From positions 3,776,001 to 3,840,000 of the forward strand of contig NZ_CP060725.1 of NCBI RefSeq assembly GCF_003797775.2: a stretch of DNA of 64,000 nt, in the 5' to 3' direction. The DNA is from Sphingopyxis sp. OPL5. Its GTDB lineage: Bacteria; Pseudomonadota; Alphaproteobacteria; Sphingomonadales; Sphingomonadaceae. A program made the position numbers and the translations under genes. The first letter of the stretch is position 1. Every line of letters starts with the position of its first letter. Below are positions 1 to 64,000 of this stretch, piece after piece. The notes under the pieces are model-generated. The model did no database searches and was not told the DNA's origin. It saw only the letters and a list, made by a program, of their open reading frames with translations.

Positions 1-29
1 ATATGTCCGCCGCGCGGACTGATTAAGTT

Positions 30-131
30 CCCCTCCCTCTTGCGGGAGGGGTTAGGGGAGGGCCTGTTCGGGGAGCAGGCTTTTGTCCCGAATACATTCC
101 CTCCCCCGACCCCTCCCGCAAGCGGGAGGGG
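30..131. repeat. large imperfect inverted repeat (REP-like)
   Basis: Two arms, about 30-62 and 99-131, are near reverse complements. Each holds a short palindrome of the type CCCTCCCGCAAGCGGGAGGG. A small central hairpin (GCCTG...CAGGC) lies at 63-80. The element sits just upstream of the first gene, and its right arm supplies the G-rich stretch that may act as that gene's ribosome binding site. It looks like an intergenic palindromic repeat, not an insertion sequence: no transposase is present. Confidence 0.6.
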
Positions 132-142
132 GGAGATTCGAA

Positions 143-961
143 ATGGCCGTATCGGGCATCATCACCGTCATGGAACGCGCCGCGCGCAAGGCGGGCACCA
201 AGCTGCGCCGCGACTTCGGCGAGATCGAACATCTGCAGGTGTCGCAAAAGGGCCCCGCAGACTTCGTCTCGAAGGCCGACCAGGCCGCCGAGCGCACGCT
301 CTATGACGAACTTGGCCGCGATCGTCCGGGCTGGGGCTTCGTGCTCGAAGAGGGCGGCGTGATCGAGGGCGATCCCGGCAAGCCGCGTTTCATCATCGAT
401 CCGCTCGACGGCACCTCGAACTTCCTCCACGCGATCCCGCATTTCGCGATCTCGATCGCAGTGCAGGAGCCCAAGCTCGGCGGCGGCTGGGGCGATATCA
501 CCTCGTGCCTCATCTACCACCCGGTGACCGACGAAAGCTATTGGGCCGAGCGCGGGCGCGGCGCCTGGCTGCATGACCGCCGCCTGCGCGTGTCGTCGCG
601 CCGCCATCTCAACGAATGCCTGATCGCCACCGGCATCCCCTTCATGGGCCATGGCAATATGGCGCAGTGGAGCCGCGTGTTCGGCGCGGTCGCGCCCGAA
701 GTCGCGGGCATCCGCCGCTTCGGCGCCGCCAGCCTCGACCTCGCATGGGTCGCGGCGGGCCGTTATGATGGTTTCTGGGAAAGCGACCTCAAGATCTGGG
801 ACGTCGCCGCTGGCATATTGCTGGTGCGCGAAGCCGGCGGCTTCGTCAGCGATTTCCGCGGCGGCGACCGCGCTATCGAACGCAGCGAATTCATCGCCGG
901 CAGCGCCGCAGTGCATTCGAAGCTGCAAAAGCTGGTCGCGGGCGCGCTGCGCAACGCCTGA
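143..961 (+). CDS. inositol monophosphatase family protein
   Basis: A 272-residue Mg2+-dependent phosphatase of the IMPase/SuhB family, expected to hydrolyse inositol phosphates or a related sugar phosphate in the cytoplasm. The family metal-binding motifs are visible: VLEEGG near residue 69, IIDPLDGTSNF near 85-95, and IWDVAAGILLVREAGG towards the C-terminus. Length is normal for the family. The ATG at 143 is preferred over the in-frame start at 83, because it follows a G-rich stretch (GGGGGGAGA) at a good distance and the extension is repeat-derived sequence. In bacteria such proteins also influence rRNA transcription (SuhB), but nothing here shows which role applies. Confidence 0.9.
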   Translation: MAVSGIITVMERAARKAGTKLRRDFGEIEHLQVSQKGPADFVSKADQAAERTLYDELGRDRPGWGFVLEEGGVIEGDPGKPRFIIDPLDGTSNFLHAIPHFAISIAVQEPKLGGGWGDITSCLIYHPVTDESYWAERGRGAWLHDRRLRVSSRRHLNECLIATGIPFMGHGNMAQWSRVFGAVAPEVAGIRRFGAASLDLAWVAAGRYDGFWESDLKIWDVAAGILLVREAGGFVSDFRGGDRAIERSEFIAGSAAVHSKLQKLVAGALRNA

Positions 962-977
962 TTTCGCACGTTACGAT

Positions 978-1964
978 TCAGGGATGCAGCGCGTCCCTGA
1001 GAAACCCCACGACCTGCGGCCAGGCATCGCCGCGCGCCTTGGCATTGGCGTCGGGACTGCCGCCGCCGCGCGGATCGTCGCGGGCTTCGGTCGACCCGCC
1101 CGCCAGGTCATGCCCGGCATCGGGATAGAGCAGCGCGGTGGTCTTCAACCCTGCCGCGTCGCGCGTCGCGACGATGTTACGCGCCATCCGGCCCGAATTC
1201 CACAGCCGGTCCTTGTCGCCCGCGATCAGCATCAGTTCGCCGCGATAGGCGTCGACCGGAATGCGCGCGGCGGTTTCGCGATCGCCATGGTCGGCGCGGC
1301 CATTCTCGTGGATCGCGCGCAAATCGGCCTTGTCCCCGGCCATCAGCCCTTCGACAAAACCGCGATAGGGCATGAAGGGCAGGGGCTTGCCATCGAAGGC
1401 GAAGGACGATCGCGTGCCCTCGGCCTCGACCATCTCGAGCCCCCAGCCCTCCCACACCAGATCGGACGGCGCATAGGCGACGACGCCGGCGATCCATGGA
1501 TAGCGGCTTGCGGCGATCAGCGCGAATTCGGAACCTTTCGATCCGGCGAACAGGCCGAACCGGCTGGTGTCGACGCCCGGCATCGTCGCGAGTTGCGCCT
1601 TCAGTCCGGCGATCTGGTCGACCCGAATGTCGATGAAGCTGCCCGGCAGGTCGGCATATTCGGGCGGCGGTCCAAAGCTGCCCCAGTTCGGCGAATAATA
1701 GGGCAGGCTGACCGCGGCATAGCCAAGCCGGGCGAGGATCGGTCCGAAACGCTTTCCGGCCCCGTCACCGCCCTCGGCGCCGGCGAGGATGACGACGACC
1801 GGCCGCTGCTGAGATCCGGCAAGCCGGTAGAGCTTGGCATGCGGAAAACCCGCAATCGCCGTTTCCTCGATGGCCGCCGTTGCCGATTGTGGGGCCTCTT
1901 CGGCGCAGGCGATGGCCGGGCTGGCCAGTGCCAATATCGTTCCAACAAATGTCGCCCGCAGCAT
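978..1964 (-). CDS. secreted alpha/beta hydrolase, BAAT C-terminal type
   Basis: A 328-residue protein with an N-terminal Sec signal peptide (MLRATFVGTILALASPAIACA). The rest resembles the C-terminal catalytic domain of the acyl-CoA thioesterase / bile acid-CoA:amino acid N-acyltransferase family. The nucleophile elbow reads FAGSKGSE (family form G-x-S/C-K-G-x-E), followed by VVAYAPSDLVWEG, and a late DAGHDLAG supplies the likely catalytic His. A good ribosome binding site (AGGAAAGGA) precedes the ATG. Its natural substrate cannot be told; a periplasmic esterase or thioesterase role is inferred. It lies tail-to-tail with the preceding gene, 16 bases apart. Confidence 0.8.
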   Translation of the reverse strand: MLRATFVGTILALASPAIACAEEAPQSATAAIEETAIAGFPHAKLYRLAGSQQRPVVVILAGAEGGDGAGKRFGPILARLGYAAVSLPYYSPNWGSFGPPPEYADLPGSFIDIRVDQIAGLKAQLATMPGVDTSRFGLFAGSKGSEFALIAASRYPWIAGVVAYAPSDLVWEGWGLEMVEAEGTRSSFAFDGKPLPFMPYRGFVEGLMAGDKADLRAIHENGRADHGDRETAARIPVDAYRGELMLIAGDKDRLWNSGRMARNIVATRDAAGLKTTALLYPDAGHDLAGGSTEARDDPRGGGSPDANAKARGDAWPQVVGFLRDALHP

Positions 1965-2110
1965 CGTCGTCCTTTCCTGGGATTTCGATCTGCTGTTTTA
2001 GTTTGATAATACAGCAAGGCAAGGGCGTTGCGCGGACGATTCCCCCATTTCTTCCTGCGGCGGTCGCCGGGCGCGACGTCCGTTGAGACATCGCGCCCGA
2101 CGCTCCATCG

Positions 2111-2590
2111 CTATTTTTCCATGACGAACGCCTGATAGGCGTCCATCAGCGCCGCCCAGGTGCTGAAGCTATCGCTCAGATTTTCGCGCGGAAGGCCCGC
2201 GAAGTCGAGGTCGACGTCCATTTCGAGCACCGGGTCGCCGCTATCGTCCCGATAGGCGCGCGCGAAGCGTTTCTCGCTGTTCCATTTGTTGAGTTGCTCA
2301 AGCGTCGTGCTCTTGGCGTCGTTGAAACCCATATAATATTGCAGCGTCTTGCAGTCCTTGCCCTCGTCGCAGTTCATGAACAGGACGAGGAACTTCAGGC
2401 CGTCGCGGCTGCTTTCGATATAAGGATTCTCACCCGGCTTGGTGACCAGCGTCGCAGGCCAGCCTTGCGACTCGACGATCGCCTTGATCGCCTGCGGATC
2501 CTTCGCGTTGACCAGTTGGGCCTGCGCGGGCGCCGCCGCGAACATTGCCGCCGCCACGACCAACCCGCCCGCTATCGAAAATTTACCCAT
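2111..2590 (-). CDS. secreted YbjN-domain protein
   Basis: A 159-residue protein with a cleavable signal peptide ending near AAPAQA. The remainder matches the YbjN fold: a short N-terminal helix, then FLVLFMNCDEGKDCKTLQYY, and the typical LEQLNKWNSEKRFARAYRD helix and strand. Two Cys in the FMNCDEGKDC stretch could form a disulfide after export. YbjN proteins have no enzymatic function; they are often tied to stress and motility. It is divergent from the nuo operon, with 211 bases between the two start codons. Confidence 0.85.
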   Translation of the reverse strand: MGKFSIAGGLVVAAAMFAAAPAQAQLVNAKDPQAIKAIVESQGWPATLVTKPGENPYIESSRDGLKFLVLFMNCDEGKDCKTLQYYMGFNDAKSTTLEQLNKWNSEKRFARAYRDDSGDPVLEMDVDLDFAGLPRENLSDSFSTWAALMDAYQAFVMEK

Positions 2591-2715
2591 GTTCTTCCCT
2601 CATTCCATACCATCCGCGATACGCGCGGCCGACCGACCCGACGGCGGCGTAACATGCCTCGCCTAGGGACAATATGCTTTTGGTCACATGGGCATGATTT
2701 TCCTGTCCGCAGCGC

Positions 2716-2752
2716 TTGCGAGTGGCGCTTTGCTGGCCTAAAGCGCCCGCAA
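2716..2752. promoter_or_regulatory. strong hairpin in the nuo leader
   Basis: A perfect 8-bp stem (GGCGCTTT / AAAGCGCC) with an 8-base loop is extended outward by TTGCG / CGCAA. It lies 49 bases before nuoA in the divergent region between the YbjN gene and the nuo operon. There is no T-run, so it is more likely a leader RNA structure or operator than a terminator. Function is inferred. Confidence 0.35.
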
Positions 2753-2801
2753 CAAAGGGTGACCAACACCCCAACAGACAACAGATGAACTGCGAGCTCC
2801 C

Positions 2802-3176
2802 ATGGTCGACCTGACGCAATATCTGCCGATCCTGATTTTCCTGTTCGTGGCTGTCGGCCTGTCGGCCGCATTCGTGTTCCTGCCGATGGGCGTTTCCCGC
2901 CTGACCGGTGCGCACCAGCCCGATCCGGCAAAACTGACCGAATATGAATGCGGCTTCCCCGCGTTCGAGGACGCGCGCAGCCAGTTCGACGTGCGCTTTT
3001 ATCTCGTCGCCATTCTTTTCATCATCTTCGATCTCGAAGCGGCCTTCCTCTTTCCCTGGGCGGTGAGCCTCGAGGAAATCGGCTGGGCCGGCTGGGCGAC
3101 GATGATGATTTTCCTCGCCGAACTCGCACTCGGCCTTGTTTATGCATGGAAGAAAGGGGCGCTGGATTGGGAATGA
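2802..3176 (+). CDS. nuoA: NADH-quinone oxidoreductase subunit A
   Basis: A 124-residue membrane subunit of complex I, helping to form the quinone site at the junction of the membrane and peripheral arms. Three transmembrane helices are evident (residues about 8-30, 65-85 and 92-113), and the conserved loop [20 protein letters not shown] lies between the first and second. The gene opens the nuo operon. Its stop overlaps the nuoB start (ATGA), implying translational coupling. Confidence 0.97.
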
Positions 3177-3727
3177 GCAATTCGAGCATCCTGATGCCCG
3201 GCCAGATGCCGGTGGCGCCCGGGACCAATCCCGACGCGGGCTTTTTCGACGACCTCAACAACGAGGTCGGCGACAAGGGCTTTCTCGTCACCTCGACCGA
3301 GGACCTGTTCAACTGGGCGCGCACCGGCTCGCTGTGGTGGATGACCTTCGGTCTCGCGTGCTGCGCGGTCGAGATGATCCACGTCAACATGCCGCGTTAC
3401 GACATGGAACGCTTCGGCGCCGCGCCGCGCGCATCGCCGCGCCAGTCGGACGTGATGATCGTCGCGGGCACGCTGTGCAACAAGATGGCGCCCGCGCTGC
3501 GCCGCGTGTACGACCAGATGTCGAACCCGAAATATGTCATCTCGATGGGCAGCTGCGCCAATGGCGGCGGCTATTATCACTATAGCTATTCGGTGGTGCG
3601 CGGCTGCGACCGCATCGTGCCCGTCGACATCTATGTCCCCGGTTGCCCGCCGACCGCCGAAGCCTTGCTCTATGGCGTGATGCAATTGCAGCGGAAGATC
3701 CGCCGCACCGGAACGATCGAACGCTGA
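3173..3727 (+). CDS. nuoB: NADH-quinone oxidoreductase subunit B
   Basis: A 184-residue peripheral subunit carrying the terminal [4Fe-4S] cluster N2. All four ligands are visible: the vicinal pair Cys63-Cys64 (LACCAVEM), Cys128 (MGSCANGGG) and Cys158 (VPGCPP). The start is set by the ATGA overlap with nuoA; a longer in-frame reading from 2948 would overlap nuoA extensively and is not credible. The stop shares one base with the nuoC start (TGATG). Confidence 0.97.
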
Positions 3728-4641
3728 TGGGTCATCCTGCTCCTTTGGTCGCCCCGCAGTCGGGCCTTGCTGCTGCGCTCAAGGCGCTGCTTGGCAAGGA
3801 TTTGCTCGCGCATGATTTTGCCGCCGACGAGGACAGCATCACGGTGGATCGCGACGCGATCGCCGCGGTGATGATCGCGCTGCGCGACAATCTCGACTAT
3901 CAGCAGATGATGGAAATCGCCGGGGTCGACTATCCCGACCGGCCTGAGCGCTTCGAGGTCGTCTATCACCTGCTCAGCGTCACGAAGAACCACCGCCTGC
4001 GCGTCCGCGTCTCGACCGACGAGGCGACGCCGGTGCCGACGATCGTTCCCGTCTGGCCGAACGCCGGCTGGCTCGAGCGCGAGGTGTTCGACATGTACGG
4101 CGTGCTGTTCGCGGGCAACCCCGACCTGCGCCGCATCCTGACCGACTATGGGTTCCAGGGCCATCCGCAGCGCAAGGACTTCCCGCTGACCGGTTATACC
4201 GAGCTGCGCTACAGCGAAGAGGACAAGCGCGTCGTCTATGAACCCGTGCGGCTCGCGCAGGATTTCCGCAATTTCGACTTCATGTCGCCGTGGGAAGGCG
4301 CCGACTATGTACTGCCGGGCGACGAAAAGGCCGGCGGTACGGGCGAGGCGCCCGGCAAGGGCGCGCCGACGCCGATGACCGCGAAAGAGGTCAAGGCCGC
4401 CGACGACAAGGCGAAGGCCCCGCCGCCGCCGACTCCGAAAACCACCGAAACCCCGGCGCAGACCGGCGCCGGCGCGAAGGCCAATCTGAAGGCCGCGAAA
4501 ACCAGCCGCGACGGCGCGAGCGCGAAGGCGGCGACCAAGGCCGCCAAGACGCCCGCGACGACCAAGGCGGAAAAGGCCCCGGCCAAGCCGCGCGCGCCGC
4601 GCAAGCCCAAGGCTGCGAAGACGGACGGAGGTGACGCATGA
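3727..4641 (+). CDS. nuoC: NADH-quinone oxidoreductase subunit C with Lys/Ala/Pro-rich tail
   Basis: A 304-residue peripheral arm subunit. Residues 1 to about 195 are an ordinary NuoC (30-kDa) domain, including [22 protein letters not shown] and [14 protein letters not shown]. Residues about 200-304 form an unusual low-complexity tail rich in Lys, Ala, Pro and Thr, similar in composition to histone H1-like and AlgP-type tails and strongly basic. The typical unfused NuoC is about 200 residues. The tail is in frame up to the ATGA overlap with nuoD, so it is translated. Its role is unknown. Confidence 0.95.
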
Positions 4642-5894
4642 CCGACTCTCCCTATGTGAAGCACCACGGCGGCGACATGTTCGAAGGCTATCCGGTCGAT
4701 ACCGCGAACACCGCGGGCGACCAGGTCGTCACCAACTACACGATCAACTTCGGGCCGCAGCATCCCGCGGCGCACGGCGTGTTGCGCCTCGTGCTCGAAC
4801 TCGATGGCGAGATCATCGAGCGCGTCGACCCGCACGTCGGGCTGCTCCACCGCGGCACCGAAAAGCTGATCGAGTATAAGACCTATCTTCAGGCTTTGCC
4901 CTATTTCGACCGGCTCGACTATTGCTCGCCGCTCGCGATGGAACATAGCTACGTGCTCGCGATCGAGAAATTGCTCGACCTCGAGGTGCCGGCGCGCGCG
5001 CAATATCTGCGCGTTTTGTTCGCCGAGCTGACGCGCATCTGCAATCACATGCTCAACATCGGGTCGCACGTGATGGACGTCGGCGCGATGACCCCGAACC
5101 TGTGGGTGTTCGAACTGCGCGAGGATTGCCTCAACTTCTTCGAACGCGCGTCGGGCGCGCGCATGCACTCGGCGTGGTTCCGCCCCGGCGGCGTGCATCA
5201 GGATGTCCCCGAAAAGCTGCTCGTCGACATCGGCGAGTGGGTCGAAAAGCGGCTGCCCGAATTGTTCGGCGACGCGATGAGCCTCGTCATCGACAACCGC
5301 ATCTTCAAGCAGCGCAACGTCGATATCGCGACGGTCAGCAAGGAAGATGCGCTGGCATGGGGCTTCTCGGGCCCGATGATCCGCGGCAGCGGCATCGCCT
5401 GGGATCTGCGCAAGTCGCAGCCCTATGACGCCTATGCCAAGATGGATTTCGACATCCCCGTCGGCACCCGCGGCGACTGCTACGACCGCTTCATGGTCCG
5501 CGTCGAAGAAGTCTATCAGTCGGCGAAGATCATCAAGCAGTGCCTGCGCGACATGCCCACCGGCCCGATCGCCAGCCTCGACCGCAAGGTCGTGCCGCCG
5601 AAGCGCGGCGAGATGAAGCAGTCGATGGAATCGCTGATCCATCACTTCAAGCTCTATACCGAGGGTTTCCACGTCCCCGCGGGCGAAGTTTATGTGGCGA
5701 CCGAAAGCCCGAAGGGCGAATTTGGCGTCTACCTCGTCAGCGACGGCAGCAACAAGCCGTACCGCTGCAAGATCCGCCCGACGGCGTTCTCGCACCTGCA
5801 GGCGATGGATATGATGTCGAAGGGCCATATGCTCGCCGACACCACTGCGATCATCGGCGCGATCGACGTCGTGTTCGGGGAGTGCGACCGGTGA
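4638..5894 (+). CDS. nuoD: NADH-quinone oxidoreductase subunit D
   Basis: A 418-residue 49-kDa subunit that builds the quinone-reducing site together with NuoB. Family hallmarks are [15 protein letters not shown] near residue 40, [14 protein letters not shown], and the C-terminal ending DVVFGECDR. An internal segment ([19 protein letters not shown]) is also typical. Length is standard. It overlaps nuoC by four bases, and a GTGA overlap leads into the small ORF that follows. Confidence 0.97.
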
Positions 5895-6055
5895 CGTCGC
5901 GGCAGACATCTCTCCTCTTCTTTGCCTTGTGCTTCCTGATCGGCATTCCGGTCGTGATGGCGACCGGCATGCCGTTCCTGTTCGGAGTGGTGGCTCTTTC
6001 GATTGCCGCAGCTTGGTGGGGCCGCAACAAATTAGTGAGCAAGCAGCATGGCTGA
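5891..6055 (+). CDS. 54-residue two-helix membrane protein inside nuo operon
   Basis: Unrecognised small protein. The GTG start overlaps the nuoD stop (GTGA), and its own stop overlaps the start of nuoE by eight bases, so it is fully embedded in the coupled operon. Two hydrophobic segments are visible, residues about 8-26 and 28-43 ([16 protein letters not shown]), followed by a basic C-terminal end ([10 protein letters not shown]). It could be a small accessory or assembly protein of complex I, but nothing in the sequence proves this. Confidence 0.75.
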
Positions 6056-6716
6056 CGCACCCCAAATCCCCGATGAGGCCGAAGTCCGCGCGCGCTGGGG
6101 CGCGTTTGCCTGGACGGCCGAAAATGCCGAAAAGGCGAAGACCGTCATCGCGCGCTACCCCGCGGGGCGCCAGCGTTCGGCGGTGATGCCGTTGCTCGAC
6201 CTCGCGCAGCGCCAGGTCGGCGCCGAGACGCAGACGCAGGGCTGGCTGCCCGTGCCGGTGATCGAATATGTCGCGAGCCAGCTCGGAATGCCGTTCATCC
6301 GCGCCTATGAGGTCGCGACCTTCTACACCATGTACAATATGGCGCCGGTCGGCCGCTATCACGTCCAGGTGTGCGGCACGACGCCGTGCCTGCTGCGCGG
6401 CTCCGACGATGTGATGGCGGCGTGCAAGAACCGCGGCATGGTCAAGGGCAAGACGACGCCCGACGGCCTGTTCACGCTGACCGAGGTCGAGTGCATGGGC
6501 ACCTGCACCAACGCGCCGATGGTCCAGATCAACGACGACAATTACGAAGACCTCGATTTCGACCGCACCGCCGCGATCCTCGATGCGCTGGCGGCGGGCG
6601 AAACACCGAAGGCGGGAACCCAGCTCGCCGATCGCCACACCAGCGAGCCGCAGGGCGGCCCGACGACGCTGGTCGAGATGGTCAAGGCCAACCACGACTA
6701 TCGGAAGGCCTGGTAA
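6048..6716 (+). CDS. nuoE: NADH-quinone oxidoreductase subunit E
   Basis: A 222-residue 24-kDa subunit with a [2Fe-2S] cluster (N1a) in the NADH module. Ligands are Cys109 and Cys114 (VCGTTPC) and Cys149 and Cys153 (ECMGTC). The thioredoxin-like domain begins near residue 100. The C-terminal section ([19 protein letters not shown] and onwards) is the usual flexible extension seen in alphaproteobacteria. The stop overlaps the next start by one base (TAATG). Confidence 0.97.
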
Positions 6717-6891
6717 TGCAAGTGCAAAAGCTCATCCAACTGATCGTCCTGCTGATCTTCGTGATCGTGGCGTGCGTCCTGCTTTCGCTGGCGGCCAAGG
6801 TCGCAATCAATCTGGCGCAGATCGCGATCGTCGTCGCGGTCATCCTCGTCATCTATTTCCTCGCCGAACGGCTTTTCGGAAAGCGCCGCTA

Positions 6892-6892
<1 letters not shown>
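6716..6892 (+). CDS. 58-residue two-helix membrane protein between nuoE and nuoF
   Basis: Unrecognised and very hydrophobic. Two transmembrane helices (residues about 5-26 and 30-50) flank a short turn containing [10 protein letters not shown], and the C-terminus is basic (ERLFGKRR), which suggests it faces the cytoplasm. Both ends overlap neighbouring genes by one base in TAATG arrangements, so it is translated as part of the operon. No Cys-ligand or catalytic motif is present. Like the other nuo-embedded miniproteins it may belong to complex I, but this is inference. Confidence 0.75.
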
Positions 6893-8177
<1,285 letters not shown>

Positions 8178-8181
<4 letters not shown>

Positions 8182-8882
8182 AATTCGCCGCGCCGATCTT
8201 TGCCCTTGCAGTGATGGCCGCAGCGACTGTGCCGACCGACGCGTCGGCGCAGCGTACCGGCACGCGTATCGGCAAGACCGCGACCAAATATGATACGAGC
8301 GAAACCATCGCGCTTGTCACCGCTTGCATGGCGGAGCGGCGCAACCAGATCTCGCGCGAGATACTCGATACATTGCCCGGGACAGAGGCTGAGCATCGCG
8401 TGATGCTGCGCAGCGAGGGGCCGCTCGGTACCTGCATGGACGACGAACGGTTCGTGCTCGATGGGAAGAAGCTTGAATTCACCGGGCGTGCGCTGCGGCC
8501 CTCGCTCGGCGTGGCGATGGCGCGCCGGCAGATCGCGGACAGCAACGGGGCGGCATCGGTGCGGGCGAGCGAGAAGCCCTGGTTCGCCGCCGCGCTCGAC
8601 GCGCTGCCCGACGACGCGTCGCTCGATGCGCCGCTGCTCGCGCTGTTCGAGATGGGCGATTGCCTGGTCAACCGCGAGAGCGCGGGCGCGATCGAACTGG
8701 TCCTGTCCGAACCGGGCAAGGGCGGGCAGGGGCCGGCGATGCGCAAGCTTATCCCTCATCTGTCGCATTGCGTCGTCGCAGGGCAGGAAATCGAGATCAC
8801 GCCCGAAGTGCTGCGCTACGCGGTCGCCGAGCCGATCTTCCATCGTTCTCAACCGGTTGTCGAAGTGGGAGCTACGCAATGA
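8178..8882 (+). CDS. secreted Cys-containing protein, tandem paralogue 1
   Basis: A 234-residue protein of unknown function starting at a GTG overlapping the nuoF stop (GTGA). It has a signal peptide ending near TDASAQ. The mature part appears to be two divergent repeats, each with an early Cys and a later Cys: TACMAERR then GTCMDDE in the first half, MGDCLVN then LSHCVVAG in the second. The next gene shows the same pattern, so the two are likely ancient tandem duplicates. It separates nuoF from nuoG. Confidence 0.7.
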
Positions 8883-9532
8883 TCGCGCTTGCATTCGCCC
8901 TTCTTGCTGCAGCGCAGGCGCCCGAACGGGCGCCGCAAGTCGACAATACGCCGGCGCCGTGGCCCGACCCCGAGCGCGAGCAGAATGGCGCGATCAGCAA
9001 GGCCGATCCCGATGCGCGCCAGACGCTCGCGCGCTATGCCGTGTGCGTCGCCGAAAAAAGACCCGATAAGGTCGCCGACCTGCTGACGCAGGATTTTCGC
9101 CAGACCTCCTACGGCAACGGTCTGCGCAACCTCGTCCGCGCGAACGAGCTATGCGCGCGGCAGGTCGGCACGCGCGGCGAGCGGCTGCGCGGGCAGAACC
9201 TGCCTTTCGCCGCGGCGCTCGCCGAGGCGATGATGGCGCGCGACGCTACGCCGCTCAAGGCGCGGCTCGCCAAGGCCGCGACCGGCAAGGAAGCCGCGAC
9301 CTATGCCCCCTCGGACAAGGTCGCGATGTGCGTCGCACGCTCGACCCCCGACGAAGTCGCCGCGCTGTTCGCGACCGAGGTCGGATCCGACGGCGAAACG
9401 CAGGCCGCGACCAAATTGCTGCCCGTCGTCAAACTCTGTGCGCAGGACGTGAAGCTCGAAACGAGCGTCGCCGGCCTCCGCTCGATCGTCGCCACCGCAA
9501 GTTTCCGCCTGCTCAAGGCTCAGGAAAGCTGA
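8879..9532 (+). CDS. secreted Cys-containing protein, tandem paralogue 2
   Basis: A 217-residue protein of unknown function. Its ATG overlaps the previous stop (ATGA). It has a short hydrophobic N-terminus ([14 protein letters not shown]) consistent with export. The mature region repeats the pattern of its upstream neighbour: YAVCVAEKRPDKV, then NELCARQ, AALAEAMMAR, then VAMCVARSTPDEV and VKLCAQDV. nuoG starts three bases after its stop. A periplasmic role is inferred only from the signal peptide. Confidence 0.7.
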   Translation: MIALAFALLAAAQAPERAPQVDNTPAPWPDPEREQNGAISKADPDARQTLARYAVCVAEKRPDKVADLLTQDFRQTSYGNGLRNLVRANELCARQVGTRGERLRGQNLPFAAALAEAMMARDATPLKARLAKAATGKEAATYAPSDKVAMCVARSTPDEVAALFATEVGSDGETQAATKLLPVVKLCAQDVKLETSVAGLRSIVATASFRLLKAQES

Positions 9533-9535
9533 TTC

Positions 9536-11548
9536 ATGCCTAAAGTAACCGTAGATGGCACCGAAATCGACGTCCCGCAGGGCGCAACCGTCCTGCAGGC
9601 GTGCGAGCTGGCGGGGAAGGAAATCCCGCGCTTTTGCTATCACGAACGCCTGTCGATCGCCGGCAATTGCCGCATGTGCCTCGTCGAGGTCGCGCCCGGC
9701 CCGCCGAAGCCGCAGGCCAGCTGCGCGCTGCCCGCTGCCGAAGGGCAGGTGATCAAGACCGACAGCCCGATGGTCAAGAAGGCGCGCGAAGGGGTGATGG
9801 AGTTCCTGCTCATCAACCACCCGCTCGACTGCCCGATCTGCGATCAGGGCGGCGAATGCGACTTGCAGGATCAGTCGGTTGCCTATGGCCGCGGCGCGAC
9901 GCGCTATGACGAGAACAAGCGCGCGGTCACCGAAAAATATATGGGTCCGATCGTCAAGACGGTGATGACCCGCTGCATCCAGTGCACGCGCTGCGTCCGC
10001 TTTGCGGAGGAAGTCGCGGGGGTCGAGGATATCGGCGCGATCTATCGCGGCGAGAATATGCAGATCACCAGCTACCTCGAAAATGCGGTGCAGAGCGAGC
10101 TGTCGGGCAATGTCGTCGACCTCTGCCCGGTCGGTGCGCTCACCAGCAAGCCCTATGCGTTCGAGGCGCGTCCGTGGGAGCTGACCAAGACGCTCGGCAT
10201 CGACATGATGGACGCGGTCGGCACCAATGTCCGCATCGACGCCCGCGGGCGCCAGGTGCTGCGGGTTTTGCCGCGGGTGAACGACGATGTGAACGAGGAA
10301 TGGGCGAACGACAAGACGCGCCACCATGTCGACGGCCTCGTCCGCCGGCGCCTCGATCAGCCTTATGTTCGGGTGAATGGCGCGCTCCAGCCCGCCAGCT
10401 GGGCCGAGGCGTTCGCGGCGATCAAGGCGGTCAACGCCGGATCGTCGGTCGCCGCGATCGCGGGCGACCTCGCCGATTGCGAGACGATGTTCGCGGCGAA
10501 ATCGCTGGTCAATGCGCTCGGCGGCACCCTGCTCGAAGGGCGCCAGACCGGGCTCGATTACGACGTTACCAGCCTGTCGGCGGTCAATTTCAACACCACG
10601 ATCGCCGAGGCGGAGAATGCCGACGTGATCCTGCTCGTCGGCACGAACCTGCGCTGGGAAGCGCCGCTGATCAACACCCGCGTCCGCAAGGCGGTGTGGA
10701 AAAAGGGCGCCAAGGTCTTCGCGATCGGCCCCGAAACCGATCTCACCTACAAGACTGAATGGCTCGGCGACGACGCCTCGCTGGTCGCGAAGCTGCCGAA
10801 GCCTGTCACCGACGCGCTGAAGGGCGCCGAACGGCCGATGCTGATCTTCGGCGGCGGCGCGCTCTCGGTGCCCGGCGTTCACGGCGCCGGCCTCGCGCTC
10901 GCCAAGGCGGTGGATGCGGTCAAGGACGGCTGGAACGGCTTCAACGTCGTGCATTTCTCGGCCGCGCGCATGGGCGCGCTGATGCTCGGCTACGGCCTGC
11001 CCGGCGGAATCAAGGACGTGATCGCGGCGAAGCCGAAGCTCGCCTTCTTCCTCGGCGCCGACGAGGTCGATTTCACCGCCTTCGCCGACACGCTGAAAGT
11101 CTATGTCGGCCATCATGGCGACAAGGGCGCGCACGCCGCCGATATCATCCTGCCCGCTGCGGCATGGACCGAAAAGGACTTCACCACGGTCAACACCGAG
11201 GGCCGGGTCCAGCGCAGCGACAAGGCGGTGTTCGCCCCCGGCGATGCGCGCGAGGACTGGAGCATTTTCAGGGCTTTGGCTGACGCGCTCGGCGTCAATA
11301 TCGGCTTCGACAGCTTTGCCGAATGCCGCGCCGCGATGATCGCCGCGGTGCCTGCGCTGGGAGTCGAGGGACTTGCCGATTACGGATGGACGGCGCCCAA
11401 GCTGCCGACCAAGCCCGAGGCCCGTGCGATCCCGTCGCCGGTCAAGGATTTCTATCTCACCAACGCCATCTGCCGCGCGTCGCCGACGATGCAGCGCTGC
11501 TCGGAAGAGCTGGTCCATGGCGTCACTTTTGCGGAGGCCGCGGAATGA
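9536..11548 (+). CDS. nuoG: NADH-quinone oxidoreductase subunit G
   Basis: A 670-residue 75-kDa subunit. The N-terminal ferredoxin domain binds a [2Fe-2S] cluster with Cys34, Cys45, Cys48 and Cys63. A His-coordinated [4Fe-4S] site follows (HPLDCPICDQGGECDLQ), then CIQCTRCVRF with a later DLCPVGAL for another [4Fe-4S] cluster. The C-terminal half is the molybdopterin oxidoreductase-like domain without cofactor. The stop overlaps the following miniprotein by four bases. Confidence 0.97.
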   Translation: MPKVTVDGTEIDVPQGATVLQACELAGKEIPRFCYHERLSIAGNCRMCLVEVAPGPPKPQASCALPAAEGQVIKTDSPMVKKAREGVMEFLLINHPLDCPICDQGGECDLQDQSVAYGRGATRYDENKRAVTEKYMGPIVKTVMTRCIQCTRCVRFAEEVAGVEDIGAIYRGENMQITSYLENAVQSELSGNVVDLCPVGALTSKPYAFEARPWELTKTLGIDMMDAVGTNVRIDARGRQVLRVLPRVNDDVNEEWANDKTRHHVDGLVRRRLDQPYVRVNGALQPASWAEAFAAIKAVNAGSSVAAIAGDLADCETMFAAKSLVNALGGTLLEGRQTGLDYDVTSLSAVNFNTTIAEAENADVILLVGTNLRWEAPLINTRVRKAVWKKGAKVFAIGPETDLTYKTEWLGDDASLVAKLPKPVTDALKGAERPMLIFGGGALSVPGVHGAGLALAKAVDAVKDGWNGFNVVHFSAARMGALMLGYGLPGGIKDVIAAKPKLAFFLGADEVDFTAFADTLKVYVGHHGDKGAHAADIILPAAAWTEKDFTTVNTEGRVQRSDKAVFAPGDAREDWSIFRALADALGVNIGFDSFAECRAAMIAAVPALGVEGLADYGWTAPKLPTKPEARAIPSPVKDFYLTNAICRASPTMQRCSEELVHGVTFAEAAE

Positions 11549-11682
11549 CCCCGGTGCATATCATCGCCAGCACGCTGCTCGTCGGCATGGGCTACGCCGT
11601 CTGGCGCGGTTTCAACGCGCCCAAGAGCGAAAAGCCCGGACCGCATAATGGTTGGAAAAACCAGGACGGCGCGAAGAAATGA
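11545..11682 (+). CDS. 45-residue single-helix protein between nuoG and nuoH
   Basis: Unrecognised miniprotein. It has one hydrophobic segment (residues about 4-19, [16 protein letters not shown]) and a polar, Lys- and Gly-rich C-terminal tail ([19 protein letters not shown]). Its ATG overlaps the nuoG stop and its own stop overlaps the nuoH start, both as ATGA. The precise coupling on both sides supports real translation. It is the third tiny membrane protein in this nuo operon. Confidence 0.65.
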
Positions 11683-12731
11683 CCGATACCTTCATCTCGT
11701 GGGGCATGGACCCGACCTGGGCATGGGGCGTCGCGACGATCGCCGGCATCCTGCTGATCGCGCTGCCGCTGATGCTCAGCGTCGCGATGATCATCTATGC
11801 CGACCGCAAGATCTGGGCGGCGATCGCGCTGCGCCGCGGCCCGAACGTCGTCGGCCCCTTTGGCCTGCTCCAGTCGTTCGCCGACGGTCTGAAAGTCTTC
11901 CTGCAGGAAACGATTATCCCGACCGGTGCCAACCGCGGGCTGTTCCTGATCGCGCCGATCATCACCTTCACGGTGGCGCTGATGGCGTGGGCGGTGATCC
12001 CGTTCAATGCGGGCGCGATACTCGCCGACATCAACGTCGGGCTGCTCTACATCCTCGCAATCTCGTCGCTCGGCGTTTACGGCGTGATCCTGTCGGGCTG
12101 GGCGTCGAACTCGAAATATCCTTTCTTTTCCGCGATGCGCGCCTCGGCGCAGATGATCAGCTATGAAGTCTCGATCGGGTTCATCCTGATCGGGGTCGTG
12201 CTCTATGCCGACAGCTTCAACCTGAACGAGATCATCAAGGCGCAGGAAGGTTTCGGGCTCGGCATCGTCAACGCCTTCGGCTTCAACCTGCTGCTCTTCC
12301 CGCTCGCGGTGATGTTCCTGATCTCGTCACTCGCCGAAACCGCGCGCGCGCCGTTCGATCTCACCGAAGCGGAATCGGAACTCGTCGCGGGCTATCAGAC
12401 CGAATATTCGTCGATGGCCTTCGCGCTCTTCTGGCTCGGCGAATATGCCAACGTCCTGCTGATGTGCACGCTCAACGCGGTGCTGTTCTGGGGCGGCTGG
12501 CTGCCGCCGCTCAACATCGACCTGATCCCCTGGTTCGACATTCCGGGCTGGGTGTGGCTGTTCGGCAAGATCCTGTTCTTCTTCTTCGTGTTCAGCTGGG
12601 TGAAGGCGACCGTCCCGCGCTACCGCTACGACCAGCTGATGCGGCTGGGCTGGAAAGTCTTCCTGCCGATCTCGCTGATCTGGATCTTCCTGATCTCTGG
12701 CTGGCTGATGCTGACGAGGTATGGGGCGTGA
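11679..12731 (+). CDS. nuoH: NADH-quinone oxidoreductase subunit H
   Basis: A 350-residue membrane subunit (ND1) forming the quinone channel. It has about eight transmembrane helices. Family signatures include [26 protein letters not shown] near residue 40 and [27 protein letters not shown] past the middle. The start is the ATG in the ATGA overlap; an in-frame start at 11652 would extend into the preceding miniprotein and is unlikely. A GTGA overlap leads into an orphan ORF. Confidence 0.97.
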
Positions 12732-13525
12732 GCATCCTCGCATCTGTCGCTCTTGCCGCTGCGGCGGGTCCGTCACCGTGCCTGCTTGTCGGGCCGTCAC
12801 AATCTGTGGTGGTGGTGGCAATCGCTCAGAATTCCGATGGCGAAGTGGTAGTTGCTCCTTATGCTGGTCGTGAATGGCCGTTTGGAGATCAATTCAATCT
12901 CACAGCGACGTCGGGCAGGTACCGGCAGGCGCAACCTCGTTCAGACGGTCTTGTTGTCGAATTCACACCAATCGACCAAACCTATAATGTTGAGATTTAT
13001 CGGGGAGGCGGTGGACGGCACAAAGGGCTGCCAGTTTTTTCAGGAAGCTGTCCCTCGCAATCAAATCCCGGTCTGTCGAAATATGCCACTGCTGTGGCGG
13101 CGAGGCGCGGAGCAACGCCGTCCCATGACGCCATTATCGACGGTCGACTTTCGGACTCGAAAGATTGTCAGGTGGCGTCATCCGCTGGATGGGTGAGCCG
13201 TTTCTCGTTTTTGGCGGGTGATTGGAACGGTCCCTTTCCGATTGATCCGCGCGACGATTATCTTTGGCCAAAAAAATTGTCGGTGGAAAAGCATCCGGGC
13301 CTACCCTTGCCGCCACCCACGAGCGTTTTCGGCATGTTGTCATTTGACGGCGTCGGATCGCCCAGGAGTTTCAACGGAGCCATGTGGTTCAGCAGTAGCA
13401 ATGACGGTCAGTCGATTTCAGCGCGTGTCGAATTCTATGACTACACGGGCAAGGGCAGCCCTTCGAAAGAGTGGCTCTCCGGCATTTGCAGTGATTTCGT
13501 AAGTTCAGGAGCGGCAGTGTCGTGA
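12728..13525 (+). CDS. lower-GC orphan secreted protein between nuoH and nuoI
   Basis: A 265-residue protein of unknown function. The GTG start overlaps the nuoH stop, and the stop overlaps the nuoI GTG start, so it is coupled on both sides. The first 15 residues are hydrophobic and could be a signal peptide. The body is polar, rich in Ser, Gly and Pro, with a few Cys ([29 protein letters not shown]). Base composition is visibly less GC-rich and codon use looser than the flanking nuo genes, suggesting late acquisition. No domain is recognised. Confidence 0.65.
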
Positions 13526-14010
13526 CCACCATCGCCCATCTCGTCAAAAGCTTCACCTTGTGGGAGTTCGTGAAGGCGCACGCCCTCACGCTCAAATATT
13601 TCTTCAAGCCCAAGGCGACGATCAACTATCCGTTCGAGAAGAACCCGCTGTCGCCGCGCTTCCGCGGCGAGCATGCGCTGCGTCGTTATCCGAACGGCGA
13701 GGAACGCTGCATCGCGTGCAAGCTGTGCGAAGCGGTGTGCCCGGCGCAGGCGATCACGATCGAGGCCGAGCCGCGCGACGACGGATCGCGCCGCACGACG
13801 CGCTACGACATCGACATGACCAAGTGCATTTACTGCGGCTTCTGCCAGGAAGCGTGCCCGGTCGATGCGGTGGTCGAGGGGCCGAACTTCGAATTCGCGA
13901 CGGAAACGCGCGAGGAACTGCTCTATGACAAGGCCAAGCTGCTCGCCAATGGCGACAAATGGGAACGCGCGATCGCGGCGAATCTTGCCGCCGACGCGCC
14001 CTACCGGTAA
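13522..14010 (+). CDS. nuoI: NADH-quinone oxidoreductase subunit I
   Basis: A 162-residue ferredoxin-type subunit (TYKY) with clusters N6a and N6b. Two CxxCxxCxxxCP motifs are complete: Cys63, 66, 69, 73 and Cys102, 105, 108, 112. The start is a GTG coupled to the preceding orphan ORF. Length is standard. A 12-base gap follows before nuoJ, one of the few non-overlapping junctions in the operon. Confidence 0.97.
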
Positions 14011-14022
14011 GGGCGCGCGCAC

Positions 14023-14634
14023 ATGATCCAGCTCTTCGCCTTCTATCTGTTCGCCACGCTCGTCATCGCGTCCGCCGCGATGGTGATTTTCGCGCGCAAT
14101 CCGGTCCACAGCGTGATGTGGCTGATCCTCGCCTTCTTCAACGCGGCGGGACTGATGCTGCTCGCGGGGGCCGAGTTCATCGCGATGCTGCTCGTCATCG
14201 TCTATGTCGGCGCGGTCGCCGTGCTGTTCCTGTTCGTCGTGATGATGCTCGACATCGATTTCGCCGAGTTGCGCGCGGGCTTCGTGCGCTATCTGCCGCT
14301 CGGCGCGCTCGTCGCGATCATCCTCGCCGCCGAACTGATCTTCGCGGTCGGCGCGTGGAGCGCGGGTGGGATCGATCTCGCGGCGCGCGCCGCGCCCGCG
14401 GTCGCCGACAAGAGCAATATCCAGCAGATCGGCGAACTGCTCTACACGAAGTATATCTTCCTGTTCGAGGCGGCGGGCATCGTGCTGCTGGTGGCGATGA
14501 TCGGTGCGATCGTGCTGACCCACCGCCAGCGCGGCGGCGCGCGCACCCAAAATATTTCGTTGCAGAACCAGCGCCGTCCCGAGGATGCCACGCGCCTCGT
14601 CGACCCGGGCGTCGGGCAGGGGGTTGAGCTGTGA
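14023..14634 (+). CDS. nuoJ: NADH-quinone oxidoreductase subunit J
   Basis: A 203-residue ND6-type membrane subunit of complex I with five predicted helices. The conserved helix [19 protein letters not shown], which contains the pi-bulge region near residue 60-75, is clear. The C-terminal polar segment ([18 protein letters not shown]) is longer than in some species. It overlaps nuoK by four bases (GTGA). Confidence 0.96.
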
Positions 14635-14936
14635 TCTCGGTTGGCCATTATCTCGCGGTCAGTGCCGTGCTGTTCACGCTCGGCGTGCTCGGCATCTTCA
14701 TCAACCGCAAAAATATCATCGTCATCCTGATGGCGATCGAGCTGATCCTGCTCGCGGTGAACATCAACCTCGTCGCGTTCAGCGCCGCGCTCGGCGATCT
14801 CGTCGGACAGGTGTTCGCGATGTTCGTGCTGACCGTCGCCGCCGGCGAGGCCGCGATCGGGCTCGCCATTCTCGTGATCTATTTCCGCGGCCGCGGCACC
14901 ATTGCGGTCGATGACGCCAACCGGATGAAGGGGTAA
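14631..14936 (+). CDS. nuoK: NADH-quinone oxidoreductase subunit K
   Basis: A 101-residue ND4L-type subunit with three transmembrane helices. The two membrane-embedded acidic residues typical of the proton path are visible, in [16 protein letters not shown] and in [14 protein letters not shown]. The start is GTG in a GTGA overlap with nuoJ. The family size is about 100 residues. Confidence 0.97.
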
Positions 14937-14940
14937 GCCG

Positions 14941-16992
14941 GTGATTCAGGCGATCGTATTCCTGCCGCTGCTCGCGGCGCTTGTCGCAGGCCTCGGCCAG
15001 CGCGCCATCGGCCCGTTCGCGGCCAAGCTGATCACCACGGGTGCGCTGTTCGCCAGCTGCGCCTTGAGCTGGCCGATCTTCCTGTCCTTCGTGTGGGGCA
15101 ATGGCACGGCCGAGGTTGTCACCGTGCTGCACTGGGTCAGTTCGGGCGCGCTCCAGTTCAACTGGGAATTGCGCGTCGACACGCTGACCGCGGTGATGCT
15201 CGTCGTCATCACGACGGTCTCGGCGCTCGTCCACCTCTATAGCTGGGGCTATATGGAGGAGGATCCGGACCAGCCGCGCTTCTTCGCCTATCTCTCGCTC
15301 TTCACCTTCGCGATGCTGATGCTGGTGACCGCGAACAACCTTGTCCAGATGTTCTTCGGCTGGGAAGGTGTCGGTCTCGCTTCCTATCTGCTCATCGGTT
15401 TCTGGTACAAGAAGCCCAGCGCCAATGCCGCGGCGATCAAGGCGTTCGTCGTCAACCGCGTCGGCGACCTCGGCTTCATGCTCGGCATTTTCGGCACCTT
15501 CCTGGTGTTCGGCACCGTTTCGATCCCCGACATCCTCAATGCCGCGCCGGGCATGGCGGGCAGCAGCATCACCTTCCTCGGCATGCGCCTCGACACGATG
15601 ACGATCCTCTGCCTGCTGCTGTTCATCGGCGCGATGGGCAAGTCGGCGCAGCTTGGCCTCCACACCTGGCTGCCCGACGCGATGGAAGGGCCGACCCCGG
15701 TGTCGGCGCTGATCCACGCCGCGACGATGGTCACCGCGGGCGTCTTCATGGTCTGCCGCCTGTCACCGATGTTCGAGACCGCGCCGGTGGCGCAGGGCGT
15801 CGTCATGTTCGTCGGCGCCGCGACCTGCTTCTTCGCCGCGACCGTCGCGACGACCCAGTGGGACATCAAGCGCGTCATCGCCTATTCGACCTGTTCGCAG
15901 CTCGGCTACATGTTCTTCGCCGCCGGCGCCGGCGCTTATGGCGCCGCGATGTTCCACCTGTTCACCCACGCCTTCTTCAAGGCTTTGCTGTTCCTTGGCG
16001 CCGGTTCGGTGATCCACGCGATGCACCATGAACAGGACATGCGCTATTACGGCAATCTGCGGAAACAGATCCCGATCACCTATTGGGCGATGATGCTCGG
16101 CACGCTGGCGATCACCGGCGTCGGCATCGCGGGCGTCGCGGGTTTCGCCGGCTTCTATTCGAAGGACGGCATCCTCGAGGCGGCATTCGCCAGCGGTGGC
16201 GGCGGCGTGGTGGCTTTCTGGGTCGGCATCTTCGTGGCGTTCCTCACCAGCTTCTACTCGTGGCGCCTCGTCTTCCTGACCTTCTATGGCAAGGCGCGCT
16301 GGGAGCAGAGCGAGCATATCCAGCATGCGGTTCATGACGCGCATGGCCACGGCCATGACGATCATGCGCATGACGATCATCATCACGACGCGCACCATGG
16401 CGTTTCGGGCGACGGCACCGCGGGTTATCACCCGCACGAAAGCCCGATCACGATGCTGATCCCGCTCATCCTGCTGTCGATCGGCGCCGTGTTCGCCGGC
16501 ATCGCCTTCCACCACCAGTTCATCTATCCCGAAGAAGGCACCGCCTTCTGGCAGGGCAGCATGCTGGCGTTCGACGCGCATCTGATGCACGCCGCGCACG
16601 AAGTGCCTCTGTGGGTGAAATGGACGCCGTTTACGGTGATGGCGATCGGGCTGTTCCTCGCGTGGAACAGCTATATCCGCAACACCAGTCTGCCCGCGCG
16701 CTTCGTCGCGCAGTTCGGGCTGCTGCACAATTTCCTCTACCGCAAATGGTATTTCGACGAGCTGTACGACATCGTCTTCGTCAAGCCCGCGTTCGCGATC
16801 GGCCGCTTCTTCTGGAAGCGCGGCGATGAACAGACCATCGACCGTTTCGGTCCCGATGGCGCGGCGGCGCTCGTCCAGGGCGGCACGCGGCTCGCAGTGC
16901 GGCTGCAATCGGGTTATGTTTATGGATATGCGTTCGTGATGCTGCTCGGCCTCGTCGGTCTGGCCAGCTGGGCCATGGTGAAGTTCCTGTGA
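14941..16992 (+). CDS. nuoL: NADH-quinone oxidoreductase subunit L with His-rich loop
   Basis: A 683-residue antiporter-like subunit (ND5) at the distal end of the membrane arm. Core motifs are present: [51 protein letters not shown] and [25 protein letters not shown] sequence. Residues about 458-490 carry an unusual stretch with more than a dozen His mixed with Asp ([15 protein letters not shown] and on), likely in a loop before the lateral helix. The start is a GTG four bases after nuoK. The stop overlaps nuoM (GTGA). Confidence 0.96.
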
Positions 16993-18560
16993 GCGGCTTT
17001 CCCATTCTTTCGCTGATGCTGGCGGTCCCTGCGGCCGCTGCCATCGCCTGTGTTTTCGTCGGCGACAAGTCGGCGCGCTGGGTCGCGCTCGGCGCGACGC
17101 TGGTCAATCTGGCGCTGGGCATCCTGCTCTGGGCGCAGTTCGACGTCGGTGGCGCGCAGTGGCAGTTCCAGGAACTGCACGAAGGCCTGTTCGGACCCTT
17201 CGACTGGGCGCTCGGCATCGACGGCCTCGCGCTGCTGCTGATCGTGCTCAGCACCTTCCTGATGCCGCTGTGCATCCTCGCGAGCTGGGAGGCGATCACC
17301 AAGCGTGTCGGCCTTTACATGGCGATGTTCCTGGCGATGGAAGTCGTCATGATCGGCGTCTTTGCGGCGCAGGATCTGCTGCTCTTCTACATCTTCTTCG
17401 AAGCCGGCTTGATCCCGATGTATTTCATCATCGGCATCTGGGGCGGCGCGAACCGCAAATATGCGGCGTTCAAATTCTTCCTCTACACGCTGCTCGGATC
17501 GGTGCTGATGCTGATCGCGATGATCGCGATGATCGCCGAGGCGGGCACGACCTCTATCCCGGTCCTGCTCAATTACGACTTCCCGGTCGAAATGCAGACA
17601 TGGCTGTGGCTCGCCTTCTTCGCCAGCCTCGCGGTCAAGATGCCGATGTGGCCCGTCCACACCTGGCTGCCCGACGCGCACGTCCAGGCGCCGACCGCGG
17701 GCTCGATGATCCTTGCGGGCGTGCTGCTCAAGATGGGCGGTTACGGTTTCATCCGCTTCATGATGCCGATGTTCCCCGACGCCTCGGCGCAGCTGATGTG
17801 GATCGTCTTCGCGCTGTCGATGGTCGCGGTCGTCTACACCAGCCTTGTCGCGCTGGTGCAAAGCGACATGAAGAAGCTGATCGCTTATTCGTCGGTCGCC
17901 CACATGGCGATCGTCACCGCGGGCCTGTTCGCCTTCAACCAGCAGGGCATCGAGGGCGCGATGATCGTCATGCTCAGCCATGGCGTCGTCTCGGCCGCGC
18001 TCTTCTTCTGCGTCGGGGTGATCTACGACCGGCTCCACACGCGCGAGATCGACCGTTACGGCGGGCTCGCGGTGAACATGCCGGCCTATGCGCTGTTCTT
18101 CATGCTGTTCACCATGGCGTCGATCGGCCTGCCGGGCACCAGCGGTTTCGTCGGCGAATTCCTCAGCATCGCGGGCATTTATGAATCGTCGAGCTGGGTC
18201 GCCTTCGTCTGCACCACCGGCATCATCCTCGGCGCCGCGTACATGCTCTATCTCTACCGCCGTATCGTGTTCGGCGAACTCACCAAGGACGATGTGAAGG
18301 CGATGCCCGATCTCAATCCCCGCGAATGGGCGATCATGGTGCCGCTGGCGGCCGTGGCGCTGTGGATGGGCGTCTATCCCGAAAGCTTCCTCGCGCCGAT
18401 GCGCGGCGACGTGACCACCGTGGTCGCGCGCCTCGCCCCGGCCAAGCCCGCCGGTGACGCGCATGTCAGCGCCGGCAAGCCCAAGGCCGCCGCCGACCAT
18501 AGCGCCGGCCATGGTGAGGCACCCGCCGGCGAAGCGCATCATGCGGGAGGCGTCCAATGA
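16989..18560 (+). CDS. nuoM: NADH-quinone oxidoreductase subunit M with His/Ala tail
   Basis: A 523-residue antiporter-like subunit (ND4) with about 14 helices. Signatures include [55 protein letters not shown] and [12 protein letters not shown]. The last ~45 residues are a soluble Ala/Lys/His-rich tail ([18 protein letters not shown]) beyond the normal end of the fold. The start is GTG. An ATGA overlap links it to nuoN. Confidence 0.96.
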
Positions 18561-19987
18561 CCGCCGATCTCATGCTCGTCTGGCCCGAACTGATCCTGAC
18601 GATCGGCGGGCTGATCACGCTAATGCTCGGCACCTTCCTCGGCGATCGCCAGGTGGGGCTGTACCAGCTCGCCGCGCTGCTGACGCTCGCCGCCGCGACG
18701 GTCGCGGTGGTCGCGCTGTTCGGGGTCAACGCCTCGGTCTTCTCGGGCACGCTGTCGGTCGATGCGTTCGGCGGGTTCGCCAAGCTGATCATCTATGGCG
18801 CCAGCGCCGTGTCGATCCTCATCGCGCCGCGTTTCTTCGCGGGCGGTATGCGCGCCGAATACCCGGTGCTGATCCTGTTCGCCGCGCTCGGCATGGGGAT
18901 CATGGCCTCGTCGCGCGACCTGATGACGCTCTATGTCGGGCTCGAACTCAACAGCCTCGCCGCCTATGTGCTCGCCAGCTTCATGCGCAACGACGAGCGG
19001 TCGAGCGAGGCCGGGCTCAAATATTTCGTCCTCGGCGCGCTCGCGTCGGGCATGCTGCTCTATGGCATCTCCTTGCTCTACGGATTCAGCGGCACCACCG
19101 ATTTCGCCGGCATCGCCACCGCGATGGGCGGTCAGCTCAACGCCGGGCTGATCTTCGGCATCGTCTTCGTGCTCGCGGGCCTCGCGTTCAAGATCAGCGC
19201 CGTGCCGTTCCATATGTGGACCCCCGACGTCTATGAAGGCGCGCCGACCCCGGTCACCGCCTTCTTTGCCAGCGCGCCGAAAGTGGCGGCGATGGCACTG
19301 ATGACGCGCGTCGTCATCGACGCGATGGGCCCCGCGGTCGGTGCCTGGCAGCAGATCGTCATCTTCCTCGCGCTCGCCTCGATCATCCTCGGCGCGGTCG
19401 GCGCGATCGGGCAGAAGAATATCAAGCGCCTGCTTGCCTATTCGTCGATCAACAATGTCGGCTTCATGCTGATCGGTCTCGCCGCGGGAACGCAGGCTGG
19501 GGTTGAGGGCGTGCTGACCTATTTGGTGGTTTACGTGGTGACCACGCTCGGTGCCTTCCTCGTCGTGCTGCAGCTGCGCGATACGGACGGCAATGCCGTC
19601 GAGAGCATCCCCGCGATGGCTGGCCTCGCCAGCAAGCGCGGCTGGCTTGCCGCCGCGATGTCGGTGTTCCTGCTCAGCCTCGCTGGCATCCCGCCGCTGT
19701 TCGGCTTCTGGCCCAAATTGCTGGTGTTCCAGGCCGCGGTGAACGCCAACCTCGTGCCGCTCGCGGTCGCCGGCATCGTCGCGTCCGTTATTGGCGCATA
19801 TTATTACATCATGGTCATCAAGACGATGGTGTTCGACGATCCCTCCGACACCGAATTCGCGGCCCCCGCGGCGCCGGTCGAACGGGTGCTGATGACGGTC
19901 AGCGCGCTGTGGCTGTCGGTGATCGGCTATCTCTTCATTCCGCTGCTGGCCATCGCATCGGCCAGCGCCGCATCGGTGCTGTTCTGA
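18557..19987 (+). CDS. nuoN: NADH-quinone oxidoreductase subunit N
   Basis: A 476-residue antiporter-like subunit (ND2) closing the complex I gene set. Key motifs are [53 protein letters not shown] and [19 protein letters not shown]. Length is normal. The stop TGA overlaps a CTG that seems to start birA (CTGA), continuing the coupling pattern of the operon. Confidence 0.97.
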
Positions 19988-20712
19988 TTCCGCCGATAGA
20001 GCGGATCGCCGAGACAGGTTCGACCAACGCCGACCTGCTGGCGCGGCTGGCCAGCGGCGAGCATGTGGGCGAGGGGCATTGGCTCGTCGCCGACCGCCAG
20101 ACCGCGGGTCGCGGCCGCCTGGGGCGTGGGTGGAACGACGGGCAGGGCAATTTCATGGGCTCGACCGTGGTCCATCTGACCGCCGGCGATCCGTCGCCCG
20201 CGACGTTGGCGCTCGTTGCCGGGGTGGCGCTGGCAAAGGCCGTCGCGGCGCTCGCACCCGGTCTTGGCGCACAGCTCAAATGGCCGAACGACCTGCTGGT
20301 CGACGGCGCCAAATGCGCGGGCATATTGATGGAGCGCACCGGCAACAGCATCGTGATCGGCATCGGTGTCAACCTCGTCGCTGCGCCCGAACTGCCCGAT
20401 CGCCCGACCGCGACGCTCAGCGACAAGGGCGCCAGCCTCGATCGCGACCGCTTCGCCGATGCGCTCGCGATCGCGATGACCGACGCGCTGTGGACCTGGC
20501 GACAGGAAGGCATCGGTCGCATCATTGCCGCTTGGCTGCCGCAGGCGCATCGCGTCGGCACCCCGCTGCGCGTGTCCGAACAGGGGATCGACGGTGTTTT
20601 CGACGGCCTGGCTCCCGACGGTGCGCTGCGCTTGCGCCGCGACGGCGGCGAGACCATGTTGGTCCATGTCGGCGACATCGAACTGCGCCGACCGCTCGAA
20701 GAGGGGAAATAG
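19984..20712 (+). CDS. birA: biotin--[acetyl-CoA-carboxylase] ligase
   Basis: A 242-residue group I biotin protein ligase, without the N-terminal DNA-binding domain of E. coli BirA. It activates biotin to biotinyl-AMP and attaches it to carboxylase carrier proteins. Catalytic motifs are TGSTNADL, the GRGRLGRGW loop, LKWPNDLLV and GIGVNL. No ATG or GTG fits near the domain start: the protein clearly begins [14 protein letters not shown], so CTG at 19984, in a CTGA overlap with nuoN, is the best start. A GTG at 19909 would add 25 residues inside nuoN. Confidence 0.9.
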
Positions 20713-20714
20713 CC

Positions 20715-21497
20715 GTGCTGCTCGCGATCGATGTCGGCAACACCAACGCCAAATTCGCGCTGTTCCGGGGAACCGAGCTGCTTGCGCGCTGGCGCATCGC
20801 GACCGACGATCGCCGCACCGCCGACGAATATATGGTCTGGCTCGACCAGTTGCTGCGTATCGAGGGGCACGACCGCAGCCAGGTCGATGCCGTGATCATC
20901 TCGACAGTCGTCCCGCGCGCTCTGCACAATCTGCAGCTGCTTGCGCATAAATATTTCGGCGTCGACGCGCTCGTCGCGGGCCGCGAGCCGGTGACCTGGG
21001 GCATCGCGCTCAAGGTCGACGAGCCGCGCTCGGTCGGTGCCGACCGCGCGGTCAACGCGATTTCGGCGCAGGCGCTCGAGCCGGGCAAGGACAAGCTGGT
21101 CATCAGCTTCGGCACCGCGACGACGCTCGACCATATCGGTCCCGACGGCGCCTATCTCGGCGGCATCATCGCGCCGGGCGTCAATCTGTCGCTCGAAGCG
21201 CTGGTCGCTGCCGCTGCCAAACTCCCGCGCATCGCGATCGAGGCGCCCGCCAGCCCGAGCGTCATCGGCCGCACCACCGAAAGCCAGATGCTGATCGGCG
21301 TCTATTGGGGCTATGTCTCGATGATGGAGGGTCTGATCGCCCGCCTGAAGGCCGAAATCGGCAAACCGCTCACCGTGATCGCCACCGGCGGCCTCGCAAC
21401 CCTGTTCGACGAGCAGGCACATCTGTTCGACCGCATCGACCCCGACCTCACTCTCAATGGATTAATGCATTTGTACAATCAACGGAACGCGGCATGA
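20715..21497 (+). CDS. coaX: type III pantothenate kinase
   Basis: A 260-residue ASKHA-fold kinase catalysing the first step of coenzyme A synthesis. The N-terminal phosphate-binding motif is [12 protein letters not shown], followed by VGADRAVNA, the GTATTLD loop and the [10 protein letters not shown] signature. The start is a GTG two bases after birA. It ends with an ATGA overlap into the RNase J gene. The birA-coaX-rnj order downstream of nuoN is common in this lineage. Confidence 0.95.
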
Positions 21498-23128
21498 CCA
21501 AACCCGGCAAGGAACTGCTTTTCCTCGCGCTCGGCGGCTCGGGCGAGATCGGCATGAACGCCAATCTCTACGGCTGCGACGGCAAATGGATCATGCTCGA
21601 TCTCGGCGTGACCTTCGGCACCCATGATTATCCGGGCATCGACATCATCATGCCCGACCTCGAATTTATCGAGGACCGCAAGAAGGACCTGCTCGGCATC
21701 GTCCTGACCCACGGGCACGAGGACCATATCGGCGCCTTGCCCTATCTCGCCGCCGACCTCGGCGTGCCGCTCTATGCCAACCGCTTCACCGCGGGGCTGA
21801 TCGCGGGCAAGCTGATCGAGGAAGGGCTGGAAAAGCAGGTCAAGGTCCATGTCGTCGACATCGACGCCCAATTCCAGCTCGGCCCCTTCGGGATCCGCTT
21901 CGTGCCGCTCGCCCACTCGATCCTCGAGATGAGCGCGGCGGTTATCGACACGCCCTATGGCCGCGTCTTTCACACCGGCGACTGGAAACTCGACGACGAC
22001 CCGGTGCTGGGCAAGCCGTCGTCGGCGGCCGCGCTCACCAAGCTCGGCGACGAGGGCATCGACGTGCTCGTCGGCGATTCGACCAACGCCTTCAATCCCG
22101 AGGCGTCGGGCAGCGAAGGCGGGCTGTTCGACGGCCTGCAAGCCGCGGTCGGCGCGGCGAAGGGCCGGGTGATCGTCACCACCTTCGCTTCCAACGCCGC
22201 GCGGCTCAAGACGCTGGGCGAAGTCGCCAAGGCGACGGGGCGCACCCTGTGCGTCGCGGGCCGCTCGCTCGACCGCATCCTCGGCGTCGCGCGCTCGGTC
22301 GGCTATCTCAAGGATTTCCCGCCGACGGTCGATTTCGACGAGGCGATGCGGCTGCCGCGAAACAAGGTGATGGTGATCGCCACCGGCGGGCAGGGCGAAC
22401 CGCGCGCCGCGCTCGCGCGCATGGCGTCCGACAGCCATCAGATCAAGCTCGAGGCCGGCGACACCGTCGTTTTCTCGTCGAAACAGATCCCCGGCAACGA
22501 AGTCGCGATCGGGCGGATCATGAACCAGCTCGCCGCCAAGGACGTGCTGACCGTGACCGAGAAGCAGGCGCATATCCATGTCAGCGGCCACCCCGGCCAG
22601 CCCGAACTCGCCGCGCTCTATGGCTGGCTCCGCCCCAAGCTCGTGGTGCCCGTGCATGGCGAGATCCGTCACATGCACGAACAGGCGCGCTTTGCGCTCG
22701 AACGCGGCGTGCCCGACGCGCTGATCCAGGAAAATGGCGACCTTGTCCGCCTGGCGCCCGGTCCGGCGAAGATCGTCGAGCGCGTTCACTCGGGCCGCCT
22801 GATCCTCGACGGCGATGTCATCCTGCCCGCCGACGGCGAGACGATCAACGAACGGCGCAAGCTGTCGGTCAACGGCCATATCACCGTCGCGGCGATCTTC
22901 ACCAAGGGCAAGTTCACCGAAAGCGCGGTCAGCTATCGCGGCGTCCCGGTCGAGGACGATCGCGAGGCGTTCGTGGACGAGATGCGCGAAGCCGCCGCAA
23001 TGGCGGCGCGCGCGCCCTCCAAGGATCGCGACAAGCAGCGCGAGGCGATCCGCCTCGGCGTCCGCCGCATCGCGACCGACTGGACCGGCAAGAAACCGGT
23101 GGTCGACGTCATGCTGGTCGACCTGTAA
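21494..23128 (+). CDS. rnj: ribonuclease J
   Basis: A 544-residue metallo-beta-lactamase/beta-CASP nuclease acting in RNA processing and decay with 5'-exonuclease and endonuclease activity. The HxHxDH zinc motif appears as [14 protein letters not shown] near residue 73. Other motif regions are [15 protein letters not shown] and [11 protein letters not shown]. Length is close to the family norm of about 550. ATG in an ATGA overlap with coaX. Confidence 0.95.
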
Positions 23129-23139
23129 GGAGCGGCACC

Positions 23140-23400
23140 ATGAAATGGACTTCCGCGCTCGCGATCTTCACTTTGTTCTGGGTGTTCAGCGCCTTTTTCG
23201 TGCTGCCCTTCCACGGCCGTCGGGCCGAGGACGAGGCCGCGCCGCTGATCGCGGGGCAGGATCGCGGCGCCCCCGCGACCTTCCGCCCGAAGCGCGTCCT
23301 CGCCCAGATGACGATCGCGGCGGCGGTCTGCTTCGCCATCTATTATGTGGCCTATGTGAACGGCTGGGCCGACCCCAATGTGCTGAGCGGGCGGGCTTAA
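23140..23400 (+). CDS. DUF1467 family membrane protein
   Basis: An 86-residue protein with two transmembrane helices (about 5-23 and 58-76) separated by a polar stretch containing FHGRRAEDE and FRPKRVLAQMTIAA. This matches the DUF1467 family found in alphaproteobacteria, often in this neighbourhood after RNase J. Function is unknown. A ribosome binding site (AAGGAG) precedes the ATG. It is the last gene of the long nuo transcription unit. Confidence 0.85.
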   Translation: MKWTSALAIFTLFWVFSAFFVLPFHGRRAEDEAAPLIAGQDRGAPATFRPKRVLAQMTIAAAVCFAIYYVAYVNGWADPNVLSGRA

Positions 23401-23407
23401 ATCACCC

Positions 23408-23492
23408 CGTCATTGCGAGGAGCTGAAGGCGACGCGGCAATCCAGAGCTTGCGGTAATGCCCTGGATTGCGTCGCTTCGCTCGCAATGACGC
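23408..23492. repeat. CGTCATTGCGAG palindromic repeat, copy 1
   Basis: Outer arms CGTCATTGCGAGG and CTCGCAATGACG and inner arms GGCAATCCAG and CTGGATTGC make a nested inverted repeat of about 85 bases. It fills the gap between two convergent genes. A second copy of the same family lies at 50423-50505. It may fold in both transcripts and act as a two-way terminator or RNA stabiliser. Confidence 0.75.
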
Positions 23493-23495
23493 GTT

Positions 23496-25856
23496 CTATC
23501 CCCGCAACCGGTCGATCGCCTGCGCCAGCGCGACATAGAGCTTGCCGATATCCGACGACAGCAGGGTGACGCTGATCGCCGACCCGTCGCGCGCGCCCAT
23601 CAGCAGCCGCAGCATCGCCTCGAAATCGTGGATGAACTGGTTCACCGAGGCGTGGAAGGCGTCGTCGTTCTGATAGACGCGCAGGATTTCCTTCGCCTCG
23701 CTATTCTCGACCAGCTTGACCGCCCGCCGCGCGAACACCCCGCGGTCGCCCTTGAGATAGGCGTCCCATGCGGTGTCGCTGACTTCGCTCGACAGGATCT
23801 TGGTGACGTCGATCGCGGTCGATTTCAGCGATTCGGTGAGCAGGCCGACCTGCTTCGCCAGCGAATCGCGGTCCGACGCCGCGATCGCCTGTTCGGCCTC
23901 GGCGGCGCGCGCCTCGACATTGGCGCTGGTGTCCATGATCGTGATCAGCTGGCGCATCAGCCGGTCGGTGGCGTTGTTCGCCGCCGCGACCGCGCGTTCG
24001 GACGCTTCGCCGATCGCGTCGAGCTGGCTCATGATCTCGGTGCGGAACGCCGCGTCGATCGCCTCGGTGGCGGTCGACTGCATCGCCTCGCGCGCGCGCG
24101 CCACAAGCGCTTCGAGCGTCTGCTGCGCCTGGCTTGCGGCCGACTCGGCGGTCTTGCGTACCTCGCCCAGCGTCGCGATCATCCTGGCGCCGCCCTGTTC
24201 GGCGAACTGGTCGGCCCCGTCGCGCAGCCTGGCGAGCGCGGTATCGGCCTCGGCGAGCGACGCGTTGATCCGTTCGACCAGCGCCTGCTGGCTTTCCGCA
24301 TGACCCGTCATCTGGGTTTCGTTCGACGCGAGCGTCGCCTGCACCGCGTTGACATGCGACAGCGTCGATTGCGCGACAAGTTCGGAGGCTTCGAGCATCG
24401 GGCGCAGGTCGCCGAGCGTCGTGCGGGTCACCTTGCCGTGCGACGCGATGCGTTCGAGCGCGTGCGGCAGCGATTCGTCGAGTTCGCGCGTCACCGCGTC
24501 GAGCGCGAGCAGCAGCGATTCGGCGTGGGTGATCAACTGGTGCGCGGTGCCGTTGCCGGCCTCGGCCTGTTGCATGAACGCCGCGAGCTGCGACTTGGTG
24601 TCGTCGATGGCGCGTCCGATCACGCCGGCGCTCGCCGAAACGCTGACGTCGAGGAACTCCAGCCGATCGCCGATTTCGGCGACGTGCCCGGTGACCTGCG
24701 CGGCCAATTGCTCGCTCGCCTCACCATGCGCCGCCAGGCGTGCGCCGATAGCGTCGCTCGCATCGCGTGCGACCGCGAGCCGGTCGTCGAGCTGACCGGC
24801 GGAGGTCGCGACGCCGTCGCGGAACTGCTGCCAGGTCTCGCCCAGCCGCGCGCCCATTGCATCGACGGTCGAGGTCAGTTCGTGGTGCAGCGCGGTCGCG
24901 ACCTGCGTGATCTGTGCCAGCGTCGTTTCATGCGCGCCGGTCACCTGTGCCGATACGGCGAGCAGGTCGGTTTCGGCCTGCCGGGTCCGCGCTTCGAGCG
25001 ATCCGATTGCGTCGTTCAGCGTCGCCGCTGACGTTTCGCCGGTCTGCGCGGCCTTGACCGCTTCCTCGGCGAGCGCGGCGAGCTTGGCCTCGAGGCTCGC
25101 GCCCTGCTGGTGCGCGACGAGGCCCGCCTCACGGAAATTGCCTGCGAGCCGCTGCGCGACATCGTCGATGCGCGGCAGGCCCGCGAGCAGGCCATCCATC
25201 CGCTGCATCGCGACATCGCTCGACCGTGCGAGCTGGTCGTGAGCGTTGGCGATCACCGAGGCATTGGTGGCCAGCTTGTCGCTGCTTTCGGTCAGCCGCG
25301 CGACGGTATCGAGTCCGAGCTGCTGGACGGTCGTCGCCTGTTCGGCAAGCTGGCGCTGTGCATCGGCCAGATGGAGTCCGAGCGAGTGCATCGACTGGTT
25401 GAGCGCCGCATTCTCGTCGCGCAGCGCGGTCGCGACGCGGGCGAAACGTGCCTGTTCGGATCGGCTCGACCGCAACAGTGCCATCCACAGCACCGCGAGC
25501 AAGGTCAGCGGCATCGCGATGGTGGCGACTAGCGCTGGCCATTCAGCCATCGTCGGCGCGCGCGCGAAGCTGTCGGTTGCCGCCGCAGCGGCGAAAACGG
25601 TCCAGACGAGCCCGAGCAGGATCAGCAGGGCAGGGGCGATGCGGTCGCGCCAGGCCGACGGACTTGCCGTCGCGTCCTCGACGTCCGCTTCGCCGGCGAG
25701 CGCCGACATGTCGAGCCAGTCGCGTTCGGCGGGCGCGGGCGCCTCTGCCTCGGGCACGACCGCGCCCGCTGCCACCGGCTCCGCCGCCTGGCTGTCCGTA
25801 TCCGGATTTGCCGCGGATTCCCGCCACAAACCGACGATTTTTTTATCCCCCGTCAT
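23496..25856 (-). CDS. membrane-anchored long coiled-coil protein
   Basis: A 786-residue protein of unknown function. An acidic Ala/Pro-rich N-terminus is followed by two transmembrane helices (about 70-90 and 105-125). The rest is almost wholly Ala/Gln/Glu-rich helix with heptad-like spacing and repeated short units such as RLAGNFREAG and LEARTRQAETDLLAVSAQVTG, resembling methyl-accepting or apolipoprotein-type coiled coils. A more globular C-terminal section (AYLKGDRGVFARRAVKLV) follows. No HAMP or receptor signalling tip was recognised. A role in envelope or polar organisation is only a guess. Confidence 0.75.
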   Translation of the reverse strand: MTGDKKIVGLWRESAANPDTDSQAAEPVAAGAVVPEAEAPAPAERDWLDMSALAGEADVEDATASPSAWRDRIAPALLILLGLVWTVFAAAAATDSFARAPTMAEWPALVATIAMPLTLLAVLWMALLRSSRSEQARFARVATALRDENAALNQSMHSLGLHLADAQRQLAEQATTVQQLGLDTVARLTESSDKLATNASVIANAHDQLARSSDVAMQRMDGLLAGLPRIDDVAQRLAGNFREAGLVAHQQGASLEAKLAALAEEAVKAAQTGETSAATLNDAIGSLEARTRQAETDLLAVSAQVTGAHETTLAQITQVATALHHELTSTVDAMGARLGETWQQFRDGVATSAGQLDDRLAVARDASDAIGARLAAHGEASEQLAAQVTGHVAEIGDRLEFLDVSVSASAGVIGRAIDDTKSQLAAFMQQAEAGNGTAHQLITHAESLLLALDAVTRELDESLPHALERIASHGKVTRTTLGDLRPMLEASELVAQSTLSHVNAVQATLASNETQMTGHAESQQALVERINASLAEADTALARLRDGADQFAEQGGARMIATLGEVRKTAESAASQAQQTLEALVARAREAMQSTATEAIDAAFRTEIMSQLDAIGEASERAVAAANNATDRLMRQLITIMDTSANVEARAAEAEQAIAASDRDSLAKQVGLLTESLKSTAIDVTKILSSEVSDTAWDAYLKGDRGVFARRAVKLVENSEAKEILRVYQNDDAFHASVNQFIHDFEAMLRLLMGARDGSAISVTLLSSDIGKLYVALAQAIDRLRG

Positions 25857-25924
25857 AGTCGCATCTTAGCAGCAAATGCCCGCCATGAAACGGAAACTTA
25901 ACCATGGACTGTCAAGGCTGTGGA

Positions 25925-26221
25925 ATGTCGTTCGATAGCGGCCCTCTTGATCGGTATCTGAACGCGGCGGTCGGCGACGATCCCGCGATGACGCTCGACC
26001 TGCGCAACGCGTTCACCGGCAGCGCGCGCGACCTCAGCGACCTGATGCGCCGCGCCCGCTGCGACGCCAACTGGAACGTCGCGGCGCTTCGCCTGAAGGG
26101 GCTCGCCGCCACCTTCGGCATCATCCCGCTGATCCAGCTCGCCGAAGCCGCGATGGCCGGCGCCCCCGGCGATCCGGCGGTCCTGCGCGAAATCAACCAG
26201 GCGATCGACGCGATCGCCTGA
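25925..26221 (+). CDS. Hpt-like domain protein lacking the phosphoacceptor His
   Basis: A 98-residue all-alpha protein resembling histidine phosphotransfer domains. The region NWNVAALRLKGLAATFG aligns with the Hpt signature HxLKGxxxxxG, but the His position is Leu (LRLKG), so it cannot take part in phosphorelay in the usual way. ATG at 25925 (MSFDSGPLDRYL) is preferred over the ATG at 25904, which adds only a Cys-rich heptapeptide. It is divergent from the coiled-coil gene. Confidence 0.65.
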   Translation: MSFDSGPLDRYLNAAVGDDPAMTLDLRNAFTGSARDLSDLMRRARCDANWNVAALRLKGLAATFGIIPLIQLAEAAMAGAPGDPAVLREINQAIDAIA

Positions 26222-26389
26222 GCCTTATCGACGAACGGGGTTCAATCGCCGTTCAGCCGCCCCCGGTCATTGCAAAATCAACCGGGCCTGTCTTGCCATG
26301 GCAACGTCGGAGGTTTAGCCGCGTTTAGAGCGCGGTCGAACCTGCGCGTGCCTATGCGCGCGGCGGCCGAATCGAAGGAGAGATTTCAG

Positions 26390-27712
26390 ATGTTCACCCG
26401 TTTCCGCTCGATGCCCGCGACGGCCATGGCCGCTGTGCTGGGCTGCGCGCTGATGGCGATGTCGGCCACCCCCGCAGCGGCGCAGGACAAGCCCAAGAAG
26501 GAAAAGAAGAAGGGCAAGGAAGAAGAAGCCAAGAAGGGCACGACCATCGCAGCGAGCAAGGCGTTCGGCCCCTCGGTCAAGAAGATGATAGATGCATATA
26601 ATGCGAAGGATGCCGCGGCGCTTCAGGCGGCGCTAGCCGAGGGTGAGGGCACTGCGTCGACCACCGAGGACAGATACTGGATCGCTAACTACACGCTCCA
26701 ACTCGGCATCCTCAACAAGGACAAGGTGCTGCAGGGCAAGGGACTCGACGGGATGCTGGCGTCGGGCATCACGCCCCCCGAAAGCGTTGCGACCTATAAT
26801 TTCTTCTCGGGGCAGTTCGCCTATCAGGACAAGGATTATGCGAAGGCGATCCAGCGGCTCGAGGCCGCCAAGGCCGCCGGCTCCAAGGAACCCGCGATAG
26901 ACCTGTTCATGGTCGACAGCCTTTTGCAGACCAATCAACTCGACAAGGCGGTTGAGTTGGCGAAAACCTCGATCGAGGCCACGCGCGCCGCCGGCCAGCG
27001 GCCGTCGGACGAGCTCTATGTCCGCCCGATCCAGAAGCTGCAGGCGGCGAAGCGCAACGATGAGGTCGTCGACATGATGACGTTGCGCCTGCGCGACTAC
27101 AACCAGCCCGAAGTGTGGCGCCAGACGCTGTTCATCCTGTTGCAGCAGTCGGGCGACAACAAGGAAATCGGACTCGACACGCTGCGCCTGATGCGCGCGA
27201 CTGGGGCGATGCTCCAGCGCCCGGAATATCTGGAATATGCGGCGCTCGCGACCGAAGCCGCGCTGCCGGGCGAAGCCGTCGCGGTCATCAAATATGGCAA
27301 GGACCGCAAGGTTATCCAGGCGACCGACGCCAAGCTCGACGAAGTCCTCAAGACCCAGAGCGAACGCATCGGCGACGAGGAATCGACGCTGACCGCTTAT
27401 GCCGCGAAACCCTCGACGCTTTCGGTCGCCAAGACCGCGGGCGCGACCGGCGATGCGATGGTCGGCTACGGTCGCTATGCCGATTCGATCCCGCTGTACA
27501 AGGCGGCCCTCGCGGCGGGCGGCGACAAGGAATTGTGGACCTATCGCATGGGCGTTGCGCAGGCGCTGGCCGGCGACGCCGCCGGCGCCAAGGCGAGCTT
27601 TGCATCGGTGGTCGGCCCGCGCAAGCGTCTCGCCCAGCTGTGGACGGTGAAGATCGACACCCCGGCGGCGGCTCCTGCGGCGGCAGCTCCGGCTCCGGCG
27701 CCGACCAACTAA
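26390..27712 (+). CDS. secreted TPR-containing protein
   Basis: A 440-residue protein with a signal peptide ending at TPAAAQ, then a Lys/Glu-rich linker (DKPKKEKKKGKEEEAKKG). Helical repeats of tetratricopeptide type follow, for example YNFFSGQFAYQDKDYAKAIQRLEAAKA and GRYADSIPLYKAALAAGG. It ends in an Ala/Pro-rich tail. A strong Shine-Dalgarno (AAGGAGAG) fixes the start. Probably a periplasmic scaffold; no partner is indicated. A terminator follows directly. Confidence 0.8.
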   Translation: MFTRFRSMPATAMAAVLGCALMAMSATPAAAQDKPKKEKKKGKEEEAKKGTTIAASKAFGPSVKKMIDAYNAKDAAALQAALAEGEGTASTTEDRYWIANYTLQLGILNKDKVLQGKGLDGMLASGITPPESVATYNFFSGQFAYQDKDYAKAIQRLEAAKAAGSKEPAIDLFMVDSLLQTNQLDKAVELAKTSIEATRAAGQRPSDELYVRPIQKLQAAKRNDEVVDMMTLRLRDYNQPEVWRQTLFILLQQSGDNKEIGLDTLRLMRATGAMLQRPEYLEYAALATEAALPGEAVAVIKYGKDRKVIQATDAKLDEVLKTQSERIGDEESTLTAYAAKPSTLSVAKTAGATGDAMVGYGRYADSIPLYKAALAAGGDKELWTYRMGVAQALAGDAAGAKASFASVVGPRKRLAQLWTVKIDTPAAAPAAAAPAPAPTN

Positions 27713-27731
27713 GGGGCTCCGTACCCAAACG

Positions 27732-27765
27732 AAAAGGGCGCCATCCCGGCGGGTGGCGCCCTTTC
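27732..27765 (+). terminator. rho-independent terminator
   Basis: The stem AAAGGGCGCCA / TGGCGCCCTTT encloses a short loop and ends in CTTTCTC. It lies 20 bases after the TPR gene stop and just before the convergent Lrp/AsnC gene, so it may serve both strands. Confidence 0.75.
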
Positions 27766-27787
27766 TCATGTCTGGTTCGAAACCCCG

Positions 27788-28261
27788 TCAGGGTTCGACG
27801 GGGATCCCGGCGAGTTGCTTCGCGGTGCGGATCGTGAGCGAGGTCTTGACGCTCGTTACATTGGGCGCCGAGGTCAGATGGGCGGTCAGGAACGACTGGA
27901 AGCTCTGCAGGTCGCGTGCGACGACCTTGAGCAGGAAGTCGATCTCGCCGTTGAGCATATAGCATTCGCGCACCTCGGCGAGCGCGCCGACATAGTCCTC
28001 GAATGCCTTCAAATCGGATTCGGCCTGGCTGCGCAGGCTGACCATCGCGAACACCGTGATGCCATAGCCGAGCTTGGCGGCGTCGAGGTCGGCATGATAG
28101 CTGCGGATCACCCCCGATTCCTCGAGCGCGCGCACCCGGCGGAGGCACGGCGGGGCGGTCAATCCGACCAGTTGGGCGAGTTCGACATTGGTCATCCGCC
28201 CGTCCTTCTGCAGTTCGTGCAGGATTTGCAGGTCGATCTGATCGAATTTCTGGCTCGCCAT
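27788..28261 (-). CDS. Lrp/AsnC family transcriptional regulator
   Basis: A 157-residue regulator. The N-terminal winged helix-turn-helix is clear (DLQILHELQKDGRMTNVELAQLVGL, then PPCLRRVRALEESGVI), followed by the RAM ligand-binding domain (VFAMVSLR, VRECYMLNGEIDFLLKV). Such proteins bind amino acids and regulate their transport or metabolism. An in-frame TTG/ATG extension up to 28330 exists but MASQKFDQID at 28261 matches the family start. Its target is unknown: both neighbours are unrelated to amino acid metabolism. Confidence 0.92.
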   Translation of the reverse strand: MASQKFDQIDLQILHELQKDGRMTNVELAQLVGLTAPPCLRRVRALEESGVIRSYHADLDAAKLGYGITVFAMVSLRSQAESDLKAFEDYVGALAEVRECYMLNGEIDFLLKVVARDLQSFQSFLTAHLTSAPNVTSVKTSLTIRTAKQLAGIPVEP

Positions 28262-28428
28262 ATTGTAACTTCCGCTTCCCTCTGGAGGCGCTGACCATAA
28301 TAATATTTCAGGCGATTGCAATTGTCCCACAATGCGACGCGGTTGGTTAAGGCGCTTTCATGACCGGATGATTCACGCTAGCCGGTAAATATCTGCTAAC
28401 CAACCAACGGGGTGGGGGCCCGCACCGC

Positions 28429-30096
28429 GTGACAGCCGACACGATGATCGCGACCATATTGCGTCAGGCGCCGGCCGACCGGCGAACCTGTGTCGCGGCC
28501 TGGCGTCAACTCTCCGATATTCTCGCGCAGCGCGGCAATCAACTGGCCGATGACGATATTCGCCGCTCGCTTCACGCGCTCGCGGTCTTGCGCCCGCAAA
28601 TTCCCGAAAATGTCCGCCGCGACTGCGCCAGGTCGATCGCGCGCCACAGCCGGTTCGCGCCGATCGTCGCGCTCTACGCCAACGACGTGCCTGCGGTGTC
28701 GCTCGCGATGCTGCGCGACGCGCAACTGGCCGAGGCCGACTGGCTCGCGCTGCTGCCCGCGACCGGCCCGATGGCGCGCTCGTTCCTCGCCGCGCGCAGC
28801 GACCTGCCGCAAGGCGTCAACCGCGCGCTCGCCAGCCTCGGCGCTGCCTCGGTCGCGCTGCCACAGCCCGACCGGATCGCGGAACCGGAGGCAGCAACGG
28901 CCGAGTCCGCGCCCGAACCCCAACCGGCTTCGGCGCCGGCGCCCGACACCGAACCGAGCCAGATCAGCGAACTCGTCCGCCGCATCGACAAATATCAGGC
29001 GGGCCGCGGCCAGCCGTCCGCCGCGTCGCGCCCCGCACCCGTCGCGCGCGAATCCTTCCTCTTCGAAACCGGTTCCGACGGCGTCATCCACTGGGTCGAG
29101 GGTGTCCCGCGCGGCGCCGCGATCGGGCTGTCGATCGCCGAGGCGGCGTTCGGCGGCGAACCCGGCACCGACGGCGTCGCGGCGGGGGCGTTCCGCCAGC
29201 GCGCCGAAATGATCAACGCGCGCATGATCCTCGAAGGCGCCGAGGCCGACGCCGGCGAATGGCGTTTCTCGGCTTTGCCCTGGTTCGACCACGTCAGCGG
29301 CCAGTTCCGCGGCTATCGCGGCAGCGCGCGGCGCCCGCATCGCAACGAAATTCCCTACGGCCTGCCCGCCGAGGACAATGCCGGCGATTCGATCCGCCAG
29401 CTGATCCACGAACTGCGCAGCCCGTTGAACGCGATCTCGGGCTTCGCGCAGATCATCTCGGGCCAGATGTTCGGCCCCGTCAGCGGCGCCTATCGCGCTA
29501 TGGCCGACACGATCGTCGCCGATGCTGCGGCAGTGCAGGCGATCATCGACGATCTTCAGACGGCGACCCAGCCCGCCCCGACGACGGTGGCCCCCGCCAG
29601 CGGACACAGCGACATCGAGGCGATCACCGCGCAGGTCGAACGCGAGCTCGCGCCATTGTTCGCCGAGCATGGCGTTGGGGTCAGCATCTCGCGCGTCGGC
29701 GGGCCGTTCCACGCCGCGGTCGAGGATATCAGCGCGCGGCGGATGATCGGGCGGCTGATCACCGCGCTGGTCGATGTGTTCGAATCGAACGCGACGCTCG
29801 TCGGGCAATTGGTCACCGATCCGGCGAAAACGGACGAACTTCAGCTCCGGCTCGTTCGCCCGGTCGCGATCCGTTTCACGCCCGCCCGCGACCTGCTCGA
29901 CCCCAGCTACAGCCCCGAGGGCGACGCGCCGGGCGCGGCGATTCTCAGCCTCGGCTTCTCGCTGCGGCTCGTCGACAGCCTCGCCCGCGCGGCGGGCGGT
30001 CGTCTCGATATCGGGCATAACGCCTTGACCTTGCACCTTCCCTCCGCCACCCCGGCGTCTGCCCTGGATCCGATGGTCCAGCAGCATGAAGACTGA
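28429..30096 (+). CDS. atypical sensor histidine kinase
   Basis: A 555-residue soluble protein with GTG start. Residues about 1-140 are helical (repeats such as RRSLHALAVLRPQIPENVRRDCAR), then an acidic Pro/Ala linker. A PAS-like segment follows near 200-300 (SFLFETGSDGVIHWVEG). The HisKA dimerisation helix IHELRSPLNAISGFAQII near residue 328 keeps the phosphoacceptor His. The ATPase region is degenerate: the N-box looks like LITALVDVFESNA and only a weak GFSLRLVDSLARAAGG resembles the final box. No response regulator is adjacent. Confidence 0.75.
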   Translation: MTADTMIATILRQAPADRRTCVAAWRQLSDILAQRGNQLADDDIRRSLHALAVLRPQIPENVRRDCARSIARHSRFAPIVALYANDVPAVSLAMLRDAQLAEADWLALLPATGPMARSFLAARSDLPQGVNRALASLGAASVALPQPDRIAEPEAATAESAPEPQPASAPAPDTEPSQISELVRRIDKYQAGRGQPSAASRPAPVARESFLFETGSDGVIHWVEGVPRGAAIGLSIAEAAFGGEPGTDGVAAGAFRQRAEMINARMILEGAEADAGEWRFSALPWFDHVSGQFRGYRGSARRPHRNEIPYGLPAEDNAGDSIRQLIHELRSPLNAISGFAQIISGQMFGPVSGAYRAMADTIVADAAAVQAIIDDLQTATQPAPTTVAPASGHSDIEAITAQVERELAPLFAEHGVGVSISRVGGPFHAAVEDISARRMIGRLITALVDVFESNATLVGQLVTDPAKTDELQLRLVRPVAIRFTPARDLLDPSYSPEGDAPGAAILSLGFSLRLVDSLARAAGGRLDIGHNALTLHLPSATPASALDPMVQQHED

Positions 30097-30113
30097 TCGG
30101 GGCAGGGCACCTC

Positions 30114-31133
30114 GTGCAGGGGAAGAGCTCGGTGGAACGAGCGGATAATCTGTTGAAGCCACCCGCGGCGTCGGATCTGGTCCGCTTGCGACCGGACGAA
30201 AGCCCGCGCTTCTGGGTGACCATCGATACCGAAGAGGATTTCGACTGGTCGGCGCCCTTCGCGCGCACCGGTTATCGGCTCGATTCGGTCCCCGCGCTCA
30301 CCGATTGCCAGGCCTTTTTCGAAAGCGCCGGGGTCGCGCCGATCTATCTCGTCGATTGGCCGATCGTCGCCGACGACCGCGCCGTCGCGATCCTCGGCGC
30401 CGCGCGCGCGGCGGGGCGGTGCGAGGTCGGTGCCCAGCTCCACCCATGGGTCACCCCGCCGCACGACGAAGTGGTCAGCGCCTACAACAGCTACACCGGC
30501 AACCTCCCGCCCGACCTGCAACGCGCCAAGATGACCGCGCTGCGCGACGCGATCGCGGCGCGTTTCGGCGCGGCACCGACGGTGTACCGTGCCGGTCGCT
30601 ATGGTGTCGGTCCCGACAGCGCGGCCATGCTCGCCGACCTTGGCTTCCGCTGCGACACGTCGGTGCGCTCGGGCTTCGATTATCGCCCCGGCCACGGCCC
30701 CGATTATCGCGCGATGCCGCTCCATCCCTGGTGGGTCGAGACCGGCGGACAGCGCCTGCTCGAAATGCCGGTGACGACGCTGTTCGGCGGCCTGCTCGGT
30801 CCGGTCGGGCGCTGGCTCTATCACCGCACCTCGTCGAACACCCGCGCGGCGTTCGCGCGGCTCGGCCTCGCCGAACGGATCGCGTTGACGCCCGAGGGCA
30901 TTCCCGCCGCGAAGGCGTGCGCGGCGATCGATCTCGCGGTCGCGGCGCGGCTGCCGGTGCTCAACTTCTCCTTCCATTCACCGTCGCTGCAACCGGGCAA
31001 CACGCCCTATGTCCGCACCGACGCCGACCTGGCGGCCTTCTATCGCTGGTGGGATGTGGTGCTTGGCCATCTCGCAAAACGCGGGGTCGAACCGACCACC
31101 GCGGCGGCGATTCTCGATATGGCGCAACGTTAG
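30114..31133 (+). CDS. polysaccharide deacetylase-like protein (WalW type)
   Basis: A 339-residue protein of the NodB/polysaccharide deacetylase superfamily, similar to proteins annotated WalW. Metal-site motifs are VTIDTEEDFDW near residue 35 and GAQLHPWVTPP near 110. YRAGRYGVG and FSFHSPSLQPGN provide the other conserved loops. No signal peptide is evident, so it is probably cytoplasmic or peripheral and may act on a surface polysaccharide precursor. Starts at GTG 17 bases after the histidine kinase; GTG at 30132 is an alternative start. Confidence 0.8.
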   Translation: MQGKSSVERADNLLKPPAASDLVRLRPDESPRFWVTIDTEEDFDWSAPFARTGYRLDSVPALTDCQAFFESAGVAPIYLVDWPIVADDRAVAILGAARAAGRCEVGAQLHPWVTPPHDEVVSAYNSYTGNLPPDLQRAKMTALRDAIAARFGAAPTVYRAGRYGVGPDSAAMLADLGFRCDTSVRSGFDYRPGHGPDYRAMPLHPWWVETGGQRLLEMPVTTLFGGLLGPVGRWLYHRTSSNTRAAFARLGLAERIALTPEGIPAAKACAAIDLAVAARLPVLNFSFHSPSLQPGNTPYVRTDADLAAFYRWWDVVLGHLAKRGVEPTTAAAILDMAQR

Positions 31134-31200
31134 GCATCAGCGCCCTGATCGCGCTTGCCAAGCCTCGCCGCGCTCCGCTATCGCCACGCCATCCCCTCGG

Positions 31201-31275
31201 GGGCCTGTAGCTCAATGGTAGAGCCGGCCGCTCATAACGGCTAGGTTGCGGGTTCGAGTCCTGCCGGGCCCACCA
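31201..31275 (+). tRNA. tRNA-Ile2 (CAT, lysidine-modified)
   Basis: A 75-base cloverleaf with encoded CCA. Acceptor GGGCCTG pairs with CGGGCCC; anticodon stem GGCCG/CGGCT holds the loop CTCATAA, giving anticodon CAT. It lacks initiator features such as a C1-A72 mismatch. The acceptor pairs C4-G69 and C5-G68 match the known TilS recognition elements that separate tRNA-Ile2 from elongator tRNA-Met. Elongator Met is the alternative. Confidence 0.85.
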
Positions 31276-31309
31276 TTTTCTATTGTCGGGGAGAGGTGGG
31301 AGTTCGGCC

Positions 31310-31543
31310 ATGGGAACGCGCGGCGGCAAGGTCGCTTTCGCTCTGACGCCGATCATCGCCTTTGCCCTTTTTCCGTTGACGATGGACCTGTTTCTCGGCC
31401 CCTGCTTTTTCGAAGAAGGCTGCGGTCCGGATGAGACCCTGTGGGTGGCCGGAGCGTTGCTGGCTGCGCTGGGGTTCTCCGTCGCCCCGGCTTTGGCGAT
31501 CCGTGCGACCGTCAACCGACTCAGTCCGTCCCAGCCGGGCTAG
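31310..31543 (+). CDS. small two-helix membrane protein
   Basis: A 77-residue hypothetical protein directly after the tRNA. Helix 1 is about residues 8-28 (VAFALTPIIAFALFPLTMDL), helix 2 about 44-62 (WVAGALLAALGFSVAPALA). The loop between them has two Cys (LGPCFFEEGCGPDE) that may bond in the periplasm. GAGAGG lies 11 bases before the ATG. No family is recognised. Confidence 0.55.
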   Translation: MGTRGGKVAFALTPIIAFALFPLTMDLFLGPCFFEEGCGPDETLWVAGALLAALGFSVAPALAIRATVNRLSPSQPG

Positions 31544-31611
31544 CCCACGGCATTTCCCTTGCAATATGCAACCCATTTCGCTCTTTTGGGCGCGACAAGG
31601 GGAGAGAATTG

Positions 31612-33087
31612 ATGGCGAAGAAGCGGACGATCCTGCTGGGCGGGCTGGCCATCGTGGCCATCATCGCCGGAACCGTCGCGGTCCGCACCGCGACCTTCGA
31701 GCCGGCGAACATCGCAGACGGCAGCGACGTGCGGCTTGCCGCGGTTCCCGCTTATGATCTGGACGCCGCGGTCGCGCATCTGAGCGCTGCGGCGCAGTTC
31801 CTGACCATCTCGCACCAGGACCCGGCCGAGAACCAGATCGCCGAATGGGATAAGCTCCATGCGTGGCTCGCGGCGACCTATCCCGCGACCCACGGCACGA
31901 TGACACGGACGATCCTGCCCAACCGGACGCTCGTCTATCACTGGCCGGGCAGCGACCCCGCGCTCGCGCCGATCATCGTCATGGCGCATCAGGACGTCGT
32001 GCCGGTGACCGCGGGGACCGAAAAGGACTGGAAATACCCGCCCTTTGCCGGGACGATCGCCGAGCAGGCGGTGTGGGGCCGGGGCACCGTCGACGACAAG
32101 GGCTCGCTGATCGGGCTGTTCGAGGCGACCGAGGCGCTGGCGAAGGTGGGCTTCAGGCCGAAACGCGGCATCTATCTCGTTTCGGGCCACGACGAAGAAG
32201 CCGGTGGCACCGGCGCGATCGCGGCGGCGGCGAAGCTCAAGGCAGAGGGGGTGAAGGCGATCTTCACCCTCGACGAAGGCAGCCTCATACTCACCGACAC
32301 CCCGGTCATCGATGGTCCCGCGATCATGATCGGCATCGCCGAAAAAGGCTATGCGACGCTGCGCGTCACCGCCAACGCCCCCGGCGGCCACAGTTCGATG
32401 CCGCCCGCCGAAACCGGCGTCGAAACGCTCGCGAAGGCGGTGCTCGGGATTACCGGCGATCCCTTTCCGATCGAATTGCGCGGCCCCGGCGCGGCGATGA
32501 TCGGGGCACTGGCGGCAAAGAAGGGCGGCACGACCAGGATGGCGGTCGCCAACCCCTGGCTGTTCGCGCCGCTGCTGAAGCGCCAACTCGGCGCGACGCC
32601 CTCGACCGCCGCGGCCTTTCACACCACCATCGCCCCGACGATGCTGGAAGGGAGCCCCAAGGAAAATGTCCTGCCGCAATCAGCCAATGCGCTGATCAAC
32701 TATCGCATCGCGCCGTGGAACAGCTCGGCCGACGTCATGGCGCGCGCGCGGGCCGCGGTCGGCGATGCCAAGGTCGACCTCGCCTGGGTCAAGCCGCCGC
32801 GCGAACCGTCGCGCGTGTCGTCGACCAGTTCGCCGGGCTGGAAATGGATCGCCGCCGCAGCGCGCGCCGACGCGCCGCAAGCGGTGCTCACGCCGACGCT
32901 CGTCGTCGCCGGCACCGACAGCCGCAGCATGGAAGGGGTGTCGCAGGATGTGTACCGTTTCATGCCGATGCATTTTTCGCTGAAGGAAACGGCGATGATC
33001 CACGGCACCAACGAACATATGGCGATCGACAGCTTCCAGCGCATGATCGATTTCTACGCCCGGCTGATCGCGACGTCGGCTGGCTAG
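31612..33087 (+). CDS. M20 family metallopeptidase (carboxypeptidase S type)
   Basis: A 491-residue zinc peptidase with an N-terminal anchor helix ([18 protein letters not shown]). Metal and catalytic motifs are MAHQDVVPV (His), GRGTVDDKG (Asp) and [10 protein letters not shown] (Glu pair); the dimerisation-lid region contains [12 protein letters not shown]; the last ligand is in MIHGTNEHM. Size and arrangement fit the CPS1/PM20D1 branch. Likely a membrane-tethered periplasmic peptidase. GGGGAGAG precedes the ATG. Confidence 0.9.
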
Positions 33088-33148
33088 GGGGCGGACGGGC
33101 CGGCCGGGATAGACATCCCGCGCCAGCCTGTTAAAGGCGCGACGGCGT

Positions 33149-34031
<883 letters not shown>

Positions 34032-34616
34032 ATGAAGACCCTTTTTGCTGCTGTTTCGGCCATTGGCCTGCTTGCTTCGACCCCGGCCTTTGCGCAGACG
34101 AGCGCGACCGGTGAAATCCTGCTGAGCGCGACCGTCGACAAGGCGTGCGGCGTTGGCAACCACAAGTCGGGCGCCGCTTCGGACGCGGCTTGGGACCAGG
34201 CCGACATCAGCGTCAATCTCGCAAACGCCAACGGCCAGTTCGCGGGTCAGACCTTCACCAACCGCAGCTTCGGCAACGTGTGGTGCAACGGCGCCGCCAA
34301 CGTGACGCTGTCGGTCGGTGCACTGACCAGCACGTCGTCGAGCGCCGATACCAGCTCGTTCACCAATCGTTTCGACGTCGTCGTCGTCACCGACGCTGGT
34401 GTCTATGTCGGTGCGGGCCAGGATGCGACCCTGAGCACGGTTGGCGAAGCTAGCGGCGTCAAGAGCCTGACCGGCGCGACCGGTGGTGCATTCGAAACCG
34501 GCCTGCGTGCCTTCGGCGGCGCCGACTCGATCCAGGTCGTTGCCGACCCGTCGAACCGTCGTGCGGTTGCTGGTGACTATAACGGCTACGTCCGTTTCAC
34601 CGCCACCGCCATCTAA
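34032..34616 (+). CDS. secreted pilus subunit-like protein A
   Basis: A 194-residue protein with signal peptide (cleaved near TPAFAQ). Mature sequence is Thr/Ser/Ala-rich beta, with a Cys pair (DKACGVGN and NVWCNGAAN) placed as in spore coat U/fimbrial subunits. It ends in the pattern AVAGDYNGYVRFTATAI, like the last beta-strand of chaperone-usher pilins. Best guess: the major shaft subunit, being first in the locus. The ATG has GGAGATAG just upstream; an in-frame start at 33795 is not supported. Confidence 0.7.
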   Translation: MKTLFAAVSAIGLLASTPAFAQTSATGEILLSATVDKACGVGNHKSGAASDAAWDQADISVNLANANGQFAGQTFTNRSFGNVWCNGAANVTLSVGALTSTSSSADTSSFTNRFDVVVVTDAGVYVGAGQDATLSTVGEASGVKSLTGATGGAFETGLRAFGGADSIQVVADPSNRRAVAGDYNGYVRFTATAI

Positions 34617-34713
34617 TCGGCATTCCCCGCCCGTCTGTTATCGCGCCTCTTGGTGTCGATGACAGGCTGGGCGGGGAACGCTTTCGGATCGCATCCAGCG
34701 GACATCGGATTTT

Positions 34714-35340
34714 ATGCGCGGATTGACCATCACCTTGCACCGGGCCTCTGCCCTGCTGCTCCTGCTCGGCGGGATTGGCGGGGCGGCGACCGCTTCGGCG
34801 GGCGAACTCGGTGTGGCGGCGTTGGGCACCGGCTATACGTCATCCGACGCGCCGCTGGGTGCGCCGACCGAATTGCGGATCGATCTGCGGGGCGAAGTCA
34901 GCGCCCGGTGCCGCATGGCATCGCCGCCGATGCTCGCCGCGGACCGACTGGACTTCAATCGCCAGGGCGATGCCAAGGCGCATTTCGGTCTCGATTGCAA
35001 CGCGCCGTTTCAACTGCGCGTACGGTCCGGGGAAGGCGGGTTCGTCGCCGAGCATGGTCTCGAAGGCGTGGCCCGGCGCATCCCTTATGAAATTTCGGTC
35101 AACGTGGACACCGACTCCGGGGCAAATGCCCTGGGCTGGTGCCGCGCCGACCAATTGTCCGATCAGCAAGGTTCGGGCTGTGCCTTTGGCGGAGGAGAGG
35201 GGTGGTCGTCGGGTGACGCCACCGCCATCAACCGGTCGGGCACGATGAGCCTGCGCTGGAACGGTCCCGGTGCGACCGACGACCCGGCCCTTGGCCGGTA
35301 TCGCGACACCATCGTCGTCGAATTGGCGGTGCGGGCATGA
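34714..35340 (+). CDS. secreted pilus subunit-like protein B
   Basis: A 208-residue protein with signal peptide ending near ATASAG. Cys residues occur in SARCRMASP, GLDCNAPFQLRV and later GWCRADQ and GSGCAFGG. The Cys...C-N-x-P/S pattern and the end GRYRDTIVVELAVRA fit a chaperone-usher subunit. It shows little sequence identity to its neighbours, as expected for minor pilins. It follows subunit A by 97 bases. Confidence 0.65.
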   Translation: MRGLTITLHRASALLLLLGGIGGAATASAGELGVAALGTGYTSSDAPLGAPTELRIDLRGEVSARCRMASPPMLAADRLDFNRQGDAKAHFGLDCNAPFQLRVRSGEGGFVAEHGLEGVARRIPYEISVNVDTDSGANALGWCRADQLSDQQGSGCAFGGGEGWSSGDATAINRSGTMSLRWNGPGATDDPALGRYRDTIVVELAVRA

Positions 35341-35431
35341 CCATGAATTTTTCACCGGTCGGTGAGATCATGGCGGCATCGCTAGCCGCCGAACAGCACG
35401 TCCGCCTCGCGGATGAGTATAGGAGAAGATC

Positions 35432-35962
35432 GTGAAAACCACCCTGCTTCGCGCATTGGTGCTGGGCGCCACGGTGTATGCGGTTCCTGCCATGGCGCAG
35501 GACAGCGACACCTTTACCGTCAAATCGCAAGTCGCGCCCTTTTGCTCCGAACTGTCGATCAGTTCGACTCCGATCAACCTCGGCAGCTTGACCGGCGCGA
35601 CGGGGCAGATCGTCAGCGATTTCAGTGGCACCGACGAGCGCGAACTTGCGGCGAGCTTCTATTGCAACGCACCGTCGAAAGTCACGATCACGGCCGACCC
35701 GCTGCGGCACGACACCGTGACGTTCGTTTCTGACTCGGCGTCGTTCACCAATCGCGTCGACTACACCGCGACGCTGGTCTGGGACGATGTCACGGGCAAC
35801 GTCACCAGCACGGCCGCGTCGGGCCAGGAAATCTCCGCACCCGAGGCGAATATTGGTCAGATGAAGCTGACGCTTTCCAATCCGACCGTGGCCAACAATC
35901 TTCGTCCCGTCGCGGGCAGCTATAACGGTCAGGTTCGCCTCACCGTTTCGCTCGCCCAGTGA
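35432..35962 (+). CDS. secreted pilus subunit-like protein C
   Basis: A 176-residue protein starting at GTG after a strong AGGAGA site. Signal peptide ends at PAMAQ. The subunit fold shows as VAPFCSELSIS, INLGSLTG, ASFYCNAPSKVTITA and the closing strand AGSYNGQVRLTVSLAQ. Two Cys are spaced as in spore coat U-type pilins. A start at the subunit D gene is 26 bases downstream. Confidence 0.7.
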   Translation: MKTTLLRALVLGATVYAVPAMAQDSDTFTVKSQVAPFCSELSISSTPINLGSLTGATGQIVSDFSGTDERELAASFYCNAPSKVTITADPLRHDTVTFVSDSASFTNRVDYTATLVWDDVTGNVTSTAASGQEISAPEANIGQMKLTLSNPTVANNLRPVAGSYNGQVRLTVSLAQ

Positions 35963-35988
35963 TGCTGATCTTGTTTGGGAGTGACGAT

Positions 35989-36561
35989 ATGTTCCATCGC
36001 CTCAAATTGGTGACCGTCGGGATCGCAGCGCTTGCTGTATCCGGCGTTGCCCATGCGAATGAAGTTTCCGCCGAGATCGAGCTCGGGTCGACCGTGATCG
36101 GCGCCTGCAGCCTGGGATCGCCCAACGTCACCGAGATCAACCTCGGCGATCTGTCGGGTCCTGACGGCCTCCTCGCTGCGTCGCTTAAGGTGCCTACGAC
36201 GGTCGGTACCGCAGTGATCGCCGACGCCTGGTGCAACACCTCGCACCGGCTGACGATCGAGGGGCAGCCGATGACGCTTGAGACCGCGAAGCCTTATGCC
36301 CAGCCCGCCTACATGACCCGTCACATCACTTTTGATGCGAAGCTCGTCGGATGGGCGGCACCCGTCGGCTTTCGCCCGCGCAGTGGAAGCGACCAGGCAT
36401 TCCTGGAATGGCCCGAAGCGCGCGCAGCGCCTGCGGCGGGGCTGCGGCTCGATATCTCGAAACTTGAGACGCTGACCGCAGCGCGGGCCGAACAGCCCAA
36501 TCTGATGCTCGAAGCCGGCAGCTATCGCGGCCGCGTCACCGTCACTTTGGCGACGAACTGA
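35989..36561 (+). CDS. secreted pilus subunit-like protein D
   Basis: A 190-residue protein; signal peptide ends at VAHAN. Fold markers are GACSLGSPNVTEINLGDLSG, DAWCNTSHRLTIEG and the terminal strand AGSYRGRVTVTLATN. The middle section (MTRHITFDAKLVGWAAPVGF) is typical of spore coat U-like subunits. The ATG at 35989 with TGGGAG upstream is preferred to an in-frame ATG at 35959 that overlaps subunit C. Confidence 0.7.
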   Translation: MFHRLKLVTVGIAALAVSGVAHANEVSAEIELGSTVIGACSLGSPNVTEINLGDLSGPDGLLAASLKVPTTVGTAVIADAWCNTSHRLTIEGQPMTLETAKPYAQPAYMTRHITFDAKLVGWAAPVGFRPRSGSDQAFLEWPEARAAPAAGLRLDISKLETLTAARAEQPNLMLEAGSYRGRVTVTLATN

Positions 36562-36610
36562 GATGTCGGCTCGTCCTCACCTTTCCGCATGCCATGGAGG
36601 AACCTCCGTC

Positions 36611-37210
36611 ATGAAATCCATTTTGATCCTCGGCGTCGCTGCACTGGCGACGCTTGCAACACCGGCGGCGGCGCAGGACAGCGCTTCGGTCGATGTCATC
36701 GGCACCGCCGAAGCCTTCTGCAGCCTGCCCAGCACCTGGCAGTTCGCGTCTTCGACGAACAATGTCAGCGCGTCGCAGTTCAGCGGCAACACCTGGACGA
36801 TCCCCTCCGCGCTGGTGGCTGACAGCGCCGGCAATGCGGTTCAGTCGACCGCCGAGGTCGCGATCCGCGTCCGCGGTCAGGCGGCGTGCAACACCACGCA
36901 CACGATCACGGTGACCAGCTCGAACGGCGGACTGGCCCATGATGCCTCGTCGGGAAGCCCGCCCGCTGGCTTCGTGCGGATGCGCCGGATGACCTACAAC
37001 GCCAATTGGCGCGACCAGAGCTGGGGCGTTCTGAACTTCGTGCCGTCGGCGCCCGGCGATAGCCGGACCTACGATCATGGTTCGCGCGTTCCGCCCGGCG
37101 TGCGCGACTTCGACGTCCGCATGGGCTTGCTGCGCGACCCCACCAACGCCCCGATGCTTGCTGGCACCTACACCGATCAGCTGACCATCACCATTTCCGT
37201 GGCGGGGTGA
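36611..37210 (+). CDS. secreted pilus subunit-like protein E
   Basis: A 199-residue protein with signal peptide ending at TPAAAQ. Cys pair in EAFCSLPSTW and QAACNTTHTITVTS; final strand AGTYTDQLTITISVAG. The start is set by GGAGGAA ten bases upstream. It completes a run of subunit-like genes before the chaperone. Whether all five are assembled into one fibre is not evident from the sequence. Confidence 0.7.
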   Translation: MKSILILGVAALATLATPAAAQDSASVDVIGTAEAFCSLPSTWQFASSTNNVSASQFSGNTWTIPSALVADSAGNAVQSTAEVAIRVRGQAACNTTHTITVTSSNGGLAHDASSGSPPAGFVRMRRMTYNANWRDQSWGVLNFVPSAPGDSRTYDHGSRVPPGVRDFDVRMGLLRDPTNAPMLAGTYTDQLTITISVAG

Positions 37211-37328
37211 CGGCATTCAGCCATGTCAGTGGCACGATTGATACCGAAGTGAATTGGGGGGCAGGCGTCGTGGTTTCGACGCCTGCCAAATTTCGTGTTG
37301 CCGGCAAGGCGGCACTTTTGGGGGCAAG

Positions 37329-38096
37329 ATGCTTAAGTTGAAGTCGTTGTTCGTTGCCGCCGCGTTTGCGGCCATTCTCGGTTTGTTTTCCGCCGCCGCA
37401 CAGGCGGCGATGACGGTTCAGCCGGTCATCCTCGACTTGCAGATGTCCGGGCGTCAGATGGGCGGGCAAATCCGCGTGGAAAACACGGGTACCAACCCGC
37501 TTCCGGTCGAAATCCGGTTGGTCGAGGCCGACTTGCTGCCCGACACCGTCAAGGCATCCGATCGCCTGACCGACGACCTAGTCGCCTTTCCCGCGCAGGC
37601 CATCATCCCCCCCGGCGCGACCCAGTCGTTCCGCATCCAATATGTCGGCGACCCCGAGGTCGATCGCAGTCGCCATTATTATGCGGAGGTTTCGCAATTG
37701 CCGGTCGAAGTCCCCGGCGGCCAGTCGACGATCCAGGTGCTCTATAATTTCCAGGCGATGATCAATGTCTCTTCGATCGTCGCGGGCGAGCCCAAGCTGA
37801 CGATCGAAAGCGCGGAAATCGTGCGCCCGGTCGCGGATGCTCCGGCACGGATCGCCTTTACCGTGCATAATACGGGCAAGAATTACGGCTATATCAGCAG
37901 CGGGTCGCTCACCCTGATCCAGCGCGATGCCGGCGGCAAAGAGCTTTTCCGCCGGTCGCTCAACAGCAGCGACGTGCAGCAGATGATCGGTTTCGGCCTC
38001 GTCGGCCCCGAAACCAGCCGCAAGTTCGTGGCGCCGATCGATCTTGAAAACCCGGAAGGCACTGCGGAAGTGCTGACGTCCGGCCGGTCGCGTTGA
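37329..38096 (+). CDS. periplasmic pilus chaperone, PapD type
   Basis: A 255-residue chaperone with signal peptide ending at AAAQAA. Two Ig-like domains follow: the first with GQIRVENTGTNPLPVEIRLVEAD and FPAQAIIPPGATQSFRIQYVG, the second with IAFTVHNTGKNYGYISSG. Such chaperones donate a strand to pilins and bring them to the usher. It precedes the usher gene by seven bases. The ATG at 37329 begins the signal peptide; the longer frame from 37254 is rejected. Confidence 0.88.
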   Translation: MLKLKSLFVAAAFAAILGLFSAAAQAAMTVQPVILDLQMSGRQMGGQIRVENTGTNPLPVEIRLVEADLLPDTVKASDRLTDDLVAFPAQAIIPPGATQSFRIQYVGDPEVDRSRHYYAEVSQLPVEVPGGQSTIQVLYNFQAMINVSSIVAGEPKLTIESAEIVRPVADAPARIAFTVHNTGKNYGYISSGSLTLIQRDAGGKELFRRSLNSSDVQQMIGFGLVGPETSRKFVAPIDLENPEGTAEVLTSGRSR

Positions 38097-38103
38097 TTCC
38101 ATC

Positions 38104-40794
38104 GTGCGAGGGGGCGTTCGGCGATCTTATCGATGGGGGGCATGCCCCTGGGCTGTTGCCGCGGCACTGGCTTTCACGCTTCCGGTCGACGCGGCGGAGG
38201 TGCGGGACGCTTCGCGCGCGCCGCTGAATCCGGATCCGCGCTCGGCACCGATTGTTCCTTGGGACCACGGCAGGGCCATTTTTCCGCCGGCGACGCGATC
38301 GTGCGAACCGCTGTCGCTGAGGACCTGTGTCCCGCGGATGCCTGTCGTGCGCGCGGGCGAGGAAGCGTCGTTGCCGCCGCCACCCGCGACCCAGGGCGTA
38401 TCATTGCCCTTCGGCTCGGTCTCGGCCGCCGCGATGCAGGCGACCGACGAAGTCCGCCTGAACAGCACCGGGCGGACCATGACGATCGTCGTTCCGGTCA
38501 AGGACGGCCCCAATTATGTCGGTGACATCGAAGTCCAGATCACCTCCGATGACACGATCCTGATTTCGGTCGACCGGCTTGTCGAACTGCTCACGCCGCG
38601 GCTCGATACCGCGCGGCTCAGCGAATTGCGGGCAACACCGTCGGACCAGGGCTTCGCGCCGCTTTCGCTGTTCGAGCAACGCGGCGTCCCGCTCCTGTTC
38701 GACAAACGAACCCTCGAACTGACGCTCAGCATCGCGACCGCCGACCGGGCGTTGCGCACGATCGGCCTCAGCGACCTCGATCCCGCCAAGATCGGCGAGT
38801 TTGCGACGCCGGAGAAATTCTCCGCCTATGTCAATATTCGCGGATCGCTGGATTATGTCCACAAGGGCGGCCAGACCGGCCTCGGCGATCCTTTCCTGTT
38901 GTTCGACAGCGCCACGCGCATCGGCAAGTTCGTCGTCGAGTCCGAAGGCGAATATAACGGCCAGCGAAGCAGTTTCCGCCGGACCGGATCGCGGGTCGTC
39001 TACGACGATTCCGACCGTCTTGCGCGGTGGACCGCGGGCGACCTGCTTTCGGAAAGCCGGGGCTTTCAGGGCGCCGTCGACATCGCCGGTATCGGCATCG
39101 CGCGCAGCTATGCCTTGCTCGACCCGCAACGCAACGTCGCGCCGCGCGGCGGCCGCACCTTTTCGCTCGAACGCGATGCGACGGTCGAGGCGATCGTCAA
39201 CGGCCGCACGGTGCGGACGCTCCGCCTGCAGCCGGGCACCTATAATGTCAGCGATTTCCCCTTCGCGCAGGGTGGCAACGACGTCGAACTGGTGATCGTC
39301 GACGACACCGGGCGCCGCGACGTGATCGCCTTCACGACCTTCATCGAACGCAGCCAGCTCGCGCAGGGACTCTCCGAATATAATCTCAACATCGGCGTGC
39401 TCACCGCCCGGACCGACGGGCTCGATTACAGCAACGATCTCGCGGTCTCCGGCTTCTACCGCCGCGGTCTCAACGACAATCTGACCCTCGGTGGCAATTT
39501 CCAATATGCCAACAAGGCGTATCTCGTCGGCGGCGAAGCGGTGCTGGGTACCGACTGGGGCACGATCGGCGGCGATGTCGCCTACAGCTATATCCCGTCG
39601 ACCGGCAGCGGCTGGGCGGCCAATTTCTCGATCGAGCGCGTGACCCAGGCCGCCAACGGCGGCTCCTCGCTCATCGCCACCTTTGAAACGCGAAGCCGGC
39701 GGTTCGGCGCCGTGGGGCAATTGGCCGCCGACAATCCGTACAGCTTCAACGCCACGGTCAGCTTTAACCGCTCGCTCGGCCGCGCGTCGTTCCTGGGGGC
39801 GCAGGCCCGCTATTCCAAAGGGCGCGGCGCCTTTGCCGACGAACGCTCCATTCGCCTGAGCGCGGGGCACCGGATCGACCTGTCGACCAACGTCGTCATC
39901 GACGGCGAATGGAGCCGCGGCGCGCGCGGCGACGACAAGAGCGTCCGGGTTTCGCTGGTCCGGCGTTTCGGCGCCCGCACCTCGGCGCGCGCCGAATATG
40001 ACAGCCGCGACGACCGCGTCCGGCTGGGGATGCAGAGTTCCGGCGGCTATGGCGTCGGGGCGTGGAGCGGCGTCGCCAACGTCGATGTCGCGTCGGACAC
40101 CTACAGCGTCAACGCGAGCGGCAATTATGTCGCGAACCGCGCCGATGTCGGCCTCGCCCACACCGCGGCCTATTCGCAGCAGAGCAACAGCATCGTCGAT
40201 CAGCGCACGTCGCTGCGCGTCGCGTCGTCGATTGCGTTCGCCGGCGGATCCTTCGCGGTCGGGCGTCCGATCAGCGACAGCTTCGCCATCATGCGCCCGT
40301 ATAAGGGCGGCAAGGGCCTGTCGATCGAGGTCGAGCCGTCGCAGGGCAGCTATCAGGCGCGCTCGGGGACGTTCGGCCCCGCGCTCTATGGGCAGGTCGG
40401 TTCCTATTCGCCGCGCACGCTGACCTATGATGTCCCCAATGCGACGGCCGGCCTCGACCTCGGGACCGGATCGATCCGCATGTATGCGCCCTACAGGTCG
40501 GGATATGTCGTCGCCGTGGGATCGGATTACAACGTGATGGCAATCGGCCGTCTGACCCTCGGCGGCGAACCGCTGGCGCTCAAGGTCGGACAGGCGATCG
40601 AAATCGGCGGAGAGCAGCGCCGGGTCGAACTGTTCACCAACCGGCAGGGCCGGTTTGGAATCAGCGGGCTGCGGCCCGGTCGCTGGCGGATCGAAATGAA
40701 CGATAGCCCGCCGATCATATATGAACTGGATATACCGGAAACCGATTCCGGCATCGTGCGCATCGGCGATGTCAATCCAGCGGATGAAAGGTGA
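38104..40794 (+). CDS. outer membrane usher for pilus assembly
   Basis: An 896-residue usher with GTG start and Sec signal (ACPWAVAAALAFTLPVDAA). After a ~100-residue Pro-rich N-terminal extension come the N-terminal substrate domain, a beta-barrel with plug (VEAIVNGRTVRTLRLQPGTYNVSDFPFAQGGNDVELVIVDDTGR is the plug-adjacent usher signature, read over 39180-39310), and C-terminal beta domains (LGGEPLALKVGQ, GRFGISGLRPGRW). It secretes and polymerises pilins delivered by the chaperone. Its stop overlaps the next start (GTGA). Confidence 0.9.
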   Translation: MRGGVRRSYRWGACPWAVAAALAFTLPVDAAEVRDASRAPLNPDPRSAPIVPWDHGRAIFPPATRSCEPLSLRTCVPRMPVVRAGEEASLPPPPATQGVSLPFGSVSAAAMQATDEVRLNSTGRTMTIVVPVKDGPNYVGDIEVQITSDDTILISVDRLVELLTPRLDTARLSELRATPSDQGFAPLSLFEQRGVPLLFDKRTLELTLSIATADRALRTIGLSDLDPAKIGEFATPEKFSAYVNIRGSLDYVHKGGQTGLGDPFLLFDSATRIGKFVVESEGEYNGQRSSFRRTGSRVVYDDSDRLARWTAGDLLSESRGFQGAVDIAGIGIARSYALLDPQRNVAPRGGRTFSLERDATVEAIVNGRTVRTLRLQPGTYNVSDFPFAQGGNDVELVIVDDTGRRDVIAFTTFIERSQLAQGLSEYNLNIGVLTARTDGLDYSNDLAVSGFYRRGLNDNLTLGGNFQYANKAYLVGGEAVLGTDWGTIGGDVAYSYIPSTGSGWAANFSIERVTQAANGGSSLIATFETRSRRFGAVGQLAADNPYSFNATVSFNRSLGRASFLGAQARYSKGRGAFADERSIRLSAGHRIDLSTNVVIDGEWSRGARGDDKSVRVSLVRRFGARTSARAEYDSRDDRVRLGMQSSGGYGVGAWSGVANVDVASDTYSVNASGNYVANRADVGLAHTAAYSQQSNSIVDQRTSLRVASSIAFAGGSFAVGRPISDSFAIMRPYKGGKGLSIEVEPSQGSYQARSGTFGPALYGQVGSYSPRTLTYDVPNATAGLDLGTGSIRMYAPYRSGYVVAVGSDYNVMAIGRLTLGGEPLALKVGQAIEIGGEQRRVELFTNRQGRFGISGLRPGRWRIEMNDSPPIIYELDIPETDSGIVRIGDVNPADER

Positions 40795-41714
40795 ACGGCG
40801 TGAAAAACTTCGCGATGGCCCTTGCGGTCGCTCTTCCTCTGGCCGCATTCGGCACCACCGCCGCCGCGCAATGCGTGACGGTCGATCCGGTGATCATACC
40901 CGACGTCCGCGTCGATCCGCTCGACGCGACGGGCGCGGCACAGGTCATGCAGCCGGTCACGATGATGTTTCGCCGGGTCGGGGTCGGCAACGCGCCGATC
41001 ACCGTGACGTACCAGATCGTCGACGAGGATTCGTCGGTCCGGTCGCGCGTCGGCGTGACGGGCGGGCCGCAGCTGGAATGGCGGAGCGACGATTCGGGCC
41101 GCAATATCGGCGCGACCCGCAGCGAAGCCTATGCGCTGTTGCGGTCGGGATCGGTCACGATCGGCGCCGACGACAACAGCCAGCAAGCGACGCTGCGGCT
41201 GTTCCTGACCAACCTGCGCGAAGATCTGCCGGCGGGTGTCTATCGCGAGCAGTACACGATCCGCTATTGGTGCGCCGACCGCGATAGCTCGATACCCGAG
41301 GAAATCCCGGGCATCGTGACCGTCACGGTCCAGGTGCCCAATGTATTGAGCGCGAATGTCGCGGGCGCATCGACCCAGGGCGAAATCGATTTTCTCGATT
41401 TTTCGACGCTGACGCGGTCGCTGTCGGTCTCGGTCCGCAGCACCGGACGCTTTGCCGTCACCGCGCGCAGCGTCAACGGCAGCGTGATGCTGCGCGAAGG
41501 CGCCGCCGGCACCGACAAGGCCGACCGGATTCCCTATGTGGTTCGTTTTGGCGGTCGCGCGCTGGCGCTCGATACCGGCGCGGGCTTCACCAATCCGCGC
41601 GCCGGGCTCGCCGGCCAGCAGATTCCGCTCGAGGTCGTCGTCGACGATGTGTCGTCGAAACGCGCCGGAGCCTATAGTGATACGCTGATCCTGACGCTCG
41701 CCCCGGTGACCTGA
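40791..41714 (+). CDS. probable spore coat U-type pilus tip protein
   Basis: A 307-residue protein with signal peptide ending at TTAAAQ. It seems two-domain: an N-terminal domain with QCVTVDPV and YTIRYWCADRD, and a C-terminal domain ending AGAYSDTLILTLAPVT, the closing strand typical of spore coat U domains. Being the last gene after the usher, and larger than the other subunits, it corresponds by position to tip adhesins such as CsuE. GTG at 40791 overlaps the usher stop; GTG at 40800 is an alternative. Confidence 0.72.
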   Translation: MNGVKNFAMALAVALPLAAFGTTAAAQCVTVDPVIIPDVRVDPLDATGAAQVMQPVTMMFRRVGVGNAPITVTYQIVDEDSSVRSRVGVTGGPQLEWRSDDSGRNIGATRSEAYALLRSGSVTIGADDNSQQATLRLFLTNLREDLPAGVYREQYTIRYWCADRDSSIPEEIPGIVTVTVQVPNVLSANVAGASTQGEIDFLDFSTLTRSLSVSVRSTGRFAVTARSVNGSVMLREGAAGTDKADRIPYVVRFGGRALALDTGAGFTNPRAGLAGQQIPLEVVVDDVSSKRAGAYSDTLILTLAPVT

Positions 41715-41725
41715 TGAGGGTCACC
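41705..41725. terminator. hairpin between convergent genes
   Basis: A perfect 7-bp stem GGTGACC / GGTCACC with a 7-base loop spans the stop codon of the tip gene and lies 12 bases from the end of the convergent gene. There is no T-run, so termination here would be weak or protein-assisted. Confidence 0.35.
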
Positions 41726-41736
41726 CGCTCAACGCG

Positions 41737-42159
41737 TCAATATTTGACTTCCATCCGCAGGCCGAGGCGGTTGATCGTTGCCGGATCATCGCCGAGGTCG
41801 AGCGCCAGCTGGCGGAAATGAAAGCCCGCATGGTCGGAATCGGACAGTACCGTTTCACCGGTCGCCGAAAGCGGGATCCGATCGGAATCGCTGATCACCG
41901 CCGCCTCGGGCATGTCGACCGGATGCTGGAGGATGACGCGATAGCCGCGCGGCGAGTTGCACAGTTCCTGCGACATGCCCAGGTTGACGACGCCATCGTT
42001 CGACGGAGCGCCCAGCGTCGGCAGCAACTCGACGTTGCAATATACCGGAACATGCGCGCGCAGGTAAATAGTCTTGCTGACGCTCCCCACAGTCGGGGTC
42101 GACGAAAGCGCGACGACGGCAAGCATCGCGGCCCCGGCAATTCGATTCTTTCGCAACAT
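41737..42159 (-). CDS. small secreted subunit-like protein, reversed
   Basis: A 140-residue protein with N-terminal signal (AGAAMLAVVALSSTPTVGS). The mature part has the fimbrial layout YCNVELLP, VNLGMSQELCNSPRGYRVIL, with a Cys pair and a terminal strand LGLRMEVKY. The gene is convergent with the pilus operon and divergent from the SARP-like regulator. ATG at 42159 is chosen; a TTG at 42171 is directly after an AGGAG site. It might be a pilus termination or regulatory subunit. Confidence 0.6.
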   Translation of the reverse strand: MLRKNRIAGAAMLAVVALSSTPTVGSVSKTIYLRAHVPVYCNVELLPTLGAPSNDGVVNLGMSQELCNSPRGYRVILQHPVDMPEAAVISDSDRIPLSATGETVLSDSDHAGFHFRQLALDLGDDPATINRLGLRMEVKY

Positions 42160-42171
42160 TGGCGTTCTCAA

Positions 42172-42475
42172 CTCCTGTTCGACACCGGGGGTCTAATGCG
42201 AAATAGTTAAGAAGGGATTGGAAGCAGGCCGATCAGGCCGGGGCGACAGGGTGTTGCGCGACGGCGGATGGCGATTCGGGTCGGCAGAGATCGTCGGGAC
42301 CGCCGCGATTTTGCGTCATTGGAGCCATCGCCGACGGAATCCGCTGCCGGCGGTGGGGCAGGGCGTGACGTGGCGAATTCGCGCGGCACCACCCCAAATT
42401 AATTTAGGGTCATTCGAAAATAAAACTTACTTTTTGCAAAAACATACAAAGATAATATAGAATTAATCATGGGGC
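42172..42475. other. 304-base AT-rich-ending intergenic region
   Basis: This gap separates the reversed mini-subunit from the SARP-like regulator and must hold both promoters. Its last 80 bases are strikingly AT-rich for this genome (AATTAATTTAGG, AATAAAACTTAC, GATAATATAGAATTAATC), as expected for a regulated promoter or a site for an AT-binding silencer. No gene is supported here. Confidence 0.5.
42434..42461 (+). promoter_or_regulatory. candidate promoter of the SARP-like regulator
   Basis: TTGCAA (42434-42439) and TATAGA (42456-42461) are separated by 16 bases in the AT-rich stretch before the regulator gene. Transcription would begin only a few bases before the likely start codon, giving a leaderless or nearly leaderless mRNA. 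Prediction by eye only. Confidence 0.3.
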
Positions 42476-44188
42476 TTGGGTGTGGTGGGAAGTAAATTTT
42501 TCCGGTTGGACCTGATCGGATCGTTTCGATTGGCGCGACCAGATGGGTCACGCGTGCCGATTGCCGCGAAACGATCGCGCATCCTGCTCGCGATGCTGGC
42601 GACGTCCCGTTCGGGCGAGCGCTCGCGCCGCTGGTTGCAGGAGCGCATCTGGGGCAGCCGCGAGCGAGCCAATTCGCAAGCCAGCCTTCGCCGCGAGCTT
42701 TCGAACCTGCGATCGCTGGTCAATTCCGGCGATCATCCCTTGTTGATCATCGGTTACGAAACCGTCGCGCTCGATCTGACGCAGATCCTTGTCGACGTCC
42801 GCGACCCCGCCCGGGTCGCTGAATCGCGCGACGAATTTCTCGAAGGGATCGACATCGCCTGGGAAGAAGGATTCGAGGACTGGCTCCGCGAGGAACGACA
42901 GGCCATCGACTCGGCGCGCGAGGCCGCCGGCGACCTCTTTGTCGGCGATCGGCCCTCGGCGCTATCCGATGACGATGGTCAGCAGGCCGATGGGCGTCCC
43001 GCGATCAGCATCCTGGTCCATGATCATGACCTCCCCGAAGGCCAGGCGGCGACCGTCGAGGAGTTGGTCGGTCATCTGGCCGAGAGCATCGCGGGCCTGC
43101 GCTGGTTGCCCCTTGTCGGAGCGCCGGCGGCGAACCAGCGCCTGTCCGGGCGGGGCAGCCTGGTTCGCGCGCGCAAGACGCAGGGGGTGGTGTATCTTTT
43201 GAGCTGCCAACCCGTGCCGGGCGAGGCGATTTTGATCTCCTTGTGCGAGGCGGCTTCGGGCCGCGTGATCTGGTCGAGCCGTCACGATCTCAACCAGAAC
43301 GGACCGGGCGGCGACATCAAGCGCGTCGCGATCGATGCCATCGCCGCGGTTTCGTCGCGCATCGAGGCGGATCAGGCGGAACGGTTGCAGGATCGCCCGA
43401 TCGAGGATCTCAATCCCGATGAACTTTTGTGGCGCGCCCGCTGGCACAAGCGCCGCCTCACGCGTGCCGATGCGGAACTGACCGCCGATCTGCTGGACCT
43501 CGCGGCGACGGCGCGACCGGGAACGGTGGACCTCATAATCGAGCAGGCCGAAGCGGAGGCCTCTCGTATCTGGGCGACCGCATCGGTGCCGGGATCGTTC
43601 GACGATCTCCGCGCTCGGGTCGCGCTCGCGCGCGACATCGATCCTTATGACGCGCGTGCGTGGCTGCTGCTGGGGGTCATCGACATGTGGCAGGGCCAGC
43701 ACGACAGTGCCGCGGCCCTGATGCACGAGGCGATTGCGCTGAACCCCAGCTTTTCGCCTGCTTACGCCCAGTTGGGTACATGTTATATATTATCGGGCGA
43801 GCCCGACGACGGGATCCGCACGATCCATACGGCCTTGCGCTTGACCCCCCAGGACAACAAGAATTTTCATCGCTTCGGGCAACTGGCGCTCGCCAATATC
43901 ATGCTCGAAAACTACGACGAGGCGGTCAACAGCGCGAACTCCGCACTGGCCCGGCGTCCGGGATATTCGTTCGGCCATGTCTATGGGGCCGCGGCGCTTT
44001 GGATGAACGGCGATCATGAAGAGGCCGAGCGTGCCGCGGCAAAGCTGTTGAGCAGCAGGCCGGACTATGACCTCGAATTGTTGAAGGCTATTCCGTTCAA
44101 GGACCGGATCTGGAACGACAGACTTTACGGCGCGATGTCGCAGTTGTTCGATCGATGCCGTTCGCCGGAACGCGCGACGGGGAACTGA
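42476..44188 (+). CDS. SARP-like regulator with TPR repeats
   Basis: A 570-residue putative transcription factor. The N-terminus (about 10-75) is a winged helix of OmpR/SARP type: SRVPIAAKRSRILLAMLATS, RERANSQASLRRELSNLRSLV. An effector-like middle follows, then TPR repeats near 400-530 (AWLLLGVIDMWQGQHDSAAALMHEAIALNPSFSPAYAQLGTCY region). No transmembrane helix is visible. Start is uncertain: TTG 42476, or GTG at 42482 or 42485. Position next to the pilus locus suggests it controls it. Confidence 0.7.
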   Translation: MGVVGSKFFRLDLIGSFRLARPDGSRVPIAAKRSRILLAMLATSRSGERSRRWLQERIWGSRERANSQASLRRELSNLRSLVNSGDHPLLIIGYETVALDLTQILVDVRDPARVAESRDEFLEGIDIAWEEGFEDWLREERQAIDSAREAAGDLFVGDRPSALSDDDGQQADGRPAISILVHDHDLPEGQAATVEELVGHLAESIAGLRWLPLVGAPAANQRLSGRGSLVRARKTQGVVYLLSCQPVPGEAILISLCEAASGRVIWSSRHDLNQNGPGGDIKRVAIDAIAAVSSRIEADQAERLQDRPIEDLNPDELLWRARWHKRRLTRADAELTADLLDLAATARPGTVDLIIEQAEAEASRIWATASVPGSFDDLRARVALARDIDPYDARAWLLLGVIDMWQGQHDSAAALMHEAIALNPSFSPAYAQLGTCYILSGEPDDGIRTIHTALRLTPQDNKNFHRFGQLALANIMLENYDEAVNSANSALARRPGYSFGHVYGAAALWMNGDHEEAERAAAKLLSSRPDYDLELLKAIPFKDRIWNDRLYGAMSQLFDRCRSPERATGN

Positions 44189-44448
44189 CGTCCCGGCCTG
44201 ACGACGGCCTGTTCGGGCTTGGAGACCCGCTACAGGAGATGCTGTCGGCCCACGGGGACAAGCGCCGCGATTGACTCCGCCACCAAATTCGGCATCCTCT
44301 TGTCGTCCGGGCGCGCTTTGTCGCGCCGAGTCCAACAAACATTCCGGGTCGCCCCTAGAGGTTGAAGATGGGACGGCAGGCGATGGCCTGTCTGGACGCC
44401 GGTCGGCCATGCCAGACGCTGTTGCCTCGAGAATGGGGATTCAGCAGC

Positions 44449-46206
44449 ATGAGCATTTCGCAGGATATGGCCTGGTTCAAGGGCAATTTCGGTACGCGCG
44501 TCCTGGAGGCGGTCCGCGGCACGCCCTTCACGCTCGATCTGATCGCGGCGATCGCCTATCAGGAAACGGGCAAGGAAATCTGGGGTCCACTGTCGCGGCG
44601 TGGCCTGCCGGTCGAGCAGATATTGAAACTCTGCACCGGCGACACGCTCGATTTCCCCAAGCGCGAAAGCGCCTGGCCGAAAAATCGCGCTGAACTGGAG
44701 GCGCATCCCAAGGGCGCGCAGATGTTCGCGATCGCCAGATCCGCTCTGGCGGCGATGGCGGCCAAAATCTCTGCGTACCAGCCGGTTCTCACCAACCAGA
44801 ATAAATTCTGCCATGGTTACGGTATCTTCCAGTACGACATTCAATTTTTCCGCAACGTCGATCCCGATTATTTCCTCAACCGCGATTATGAGGTCTTCGA
44901 AAAGTCGCTCGGCAAATGCCTCTCCGAATTAAAGGCGAAAAAGACGAAGATCGGGCTCGACGGCCGGCCGGTTCTGACCGACGCCGAGCTATGTGCGGTC
45001 GCGATCGCCTATAACACCGGCGGCTATAATTCGGCGAAGGGGCTGCAACAGGGGCACTTCGTCAAGCTCGCCGACGGCAGCAAGAAATATTACGGCCAGT
45101 TCATCGCCGAATATATCAAGGCGGCGCGTGCGGTCGTCTTTTCGCCGCCGGTCATCACGCCGCCGACCCCGGTGCCGCCGCCGTCTCCCGTCACCGCGAC
45201 GGGCAAGACCTACCGCGTCGAAACCCTGTCCGACCCGCTGGCGCTGCGTCGGACCGCCGCGAAGCCGGGCGCCGGGCAGCCCGACAATCGTTTCGCCGCG
45301 CTGCCGCGTCATTCGCTGGTCCGCGCGATCAGCGACGTGCCGGTGAACGGCTTCCTCGAAGTCGAGGCGAGCATCCAGGGCGCATTGAAGCGTGGTTTCG
45401 CCTCGGCGTCGTTGTTGAAGGCCGTCGTGACTCCCGTGGTGGCACCGCCGCCGCCTGCGACACCGCCCGTCGCGGCGCCGGTGGCGCTTCCCTCGCGTCC
45501 GGCGACCGCATCGGGTTCGGTGCTTCCCGAGGTTCACCTCAAGCGGAAGGTGGGGGCGGTCACCAAACGCACCGACCTGCCCAATCAGGGCGGCGCCTAT
45601 CCGCTAAGCGAGGCGAACATGCCGACGCGGGGCACCGGGTCGGCGGCCGCGCGCTGCGCCAATATCGCCGCGATCATCGCCTATCTCGACAGCGAGAATC
45701 CGGCGCATCTGCGCTACAAGCCCGCCGGGCCGACCTATTGCAACCTTTATGCCCATGATTTCTGCACCCTCGCCGGCGCCTATTTGCCGCGGGTGTGGTG
45801 GACGTCGAAGGCGATCGAACGGCTGCGCACCGGCGAAAAGGTCGAGCCCGCCTATCTCGCGACGGTCGACGAGATGCGCGCCAACGCGCTCTACCGCTGG
45901 CTCACCGACTATGGCTCCGACTATGGCTGGCGGCAGACGGGCACCCTCACCAAGCTGCAGGATGTCGCCAATGCGGGCGGGCTCGGTATCATCTGCGGCC
46001 GCAACACGGTCGAGGGCAAGTCGGGGCATATCGTGATGGTCGTGCCAGAAACCGCCACGCAAAAGGCCAAGCGCAATGCTGCGGGCGAGGTTACCTCGCC
46101 GCTGCAGAGTCAGGCCGGACGCGTCAACTTCCGCTACGGGACGTCGCGCCCCGACTGGTGGCTCGGCGCCGACTTCGCGGCGAGCGGCTTTTGGGTGCAC
46201 GATTAG
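44449..46206 (+). CDS. two-domain peptidoglycan hydrolase without signal peptide
   Basis: A 585-residue protein. Residues 1 to ~210 look like a lysozyme/transglycosylase fold with IAAIAYQETGKEIWG (candidate catalytic Glu), HGYGIFQYD and AYNTGGYN. A Pro-rich linker leads to an SH3-like segment (YRVETLSDPLALRR). The C-terminal domain has a Cys (TYCNLYAHDFC) and a later His (SGHIVMVV), as in CHAP/NlpC-type amidases. No Sec signal is present on this start, so export would need a holin, a secretion system or cell lysis. Confidence 0.65.
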   Translation: MSISQDMAWFKGNFGTRVLEAVRGTPFTLDLIAAIAYQETGKEIWGPLSRRGLPVEQILKLCTGDTLDFPKRESAWPKNRAELEAHPKGAQMFAIARSALAAMAAKISAYQPVLTNQNKFCHGYGIFQYDIQFFRNVDPDYFLNRDYEVFEKSLGKCLSELKAKKTKIGLDGRPVLTDAELCAVAIAYNTGGYNSAKGLQQGHFVKLADGSKKYYGQFIAEYIKAARAVVFSPPVITPPTPVPPPSPVTATGKTYRVETLSDPLALRRTAAKPGAGQPDNRFAALPRHSLVRAISDVPVNGFLEVEASIQGALKRGFASASLLKAVVTPVVAPPPPATPPVAAPVALPSRPATASGSVLPEVHLKRKVGAVTKRTDLPNQGGAYPLSEANMPTRGTGSAAARCANIAAIIAYLDSENPAHLRYKPAGPTYCNLYAHDFCTLAGAYLPRVWWTSKAIERLRTGEKVEPAYLATVDEMRANALYRWLTDYGSDYGWRQTGTLTKLQDVANAGGLGIICGRNTVEGKSGHIVMVVPETATQKAKRNAAGEVTSPLQSQAGRVNFRYGTSRPDWWLGADFAASGFWVHD

Positions 46207-46245
46207 CGCGCAGCGTCTCGCGCATCCTTAGCGCCCAACGAAAAA

Positions 46246-46273
46246 AGGCGGCCTTCCCTAAGGAAGACCGCCT
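46246..46273. terminator. bidirectional rho-independent terminator
   Basis: The stem AGGCGGCCTTCC / GGAAGACCGCCT has one mismatch and a four-base loop. On the minus strand it is followed by six T, ideal for the Ala-rich lipoprotein gene; on the plus strand it is followed by CTTTC, serving the hydrolase gene. Confidence 0.8.
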
Positions 46274-46307
46274 CTTTCGGTTCAGTCATGCCCCGAGGGG
46301 CTGTGAC

Positions 46308-46595
46308 TTACTTCTTGGCTTCTTCAGCCGGAGCAGCAGCCTTGGCGTCCGCAGCCGGGGCAGCGGCGGCGTCAGCAGCCGGAGCAGCGGCAGCGTCAGC
46401 AGCCGGAGCAGCGGCAGCAGCTTCGGCGCCAGCAGCAGCAGCGTCGGCACCGGCAGCAGCGGCGTCGGCACCAGCTTCAGCGGTCGCGTCTGCGGCCGGA
46501 GCTTCGGTGGTGGCGGGCTCTTCAGCAGCCTTTTCACCGCAAGCGGCGAGGGCGAACATGCTGGCAGCAACGGCGATAGCAGCAAACTTCTTCAT
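46308..46595 (-). CDS. Ala-rich low-complexity lipoprotein
   Basis: A 95-residue protein with lipobox LAAC (Cys19). The mature part is nearly all Ala, Asp, Glu and Pro in loose repeats (AAAAGAD, APAADAA) and is encoded by tandem DNA repeats of about 24 bases, so its length probably varies among strains. It ends EEAKK. Likely an abundant envelope lipoprotein with a disordered acidic tail. It has its own promoter and terminator. Confidence 0.75.
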   Translation of the reverse strand: MKKFAAIAVAASMFALAACGEKAAEEPATTEAPAADATAEAGADAAAAGADAAAAGAEAAAAAPAADAAAAPAADAAAAPAADAKAAAPAEEAKK

Positions 46596-46656
46596 GATGT
46601 GTGGCTCCCTAAAATGCCTTTACGCGGTGGGGAAATTCCCGTCACGCGAGCCGCGG

Positions 46657-46684
46657 GATTTAGCCGTTCCGTACCAATCGTCAA
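46657..46684 (-). promoter_or_regulatory. candidate promoter of the Ala-rich lipoprotein
   Basis: On the minus strand TTGACG (46684-46679) and TAAATC (46662-46657) are 16 bases apart, about 60 bases before the ATG. The leader then carries AGGGAGCC near the start codon. Prediction by eye. Confidence 0.4.
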
Positions 46685-46740
46685 CAAAAATAATTGAGTT
46701 GAAACCGGCGCGGCGGAAATCCTACTTTTTTAGTTGAGTA

Positions 46741-48153
46741 TTATGGCAGTTCGGCGTCGCTGCTGCCCGCGAGAATCGCCAGAGTCGTCGTCCACGCCAC
46801 GACATTCTGCCGCAGTTGCGCCGGGTCGATCTTGTCGAGCGTGTCGTCGGGGGTGTGGTGCAGGTCGAAATATCGGGTGCCGTCCTGCTGCAGGTCGATC
46901 GTCGGCACGCCCGCCTTGACCAGCGCGCCGATGTCGGCGCCGCCGCCCGCCGGATCCTTGCCGCGTACGATGCCCAAACCCGCCAGTTCGGCGGCGATCC
47001 GGTCCTCGACTCCCTTGGCGCTCGCCGGCAGCTTGAAATCGACGCGCCAGACACGGTCGGCGCCGAAATCGGATTCGAGCGCGACGGCGTGTTTCTCGGT
47101 ACCGTGCTTGTCGAAATAGGCCTTGCCGCCGAACACCCCGACCTCCTCGGCGCCCGCCCACAATATGCGGATCGTGCGGCGCGGCTGGCCTGAACTCATC
47201 ACATGCTTCGCGGCGGCGGTGATGATGCCGCAGCCCGCCGCATCGTCGATCGCCCCGGTGCCGAGGTCCCAGCTGTCGAGATGGCAGGCGACAATGACGG
47301 GGCTCGCGGCGGGGTCGCTGCCCGGCACTTCGGCGATGACATTGCCCGAATGCTGCTCGCCGACCTGCTTCGGGGTCAGCAGCAGTTTCATCCGCACCGC
47401 CTCGGGTGTGTAGCCCATCTCATTCTCATTGGTGCGCATCGCTTGCGCGCGCTTCCACTGGCGCACCAACTGGTCGGCGTCGGGGTTCGACAGCGCCCCG
47501 GCGGGGATCGGCGTCACACCGGCCTCGAAATTGGTGCCGCCGGTGTGCGGGGTGCGATGATTGTCGGTGCCGATCGAACGGATAACCACCGCGATTGCAC
47601 CCTTCTTCGACGCGGCATTGGCGCCGATGAAGCGGCCGCGGCCGTATTGGCCGTAACCGCTGCCATCCTGCGCGCGCTCCATCTGATGGTCGATGAAGAC
47701 GATCTTGCCTTTCACCTGGCTATCGGGCGCGGCGGCGAGGGCGTCGTAGCTCGGGAAATAGGCGATATCGCCCTCGACCCCCTTCGGCCCCGTCGAGGCG
47801 CTGTTGCCGAGCGCGGTGATCGCCAGCTTCTGCGGTTGGAACGGTCCGATCAGCGACGCCTCCTCGTCGCCGCGCACCCAGGTCGGCATCAGAAACTGTT
47901 CCTCGCGGACATTTGCAAAGCCCATCGCCTGCAACCGCGCGACCGCCCAGCGCCGCGCCGCCGATTCGGCCTCGGTGCCCGCCAGCCGCGGCCCGATCTC
48001 CGTCGTCAGGTCCTCGGTGATCGACCAGGCAAGGTCGTCGCCGCGCTCGGCGAGTTGCGCCGCCGTGGGGGGCGGGGGTGGCGGGATGGCGGCGGCACCC
48101 CCGGCGACGAGCGTGGCGGACGCGAGGGCGAGGATGCGAAGGCTGTTTGTCAT
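46741..48153 (-). CDS. M28 family zinc metallopeptidase
   Basis: A 470-residue secreted aminopeptidase or carboxypeptidase. Signal peptide ends near GGAAA. A PA (protease-associated) insert is present in the middle (GKIVFIDHQM, GANAASKKGAIAVVIR). Metal ligands are in CHLDSWDLGTGAIDDAAG (His, Asp), WAGAEEVGVFGG (Glu pair), ALESDFGADR (Asp) and LHHTPDDT (His). The full set of active site residues appears intact. Periplasmic peptide degradation is the likely job. Confidence 0.92.
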   Translation of the reverse strand: MTNSLRILALASATLVAGGAAAIPPPPPPTAAQLAERGDDLAWSITEDLTTEIGPRLAGTEAESAARRWAVARLQAMGFANVREEQFLMPTWVRGDEEASLIGPFQPQKLAITALGNSASTGPKGVEGDIAYFPSYDALAAAPDSQVKGKIVFIDHQMERAQDGSGYGQYGRGRFIGANAASKKGAIAVVIRSIGTDNHRTPHTGGTNFEAGVTPIPAGALSNPDADQLVRQWKRAQAMRTNENEMGYTPEAVRMKLLLTPKQVGEQHSGNVIAEVPGSDPAASPVIVACHLDSWDLGTGAIDDAAGCGIITAAAKHVMSSGQPRRTIRILWAGAEEVGVFGGKAYFDKHGTEKHAVALESDFGADRVWRVDFKLPASAKGVEDRIAAELAGLGIVRGKDPAGGGADIGALVKAGVPTIDLQQDGTRYFDLHHTPDDTLDKIDPAQLRQNVVAWTTTLAILAGSSDAELP

Positions 48154-48283
48154 GGCGTCGTCCTAGCTCTGCGCCGCCATCGGCGGCAAGCGTCGATTGC
48201 CAAGCGGGCGCCCATTCGCTAACCGGCGCGCAACATCTCTCCCGGTCGCCCGCGCGGCCGCGCCACATACCGGAGCATATCCC

Positions 48284-49963
48284 ATGGCCGCTCAATATAG
48301 TTTCGTGATGAAGGGTCTGAACAAGACCTATCCCGGCGCGCAAAAGCCGACGCTCAAGGACCTGAGCCTGCAATTCTATCCCGATGCCAAGATCGGCATC
48401 GTCGGCCCGAACGGCACCGGCAAGTCGACGCTGATGAAGATCATGGCCGGGATCGACACCGAGTTCACCGGCGAGGCCTGGGCCGGCGACGGCATCACCG
48501 TCGGCTATCTGGCGCAGGAGCCGCAGCTCGACCCGACCAAGACGGTCAAGGAAAACGTCATGGACGGCGTGCGCGGCGTCGCCGACATGATGGACCGCTT
48601 CAACGAGATCAGCACGCTGCTCGGCGACCCGCCCGCCGACGCCGATTTCGACGCGTTGATGGAGGAAATGGGGACGCTGCAGGAAAAGATCGACGCGGTC
48701 GACGGCTGGACGCTCGACAACCAGCTCGAAATCGCGATGGAAGCGCTCCGCTGCCCGCCGGGCGACGCAAGCGTCGAAAACCTCTCGGGCGGTGAAAAGC
48801 GCCGCATCGCGCTCACGCGTTTGTTGCTCGAAAAGCCGTCGATCCTCCTGCTCGACGAACCGACCAACCATCTCGACGCCGAAAGCGTCGCCTGGCTCGA
48901 AAAGCATCTCGTCGACTATCCGGGCAACGTCATCCTCGTCACCCACGATCGCTACTTCCTCGACAATGTCGTCAACTGGATCCTCGAACTCGATCGTGGC
49001 CGCTATTTCGTCTACGAGGGCAACTACTCCACCTACCTCGAAAAGAAGGGCAAGCGCCTCGAGCAGGAAGCACGCGAGGATCAGGGCCGCCAGAAGGCGA
49101 TCAAGGACGAGCTCGAGTGGATCCGCCAGTCGCCCAAAGCCCGCCAGGCCAAATCGAAGGCGCGTATCAAAAGCTTCGACCAGCTCGTCGAGGCGCAGGA
49201 GAAACGCATCCCCGGCAAGGCGCAGATCGTCATCCAGGTTCCCCAGCGCCTCGGCGGCAAGGTGATCGAGGTCGAGAATATCTCGAAGGCCTATGGCGAC
49301 AAATTGCTCTTCGAAGACCTGTCCTTCTCGCTGCCGCCCGGCGGCATCGTCGGCGTCATCGGCCCGAACGGCGCGGGCAAGTCGACGCTGTTCAAGCTGA
49401 TCACCGGTCAGGAAACCCCCGACAATGGCAAGGTGACGATCGGCGACACCGTCCACCTCGGCTTCGTCGACCAGAGCCGTGACGACCTGAAACCCGACAA
49501 CAATGTCTGGCAGGAAATCTCGGGCGGCGCCGAAATGATGAACATCGGCAAGCACGAGATGCAGACGCGCGCCTATGTCGGGGCCTTCAACTTCAAGGGC
49601 GTCGACCAGCAGAAAAAGGTCGGCCAGCTCTCGGGCGGCGAACGCAACCGCGTCCATATGGCCAAGATGCTGAAACAGGGCGGCAACGTGTTGCTGCTCG
49701 ACGAACCGACCAACGATCTCGACACCGAAACCCTCGCCGCGCTCGAAGAGGCGCTCGAGAATTTCGCCGGCTGCGCCGTGGTCATCAGCCACGACCGCTT
49801 CTTCCTCGATCGCCTCGCGACCCACATCCTCGCGTTCGAGGGCGACAGCCATGTCGAATGGTTCGAAGGCAATTTCGAATCCTATGAAGAAGACAAGATC
49901 CGCCGCCTCGGCGACGATGCGACGCGTCCGCACGCGACGTCGTACAAGAAGCTGACGCGCTGA
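48284..49963 (+). CDS. ettA: energy-dependent translational throttle protein EttA
   Basis: A 559-residue ABC-F ATPase that binds the ribosomal E site and gates elongation. Two ATP-binding cassettes are complete: Walker A GPNGTGKST and GPNGAGKST, signatures LSGGEKRRIA and LSGGERNRVH, and Walker B LLLDEPTNHLD and LLLDEPTNDLD. A linker (SPKARQAKSKARIKSFDQL) and arm insertion fit EttA. No transmembrane segments. ATG 48284 matches the family start. Confidence 0.95.
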   Translation: MAAQYSFVMKGLNKTYPGAQKPTLKDLSLQFYPDAKIGIVGPNGTGKSTLMKIMAGIDTEFTGEAWAGDGITVGYLAQEPQLDPTKTVKENVMDGVRGVADMMDRFNEISTLLGDPPADADFDALMEEMGTLQEKIDAVDGWTLDNQLEIAMEALRCPPGDASVENLSGGEKRRIALTRLLLEKPSILLLDEPTNHLDAESVAWLEKHLVDYPGNVILVTHDRYFLDNVVNWILELDRGRYFVYEGNYSTYLEKKGKRLEQEAREDQGRQKAIKDELEWIRQSPKARQAKSKARIKSFDQLVEAQEKRIPGKAQIVIQVPQRLGGKVIEVENISKAYGDKLLFEDLSFSLPPGGIVGVIGPNGAGKSTLFKLITGQETPDNGKVTIGDTVHLGFVDQSRDDLKPDNNVWQEISGGAEMMNIGKHEMQTRAYVGAFNFKGVDQQKKVGQLSGGERNRVHMAKMLKQGGNVLLLDEPTNDLDTETLAALEEALENFAGCAVVISHDRFFLDRLATHILAFEGDSHVEWFEGNFESYEEDKIRRLGDDATRPHATSYKKLTR

Positions 49964-49968
49964 CCGGC

Positions 49969-50418
49969 ATGAGCGGGGAGGGGGCGCAGCCTATTTCATC
50001 GAGCGCGATCCGCTTGGACGCCGACGCGCTCAACGCCTTCATGGCACAGGCCTTCCCGCATTCGGCGCCGGGATCGCGCGGCCATGTCGTCTCGGCCGCG
50101 CCCGGCCATATCCAGGCGCGCATGGACCCGAATGACAAGGCGCTGCGCCCCGGCGGGCTGATCTCGGGCCCGACCCAGATGGGGTTCGCCGACATGGCCG
50201 CCTATGCGCTCGTCCTCGCGCATATCGGCCCCGTCGCGATGGCGGTGACGAGTGGGCTCAACTACCAGTTCCTGCGCCCGTGCCGCCCGGGCCCGCTGTT
50301 CGCCGACGCGTATATGCTGCGGCTGGGCAAGCGGCTCGCGGTGATGGACGTGCGGATCTGGACCGACGATGCCGACAAGCCCGTCGGGCAGGCGAATGTG
50401 ACCTACGCGATTCCCTAA
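49969..50418 (+). CDS. PaaI-type hotdog thioesterase
   Basis: A 149-residue hotdog-fold protein, five bases after ettA. Hallmarks are LRPGGLISGPTQMGFADMAAYALV (helix with the likely catalytic Asp) and NYQFLRPCRPGPLFADAYMLRLGKRL. Such enzymes hydrolyse acyl-CoA thioesters; its substrate is unknown. Length is typical for the PaaI group. Confidence 0.85.
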   Translation: MSGEGAQPISSSAIRLDADALNAFMAQAFPHSAPGSRGHVVSAAPGHIQARMDPNDKALRPGGLISGPTQMGFADMAAYALVLAHIGPVAMAVTSGLNYQFLRPCRPGPLFADAYMLRLGKRLAVMDVRIWTDDADKPVGQANVTYAIP

Positions 50419-50422
50419 ATAT

Positions 50423-50505
50423 CGTCATTGCGAGCGAAGCGAAGCAATCCAGGGCGGCTTTTCACCACCCTGGATTGCCGCGTCGCTTCGCTCCTCGCAA
50501 TGACG
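50423..50505. repeat. CGTCATTGCGAG palindromic repeat, copy 2
   Basis: Arms CGTCATTGCGAGCGAAGCGA and its near complement (CTCCTCGCAATGACG side), with inner arms GCAATCCAGG / CCTGGATTGC. As in the copy at 23408-23492 it fills the space between convergent genes. Confidence 0.75.
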
Positions 50506-50515
50506 AGCGTGTGTT

Positions 50516-51220
50516 TCAATATTCCAGCGCCGGATACCAGTCGGTCCCGCGCCCGTGCGGGGTCAAATCCAGCACATTCCACAGCGACGCGATATCGGGC
50601 GCGTCGCGCGGGTCCTGTCCCGGATCGGCCATGTCGCGGGTCATCTCGCTCTTCCAGAACAGCCGCACGCCCGCGCCATTCTTCTTATAGACCACCAGCG
50701 CCGGGTTTTCCGTCCCGTCCTTGTTCAGCAAATGATAGTCGCGCGCATAGTCGTCGCCGACGGTCTGGACGAAGTCGAGCGCCTGCCAGCCGCGTTCCTG
50801 TGCGAACGCCTTCTGCCGCTCGACGGGGCTGCGCCCCACGATCTTCAGCGCGACGCGCTGCTTGATGTCATTGGCGTTGCCGTTCACCGACCCCAGCCAG
50901 TTGGTGCACATCGGGCAGGGGCGCTCGCGCTCGGGGCCGTACATCCAGAAATAGGTCACCAGCGTGTCATGATCGTCGAACAGCTCGGCGAGGCCGAGGT
51001 CGGCGCCATGGGCGTCCTTGAAGCGGTAATCCTGCCCGATCAGCGGTCCGGGCGGCAGCGCGCGCCGTTGTTCGGCGACGCGCGTCATCTTGCGGCGAAG
51101 GTCGATTTCCTCGGCCAGCAACGATTTGCGGGCCTTTGCATAATCATCGTCCTCGCCGGGAAAGGGGCGCCGCCGCGACGCGAGCGCCGGTGCGGCCAAT
51201 AAATGTTGGCGAAGGGCCAT
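50516..51220 (-). CDS. DUF899 thioredoxin-like protein
   Basis: A 234-residue member of the DUF899 family, thioredoxin-fold proteins of unknown activity. Typical features are the N-terminal LLAEEIDLRRKMTRVAEQRRALPPG, the DTLVTYFWMYGPERERPCPMCTNWLGS segment with a CPMC redox-like motif, and the C-terminal LDLTPHGRGTDWYP. Cytoplasmic: no signal peptide. 133 bases separate it from the next gene upstream. Confidence 0.88.
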   Translation of the reverse strand: MALRQHLLAAPALASRRRPFPGEDDDYAKARKSLLAEEIDLRRKMTRVAEQRRALPPGPLIGQDYRFKDAHGADLGLAELFDDHDTLVTYFWMYGPERERPCPMCTNWLGSVNGNANDIKQRVALKIVGRSPVERQKAFAQERGWQALDFVQTVGDDYARDYHLLNKDGTENPALVVYKKNGAGVRLFWKSEMTRDMADPGQDPRDAPDIASLWNVLDLTPHGRGTDWYPALEY

Positions 51221-51353
51221 AGTGTCTCCCTGTTTGCGACTGTCGTCGCTCTGCCAGTCGGCCGGGAAAGCGCAAAATCGGCTGCCCGCAGTTGCGGGTC
51301 GCCTCGACCGGGAAGCGCCCGATATCGACGACGAGTTGCCGCGCGATCGGAAA

Positions 51354-51929
51354 TTATGCCGGCGGCACTTCCCACAGGATCAGCTTGGTCGCGTTCACAT
51401 TCTCGCGCGCCTGCGTCGCGTCGAGCCGGGTCAGCTTCACGCCGCCCTTCAGCGCCCCCATTTCGATCATCGCGTCGATCACGACCACGCCGCCCGCGCC
51501 GACATCGACTTCGATCTCGGCGGGCCGCGCCAGCTTCGCCTTGGCGGTCGCGACGTGGATCACATATTGGCCCGGTTCGACGTCGGCCATCAGCATCTGG
51601 CCCGACTTGATCTGCCCCTGCGCGCTGCCCATCGTGATATTCATCCCCTGCAACGCGGCGACAAAGCCGCGGCGGGTGACATAGATGCGTGCCTTGCCGT
51701 CGGGCGCGCGCATCTGCCGGGCGTCGGCAAGCGCCGCCGGATCGGCCTTGGCGCCGCTCTTGTTGCTCGACAGCGCCCAGATGCAGAAGACCACCACCCC
51801 GATCAGGAACAGCGGAGCGAGGATGAGCATCGTGCCTTCGCCGACCAGGCTGCCGATCGACGGTCCCATCAGCGCTCCGACAATGGCTGCCACGAAAATG
51901 ATCGTCAACCACATCGCATTCTTGCTCAT
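51354..51929 (-). CDS. membrane protein of unknown function
   Basis: A 191-residue protein with two N-terminal transmembrane helices (about 6-27 and 32-52: WLTIIFVAAIVGALMG, MLILAPLFLIGVVVFCIWAL). The C-terminal part is a soluble beta-rich domain (GKARIYVTRRGFVAALQGMNI, VEPGQYVIHVATAK, GAGGVVVIDAMIEMG) resembling lipid- or carrier-bound periplasmic domains without clear family. It starts 14 bases after the carbonic anhydrase stop, so the two form an operon. Confidence 0.7.
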   Translation of the reverse strand: MSKNAMWLTIIFVAAIVGALMGPSIGSLVGEGTMLILAPLFLIGVVVFCIWALSSNKSGAKADPAALADARQMRAPDGKARIYVTRRGFVAALQGMNITMGSAQGQIKSGQMLMADVEPGQYVIHVATAKAKLARPAEIEVDVGAGGVVVIDAMIEMGALKGGVKLTRLDATQARENVNATKLILWEVPPA

Positions 51930-51943
51930 GTCCGTCTCCCCTG

Positions 51944-52582
51944 TCAGGCGGGTGCAAAATCTCCCGTCGCGTCGTCCATCACGTGCAGCACCCCGTCGCT
52001 GATCGCGAAAAAGGCGCCGCGCAGTGTCAGGCTTCCGCGCTTTTCCTTCTCCTCGATACAGGGAAAAGTGCGCAGATTGGCTATGCTCACGCGCACAGCC
52101 GCCATTTCCATCGCGCGGCCCGCCTCGCGATTGTCGAAATCGGGATAGTCGGCGCGAACCGCGGCACTCGCATCGTCGAGCATCGCGATCCAGTCGGCGA
52201 TGAAGCCGCCACGCCCCGGCTCGGCGCCGTCCATCGTCCGGTGCAGCGACGCATGACAGCCACCGCACAGGCCGTGGCCCATCACGACGATTTCCTCGAC
52301 CTTGAGGAACTGCACCGCGAATTCGAGCGCTGCGGAGACGCCGTGACGCCCCGGCGTCGTCTCGAACGGCGGCACCAGCGCCGCGACGTTGCGCACGACA
52401 AAGATTTCGCCCGGGTTGGTATCGAAAATCTGCGACGGTTCGGATCGGCTGTCGGAGCAAGCGATGATCATCACCTTGGGCGATTGGCCCTCGGCCAGTT
52501 GTTCCCAGCGTTCGCGCTGTTCCTGCCAGCCGCCGTTACGGAAACGCCGGTAGCCATCGATCATATCTGCAAAGCGAGTCAT
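51944..52582 (-). CDS. beta-class carbonic anhydrase
   Basis: A 212-residue enzyme interconverting CO2 and bicarbonate. Zinc ligands are visible in [10 protein letters not shown] (Cys, with the Asp-Arg dyad) and in GHGLCGGC (His and Cys). [13 protein letters not shown] and the helix [14 protein letters not shown] are typical. Length fits the plant/bacterial beta class. It is divergent from lipA, with 62 bases between starts. Confidence 0.95.
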
Positions 52583-52644
52583 GCGCGCGCCTTAGCACAA
52601 CAAGTGAGGTTGAGAAGAGCGGCGCGCGCGACTATGTGGGCGGC

Positions 52645-53574
52645 ATGACCGCTCCCGTGCCCCAGCCCGCCCCGCAGCGCCAACGCAAGCCCGACTGGAT
52701 TCGCGTCAAGGCGCCGACCAGCCCCGGCTATGCCGAAACGCGCAAGCTGATGCGCGAGCTCAACCTGCACACCGTGTGCGAGGAAGCGGCGTGTCCGAAC
52801 ATCGGCGAATGCTGGACCAAGAAGCATGCGACGGTGATGATCCTCGGCGACACCTGCACCCGCGCCTGCGCCTTTTGCAACGTCAAGACCGGCATGCCGC
52901 GCGCGGTCGATCCGTTCGAACCCGAGCATACCGCGATCGCCGCGGCGAAGATGGGGCTCAGCCACATCGTCATCACCTCGGTCGACCGTGACGACCTGCC
53001 CGACGGCGGCGCGAGCCAGTTCGTCAAGGTGATTCAGGCACTGCGCCGCGAAACCCCGACGACGACGATCGAAATCCTGACCCCCGATTTCCGCAACAAG
53101 CCCGAAAGCGCGATCGCGGCGATCGTCGATGCGCGCCCCGACGTCTATAACCATAATCTCGAAACCGTCCCGCGCCTCTATCCGACGATCCGTCCCGGCG
53201 CGCGCTATTATGCCTCGTTGCGCCTGCTCGAAAGCGTCAAGCGCCGCGACCCGTCGATCTTCACCAAGTCGGGGATCATGATGGGCCTCGGCGAGGAGCG
53301 GATGGAGGTCCACCAGGTGATGGACGACATGCGCAGCGCCGACATCGATTTCATGACGATGGGCCAATATCTCCAGCCGACGCCGAAGCATGCCAAGGTG
53401 ATCGACTTTGTGACCCCGCAGGCCTTCGATGCCTATGCGCAGATCGCCCGCGCCAAGGGTTTCCTGCAGGTCGCGGCGTCGCCGCTGACCCGGTCGAGCT
53501 ATCACGCCGGCGACGATTTCGAGGTCATGCGCGCGGCGCGCGAGGCCAAGCTCGCCCGCGCCGCGGCGGACTGA
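52645..53574 (+). CDS. lipA: lipoyl synthase
   Basis: A 309-residue radical SAM enzyme inserting sulfur at C6 and C8 of octanoyl groups. Auxiliary-cluster Cys motif [12 protein letters not shown] near 45-56, radical SAM motif CTRACAFC near 72-79, and the C-terminal TRSSYHAG (Ser ligand) are intact. ATG 52645 preferred; GTG 52636 adds three residues. It is followed nine bases later by the COQ10-like gene, a usual alphaproteobacterial pairing. Confidence 0.96.
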
Positions 53575-53582
53575 CCACCGAC

Positions 53583-54023
53583 TTGCCGAGGCATCAGGAA
53601 AGCCGCGTCCTGCCGTACAGCGCCGAACAGATGTTCGCGCTGGTGTCGGATATCGAACATTATCCCGACTTCCTGCCCTGGGTCGTCGCGCTGCGTATCC
53701 GCAGCGACAGCGAACATGAGGCGGTCGCCGACATGATTGTCGGCTTCAAGGGGCTGCGCGAAAGCTTCTCGTGCCGCGTCCACAAGGAGCGGCCGACCAA
53801 GGTCTCGGTTAGCTATATTGACGGCCCGATGCGCCACCTCACCAACGAATGGCATTTCACCGCGCTCGAAGAGGGCGGCTGCCGCGTCGACTTCATGGTC
53901 GACTTCGCCTTCCGCAACCGCATGTTCGAGGCGCTGGCGGGGCAGATGTTCGACAAGGCGCTCCGCAAGATGATCGCGGCGTTCGAGACGCGGGCAGGGG
54001 AGTTGTACGGGGTAGCGGCTTAG
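53583..54023 (+). CDS. COQ10/RatA-type START-domain protein
   Basis: A 146-residue SRPBCC-fold protein that likely binds ubiquinone or a lipid. Family motifs are YSAEQMFALVSDIEHYPDFLPW and GPMRHLTNEWHF, with VDFMVDFAFRNRMFEALAG before the C-terminal helix. The start is a TTG (53583) by family alignment, nine bases after lipA. In mitochondria and alphaproteobacteria Coq10 helps coenzyme Q use in respiration; the bacterial paralogue RatA was first described as a toxin. Confidence 0.9.
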   Translation: MPRHQESRVLPYSAEQMFALVSDIEHYPDFLPWVVALRIRSDSEHEAVADMIVGFKGLRESFSCRVHKERPTKVSVSYIDGPMRHLTNEWHFTALEEGGCRVDFMVDFAFRNRMFEALAGQMFDKALRKMIAAFETRAGELYGVAA

Positions 54024-54196
54024 CAAGGCTTTCCGACCGGGCGCGCGCCCGACGATCCTCGTCACCCCGGGCTTGATCGGGAATCCCGCGAAAAAGCTTG
54101 TATGACGAATGGCCGCTATCGACCATTAGCGGACATTCGGGGACGCGTGCGAAGTTCTCGATAGCGGACACGCCTTCGTCGCCATATGGTAGCCCG

Positions 54197-54556
54197 ATGC
54201 GGATCATCCTCATATTTGTTGCAATGTTGGCGCTAAGCGGCTGCAGCGGACAGGAGACCGTAAGCATTCCTTTGGATCGGAGCGGTGGCTTCCGAGACGG
54301 TTATCTTGTGCAGGTCAACCGTGGCGGAACCGTCAAGTGGAACGGCCAAAAACTCGACGATGCAGAGTTTAAGACCTACGTTCGACAATATGCTGCATTG
54401 CCCGAGGGAGCCGGTCGTCTATGGGTAGAGTTTGAGCCACAAGCCCCATCGGATCGTGCCCTTTTTGTTCGGAAGCAGATTGTTGAGAGCGGGCTGTGCC
54501 AACAGCAGCGATGCGTGGAAGGCGAGTGGGGCGCAAAGCGGCCTGTCGTTAACTGA
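54197..54556 (+). CDS. small lipoprotein with ExbD-like periplasmic domain
   Basis: A 119-residue protein, lipobox LSGC (Cys18). The mature part resembles the periplasmic domain of ExbD/TolR: VQVNRGGTVKWNGQKLDDAEFKTYVRQYAALPEGAGRLW, then a helix and ILVRK-type ending (ALFVRKQIVESGL), and a Cys pair LCQQQRCVEG. It lacks the ExbD transmembrane helix. Base composition is lower in GC than the flanks. It appears inserted between the COQ10-like gene and the tRNA-like remnant. Confidence 0.6.
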   Translation: MRIILIFVAMLALSGCSGQETVSIPLDRSGGFRDGYLVQVNRGGTVKWNGQKLDDAEFKTYVRQYAALPEGAGRLWVEFEPQAPSDRALFVRKQIVESGLCQQQRCVEGEWGAKRPVVN

Positions 54557-54614
54557 CGGCTATATACCTCATCGGCGCCGAAAGCAGCCATTCCACTCTC
54601 ACCCATTCCGGAAA

Positions 54615-54693
54615 CGCCAGCGGCAAGGGATCGAACCTGCACCCGTCGCCGGGATCGCTGTAGCGATACGTCTACCAATTCCGTTACGCTGGC
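54615..54693 (-). pseudogene. degenerate tRNA-Leu-like sequence
   Basis: On the minus strand a 7-bp acceptor (GCCAGCG/CGCTGGC), a Leu-type D-arm (ACGGAATTGGTAGACGT) and a long variable arm (CCCGGCGACGGG) are recognisable. The anticodon arm is broken: ATCGC and GCGAT enclose only four bases (TACA), three short of a normal loop, so no anticodon can be presented. The T-stem has a bulge, the discriminator base is G not A, and no CCA is encoded. Probably a decayed tRNA-Leu; a special non-decoding tRNA is less likely. Confidence 0.6.
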
Positions 54694-54774
54694 CGGAAGC
54701 CCATAGCCGGAATGCGACGTGACCGCGAGCGCTCGCTTCCCACCCCGAAGCCGACAAAAGCTGTTCTCCCCCGT

Positions 54775-55338
54775 TCAAGCCGGCAGCGCAATATCCTCCG
54801 ACGGCCCTAGCGTATCCTTCTCGGGCAACAGCAGGTCGAGCGCGAACAAGGTCGCCGCGTGGCGGATCCCCGCACGGTCGCCGCCTTCGAACTGCACCCG
54901 CTGGGTGAAATAATCGTCGGGGTCCTGCCCGCGCAGCCCGCGCGCGAAGACGACCAGGCCCACCGGCTTCTTTTCCGACCCGCCGCCGGGACCCGCGATC
55001 CCGGTGATCGCGACCGCGACATCGGCATCGCTGTTCGCCAGCGCGCCCGCCACCATCGCCCAGGCGGTCGCCAGCGACACCTCGCCGAACGTCTCCAATA
55101 TCTCGCTGCTCACGTCGAGCTGCGCCTGTTTCGCCGCGCCCGAATAAGTGATGAAGCCCGCCGAAAACACGTCCGAGCTGCCCGCGATGTCGGTCAGCGC
55201 CGCGCACACCATGCCGCCGGTGCAGCTCTCGGCGACCGCGACCCTGCGCCCGGCGGCACGGTTGTCGGTCAGCACGCGCGTCGCCAGTTCGCCGCGTGCG
55301 GCCTCGCGACTGCTGGGGACGGCCGATGTATCAGTCAT
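54775..55338 (-). CDS. pncC: CinA C-terminal domain protein (NMN amidase)
   Basis: A 187-residue protein matching the PncC/CinA-C family, which deamidates nicotinamide mononucleotide in pyridine nucleotide recycling. Motifs: AVAESCTGGMVCAALTDIAGSSDVF, GFITYSGAAKQAQLDV, AITGIAGPGGGSEKKPVGLV. The residue pattern around SCTGG is complete. It lacks the N-terminal MoeA-like domain of full CinA. Confidence 0.92.
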   Translation of the reverse strand: MTDTSAVPSSREAARGELATRVLTDNRAAGRRVAVAESCTGGMVCAALTDIAGSSDVFSAGFITYSGAAKQAQLDVSSEILETFGEVSLATAWAMVAGALANSDADVAVAITGIAGPGGGSEKKPVGLVVFARGLRGQDPDDYFTQRVQFEGGDRAGIRHAATLFALDLLLPEKDTLGPSEDIALPA

Positions 55339-55390
55339 GGGAAAACCTTTGTGGCGCCCGGCTTGCCGGGCGGTTCAGAGCGATATTCGC

Positions 55391-55930
55391 CTAATTGGCG
55401 TTGTACAGGGCGCGCGGACAGCTTGCCACGCCTTTGCCACCGCGCGACACGGCTGCAAACGTCGCTGCGACGAACCCCACCATCTGGTCGGCACTCAGCG
55501 GCGCCAGCGTTTCGCTGATGTCGTTGACGTCGGCGCATTCGCCCGGCTTGAGTTCGATGCCGAGCGTTTCAACGAAGCCGGTGTCGATCGTTGCCCGCAA
55601 TTCATCGTCGGACATGTCGAGCATCGCTGCCCCATCCTCCGGATTCTTGCCGCTTCCGATCTTGATGAAGCCCGCCCGGGCCAGCGGCCAGACCGCATCG
55701 GCGTTGCCGCGCAGTTCGGCGACGCGGGTGTCCAATCCGGTCAGCAGATAGCTGCCCGCCGGCAGGTGCGGACTGCATGTCTCGACGACGCCGTCGATCA
55801 CCTGCGGCAGGAAATAGGCGACAAGGCCGCTCATTTCGGCCGGCGTGAGGCAGGGTTTTGTCGCCGCCTGCGCCGATGGCCCCGCCAACACCGCCGCGCC
55901 GGCTGCAACGCTCAAAACAATCCGCTTCAT
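55391..55930 (-). CDS. secreted protein of unknown function
   Basis: A 179-residue protein with signal peptide ending at AQAAT. Mature sequence has four Cys (KPCLTPAEM, ETCSPHLPAG, GECADVND, ASCPRALY) that could form two disulfides, and begins with a helix around TPAEMSGLVAYFLPQVIDG. No family was recognised. It lies 31 bases after the ispDF gene on the same strand, so the two are probably co-transcribed. Confidence 0.65.
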   Translation of the reverse strand: MKRIVLSVAAGAAVLAGPSAQAATKPCLTPAEMSGLVAYFLPQVIDGVVETCSPHLPAGSYLLTGLDTRVAELRGNADAVWPLARAGFIKIGSGKNPEDGAAMLDMSDDELRATIDTGFVETLGIELKPGECADVNDISETLAPLSADQMVGFVAATFAAVSRGGKGVASCPRALYNAN

Positions 55931-55961
55931 GAATCCCCCATCGTCTTTCGCTTTTCCGACC

Positions 55962-57149
55962 TTAGGCCCGGTCGTCGGGAAGCGACAGTGTCGCGACGGC
56001 CTGCGCAGCGATCCCTTCGCGGCGGCCGGTAAAGCCCAGCCGCTCGGTCGTTGTCGCCTTCACGCTGACCCGCAGCGGTGAAACCGCTAGGATGTCGGCG
56101 ATACGCTCGCGGATCGCCTGGCGGTGCGGCCCGATCTTCGGCGCCTCGGCGATGATCGTCAGGTCGACATGTGCGATCCGCCCGCCGCGCGCTGCGACAC
56201 GGGTGGCGGCGAAGGACAGGAAACGGTGCGATGCCGCGCCGCGCCACTGCGGATCGCTCGGCGGGAAATGGTCACCGATATCGCCGTCGCCAAGCGCGCC
56301 GAGGATCGCGTCGGTCAGCGCATGAAGCGCGACATCGGCATCGCTATGGCCTTCAAGTCCATGACTATGCGCGATTTCTATCCCACCGATCCACAAGGGC
56401 TTGTCGGCGACGAGGCGATGCACGTCATATCCCATGCCGACCGCGTTTTGCATCATCCTGCCCGTCTCCAGCAATCCCGACAGGATCGCCATATCGTCCG
56501 CATATGTCAGTTTGTGGAGCCGCGCATCGCCCGCGACCGCCGCCACCGGCACCCCGATCCGCCGCACCAGCTGCGCATCGTCGGTCGCCGCCGCGCCGTC
56601 GGCCGCGGCATGCGCGCGGCGTAATGTCCCGAGCCGGAACGCCTGCGGCGTCTGCACCCGCGCCAGCGCGCCGCGATCGACGACATCGCCCGCAACCCCG
56701 TCGGCCTGCGCGACCAGCGTATCGGGAACCGGCAGGGTCGGGATCGCCGCTTCGGCGCCGTCGGCGAGCGCGGCGAGCAGCCGGTCGATCACCGCGGCGT
56801 TGACGCCGGGCCGCGCCGCGTCATGCACCAGCACCGCTGCATCGTCGGGAAAGCCCGCCAGCGCCGCCAGCGCATTCGCCACCGATTGTTGTCGTTCGTC
56901 GCCCGGAGCCGCGGAAATCCAGCCTTCGGGCAGCATTCCGACCGCCGCCATGACGTCATCATTGCCCACCAGCACCCCGCCCGACAGCCCGCCATGCGCG
57001 GCAAAGGCGTCGAGGCTCCAGCGCAGCACCGGCTTGCCGCCGAGCAGCGCGAGTTGCTTGGGCTGGTCATAGCCTGCGCGCGCACCGACCCCGCCCGCCA
57101 GCAGCACGGCGACGACGGCAGGGGCGGGGGAAGGGGCGGACTCGCTCAT
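55962..57149 (-). CDS. ispDF: bifunctional IspD/IspF enzyme of the MEP pathway
   Basis: A 395-residue fusion. The N-terminal half is IspD, MEP cytidylyltransferase (LLAGGVGARAGYDQPKQLALLGGKP, VLVHDAARPGV). The C-terminal half, from about residue 240, is IspF, MECDP synthase (GMGYDVHRLV, IEIAHSHGLEGHSDADVALHALTDAILGA, GDIGDHFPPSDP). Both sets of active site residues are visible. The fusion is common in alphaproteobacteria. ATG 57149 preferred to the GTG at 57152. Confidence 0.96.
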   Translation of the reverse strand: MSESAPSPAPAVVAVLLAGGVGARAGYDQPKQLALLGGKPVLRWSLDAFAAHGGLSGGVLVGNDDVMAAVGMLPEGWISAAPGDERQQSVANALAALAGFPDDAAVLVHDAARPGVNAAVIDRLLAALADGAEAAIPTLPVPDTLVAQADGVAGDVVDRGALARVQTPQAFRLGTLRRAHAAADGAAATDDAQLVRRIGVPVAAVAGDARLHKLTYADDMAILSGLLETGRMMQNAVGMGYDVHRLVADKPLWIGGIEIAHSHGLEGHSDADVALHALTDAILGALGDGDIGDHFPPSDPQWRGAASHRFLSFAATRVAARGGRIAHVDLTIIAEAPKIGPHRQAIRERIADILAVSPLRVSVKATTTERLGFTGRREGIAAQAVATLSLPDDRA

Positions 57150-57243
57150 CACCTCGCCGGTTAGCGCAGCCGTCGCTTGCGGGAAAGCCGCTTAACGTGT
57201 AGGGGCGCTGCTCAATTTTTAGGCAAATTCGAAGGCTTCCCCC

Positions 57244-58242
57244 ATGGCGGCGCTGCGCCCCATCCAGATCGGCCCCATCACCATCGCGGATCCCGTGATC
57301 CTCGCGCCGATGACGGGCGTCTCCGACCTGCCGTTCCGCAAGCTCGTCCGCTACTATGGCTCGGGGCTCAACGTCACCGAAATGATCGCCAGCCAGGCGG
57401 CGATCCGCGAGACGCGTCAATCTGTGCAAAAGGCCGCCTGGGACCCGATCGAAGAGCCGGTGTCGATGCAACTTGTCGGCTGCACCCCTTATGAAATGGG
57501 CGAGGCGGCGAAGCTCAACGAGGATCGCGGCGCCGCGATCATCGACATCAACATGGGCTGCCCGGTGCGCAAGGTCACCAATGGCGATGCGGGATCGGCG
57601 CTGATGCGCGACCTCAAGCTCGCCGCCGCGCTGATCGACGCCTGCGTCAAGGCGGTGTCGGTGCCGGTGACGGTCAAGATGCGCATGGGCTGGTGCCACG
57701 ACAGCCTCAACGCCCCCGAACTCGCCCATATCGCCGAGGATATCGGCGCCAAGCTGGTCACCGTCCACGGCCGGACCCGCAACCAGATGTACCGCGGCGA
57801 GGCCGACTGGGGCTTCGTCCGCTCGGTCAAGGATGCCGTCTCGATCCCGGTCATCGTCAATGGCGACATCTGCTCCGCCGACGACGCGCGCACCGCGCTG
57901 GCGCAGAGCGGCGCCGATGGCGTCATGATCGGCCGCGGCGCCTATGGCCGCCCCTGGCTGCTCGGGCAGGTGATGGCGGCGCTGCGCGGCGAGGCTGAGC
58001 GCCCCGACCCCGGCCTCGACGAGCAATATGACGTCATTACATCGCATTACCGCGCGATGATCGACCATTATGGCGAAATGACCGGGGTCAATATGGCGCG
58101 CAAGCACCTCGGCTGGTACGTCAAGGGGCTCCATGGTTCGGCCGAGTTCCGCAACAAGGTCAACCAGATCCCCGACAGCAAGGGTGTGCTCGACGCGCTC
58201 GAAGGCTTTTACGGACCGCATCTGACCAGGGCGGCTGCGTGA
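57244..58242 (+). CDS. dusB: tRNA-dihydrouridine synthase B
   Basis: A 332-residue flavoenzyme reducing uridine in tRNA. Motifs include [34 protein letters not shown] (catalytic Cys), [17 protein letters not shown] and [11 protein letters not shown], then [13 protein letters not shown] for FMN phosphate binding. This is the nifR3 gene that often begins the ntr operon; its stop overlaps the ntrB start (GTGA). Confidence 0.95.
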
Positions 58243-59326
58243 GCGCGCTCACGTCGAGCATCCCGACGTTCGACCATGACGAGCTGATCCAGTCGCATCC
58301 CGTCGCCACCCTGCTGATCGACCGCAACGGCGTCATCCTCTTCGTCAACGCCGCCGCCGAGCAGCTCTGCAACACCGGCCGCGCCGCGATGGTCGGCCAT
58401 GTCGTCTATGACGTCATCGGCATGGACCGCAATTATCGCCAGCGGATGAGCGACCCCGCTTATTCGGCGCTTTTCGCCCATGGCGCCGAGATCAGCGTCG
58501 GCGGGCGCAAGGCGGTCGCGGTCGACATGCAGATGGTGCCTTATGGGAACGCCGGGCACCGCATCCTCGCGCTCGTCGCGTCGCAGCGCGACGCCGAACT
58601 GATGGGCGGCGCGATCGGCCGCTCGGGCCGCGCCGCCGGCGCCGCCGCCTCGATGCTCGCGCACGAGATCAAGAACCCGCTCGCCGGCATCCGCGGCGCG
58701 GCGCAATTGCTCGCGCGCGGCGCCGACGCGGGCAAGGCGCGGTTCACCTCGCTGATCGTCGCCGAGGTCGATCGCATCGCGACGTTGATCGACCAGATGG
58801 AGCATTTCTCGCGCGGCCAGCCGATCGCCTGCGAGCCGCTCAACCTCTACCAGCCGATCCACCAGGCGATGGAGGCGGTGCGCGCGCGCCAGCTTCCCGG
58901 CATCCGTTTCGCCGAGGATTTCGACCCCTCGCTGCCGCTCGTCCTCGGCAACCATGACGCCATGGTGCAGATATTGCTCAACCTGCTCACCAACGCCTGC
59001 GAGGTGCTGGGCGCGCGCGACGATGGCACGGTGCGTATCGCGACGGCGTACCGCCACGGCCTCTCGATCGACAATGGCGACGGCCGCGGACGCATCGCGC
59101 TGCCGATCGAAGTGTCGATCAGCGACAATGGTCCGGGCGTTCCTGCCGAGATTCGCGGCGACCTGTTCGATCCTTTCGTTACCACCAAGCGCGAGGGACG
59201 CGGCCTCGGCCTCGCCCTCGTGGCAAAGCTCGCGCGCGACATGGGCGGCACCGTCCAGCATATGCGCGACGGCGAATGGACCCGCTTCCGCATCCACCTC
59301 CCCGCAGCGCAAAAGGGTCAGACGGC

Positions 59327-59330
<4 letters not shown>
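58239..59330 (+). CDS. ntrB: nitrogen regulation sensor kinase NtrB
   Basis: A 363-residue soluble histidine kinase with GTG start. An N-terminal PAS domain ([22 protein letters not shown]) is followed by a HisKA helix [19 protein letters not shown] near residue 142 with the phosphoacceptor His, and a full HATPase with N-box [14 protein letters not shown] and G-boxes DNGPGVP and [18 protein letters not shown]. It phosphorylates NtrC under nitrogen limitation, with PII control expected. ATGA overlap to ntrC. Confidence 0.95.
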
Positions 59331-60745
<1,415 letters not shown>

Positions 60746-60839
60746 AGCGGTGCCGGCGCGGCGAAGTGCACAGGCTTGAAAGCTGGCACGGGATGGCATG
60801 AGAGCCTTCAATCGAGCGAAGATTTCTCGTTCATCGTCA

Positions 60840-60858
60840 CCCCGGACTTGATCCGGGG
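60840..60858. repeat. CCCCGGA...TCCGGGG palindrome
   Basis: A perfect 7-bp inverted repeat with a CTTGA core, in the form GTCACCCCGGACTTGATCC common in alphaproteobacterial intergenic regions. A decayed relative lies at 54061-54085. It sits between ntrC and the low-GC operon, close to the point where base composition changes. Confidence 0.6.
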
Positions 60859-60950
60859 GGTATAGTGATAGCTCCGAAAATTATGAGTGATACACCCTTG
60901 ATCGATCCCACTGGGCAATTTCGCGGAGAGACACGTCTCGCTGGCCTCAG

Positions 60951-61988
60951 CTACGAGCCCAAGGCATAGATTTCTTTTTCAATGTCGCGAAAGCGGTCTT
61001 TGACATCCTCGCCCGAATAAAAGGAGAGGAGGTCATCACTCGACAGCGTGCCATCAGAAAGAAATTTTGCCAGATACTTTTGATTGAATTCCATCAAAAG
61101 AAGGCTTTTTTCAATCTGTAAAAGTATTTTTCGGCAATTTTCGATGTTCGAAAAAACTAGATTCTTAATCAGAATAGTTTCACTTATATCTTTTATTATT
61201 CTATTAACAATTATAGTAAGAATATTTCCATCTAACGATATTGGTTTGCTATTTATAGCAATGTCTCGTGCTAGCATGTAGGCAATTGCGAGATTTTGGT
61301 AATCCCCTTTTTGAGAATCTATGATCGTAACGAATCCTATCGAAGGTATAAATCTCACATCTTGTACGAAATTTAGGATAGATCCATCGACAATTGACGC
61401 ATCAAAAACAATGATTCCAACTTTTCCATCTCTATTTGCCTGTGCCTCCAGAAGCTGACTCCAAGCTGTATCCATCTTCTTCGTGAAAACGTCTTTCGAT
61501 TGAATGTCTCCAAGCTTAATCCCTTTGTCAAACTTGCATTCGATCACAATCCGGAGATTTTGACCACCTCCGAGGTGGCAAACGATGTCTCCCGTCTTGT
61601 TGCGAGGGATAGTACCCGCGGAATTGCCTGTCAGTTCGACCTTATCGGGCAGCTTCTGCTTCGATAAGAAATCCTCGAGATATTCTGCGATTTCGTCCTC
61701 AGCTAAAATTCCTTTTACAGAAGTCTTGTAAAATATTTCTCGCTTCATATCGAAAAGTATTTTTAGACTTTCAAGCTCAGTTCCTAATTCATTGCTCGTT
61801 TTAGCTAGGAAACTCGAAATTCGATCCTCGATAAGCGCAAGGACCCCAATGTATAAAGCCTTGTGTAGTTTTTCGTCACGATCAGAAGCTGGAAGCTTAT
61901 CAAAAAATGAAAATACGAGGGCATTGTCAATTTCAAATGAAGAAATCTGCACTCGATTTTTCTGTTGGTCCAAATAGACTATCGCCAT
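60951..61988 (-). CDS. PD-(D/E)XK-type nuclease candidate
   Basis: A 345-residue protein in low-GC DNA. N-terminal helices include a segment HKALYIGVLALIEDRISSFLAK. The centre has a restriction-endonuclease-like core: a helix with LAEDEIAEYLEDFL (near 95-108), then GDIVCHLGGGQ (Asp134) and LRIVIECKFDKG (Glu150, Lys152), giving the D...ExK pattern. The rest is helical, with no other domain seen. It is the last gene of the HerA operon, starting two bases after the KTSC gene. Nuclease activity is inferred from motif only. Confidence 0.7.
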   Translation of the reverse strand: MAIVYLDQQKNRVQISSFEIDNALVFSFFDKLPASDRDEKLHKALYIGVLALIEDRISSFLAKTSNELGTELESLKILFDMKREIFYKTSVKGILAEDEIAEYLEDFLSKQKLPDKVELTGNSAGTIPRNKTGDIVCHLGGGQNLRIVIECKFDKGIKLGDIQSKDVFTKKMDTAWSQLLEAQANRDGKVGIIVFDASIVDGSILNFVQDVRFIPSIGFVTIIDSQKGDYQNLAIAYMLARDIAINSKPISLDGNILTIIVNRIIKDISETILIKNLVFSNIENCRKILLQIEKSLLLMEFNQKYLAKFLSDGTLSSDDLLSFYSGEDVKDRFRDIEKEIYALGS

Positions 61989-61990
61989 CT

Positions 61991-62209
61991 TTAGACTTTT
62001 CCATATCGATAATGGCCTTTGATATTGGCAGCAAGAAACTGTCCCTTCGATTCTGCTCTCTCAAAATCCTGACTTACTTGCGACGGGACATCGTAGTAAT
62101 GATATGTACCACCATTGAGGAAAGTGACCTCCAAAGTCTGAGTTTCATCATCATACCGAATGCTTTGAATGTTCGAAGATTCAAACGCGCCAAATTGATG
62201 CCAGCTCAT
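61991..62209 (-). CDS. KTSC domain protein
   Basis: A 72-residue single-domain protein. It fits the short KTSC family: SSNIQSIRYDDETQTLEVTF, then GGTYHYYDVPSQV and ESKGQFLAANIKGHYRYGKV. The domain is known as an accessory module, also fused to some lysyl-tRNA synthetases, but its biochemical role is unclear. Its ATG shares one base with the stop of the ATPase gene (TAATG), so the two are translationally coupled. Confidence 0.85.
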   Translation of the reverse strand: MSWHQFGAFESSNIQSIRYDDETQTLEVTFLNGGTYHYYDVPSQVSQDFERAESKGQFLAANIKGHYRYGKV

Positions 62210-64000
62210 TATTCATTCTCCTTGGATGCCTTGGGTATGACGGGGCTTTGCTGGCGCCACGCCAGCACAAACTCGTCATATTTTATATCTTTGGGTAGCG
62301 GGATATTCCAGCCACCCGGCGCCATCGAATCCTCTGGCAGAACATCGTCGCAAACAATTGGGTCTTGGCTATCCGGACGCCGATCTTTCGGTGGAGCTTG
62401 GATCATTGTCCTCATTGGGAGTCCGACGGCTTCGCCGAGTACAATCGCCTCGCCAGTCCGCAGGATAGGCAGCATATTAGTCAGCCCCTCCAGATTGTCT
62501 GATAGCGTACCGGTCACATGAGACCGGTCCGTCCCATTGCTGAGCCTTAGCGCGAAGAAAGTGCCGCATTGAGAAAGAATGGTTGAATTGATTTCGGAGG
62601 GGCGTTGACTCACGATCATAGCACCAATTCCGTACTTTCGTCCTTCCTTGACGATCCGCTGGACCACCGATGATGCAGCGCCGTCGAAATTATCATTCAG
62701 ATAAGTGTGAGCTTCTTCCATCACAATGAGTAGCGGTCTTTCCCGCCCACCTTCCGACAGATTGCGTGCCCAAAACAACGCGTCGTAAAGAACCCGCAAC
62801 ACGATGCCGATAATGTCATTCATCATCGATGCCGGTACGCCTGACAGATCGAGGATCGTTATCGGTTTGTCGCTACCCAACCATAGCTTCATCAGGTCGG
62901 GCAGGTCTTTTTCAACTTTCCCGTCTAAATCGGGATGCCAGTCGCCAGCATTAAGGAGGAAATCGAAGCGGGAAACACGAATCTTGGAACCAAGATTCTC
63001 GACGGCCCCTCGAATATTATATCCATCCGGGATGTAATTTATCTTTTCGTCGTCAGATTTGATATTTTTTACTTTTTTGAACCGGGGAGGTCGGCCTATT
63101 TGAGCGTCTCCCATCATGGGTTTTTTAGCCGGGTCTAATTCATAGGCCCAGGTCTTCGGGTCTGATGCGTTCCCTTGCGCGCTATAATAAGTTCCAAATT
63201 CCGTACAGTAGAGGCTGTGCCAAAGCTTGTTCAGGGAGAATGGGATAGGGCTATCGGCACTAATATTATCATCGGTGACACCGGGCCTTTGATATGTTTT
63301 CAGTGTCTCGGCCTTTAGTTCGATCACCCGCTCCAAAATCATGTTTCTTGCTTTGCCATCTGCGGGCAGCGTTCCGAAAGTGACTTTGATAAGTTCGTCG
63401 AAGCTCATTGCCCAGAAGGGTATATGGAGCGGATGCTCATTGGCATTCCGGCTATCCGGGTTGATCTTGAAGATGTTTGCGCGGTCACCCAACGCGCGTG
63501 AATATTCCCCGTGAAGATCGAGAACGACAATGCGGGCCGATGGGAACCGGGTGCTGTCGGATAAAACGTTCAGCAAGCCCGCGACCGTGGTGGACTTTCC
63601 CGAACCGGTCGTGCCCACCACGGCGGAATGCCTAGTAACTAACTTGTTGATATCGACGAGCGCATCGATGGATTCACTCCCAGCAATATGCCCGATCCGG
63701 ACGAAATGATTTTGCTTTCCAGCCTTTCCGTAAATCGCCGCAAGGTCGTCTTCCGAGACCAAATGCACCTCGTCTTCGATGGTAGGATACTGTGAGATGC
63801 CGCGCTGGAACTTTCCAGTGCGATACCCTTCGCCAATTAGCTGCACGGTGATCCACTTATAGCCCGTAGGCATGGTTGCTGAGAGCGCTTCTGGAACAGC
63901 GCTAGCTCCCACCTGAGAAACGATTCCATATAGATCAAGATAACCAACCGGAATCTTGACGAAACTTCCAATCTGACCGATCCGATACCCTTGGCCGCTC
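62209..64000 (-). CDS. HerA-type hexameric ATPase (5' end outside window)
   Basis: At least 596 residues are visible and the frame is open to the window edge. The visible N-terminus, translated from 63999, reads GQIGSFVKIPVGYLDLYGIV, a HAS-barrel. Walker A is GTTGSGKSTTVAGLL, Walker B LLIVMEEAHTYL, and later RPSEINSTILSQCGTFFALRLSN is typical of the HerA/DUF87 helicase family. A GTG at 63912 lies inside the barrel and is not the true start. Such ATPases form hexameric DNA pumps that work with nucleases. Low-GC, unlike the host genes. Confidence 0.88.
   Translation of the reverse strand, partial: SGQGYRIGQIGSFVKIPVGYLDLYGIVSQVGASAVPEALSATMPTGYKWITVQLIGEGYRTGKFQRGISQYPTIEDEVHLVSEDDLAAIYGKAGKQNHFVRIGHIAGSESIDALVDINKLVTRHSAVVGTTGSGKSTTVAGLLNVLSDSTRFPSARIVVLDLHGEYSRALGDRANIFKINPDSRNANEHPLHIPFWAMSFDELIKVTFGTLPADGKARNMILERVIELKAETLKTYQRPGVTDDNISADSPIPFSLNKLWHSLYCTEFGTYYSAQGNASDPKTWAYELDPAKKPMMGDAQIGRPPRFKKVKNIKSDDEKINYIPDGYNIRGAVENLGSKIRVSRFDFLLNAGDWHPDLDGKVEKDLPDLMKLWLGSDKPITILDLSGVPASMMNDIIGIVLRVLYDALFWARNLSEGGRERPLLIVMEEAHTYLNDNFDGAASSVVQRIVKEGRKYGIGAMIVSQRPSEINSTILSQCGTFFALRLSNGTDRSHVTGTLSDNLEGLTNMLPILRTGEAIVLGEAVGLPMRTMIQAPPKDRRPDSQDPIVCDDVLPEDSMAPGGWNIPLPKDIKYDEFVLAWRQQSPVIPKASKENE

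Follow-up and report, generated by a model that had tools for sequence, protein, structure and literature searches.

A SIR2-HerA type operon with a separate KTSC gene and a nuclease-like accessory gene within a casposon-like element of Sphingopyxis sp. OPL5

SIR2-HerA systems are known to protect bacteria against phages, restriction systems commonly join a motor to a PD-(D/E)XK nuclease, and casposons are a kind of element thought to be ancestral to CRISPR adaptation. Solved structures are available for the first of these (PDB entries 8wld, 8woc, 8wod and 8wof), which we take to be the SIR2-HerA complex of Liao et al. (2024). In DUF4297-HerA (8xau and relatives), a HerA hexamer is paired with an effector that contains a nuclease domain, according to the accessible part of PMC11291478. 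Loci with HerA, KTSC and an endoDNase are mentioned in one sentence in the available text of a 2022 paper (PMC9503650), as unpublished observations, and are described there as occurring 'in lieu of' the sirtuin and as mutually exclusive with it. As for casposons, the accessible portion of PMC4046053 places Sir2-like genes in three published elements and a HerA-like gene in one.

The locus considered here lies at the edge of a window of 64,000 nt, by which we mean the whole stretch of DNA that was analysed (Sphingopyxis sp. OPL5, NZ_CP060725.1, positions 3,776,001 to 3,840,000). Its full unit has the gene order SIR2, HerA, KTSC, nuclease, with genes that overlap or abut. The SIR2-family gene (64103-65308 in window numbering, beyond the window) precedes HerA in the same direction and overlaps its start by 11 nt; the HerA gene (minus strand, 62209..64000, running past the window edge to about 64113 in window numbering) shares one base between its stop and the start of the KTSC gene (minus strand, 61991..62209), which is followed after 2 nt by the nuclease-like gene (minus strand, 60951..61988). 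Per-kb GC content drops from 0.66 to 0.39, with values of 0.39, 0.42, 0.51 and 0.50 for the nuclease, KTSC, HerA and SIR2 genes and 0.70 for the adjoining ntrC. The original prediction, which described three coupled minus-strand genes in low-GC DNA, is thus borne out in its positions, its gaps of at most 2 nt and its drop in GC. The accompanying proposal of an undescribed system survives only in part: a system of HerA, KTSC and nuclease lacking SIR2 was rejected upon finding the SIR2 gene just past the window edge, and the SIR2 and HerA genes match PADLOC SIR2 models (435 and 428 bits) and a PADLOC HerA model (513 bits), in partial agreement with a system that already has a name. HerA-KTSC-endoDNase loci were moreover already mentioned in 2022, and what appears to differ from that mention, as far as the available text of PMC9503650 goes, is the presence of SIR2 and nuclease together.

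The HerA protein gives Pfam matches to the DUF87/HerA central domain (120.3 bits) and to HerA_C (32 bits), both over the cut-off, and its Walker A residues G190, G192 and K193 and Walker B residue E487 are invariant in 24/24 aligned rows (L030 and L031 dropped), in agreement with the predicted HerA-type ATPase with intact Walker motifs. The HAS-barrel predicted for the same protein was not recovered among its Pfam matches, although the N-terminal part does align to 8wiv, starting at 8wiv residue 8. The SIR2 gene matches SIR2_2 (75.4 bits), and N169, D171 and H219, presumably the catalytic residues, are invariant in 25/25 aligned rows. The best PDB relatives are 8wiv for HerA (661.5 bits) and 8w9l for SIR2 (306.7 bits), and the four entries common to both are the SIR2-HerA structures named above. 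The likeness to DUF4297-HerA, as it is described in the accessible part of PMC11291478, lies in the combination of HerA with an effector carrying a nuclease domain; the partner here, in contrast, is SIR2, and HerA scores 177 bits to 8xau versus 628 to 8wiv. Judged from these sequence comparisons, the four-gene unit belongs, as a variant with a split-off KTSC and an extra nuclease, to the SIR2-HerA system already named for anti-phage defence, and anti-phage defence is its likely function.

The free-standing protein of 72 aa is a KTSC protein, as predicted (Pfam PF13619, 85.5 bits, E 2e-24). The solved SIR2-HerA complex also contains a KTSC domain, but there it is fused to the C-terminus of HerA (8wiv 629-696, E 2.4e-27 with a profile of 20 KTSC rows), whereas here it is encoded by a separate gene that is followed by the nuclease gene. 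Because of this fusion, the free KTSC protein would most simply be a split HerA domain, and the suggestion that it is an adaptor foreign to HerA was given up. In the split form, KTSC may be located at the C-terminal side of HerA, as the domain order of the fusion alone suggests. Assigning KTSC to the HerA subunit gives a direct question, namely whether the nuclease is recruited by KTSC.

Regarding the 345-aa protein, the predicted core of D134 and E150-x-K152, situated between long predicted helices, is conserved: the three residues are invariant in 10/10 aligned rows, i.e. that of the window and nine relatives, in an alignment that excludes a truncated copy of G899 in which this region is missing. 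The only Pfam match is PDDEXK_15 at 18.4 bits, under its cut-off of 27, and the structure model is of low confidence (mean pLDDT 52.5). By motif, residue invariance and this model, the protein is probably a PD-(D/E)XK-like nuclease. When the nuclease alignment was searched as a profile against the PDB, all matches were weak (best E 0.029) and most were to coiled-coil chains, the best PHROGs match had an E of 0.066, and phage records contained no nuclease relative at E 1e-3. A DUF4297 partner was rejected, as none of Pfam, PADLOC and NCBIfam gave such a match for the nuclease with E values allowed up to 10, and a HerA-NurA repair pair likewise, with no NurA match among the scanned proteins on either side.

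The reading that we prefer, with a probability of about 0.72, is that the four genes make up an anti-phage operon of SIR2-HerA type, which a bacterial casposon-like element carries as its cargo and which acts through NAD+ depletion with the nuclease as second effector. SIR2 and HerA would form the large complex that is known from this type of system, and HerA, flanked on its C-terminal side by KTSC, would engage and pump invading DNA. Complex assembly or DNA engagement would switch on SIR2, which would consume NAD+, so that phage production by the infected cell stops. A nuclease held near KTSC/HerA could cut the DNA that HerA pumps, and this docking on KTSC/HerA is the least secure step of the mechanism.

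The occurrence of the operon was surveyed in 27 HerA loci: that of the window, all of those from a genome-contig scan (4/4), 17 on plasmids, four from genome searches and one on a viral contig. The plasmid loci represent 17 of 67 records at E 1e-40, taken among the 40 matches listed, where most omitted records share their score with an included one. Class, phylum and order genome sets overlap, and open reading frames were called from the longest start, which gives some rows extra N-terminal residues. SIR2, HerA and KTSC are found together in 25 of the 27 loci, the window counted. HerA, KTSC and nuclease occur together with SIR2 in 8/27, and the predicted trio is thus not confined to this strain. 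This count is inflated because five loci were reached by nuclease searches, three of them (L041, L045 and L068) by no other route, whereas L014 and L039 were in addition found with HerA or SIR2; among loci from HerA or SIR2 searches, the window excluded, 4/23 carry the nuclease. Since the nuclease is absent from 19/27 loci, the core is, on this distribution, expected to work without it, and the nuclease is to be regarded as an accessory part. Phage records yielded no HerA relative at E 1e-40, and viral-contig scans with HerA and with PolB no relative, such single-protein scans reaching close relatives only.

The operon is situated inside a 13.1-kb Cas1/PolB element bounded by terminal inverted repeats, of which the left one (GGTATAGTGATAGC) lies at 60859..60872 on the plus strand and the right one ends at 74004 (window numbering), beyond the window; 16/20 first bases of the element ends match. 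A 19-nt quasi-palindromic GC-rich repeat (CCCCGGACTTGATCCGGGG; left copy at 60840..60858, plus strand) has an exact direct copy on the other side of the element and is probably the target and target-site duplication. The element encodes Cas1 (114.6 bits) and a DNA_pol_B protein (24.4 bits, cut-off 23), a pair also present in L056, L065, L066 and L067, as well as an 86-aa protein that matches HTH_3 and a 120-aa protein with a weak PADLOC HNH match (E 0.0096), a Cys/His pattern recognized by eye and no match in Pfam or NCBIfam. Casposon families 2 and 3, in the accessible text of PMC4046053, likewise have a solo Cas1, PolB, terminal inverted repeats and direct repeats on both flanks, and they include HNH-like and HTH proteins to which the 120-aa and 86-aa proteins may correspond, although a GC-rich palindrome flanks the element only here, and the 2014 set in that text has no serine or tyrosine recombinase, whereas a serine recombinase is present here (found in L005, L065 and L066; no match in L056 and L067). 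The carrier may be called a bacterial casposon-like element with the operon as cargo, which would tie a multi-gene anti-phage module to an element of this kind. Cas1 fragments were also seen in G140 (L057) and on one viral contig (L058). An empty chromosomal site was not found when right-flank DNA was compared with 60 genus genomes, of which four matched, its own included and the other three only over 25-29 bases. The flanking repeat has 17 other exact copies, four of which were examined; the copy in L010 combines the preceding bases of the left flank (tcgtca) with the following bases of the right flank (cctgcc), two others match the left side only and one neither, so that L010 as a stand-in for the empty site is suggestive only. 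Location inside a mobile element, together with the 17/27 loci on plasmids, could also mean that the operon serves its carrier, by providing stability or in competition with other mobile elements such as plasmids, instead of phage defence. We consider this improbable, as the plasmid share reflects the choice of a plasmid collection and homologous SIR2-HerA systems are anti-phage (PMC12198126, in its accessible part).

A role of the nuclease as a small toxin or unrelated passenger, located beside the operon without working jointly with it, would be in line with its operon-free relatives in Halosegnis, G213 and G899 and with the GC content of nuclease and KTSC genes below that of HerA, but is quite improbable in view of its distribution. 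Five of eight distinct relatives from the nuclease searches lie in the operon, directly behind KTSC; of the other three, two are the most divergent (22% and 36%) and one is truncated. The G213 relative is near two integrase-like open reading frames, as judged by eye. The HerA of G814 is nearest to a nuclease-free Pseudoalteromonas HerA (62%), and its nuclease is nearest to that of the window (64%); the HerA of Velamenicoccus is nearest to a nuclease-free Citrobacter HerA (61%), and its nuclease is 61% identical to those of the window and Paracoccus. The nuclease is thus discordant with HerA relationships, which points to movement between HerA lineages into the same post-KTSC slot, with at least two entries.

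The view that HerA, KTSC and nuclease form a restriction-like system of their own, with the nuclease as its effector and SIR2 as a separate neighbour, for which the usual pairing of motor and PD-(D/E)XK nuclease might be cited, is very improbable, since SIR2 adjoins HerA in 26/27 loci (the exception, L031, has a 958-aa HerA containing a weak SIR2 match) and in 8/8 of those with the nuclease, and no SIR2-free HerA-KTSC-nuclease locus occurs among the 27, a sample gathered with the window's own proteins in which loci with distant HerA were possibly missed. The loci in PMC9503650, which resemble ours in having HerA and KTSC close to an endoDNase gene and would favour that view, differ in that the sirtuin is replaced, and the loci found here do not fit the mutual exclusion of SIR2 and endoDNase printed in the available text.

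Returning to the SIR2-HerA operon with an accessory nuclease, KTSC might be a docking platform by which SIR2-HerA takes interchangeable effectors in the post-KTSC slot, so that a single sensor-motor would power both NAD+ depletion and DNA cleavage at the same time, with a hairpin-targeting casposon family spreading such defence cargo among bacteria; this remains a tentative and rather unlikely extension. The slot holds the nuclease in eight loci and a SLATT-domain gene in Pseudoalteromonas. The preferred reading, with the nuclease as second effector, also draws on a purely descriptive comparison of KTSC proteins: for locus pairs with HerA identity under 55%, the likeness of KTSC beyond that predicted from HerA had a mean residual of +7.4 points when both loci carry the nuclease (18 non-independent pairs), +1.1 when one does (118 non-independent pairs) and -1.7 when neither does (118 non-independent pairs). 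The KTSC of L028 matched at E 0.0019 only, yet is annotated as KTSC.

By sequence, the operon in and beyond the window is a SIR2-HerA system, since a SIR2-family gene of 401 aa overlaps the start of HerA by 11 nt, the PADLOC models for SIR2 (435 and 428 bits) and HerA (513 bits) score highly, and the best solved relatives of the two proteins, 8wiv for HerA (661.5 bits) and 8w9l for SIR2 (306.7 bits), have the entries 8wld, 8woc, 8wod and 8wof in common. The HerA start and the SIR2 gene lie past the window edge, and were found by reading on along the source contig, a single sequence of 4.68 Mb of which the window covers bases 3776001–3840000 (extended locus L005). For SIR2-HerA systems elsewhere, NAD+ depletion and phage protection are established (accessible text of PMC12198126), and we infer a defence function for the window operon. 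The original prediction of an undescribed system thus stands in part: the type is a known one, its SIR2 gene being hidden beyond the edge, but the make-up is, as judged from the genes, a variant in which KTSC appears as a split HerA subunit, SIR2 occurs together with a nuclease that seems to be an exchangeable add-on, and the carrier is a casposon-like element located at a palindromic repeat. No description of these features was found in the accessible literature on KTSC with HerA, SIR2 or phage defense, on SIR2-HerA, or on casposons with SIR2 or defense cargo.

The three open reading frames proposed on the minus strand at 60951–64000 are present, and are more than chance, since two give strong family matches in Pfam (HerA/DUF87 120.3 bits, KTSC 85.5 bits), the genes abut (one base is common to the HerA stop and the KTSC start, and 2 nt separate KTSC from the nuclease), and GC content drops, to 0.39 at the nuclease. 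The HAS-barrel that had been assigned to HerA does not occur among the Pfam matches of this protein. The putative PD-(D/E)XK-like nuclease (345 aa, 60951–61988) matched nothing in Pfam above cut-off, PDDEXK_15 reaching 18.4 bits with a cut-off of 27; when seven members of the nuclease family were scanned, PDDEXK_15 and Mrr_cat were each found with one member, among 13 weak families.

A profile built from 20 KTSC proteins of SIR2-HerA loci and run against PDB chains matched residues 629–696 of the 696-residue HerA in 8wiv (E 2.4e-27), followed by the free KTSC proteins 7x8c (E 2.5e-24) and 4rgi (E 1.3e-22) and, in fourth place, by a membrane protein (E 0.0091); no other HerA chain among the PDB relatives of the window HerA was matched at E up to 10. 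Since the window HerA aligns with residues 8–580 of 8wiv, HerA and KTSC jointly span most of the solved chain, and free KTSC can most simply be read as the HerA C-terminal domain, encoded as a separate gene. KTSC is termed DNA-binding in the available text of PMC9503650 and RNA-binding in that of PMC7824862.

The distribution of the operon was followed in 27 loci with a related HerA, comprising the window, four genome contigs (two of Longitalea, a Bacteroidales MAG and Candidatus Velamenicoccus), 17 plasmid records, four genomes of the window's class (G042, G208, G738, G814) and one viral contig. SIR2-HerA-KTSC is found in 25 of them, with genes in one unannotated locus (L021) taken from an ORF search; one locus is archaeal (Natrinema). 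The exceptions are an Agrobacterium locus (L030), which has SIR2 and a shortened HerA without KTSC, and a Klebsiella locus (L031), whose distantly related 958-aa HerA has no adjoining SIR2 or KTSC. Inside this Klebsiella chain (L031 2385–5261) there is a weak SIR2 match (31 bits), and the protein is perhaps a SIR2-HerA fusion. An Escherichia coli plasmid (L022) carries the three-gene form, and in Natrinema two genes annotated as ADP-ribosylglycohydrolase family lie directly at and after KTSC (L029 5464–6441). The genome of the window also encodes a second HerA-type protein (C1:2882288–2883688; L002, L003), in an open frame of 602 aa with 29% and 39% identity in two pieces.

The nuclease directly follows KTSC in eight loci (the window, Paracoccus, G042, G738, G814, the viral contig, the Bacteroidales MAG and Velamenicoccus). 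One sentence of PMC9503650 (2022), marked as unpublished observations, mentions HerA-KTSC-endoDNase loci that replace the sirtuin and are mutually exclusive with it; the eight loci that combine all four genes are at odds with such exclusivity in its strict sense. The four-gene operon is undescribed in the accessible parts of PMC9503650, PMC7824862 and PMC12198126; the main SIR2-HerA structure papers may treat the KTSC domain. Relatives of the nuclease were found in 2 of 72,556 plasmid records, none of 50,697 phage records, one viral contig, and 3/385 genomes of the class, 3/398 of the phylum and 3/166 of the order (own genome included each time). Excluding the window, five of eight distinct relatives belong to the operon; the others are from Halosegnis (22% identity), G213 (36%) and, as a truncated copy, G899.

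Nuclease identity to the window protein is 61% for Velamenicoccus and 64% for G814, as against 39% and 43% for HerA, and within the locus set the nearest HerA of each comes from a nuclease-free locus; the Bacteroidales locus (48% and 50%) shows no such discordance. A HerA tree was built from 25 rows, with L030 and L068 left out and long branches flagged. The nuclease requires four gains or losses on it, at least three of them forced by well-supported branches, and the observed distribution is matched by 14 of 500 shuffles of the labels. The HerA nearest to that of G814 is from Pseudoalteromonas, where a SLATT-domain gene lies 10 bases after KTSC in the slot of the nuclease (L024 5256–5810); it is possibly another exchangeable effector. 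For locus pairs with HerA identity below 55%, KTSC similarity deviated from the HerA-based prediction by +7.4 points when both loci have the nuclease (18 pairs), +1.1 when one has it (118 pairs) and −1.7 when neither does (118 pairs), descriptive figures from non-independent pairs. This excess gives a hint that KTSC and nuclease are mutually adapted or travel together.

The operon is cargo of a casposon-like element of 13,146 bp (window 60859 to 74004, L005 4859–18004, the part beyond 64000 being read as L005), which also encodes a solo Cas1 (114.6 bits), PolB (24.4 bits), an HNH-like protein, a helix-turn-helix gene and a serine recombinase. It ends in terminal inverted repeats of about 14 nt (GGTATAGTGAT..; 16/20 bases match) and is flanked on both sides by an identical REP-like quasi-palindrome of 19 nt, of which the genome holds 19 exact copies (backward control 0). 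Of four further copies that were read, L010 shares the bases adjoining the element's repeats on both sides, two share those of one side and one shares neither. Sir2-like and HerA-like genes on casposons were already noted in 2014 (available text of PMC4046053); a text search found no further literature on casposons with SIR2, and the accessible literature on casposon cargo and defense systems yielded no SIR2-HerA-type system.

Relatives of the element core occur in G123, G766, G600 and G680. PolB relatives were found in 4/296 genomes of the order and Cas1 matches in 6/289 of the class (own included in both), with a near full-length Cas1, besides the own one, in G123 only. The integrase is still likely to be Cas1, as nothing matching the serine recombinase turned up in the G680 and G123 copies. 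Both ends were located in three relatives. There, similar ends are set in GC-rich palindromes on both sides, but these palindrome copies show a one-base difference or runs of unequal length, with no exact duplicate at both junctions. Further members of the family are L065 (G766), L066 (G600), with only its right end found, and L067 (G680), which sits in a hairpin that resembles a terminator and has a T-rich stretch after it. The G123 copy (L056 5016–19073) carries different cargo: one protein of 1355 aa is of the P-loop type and matches NACHT weakly, below the cut-off, and another is a DUF4143 ATPase that matches PADLOC PDC-S01.
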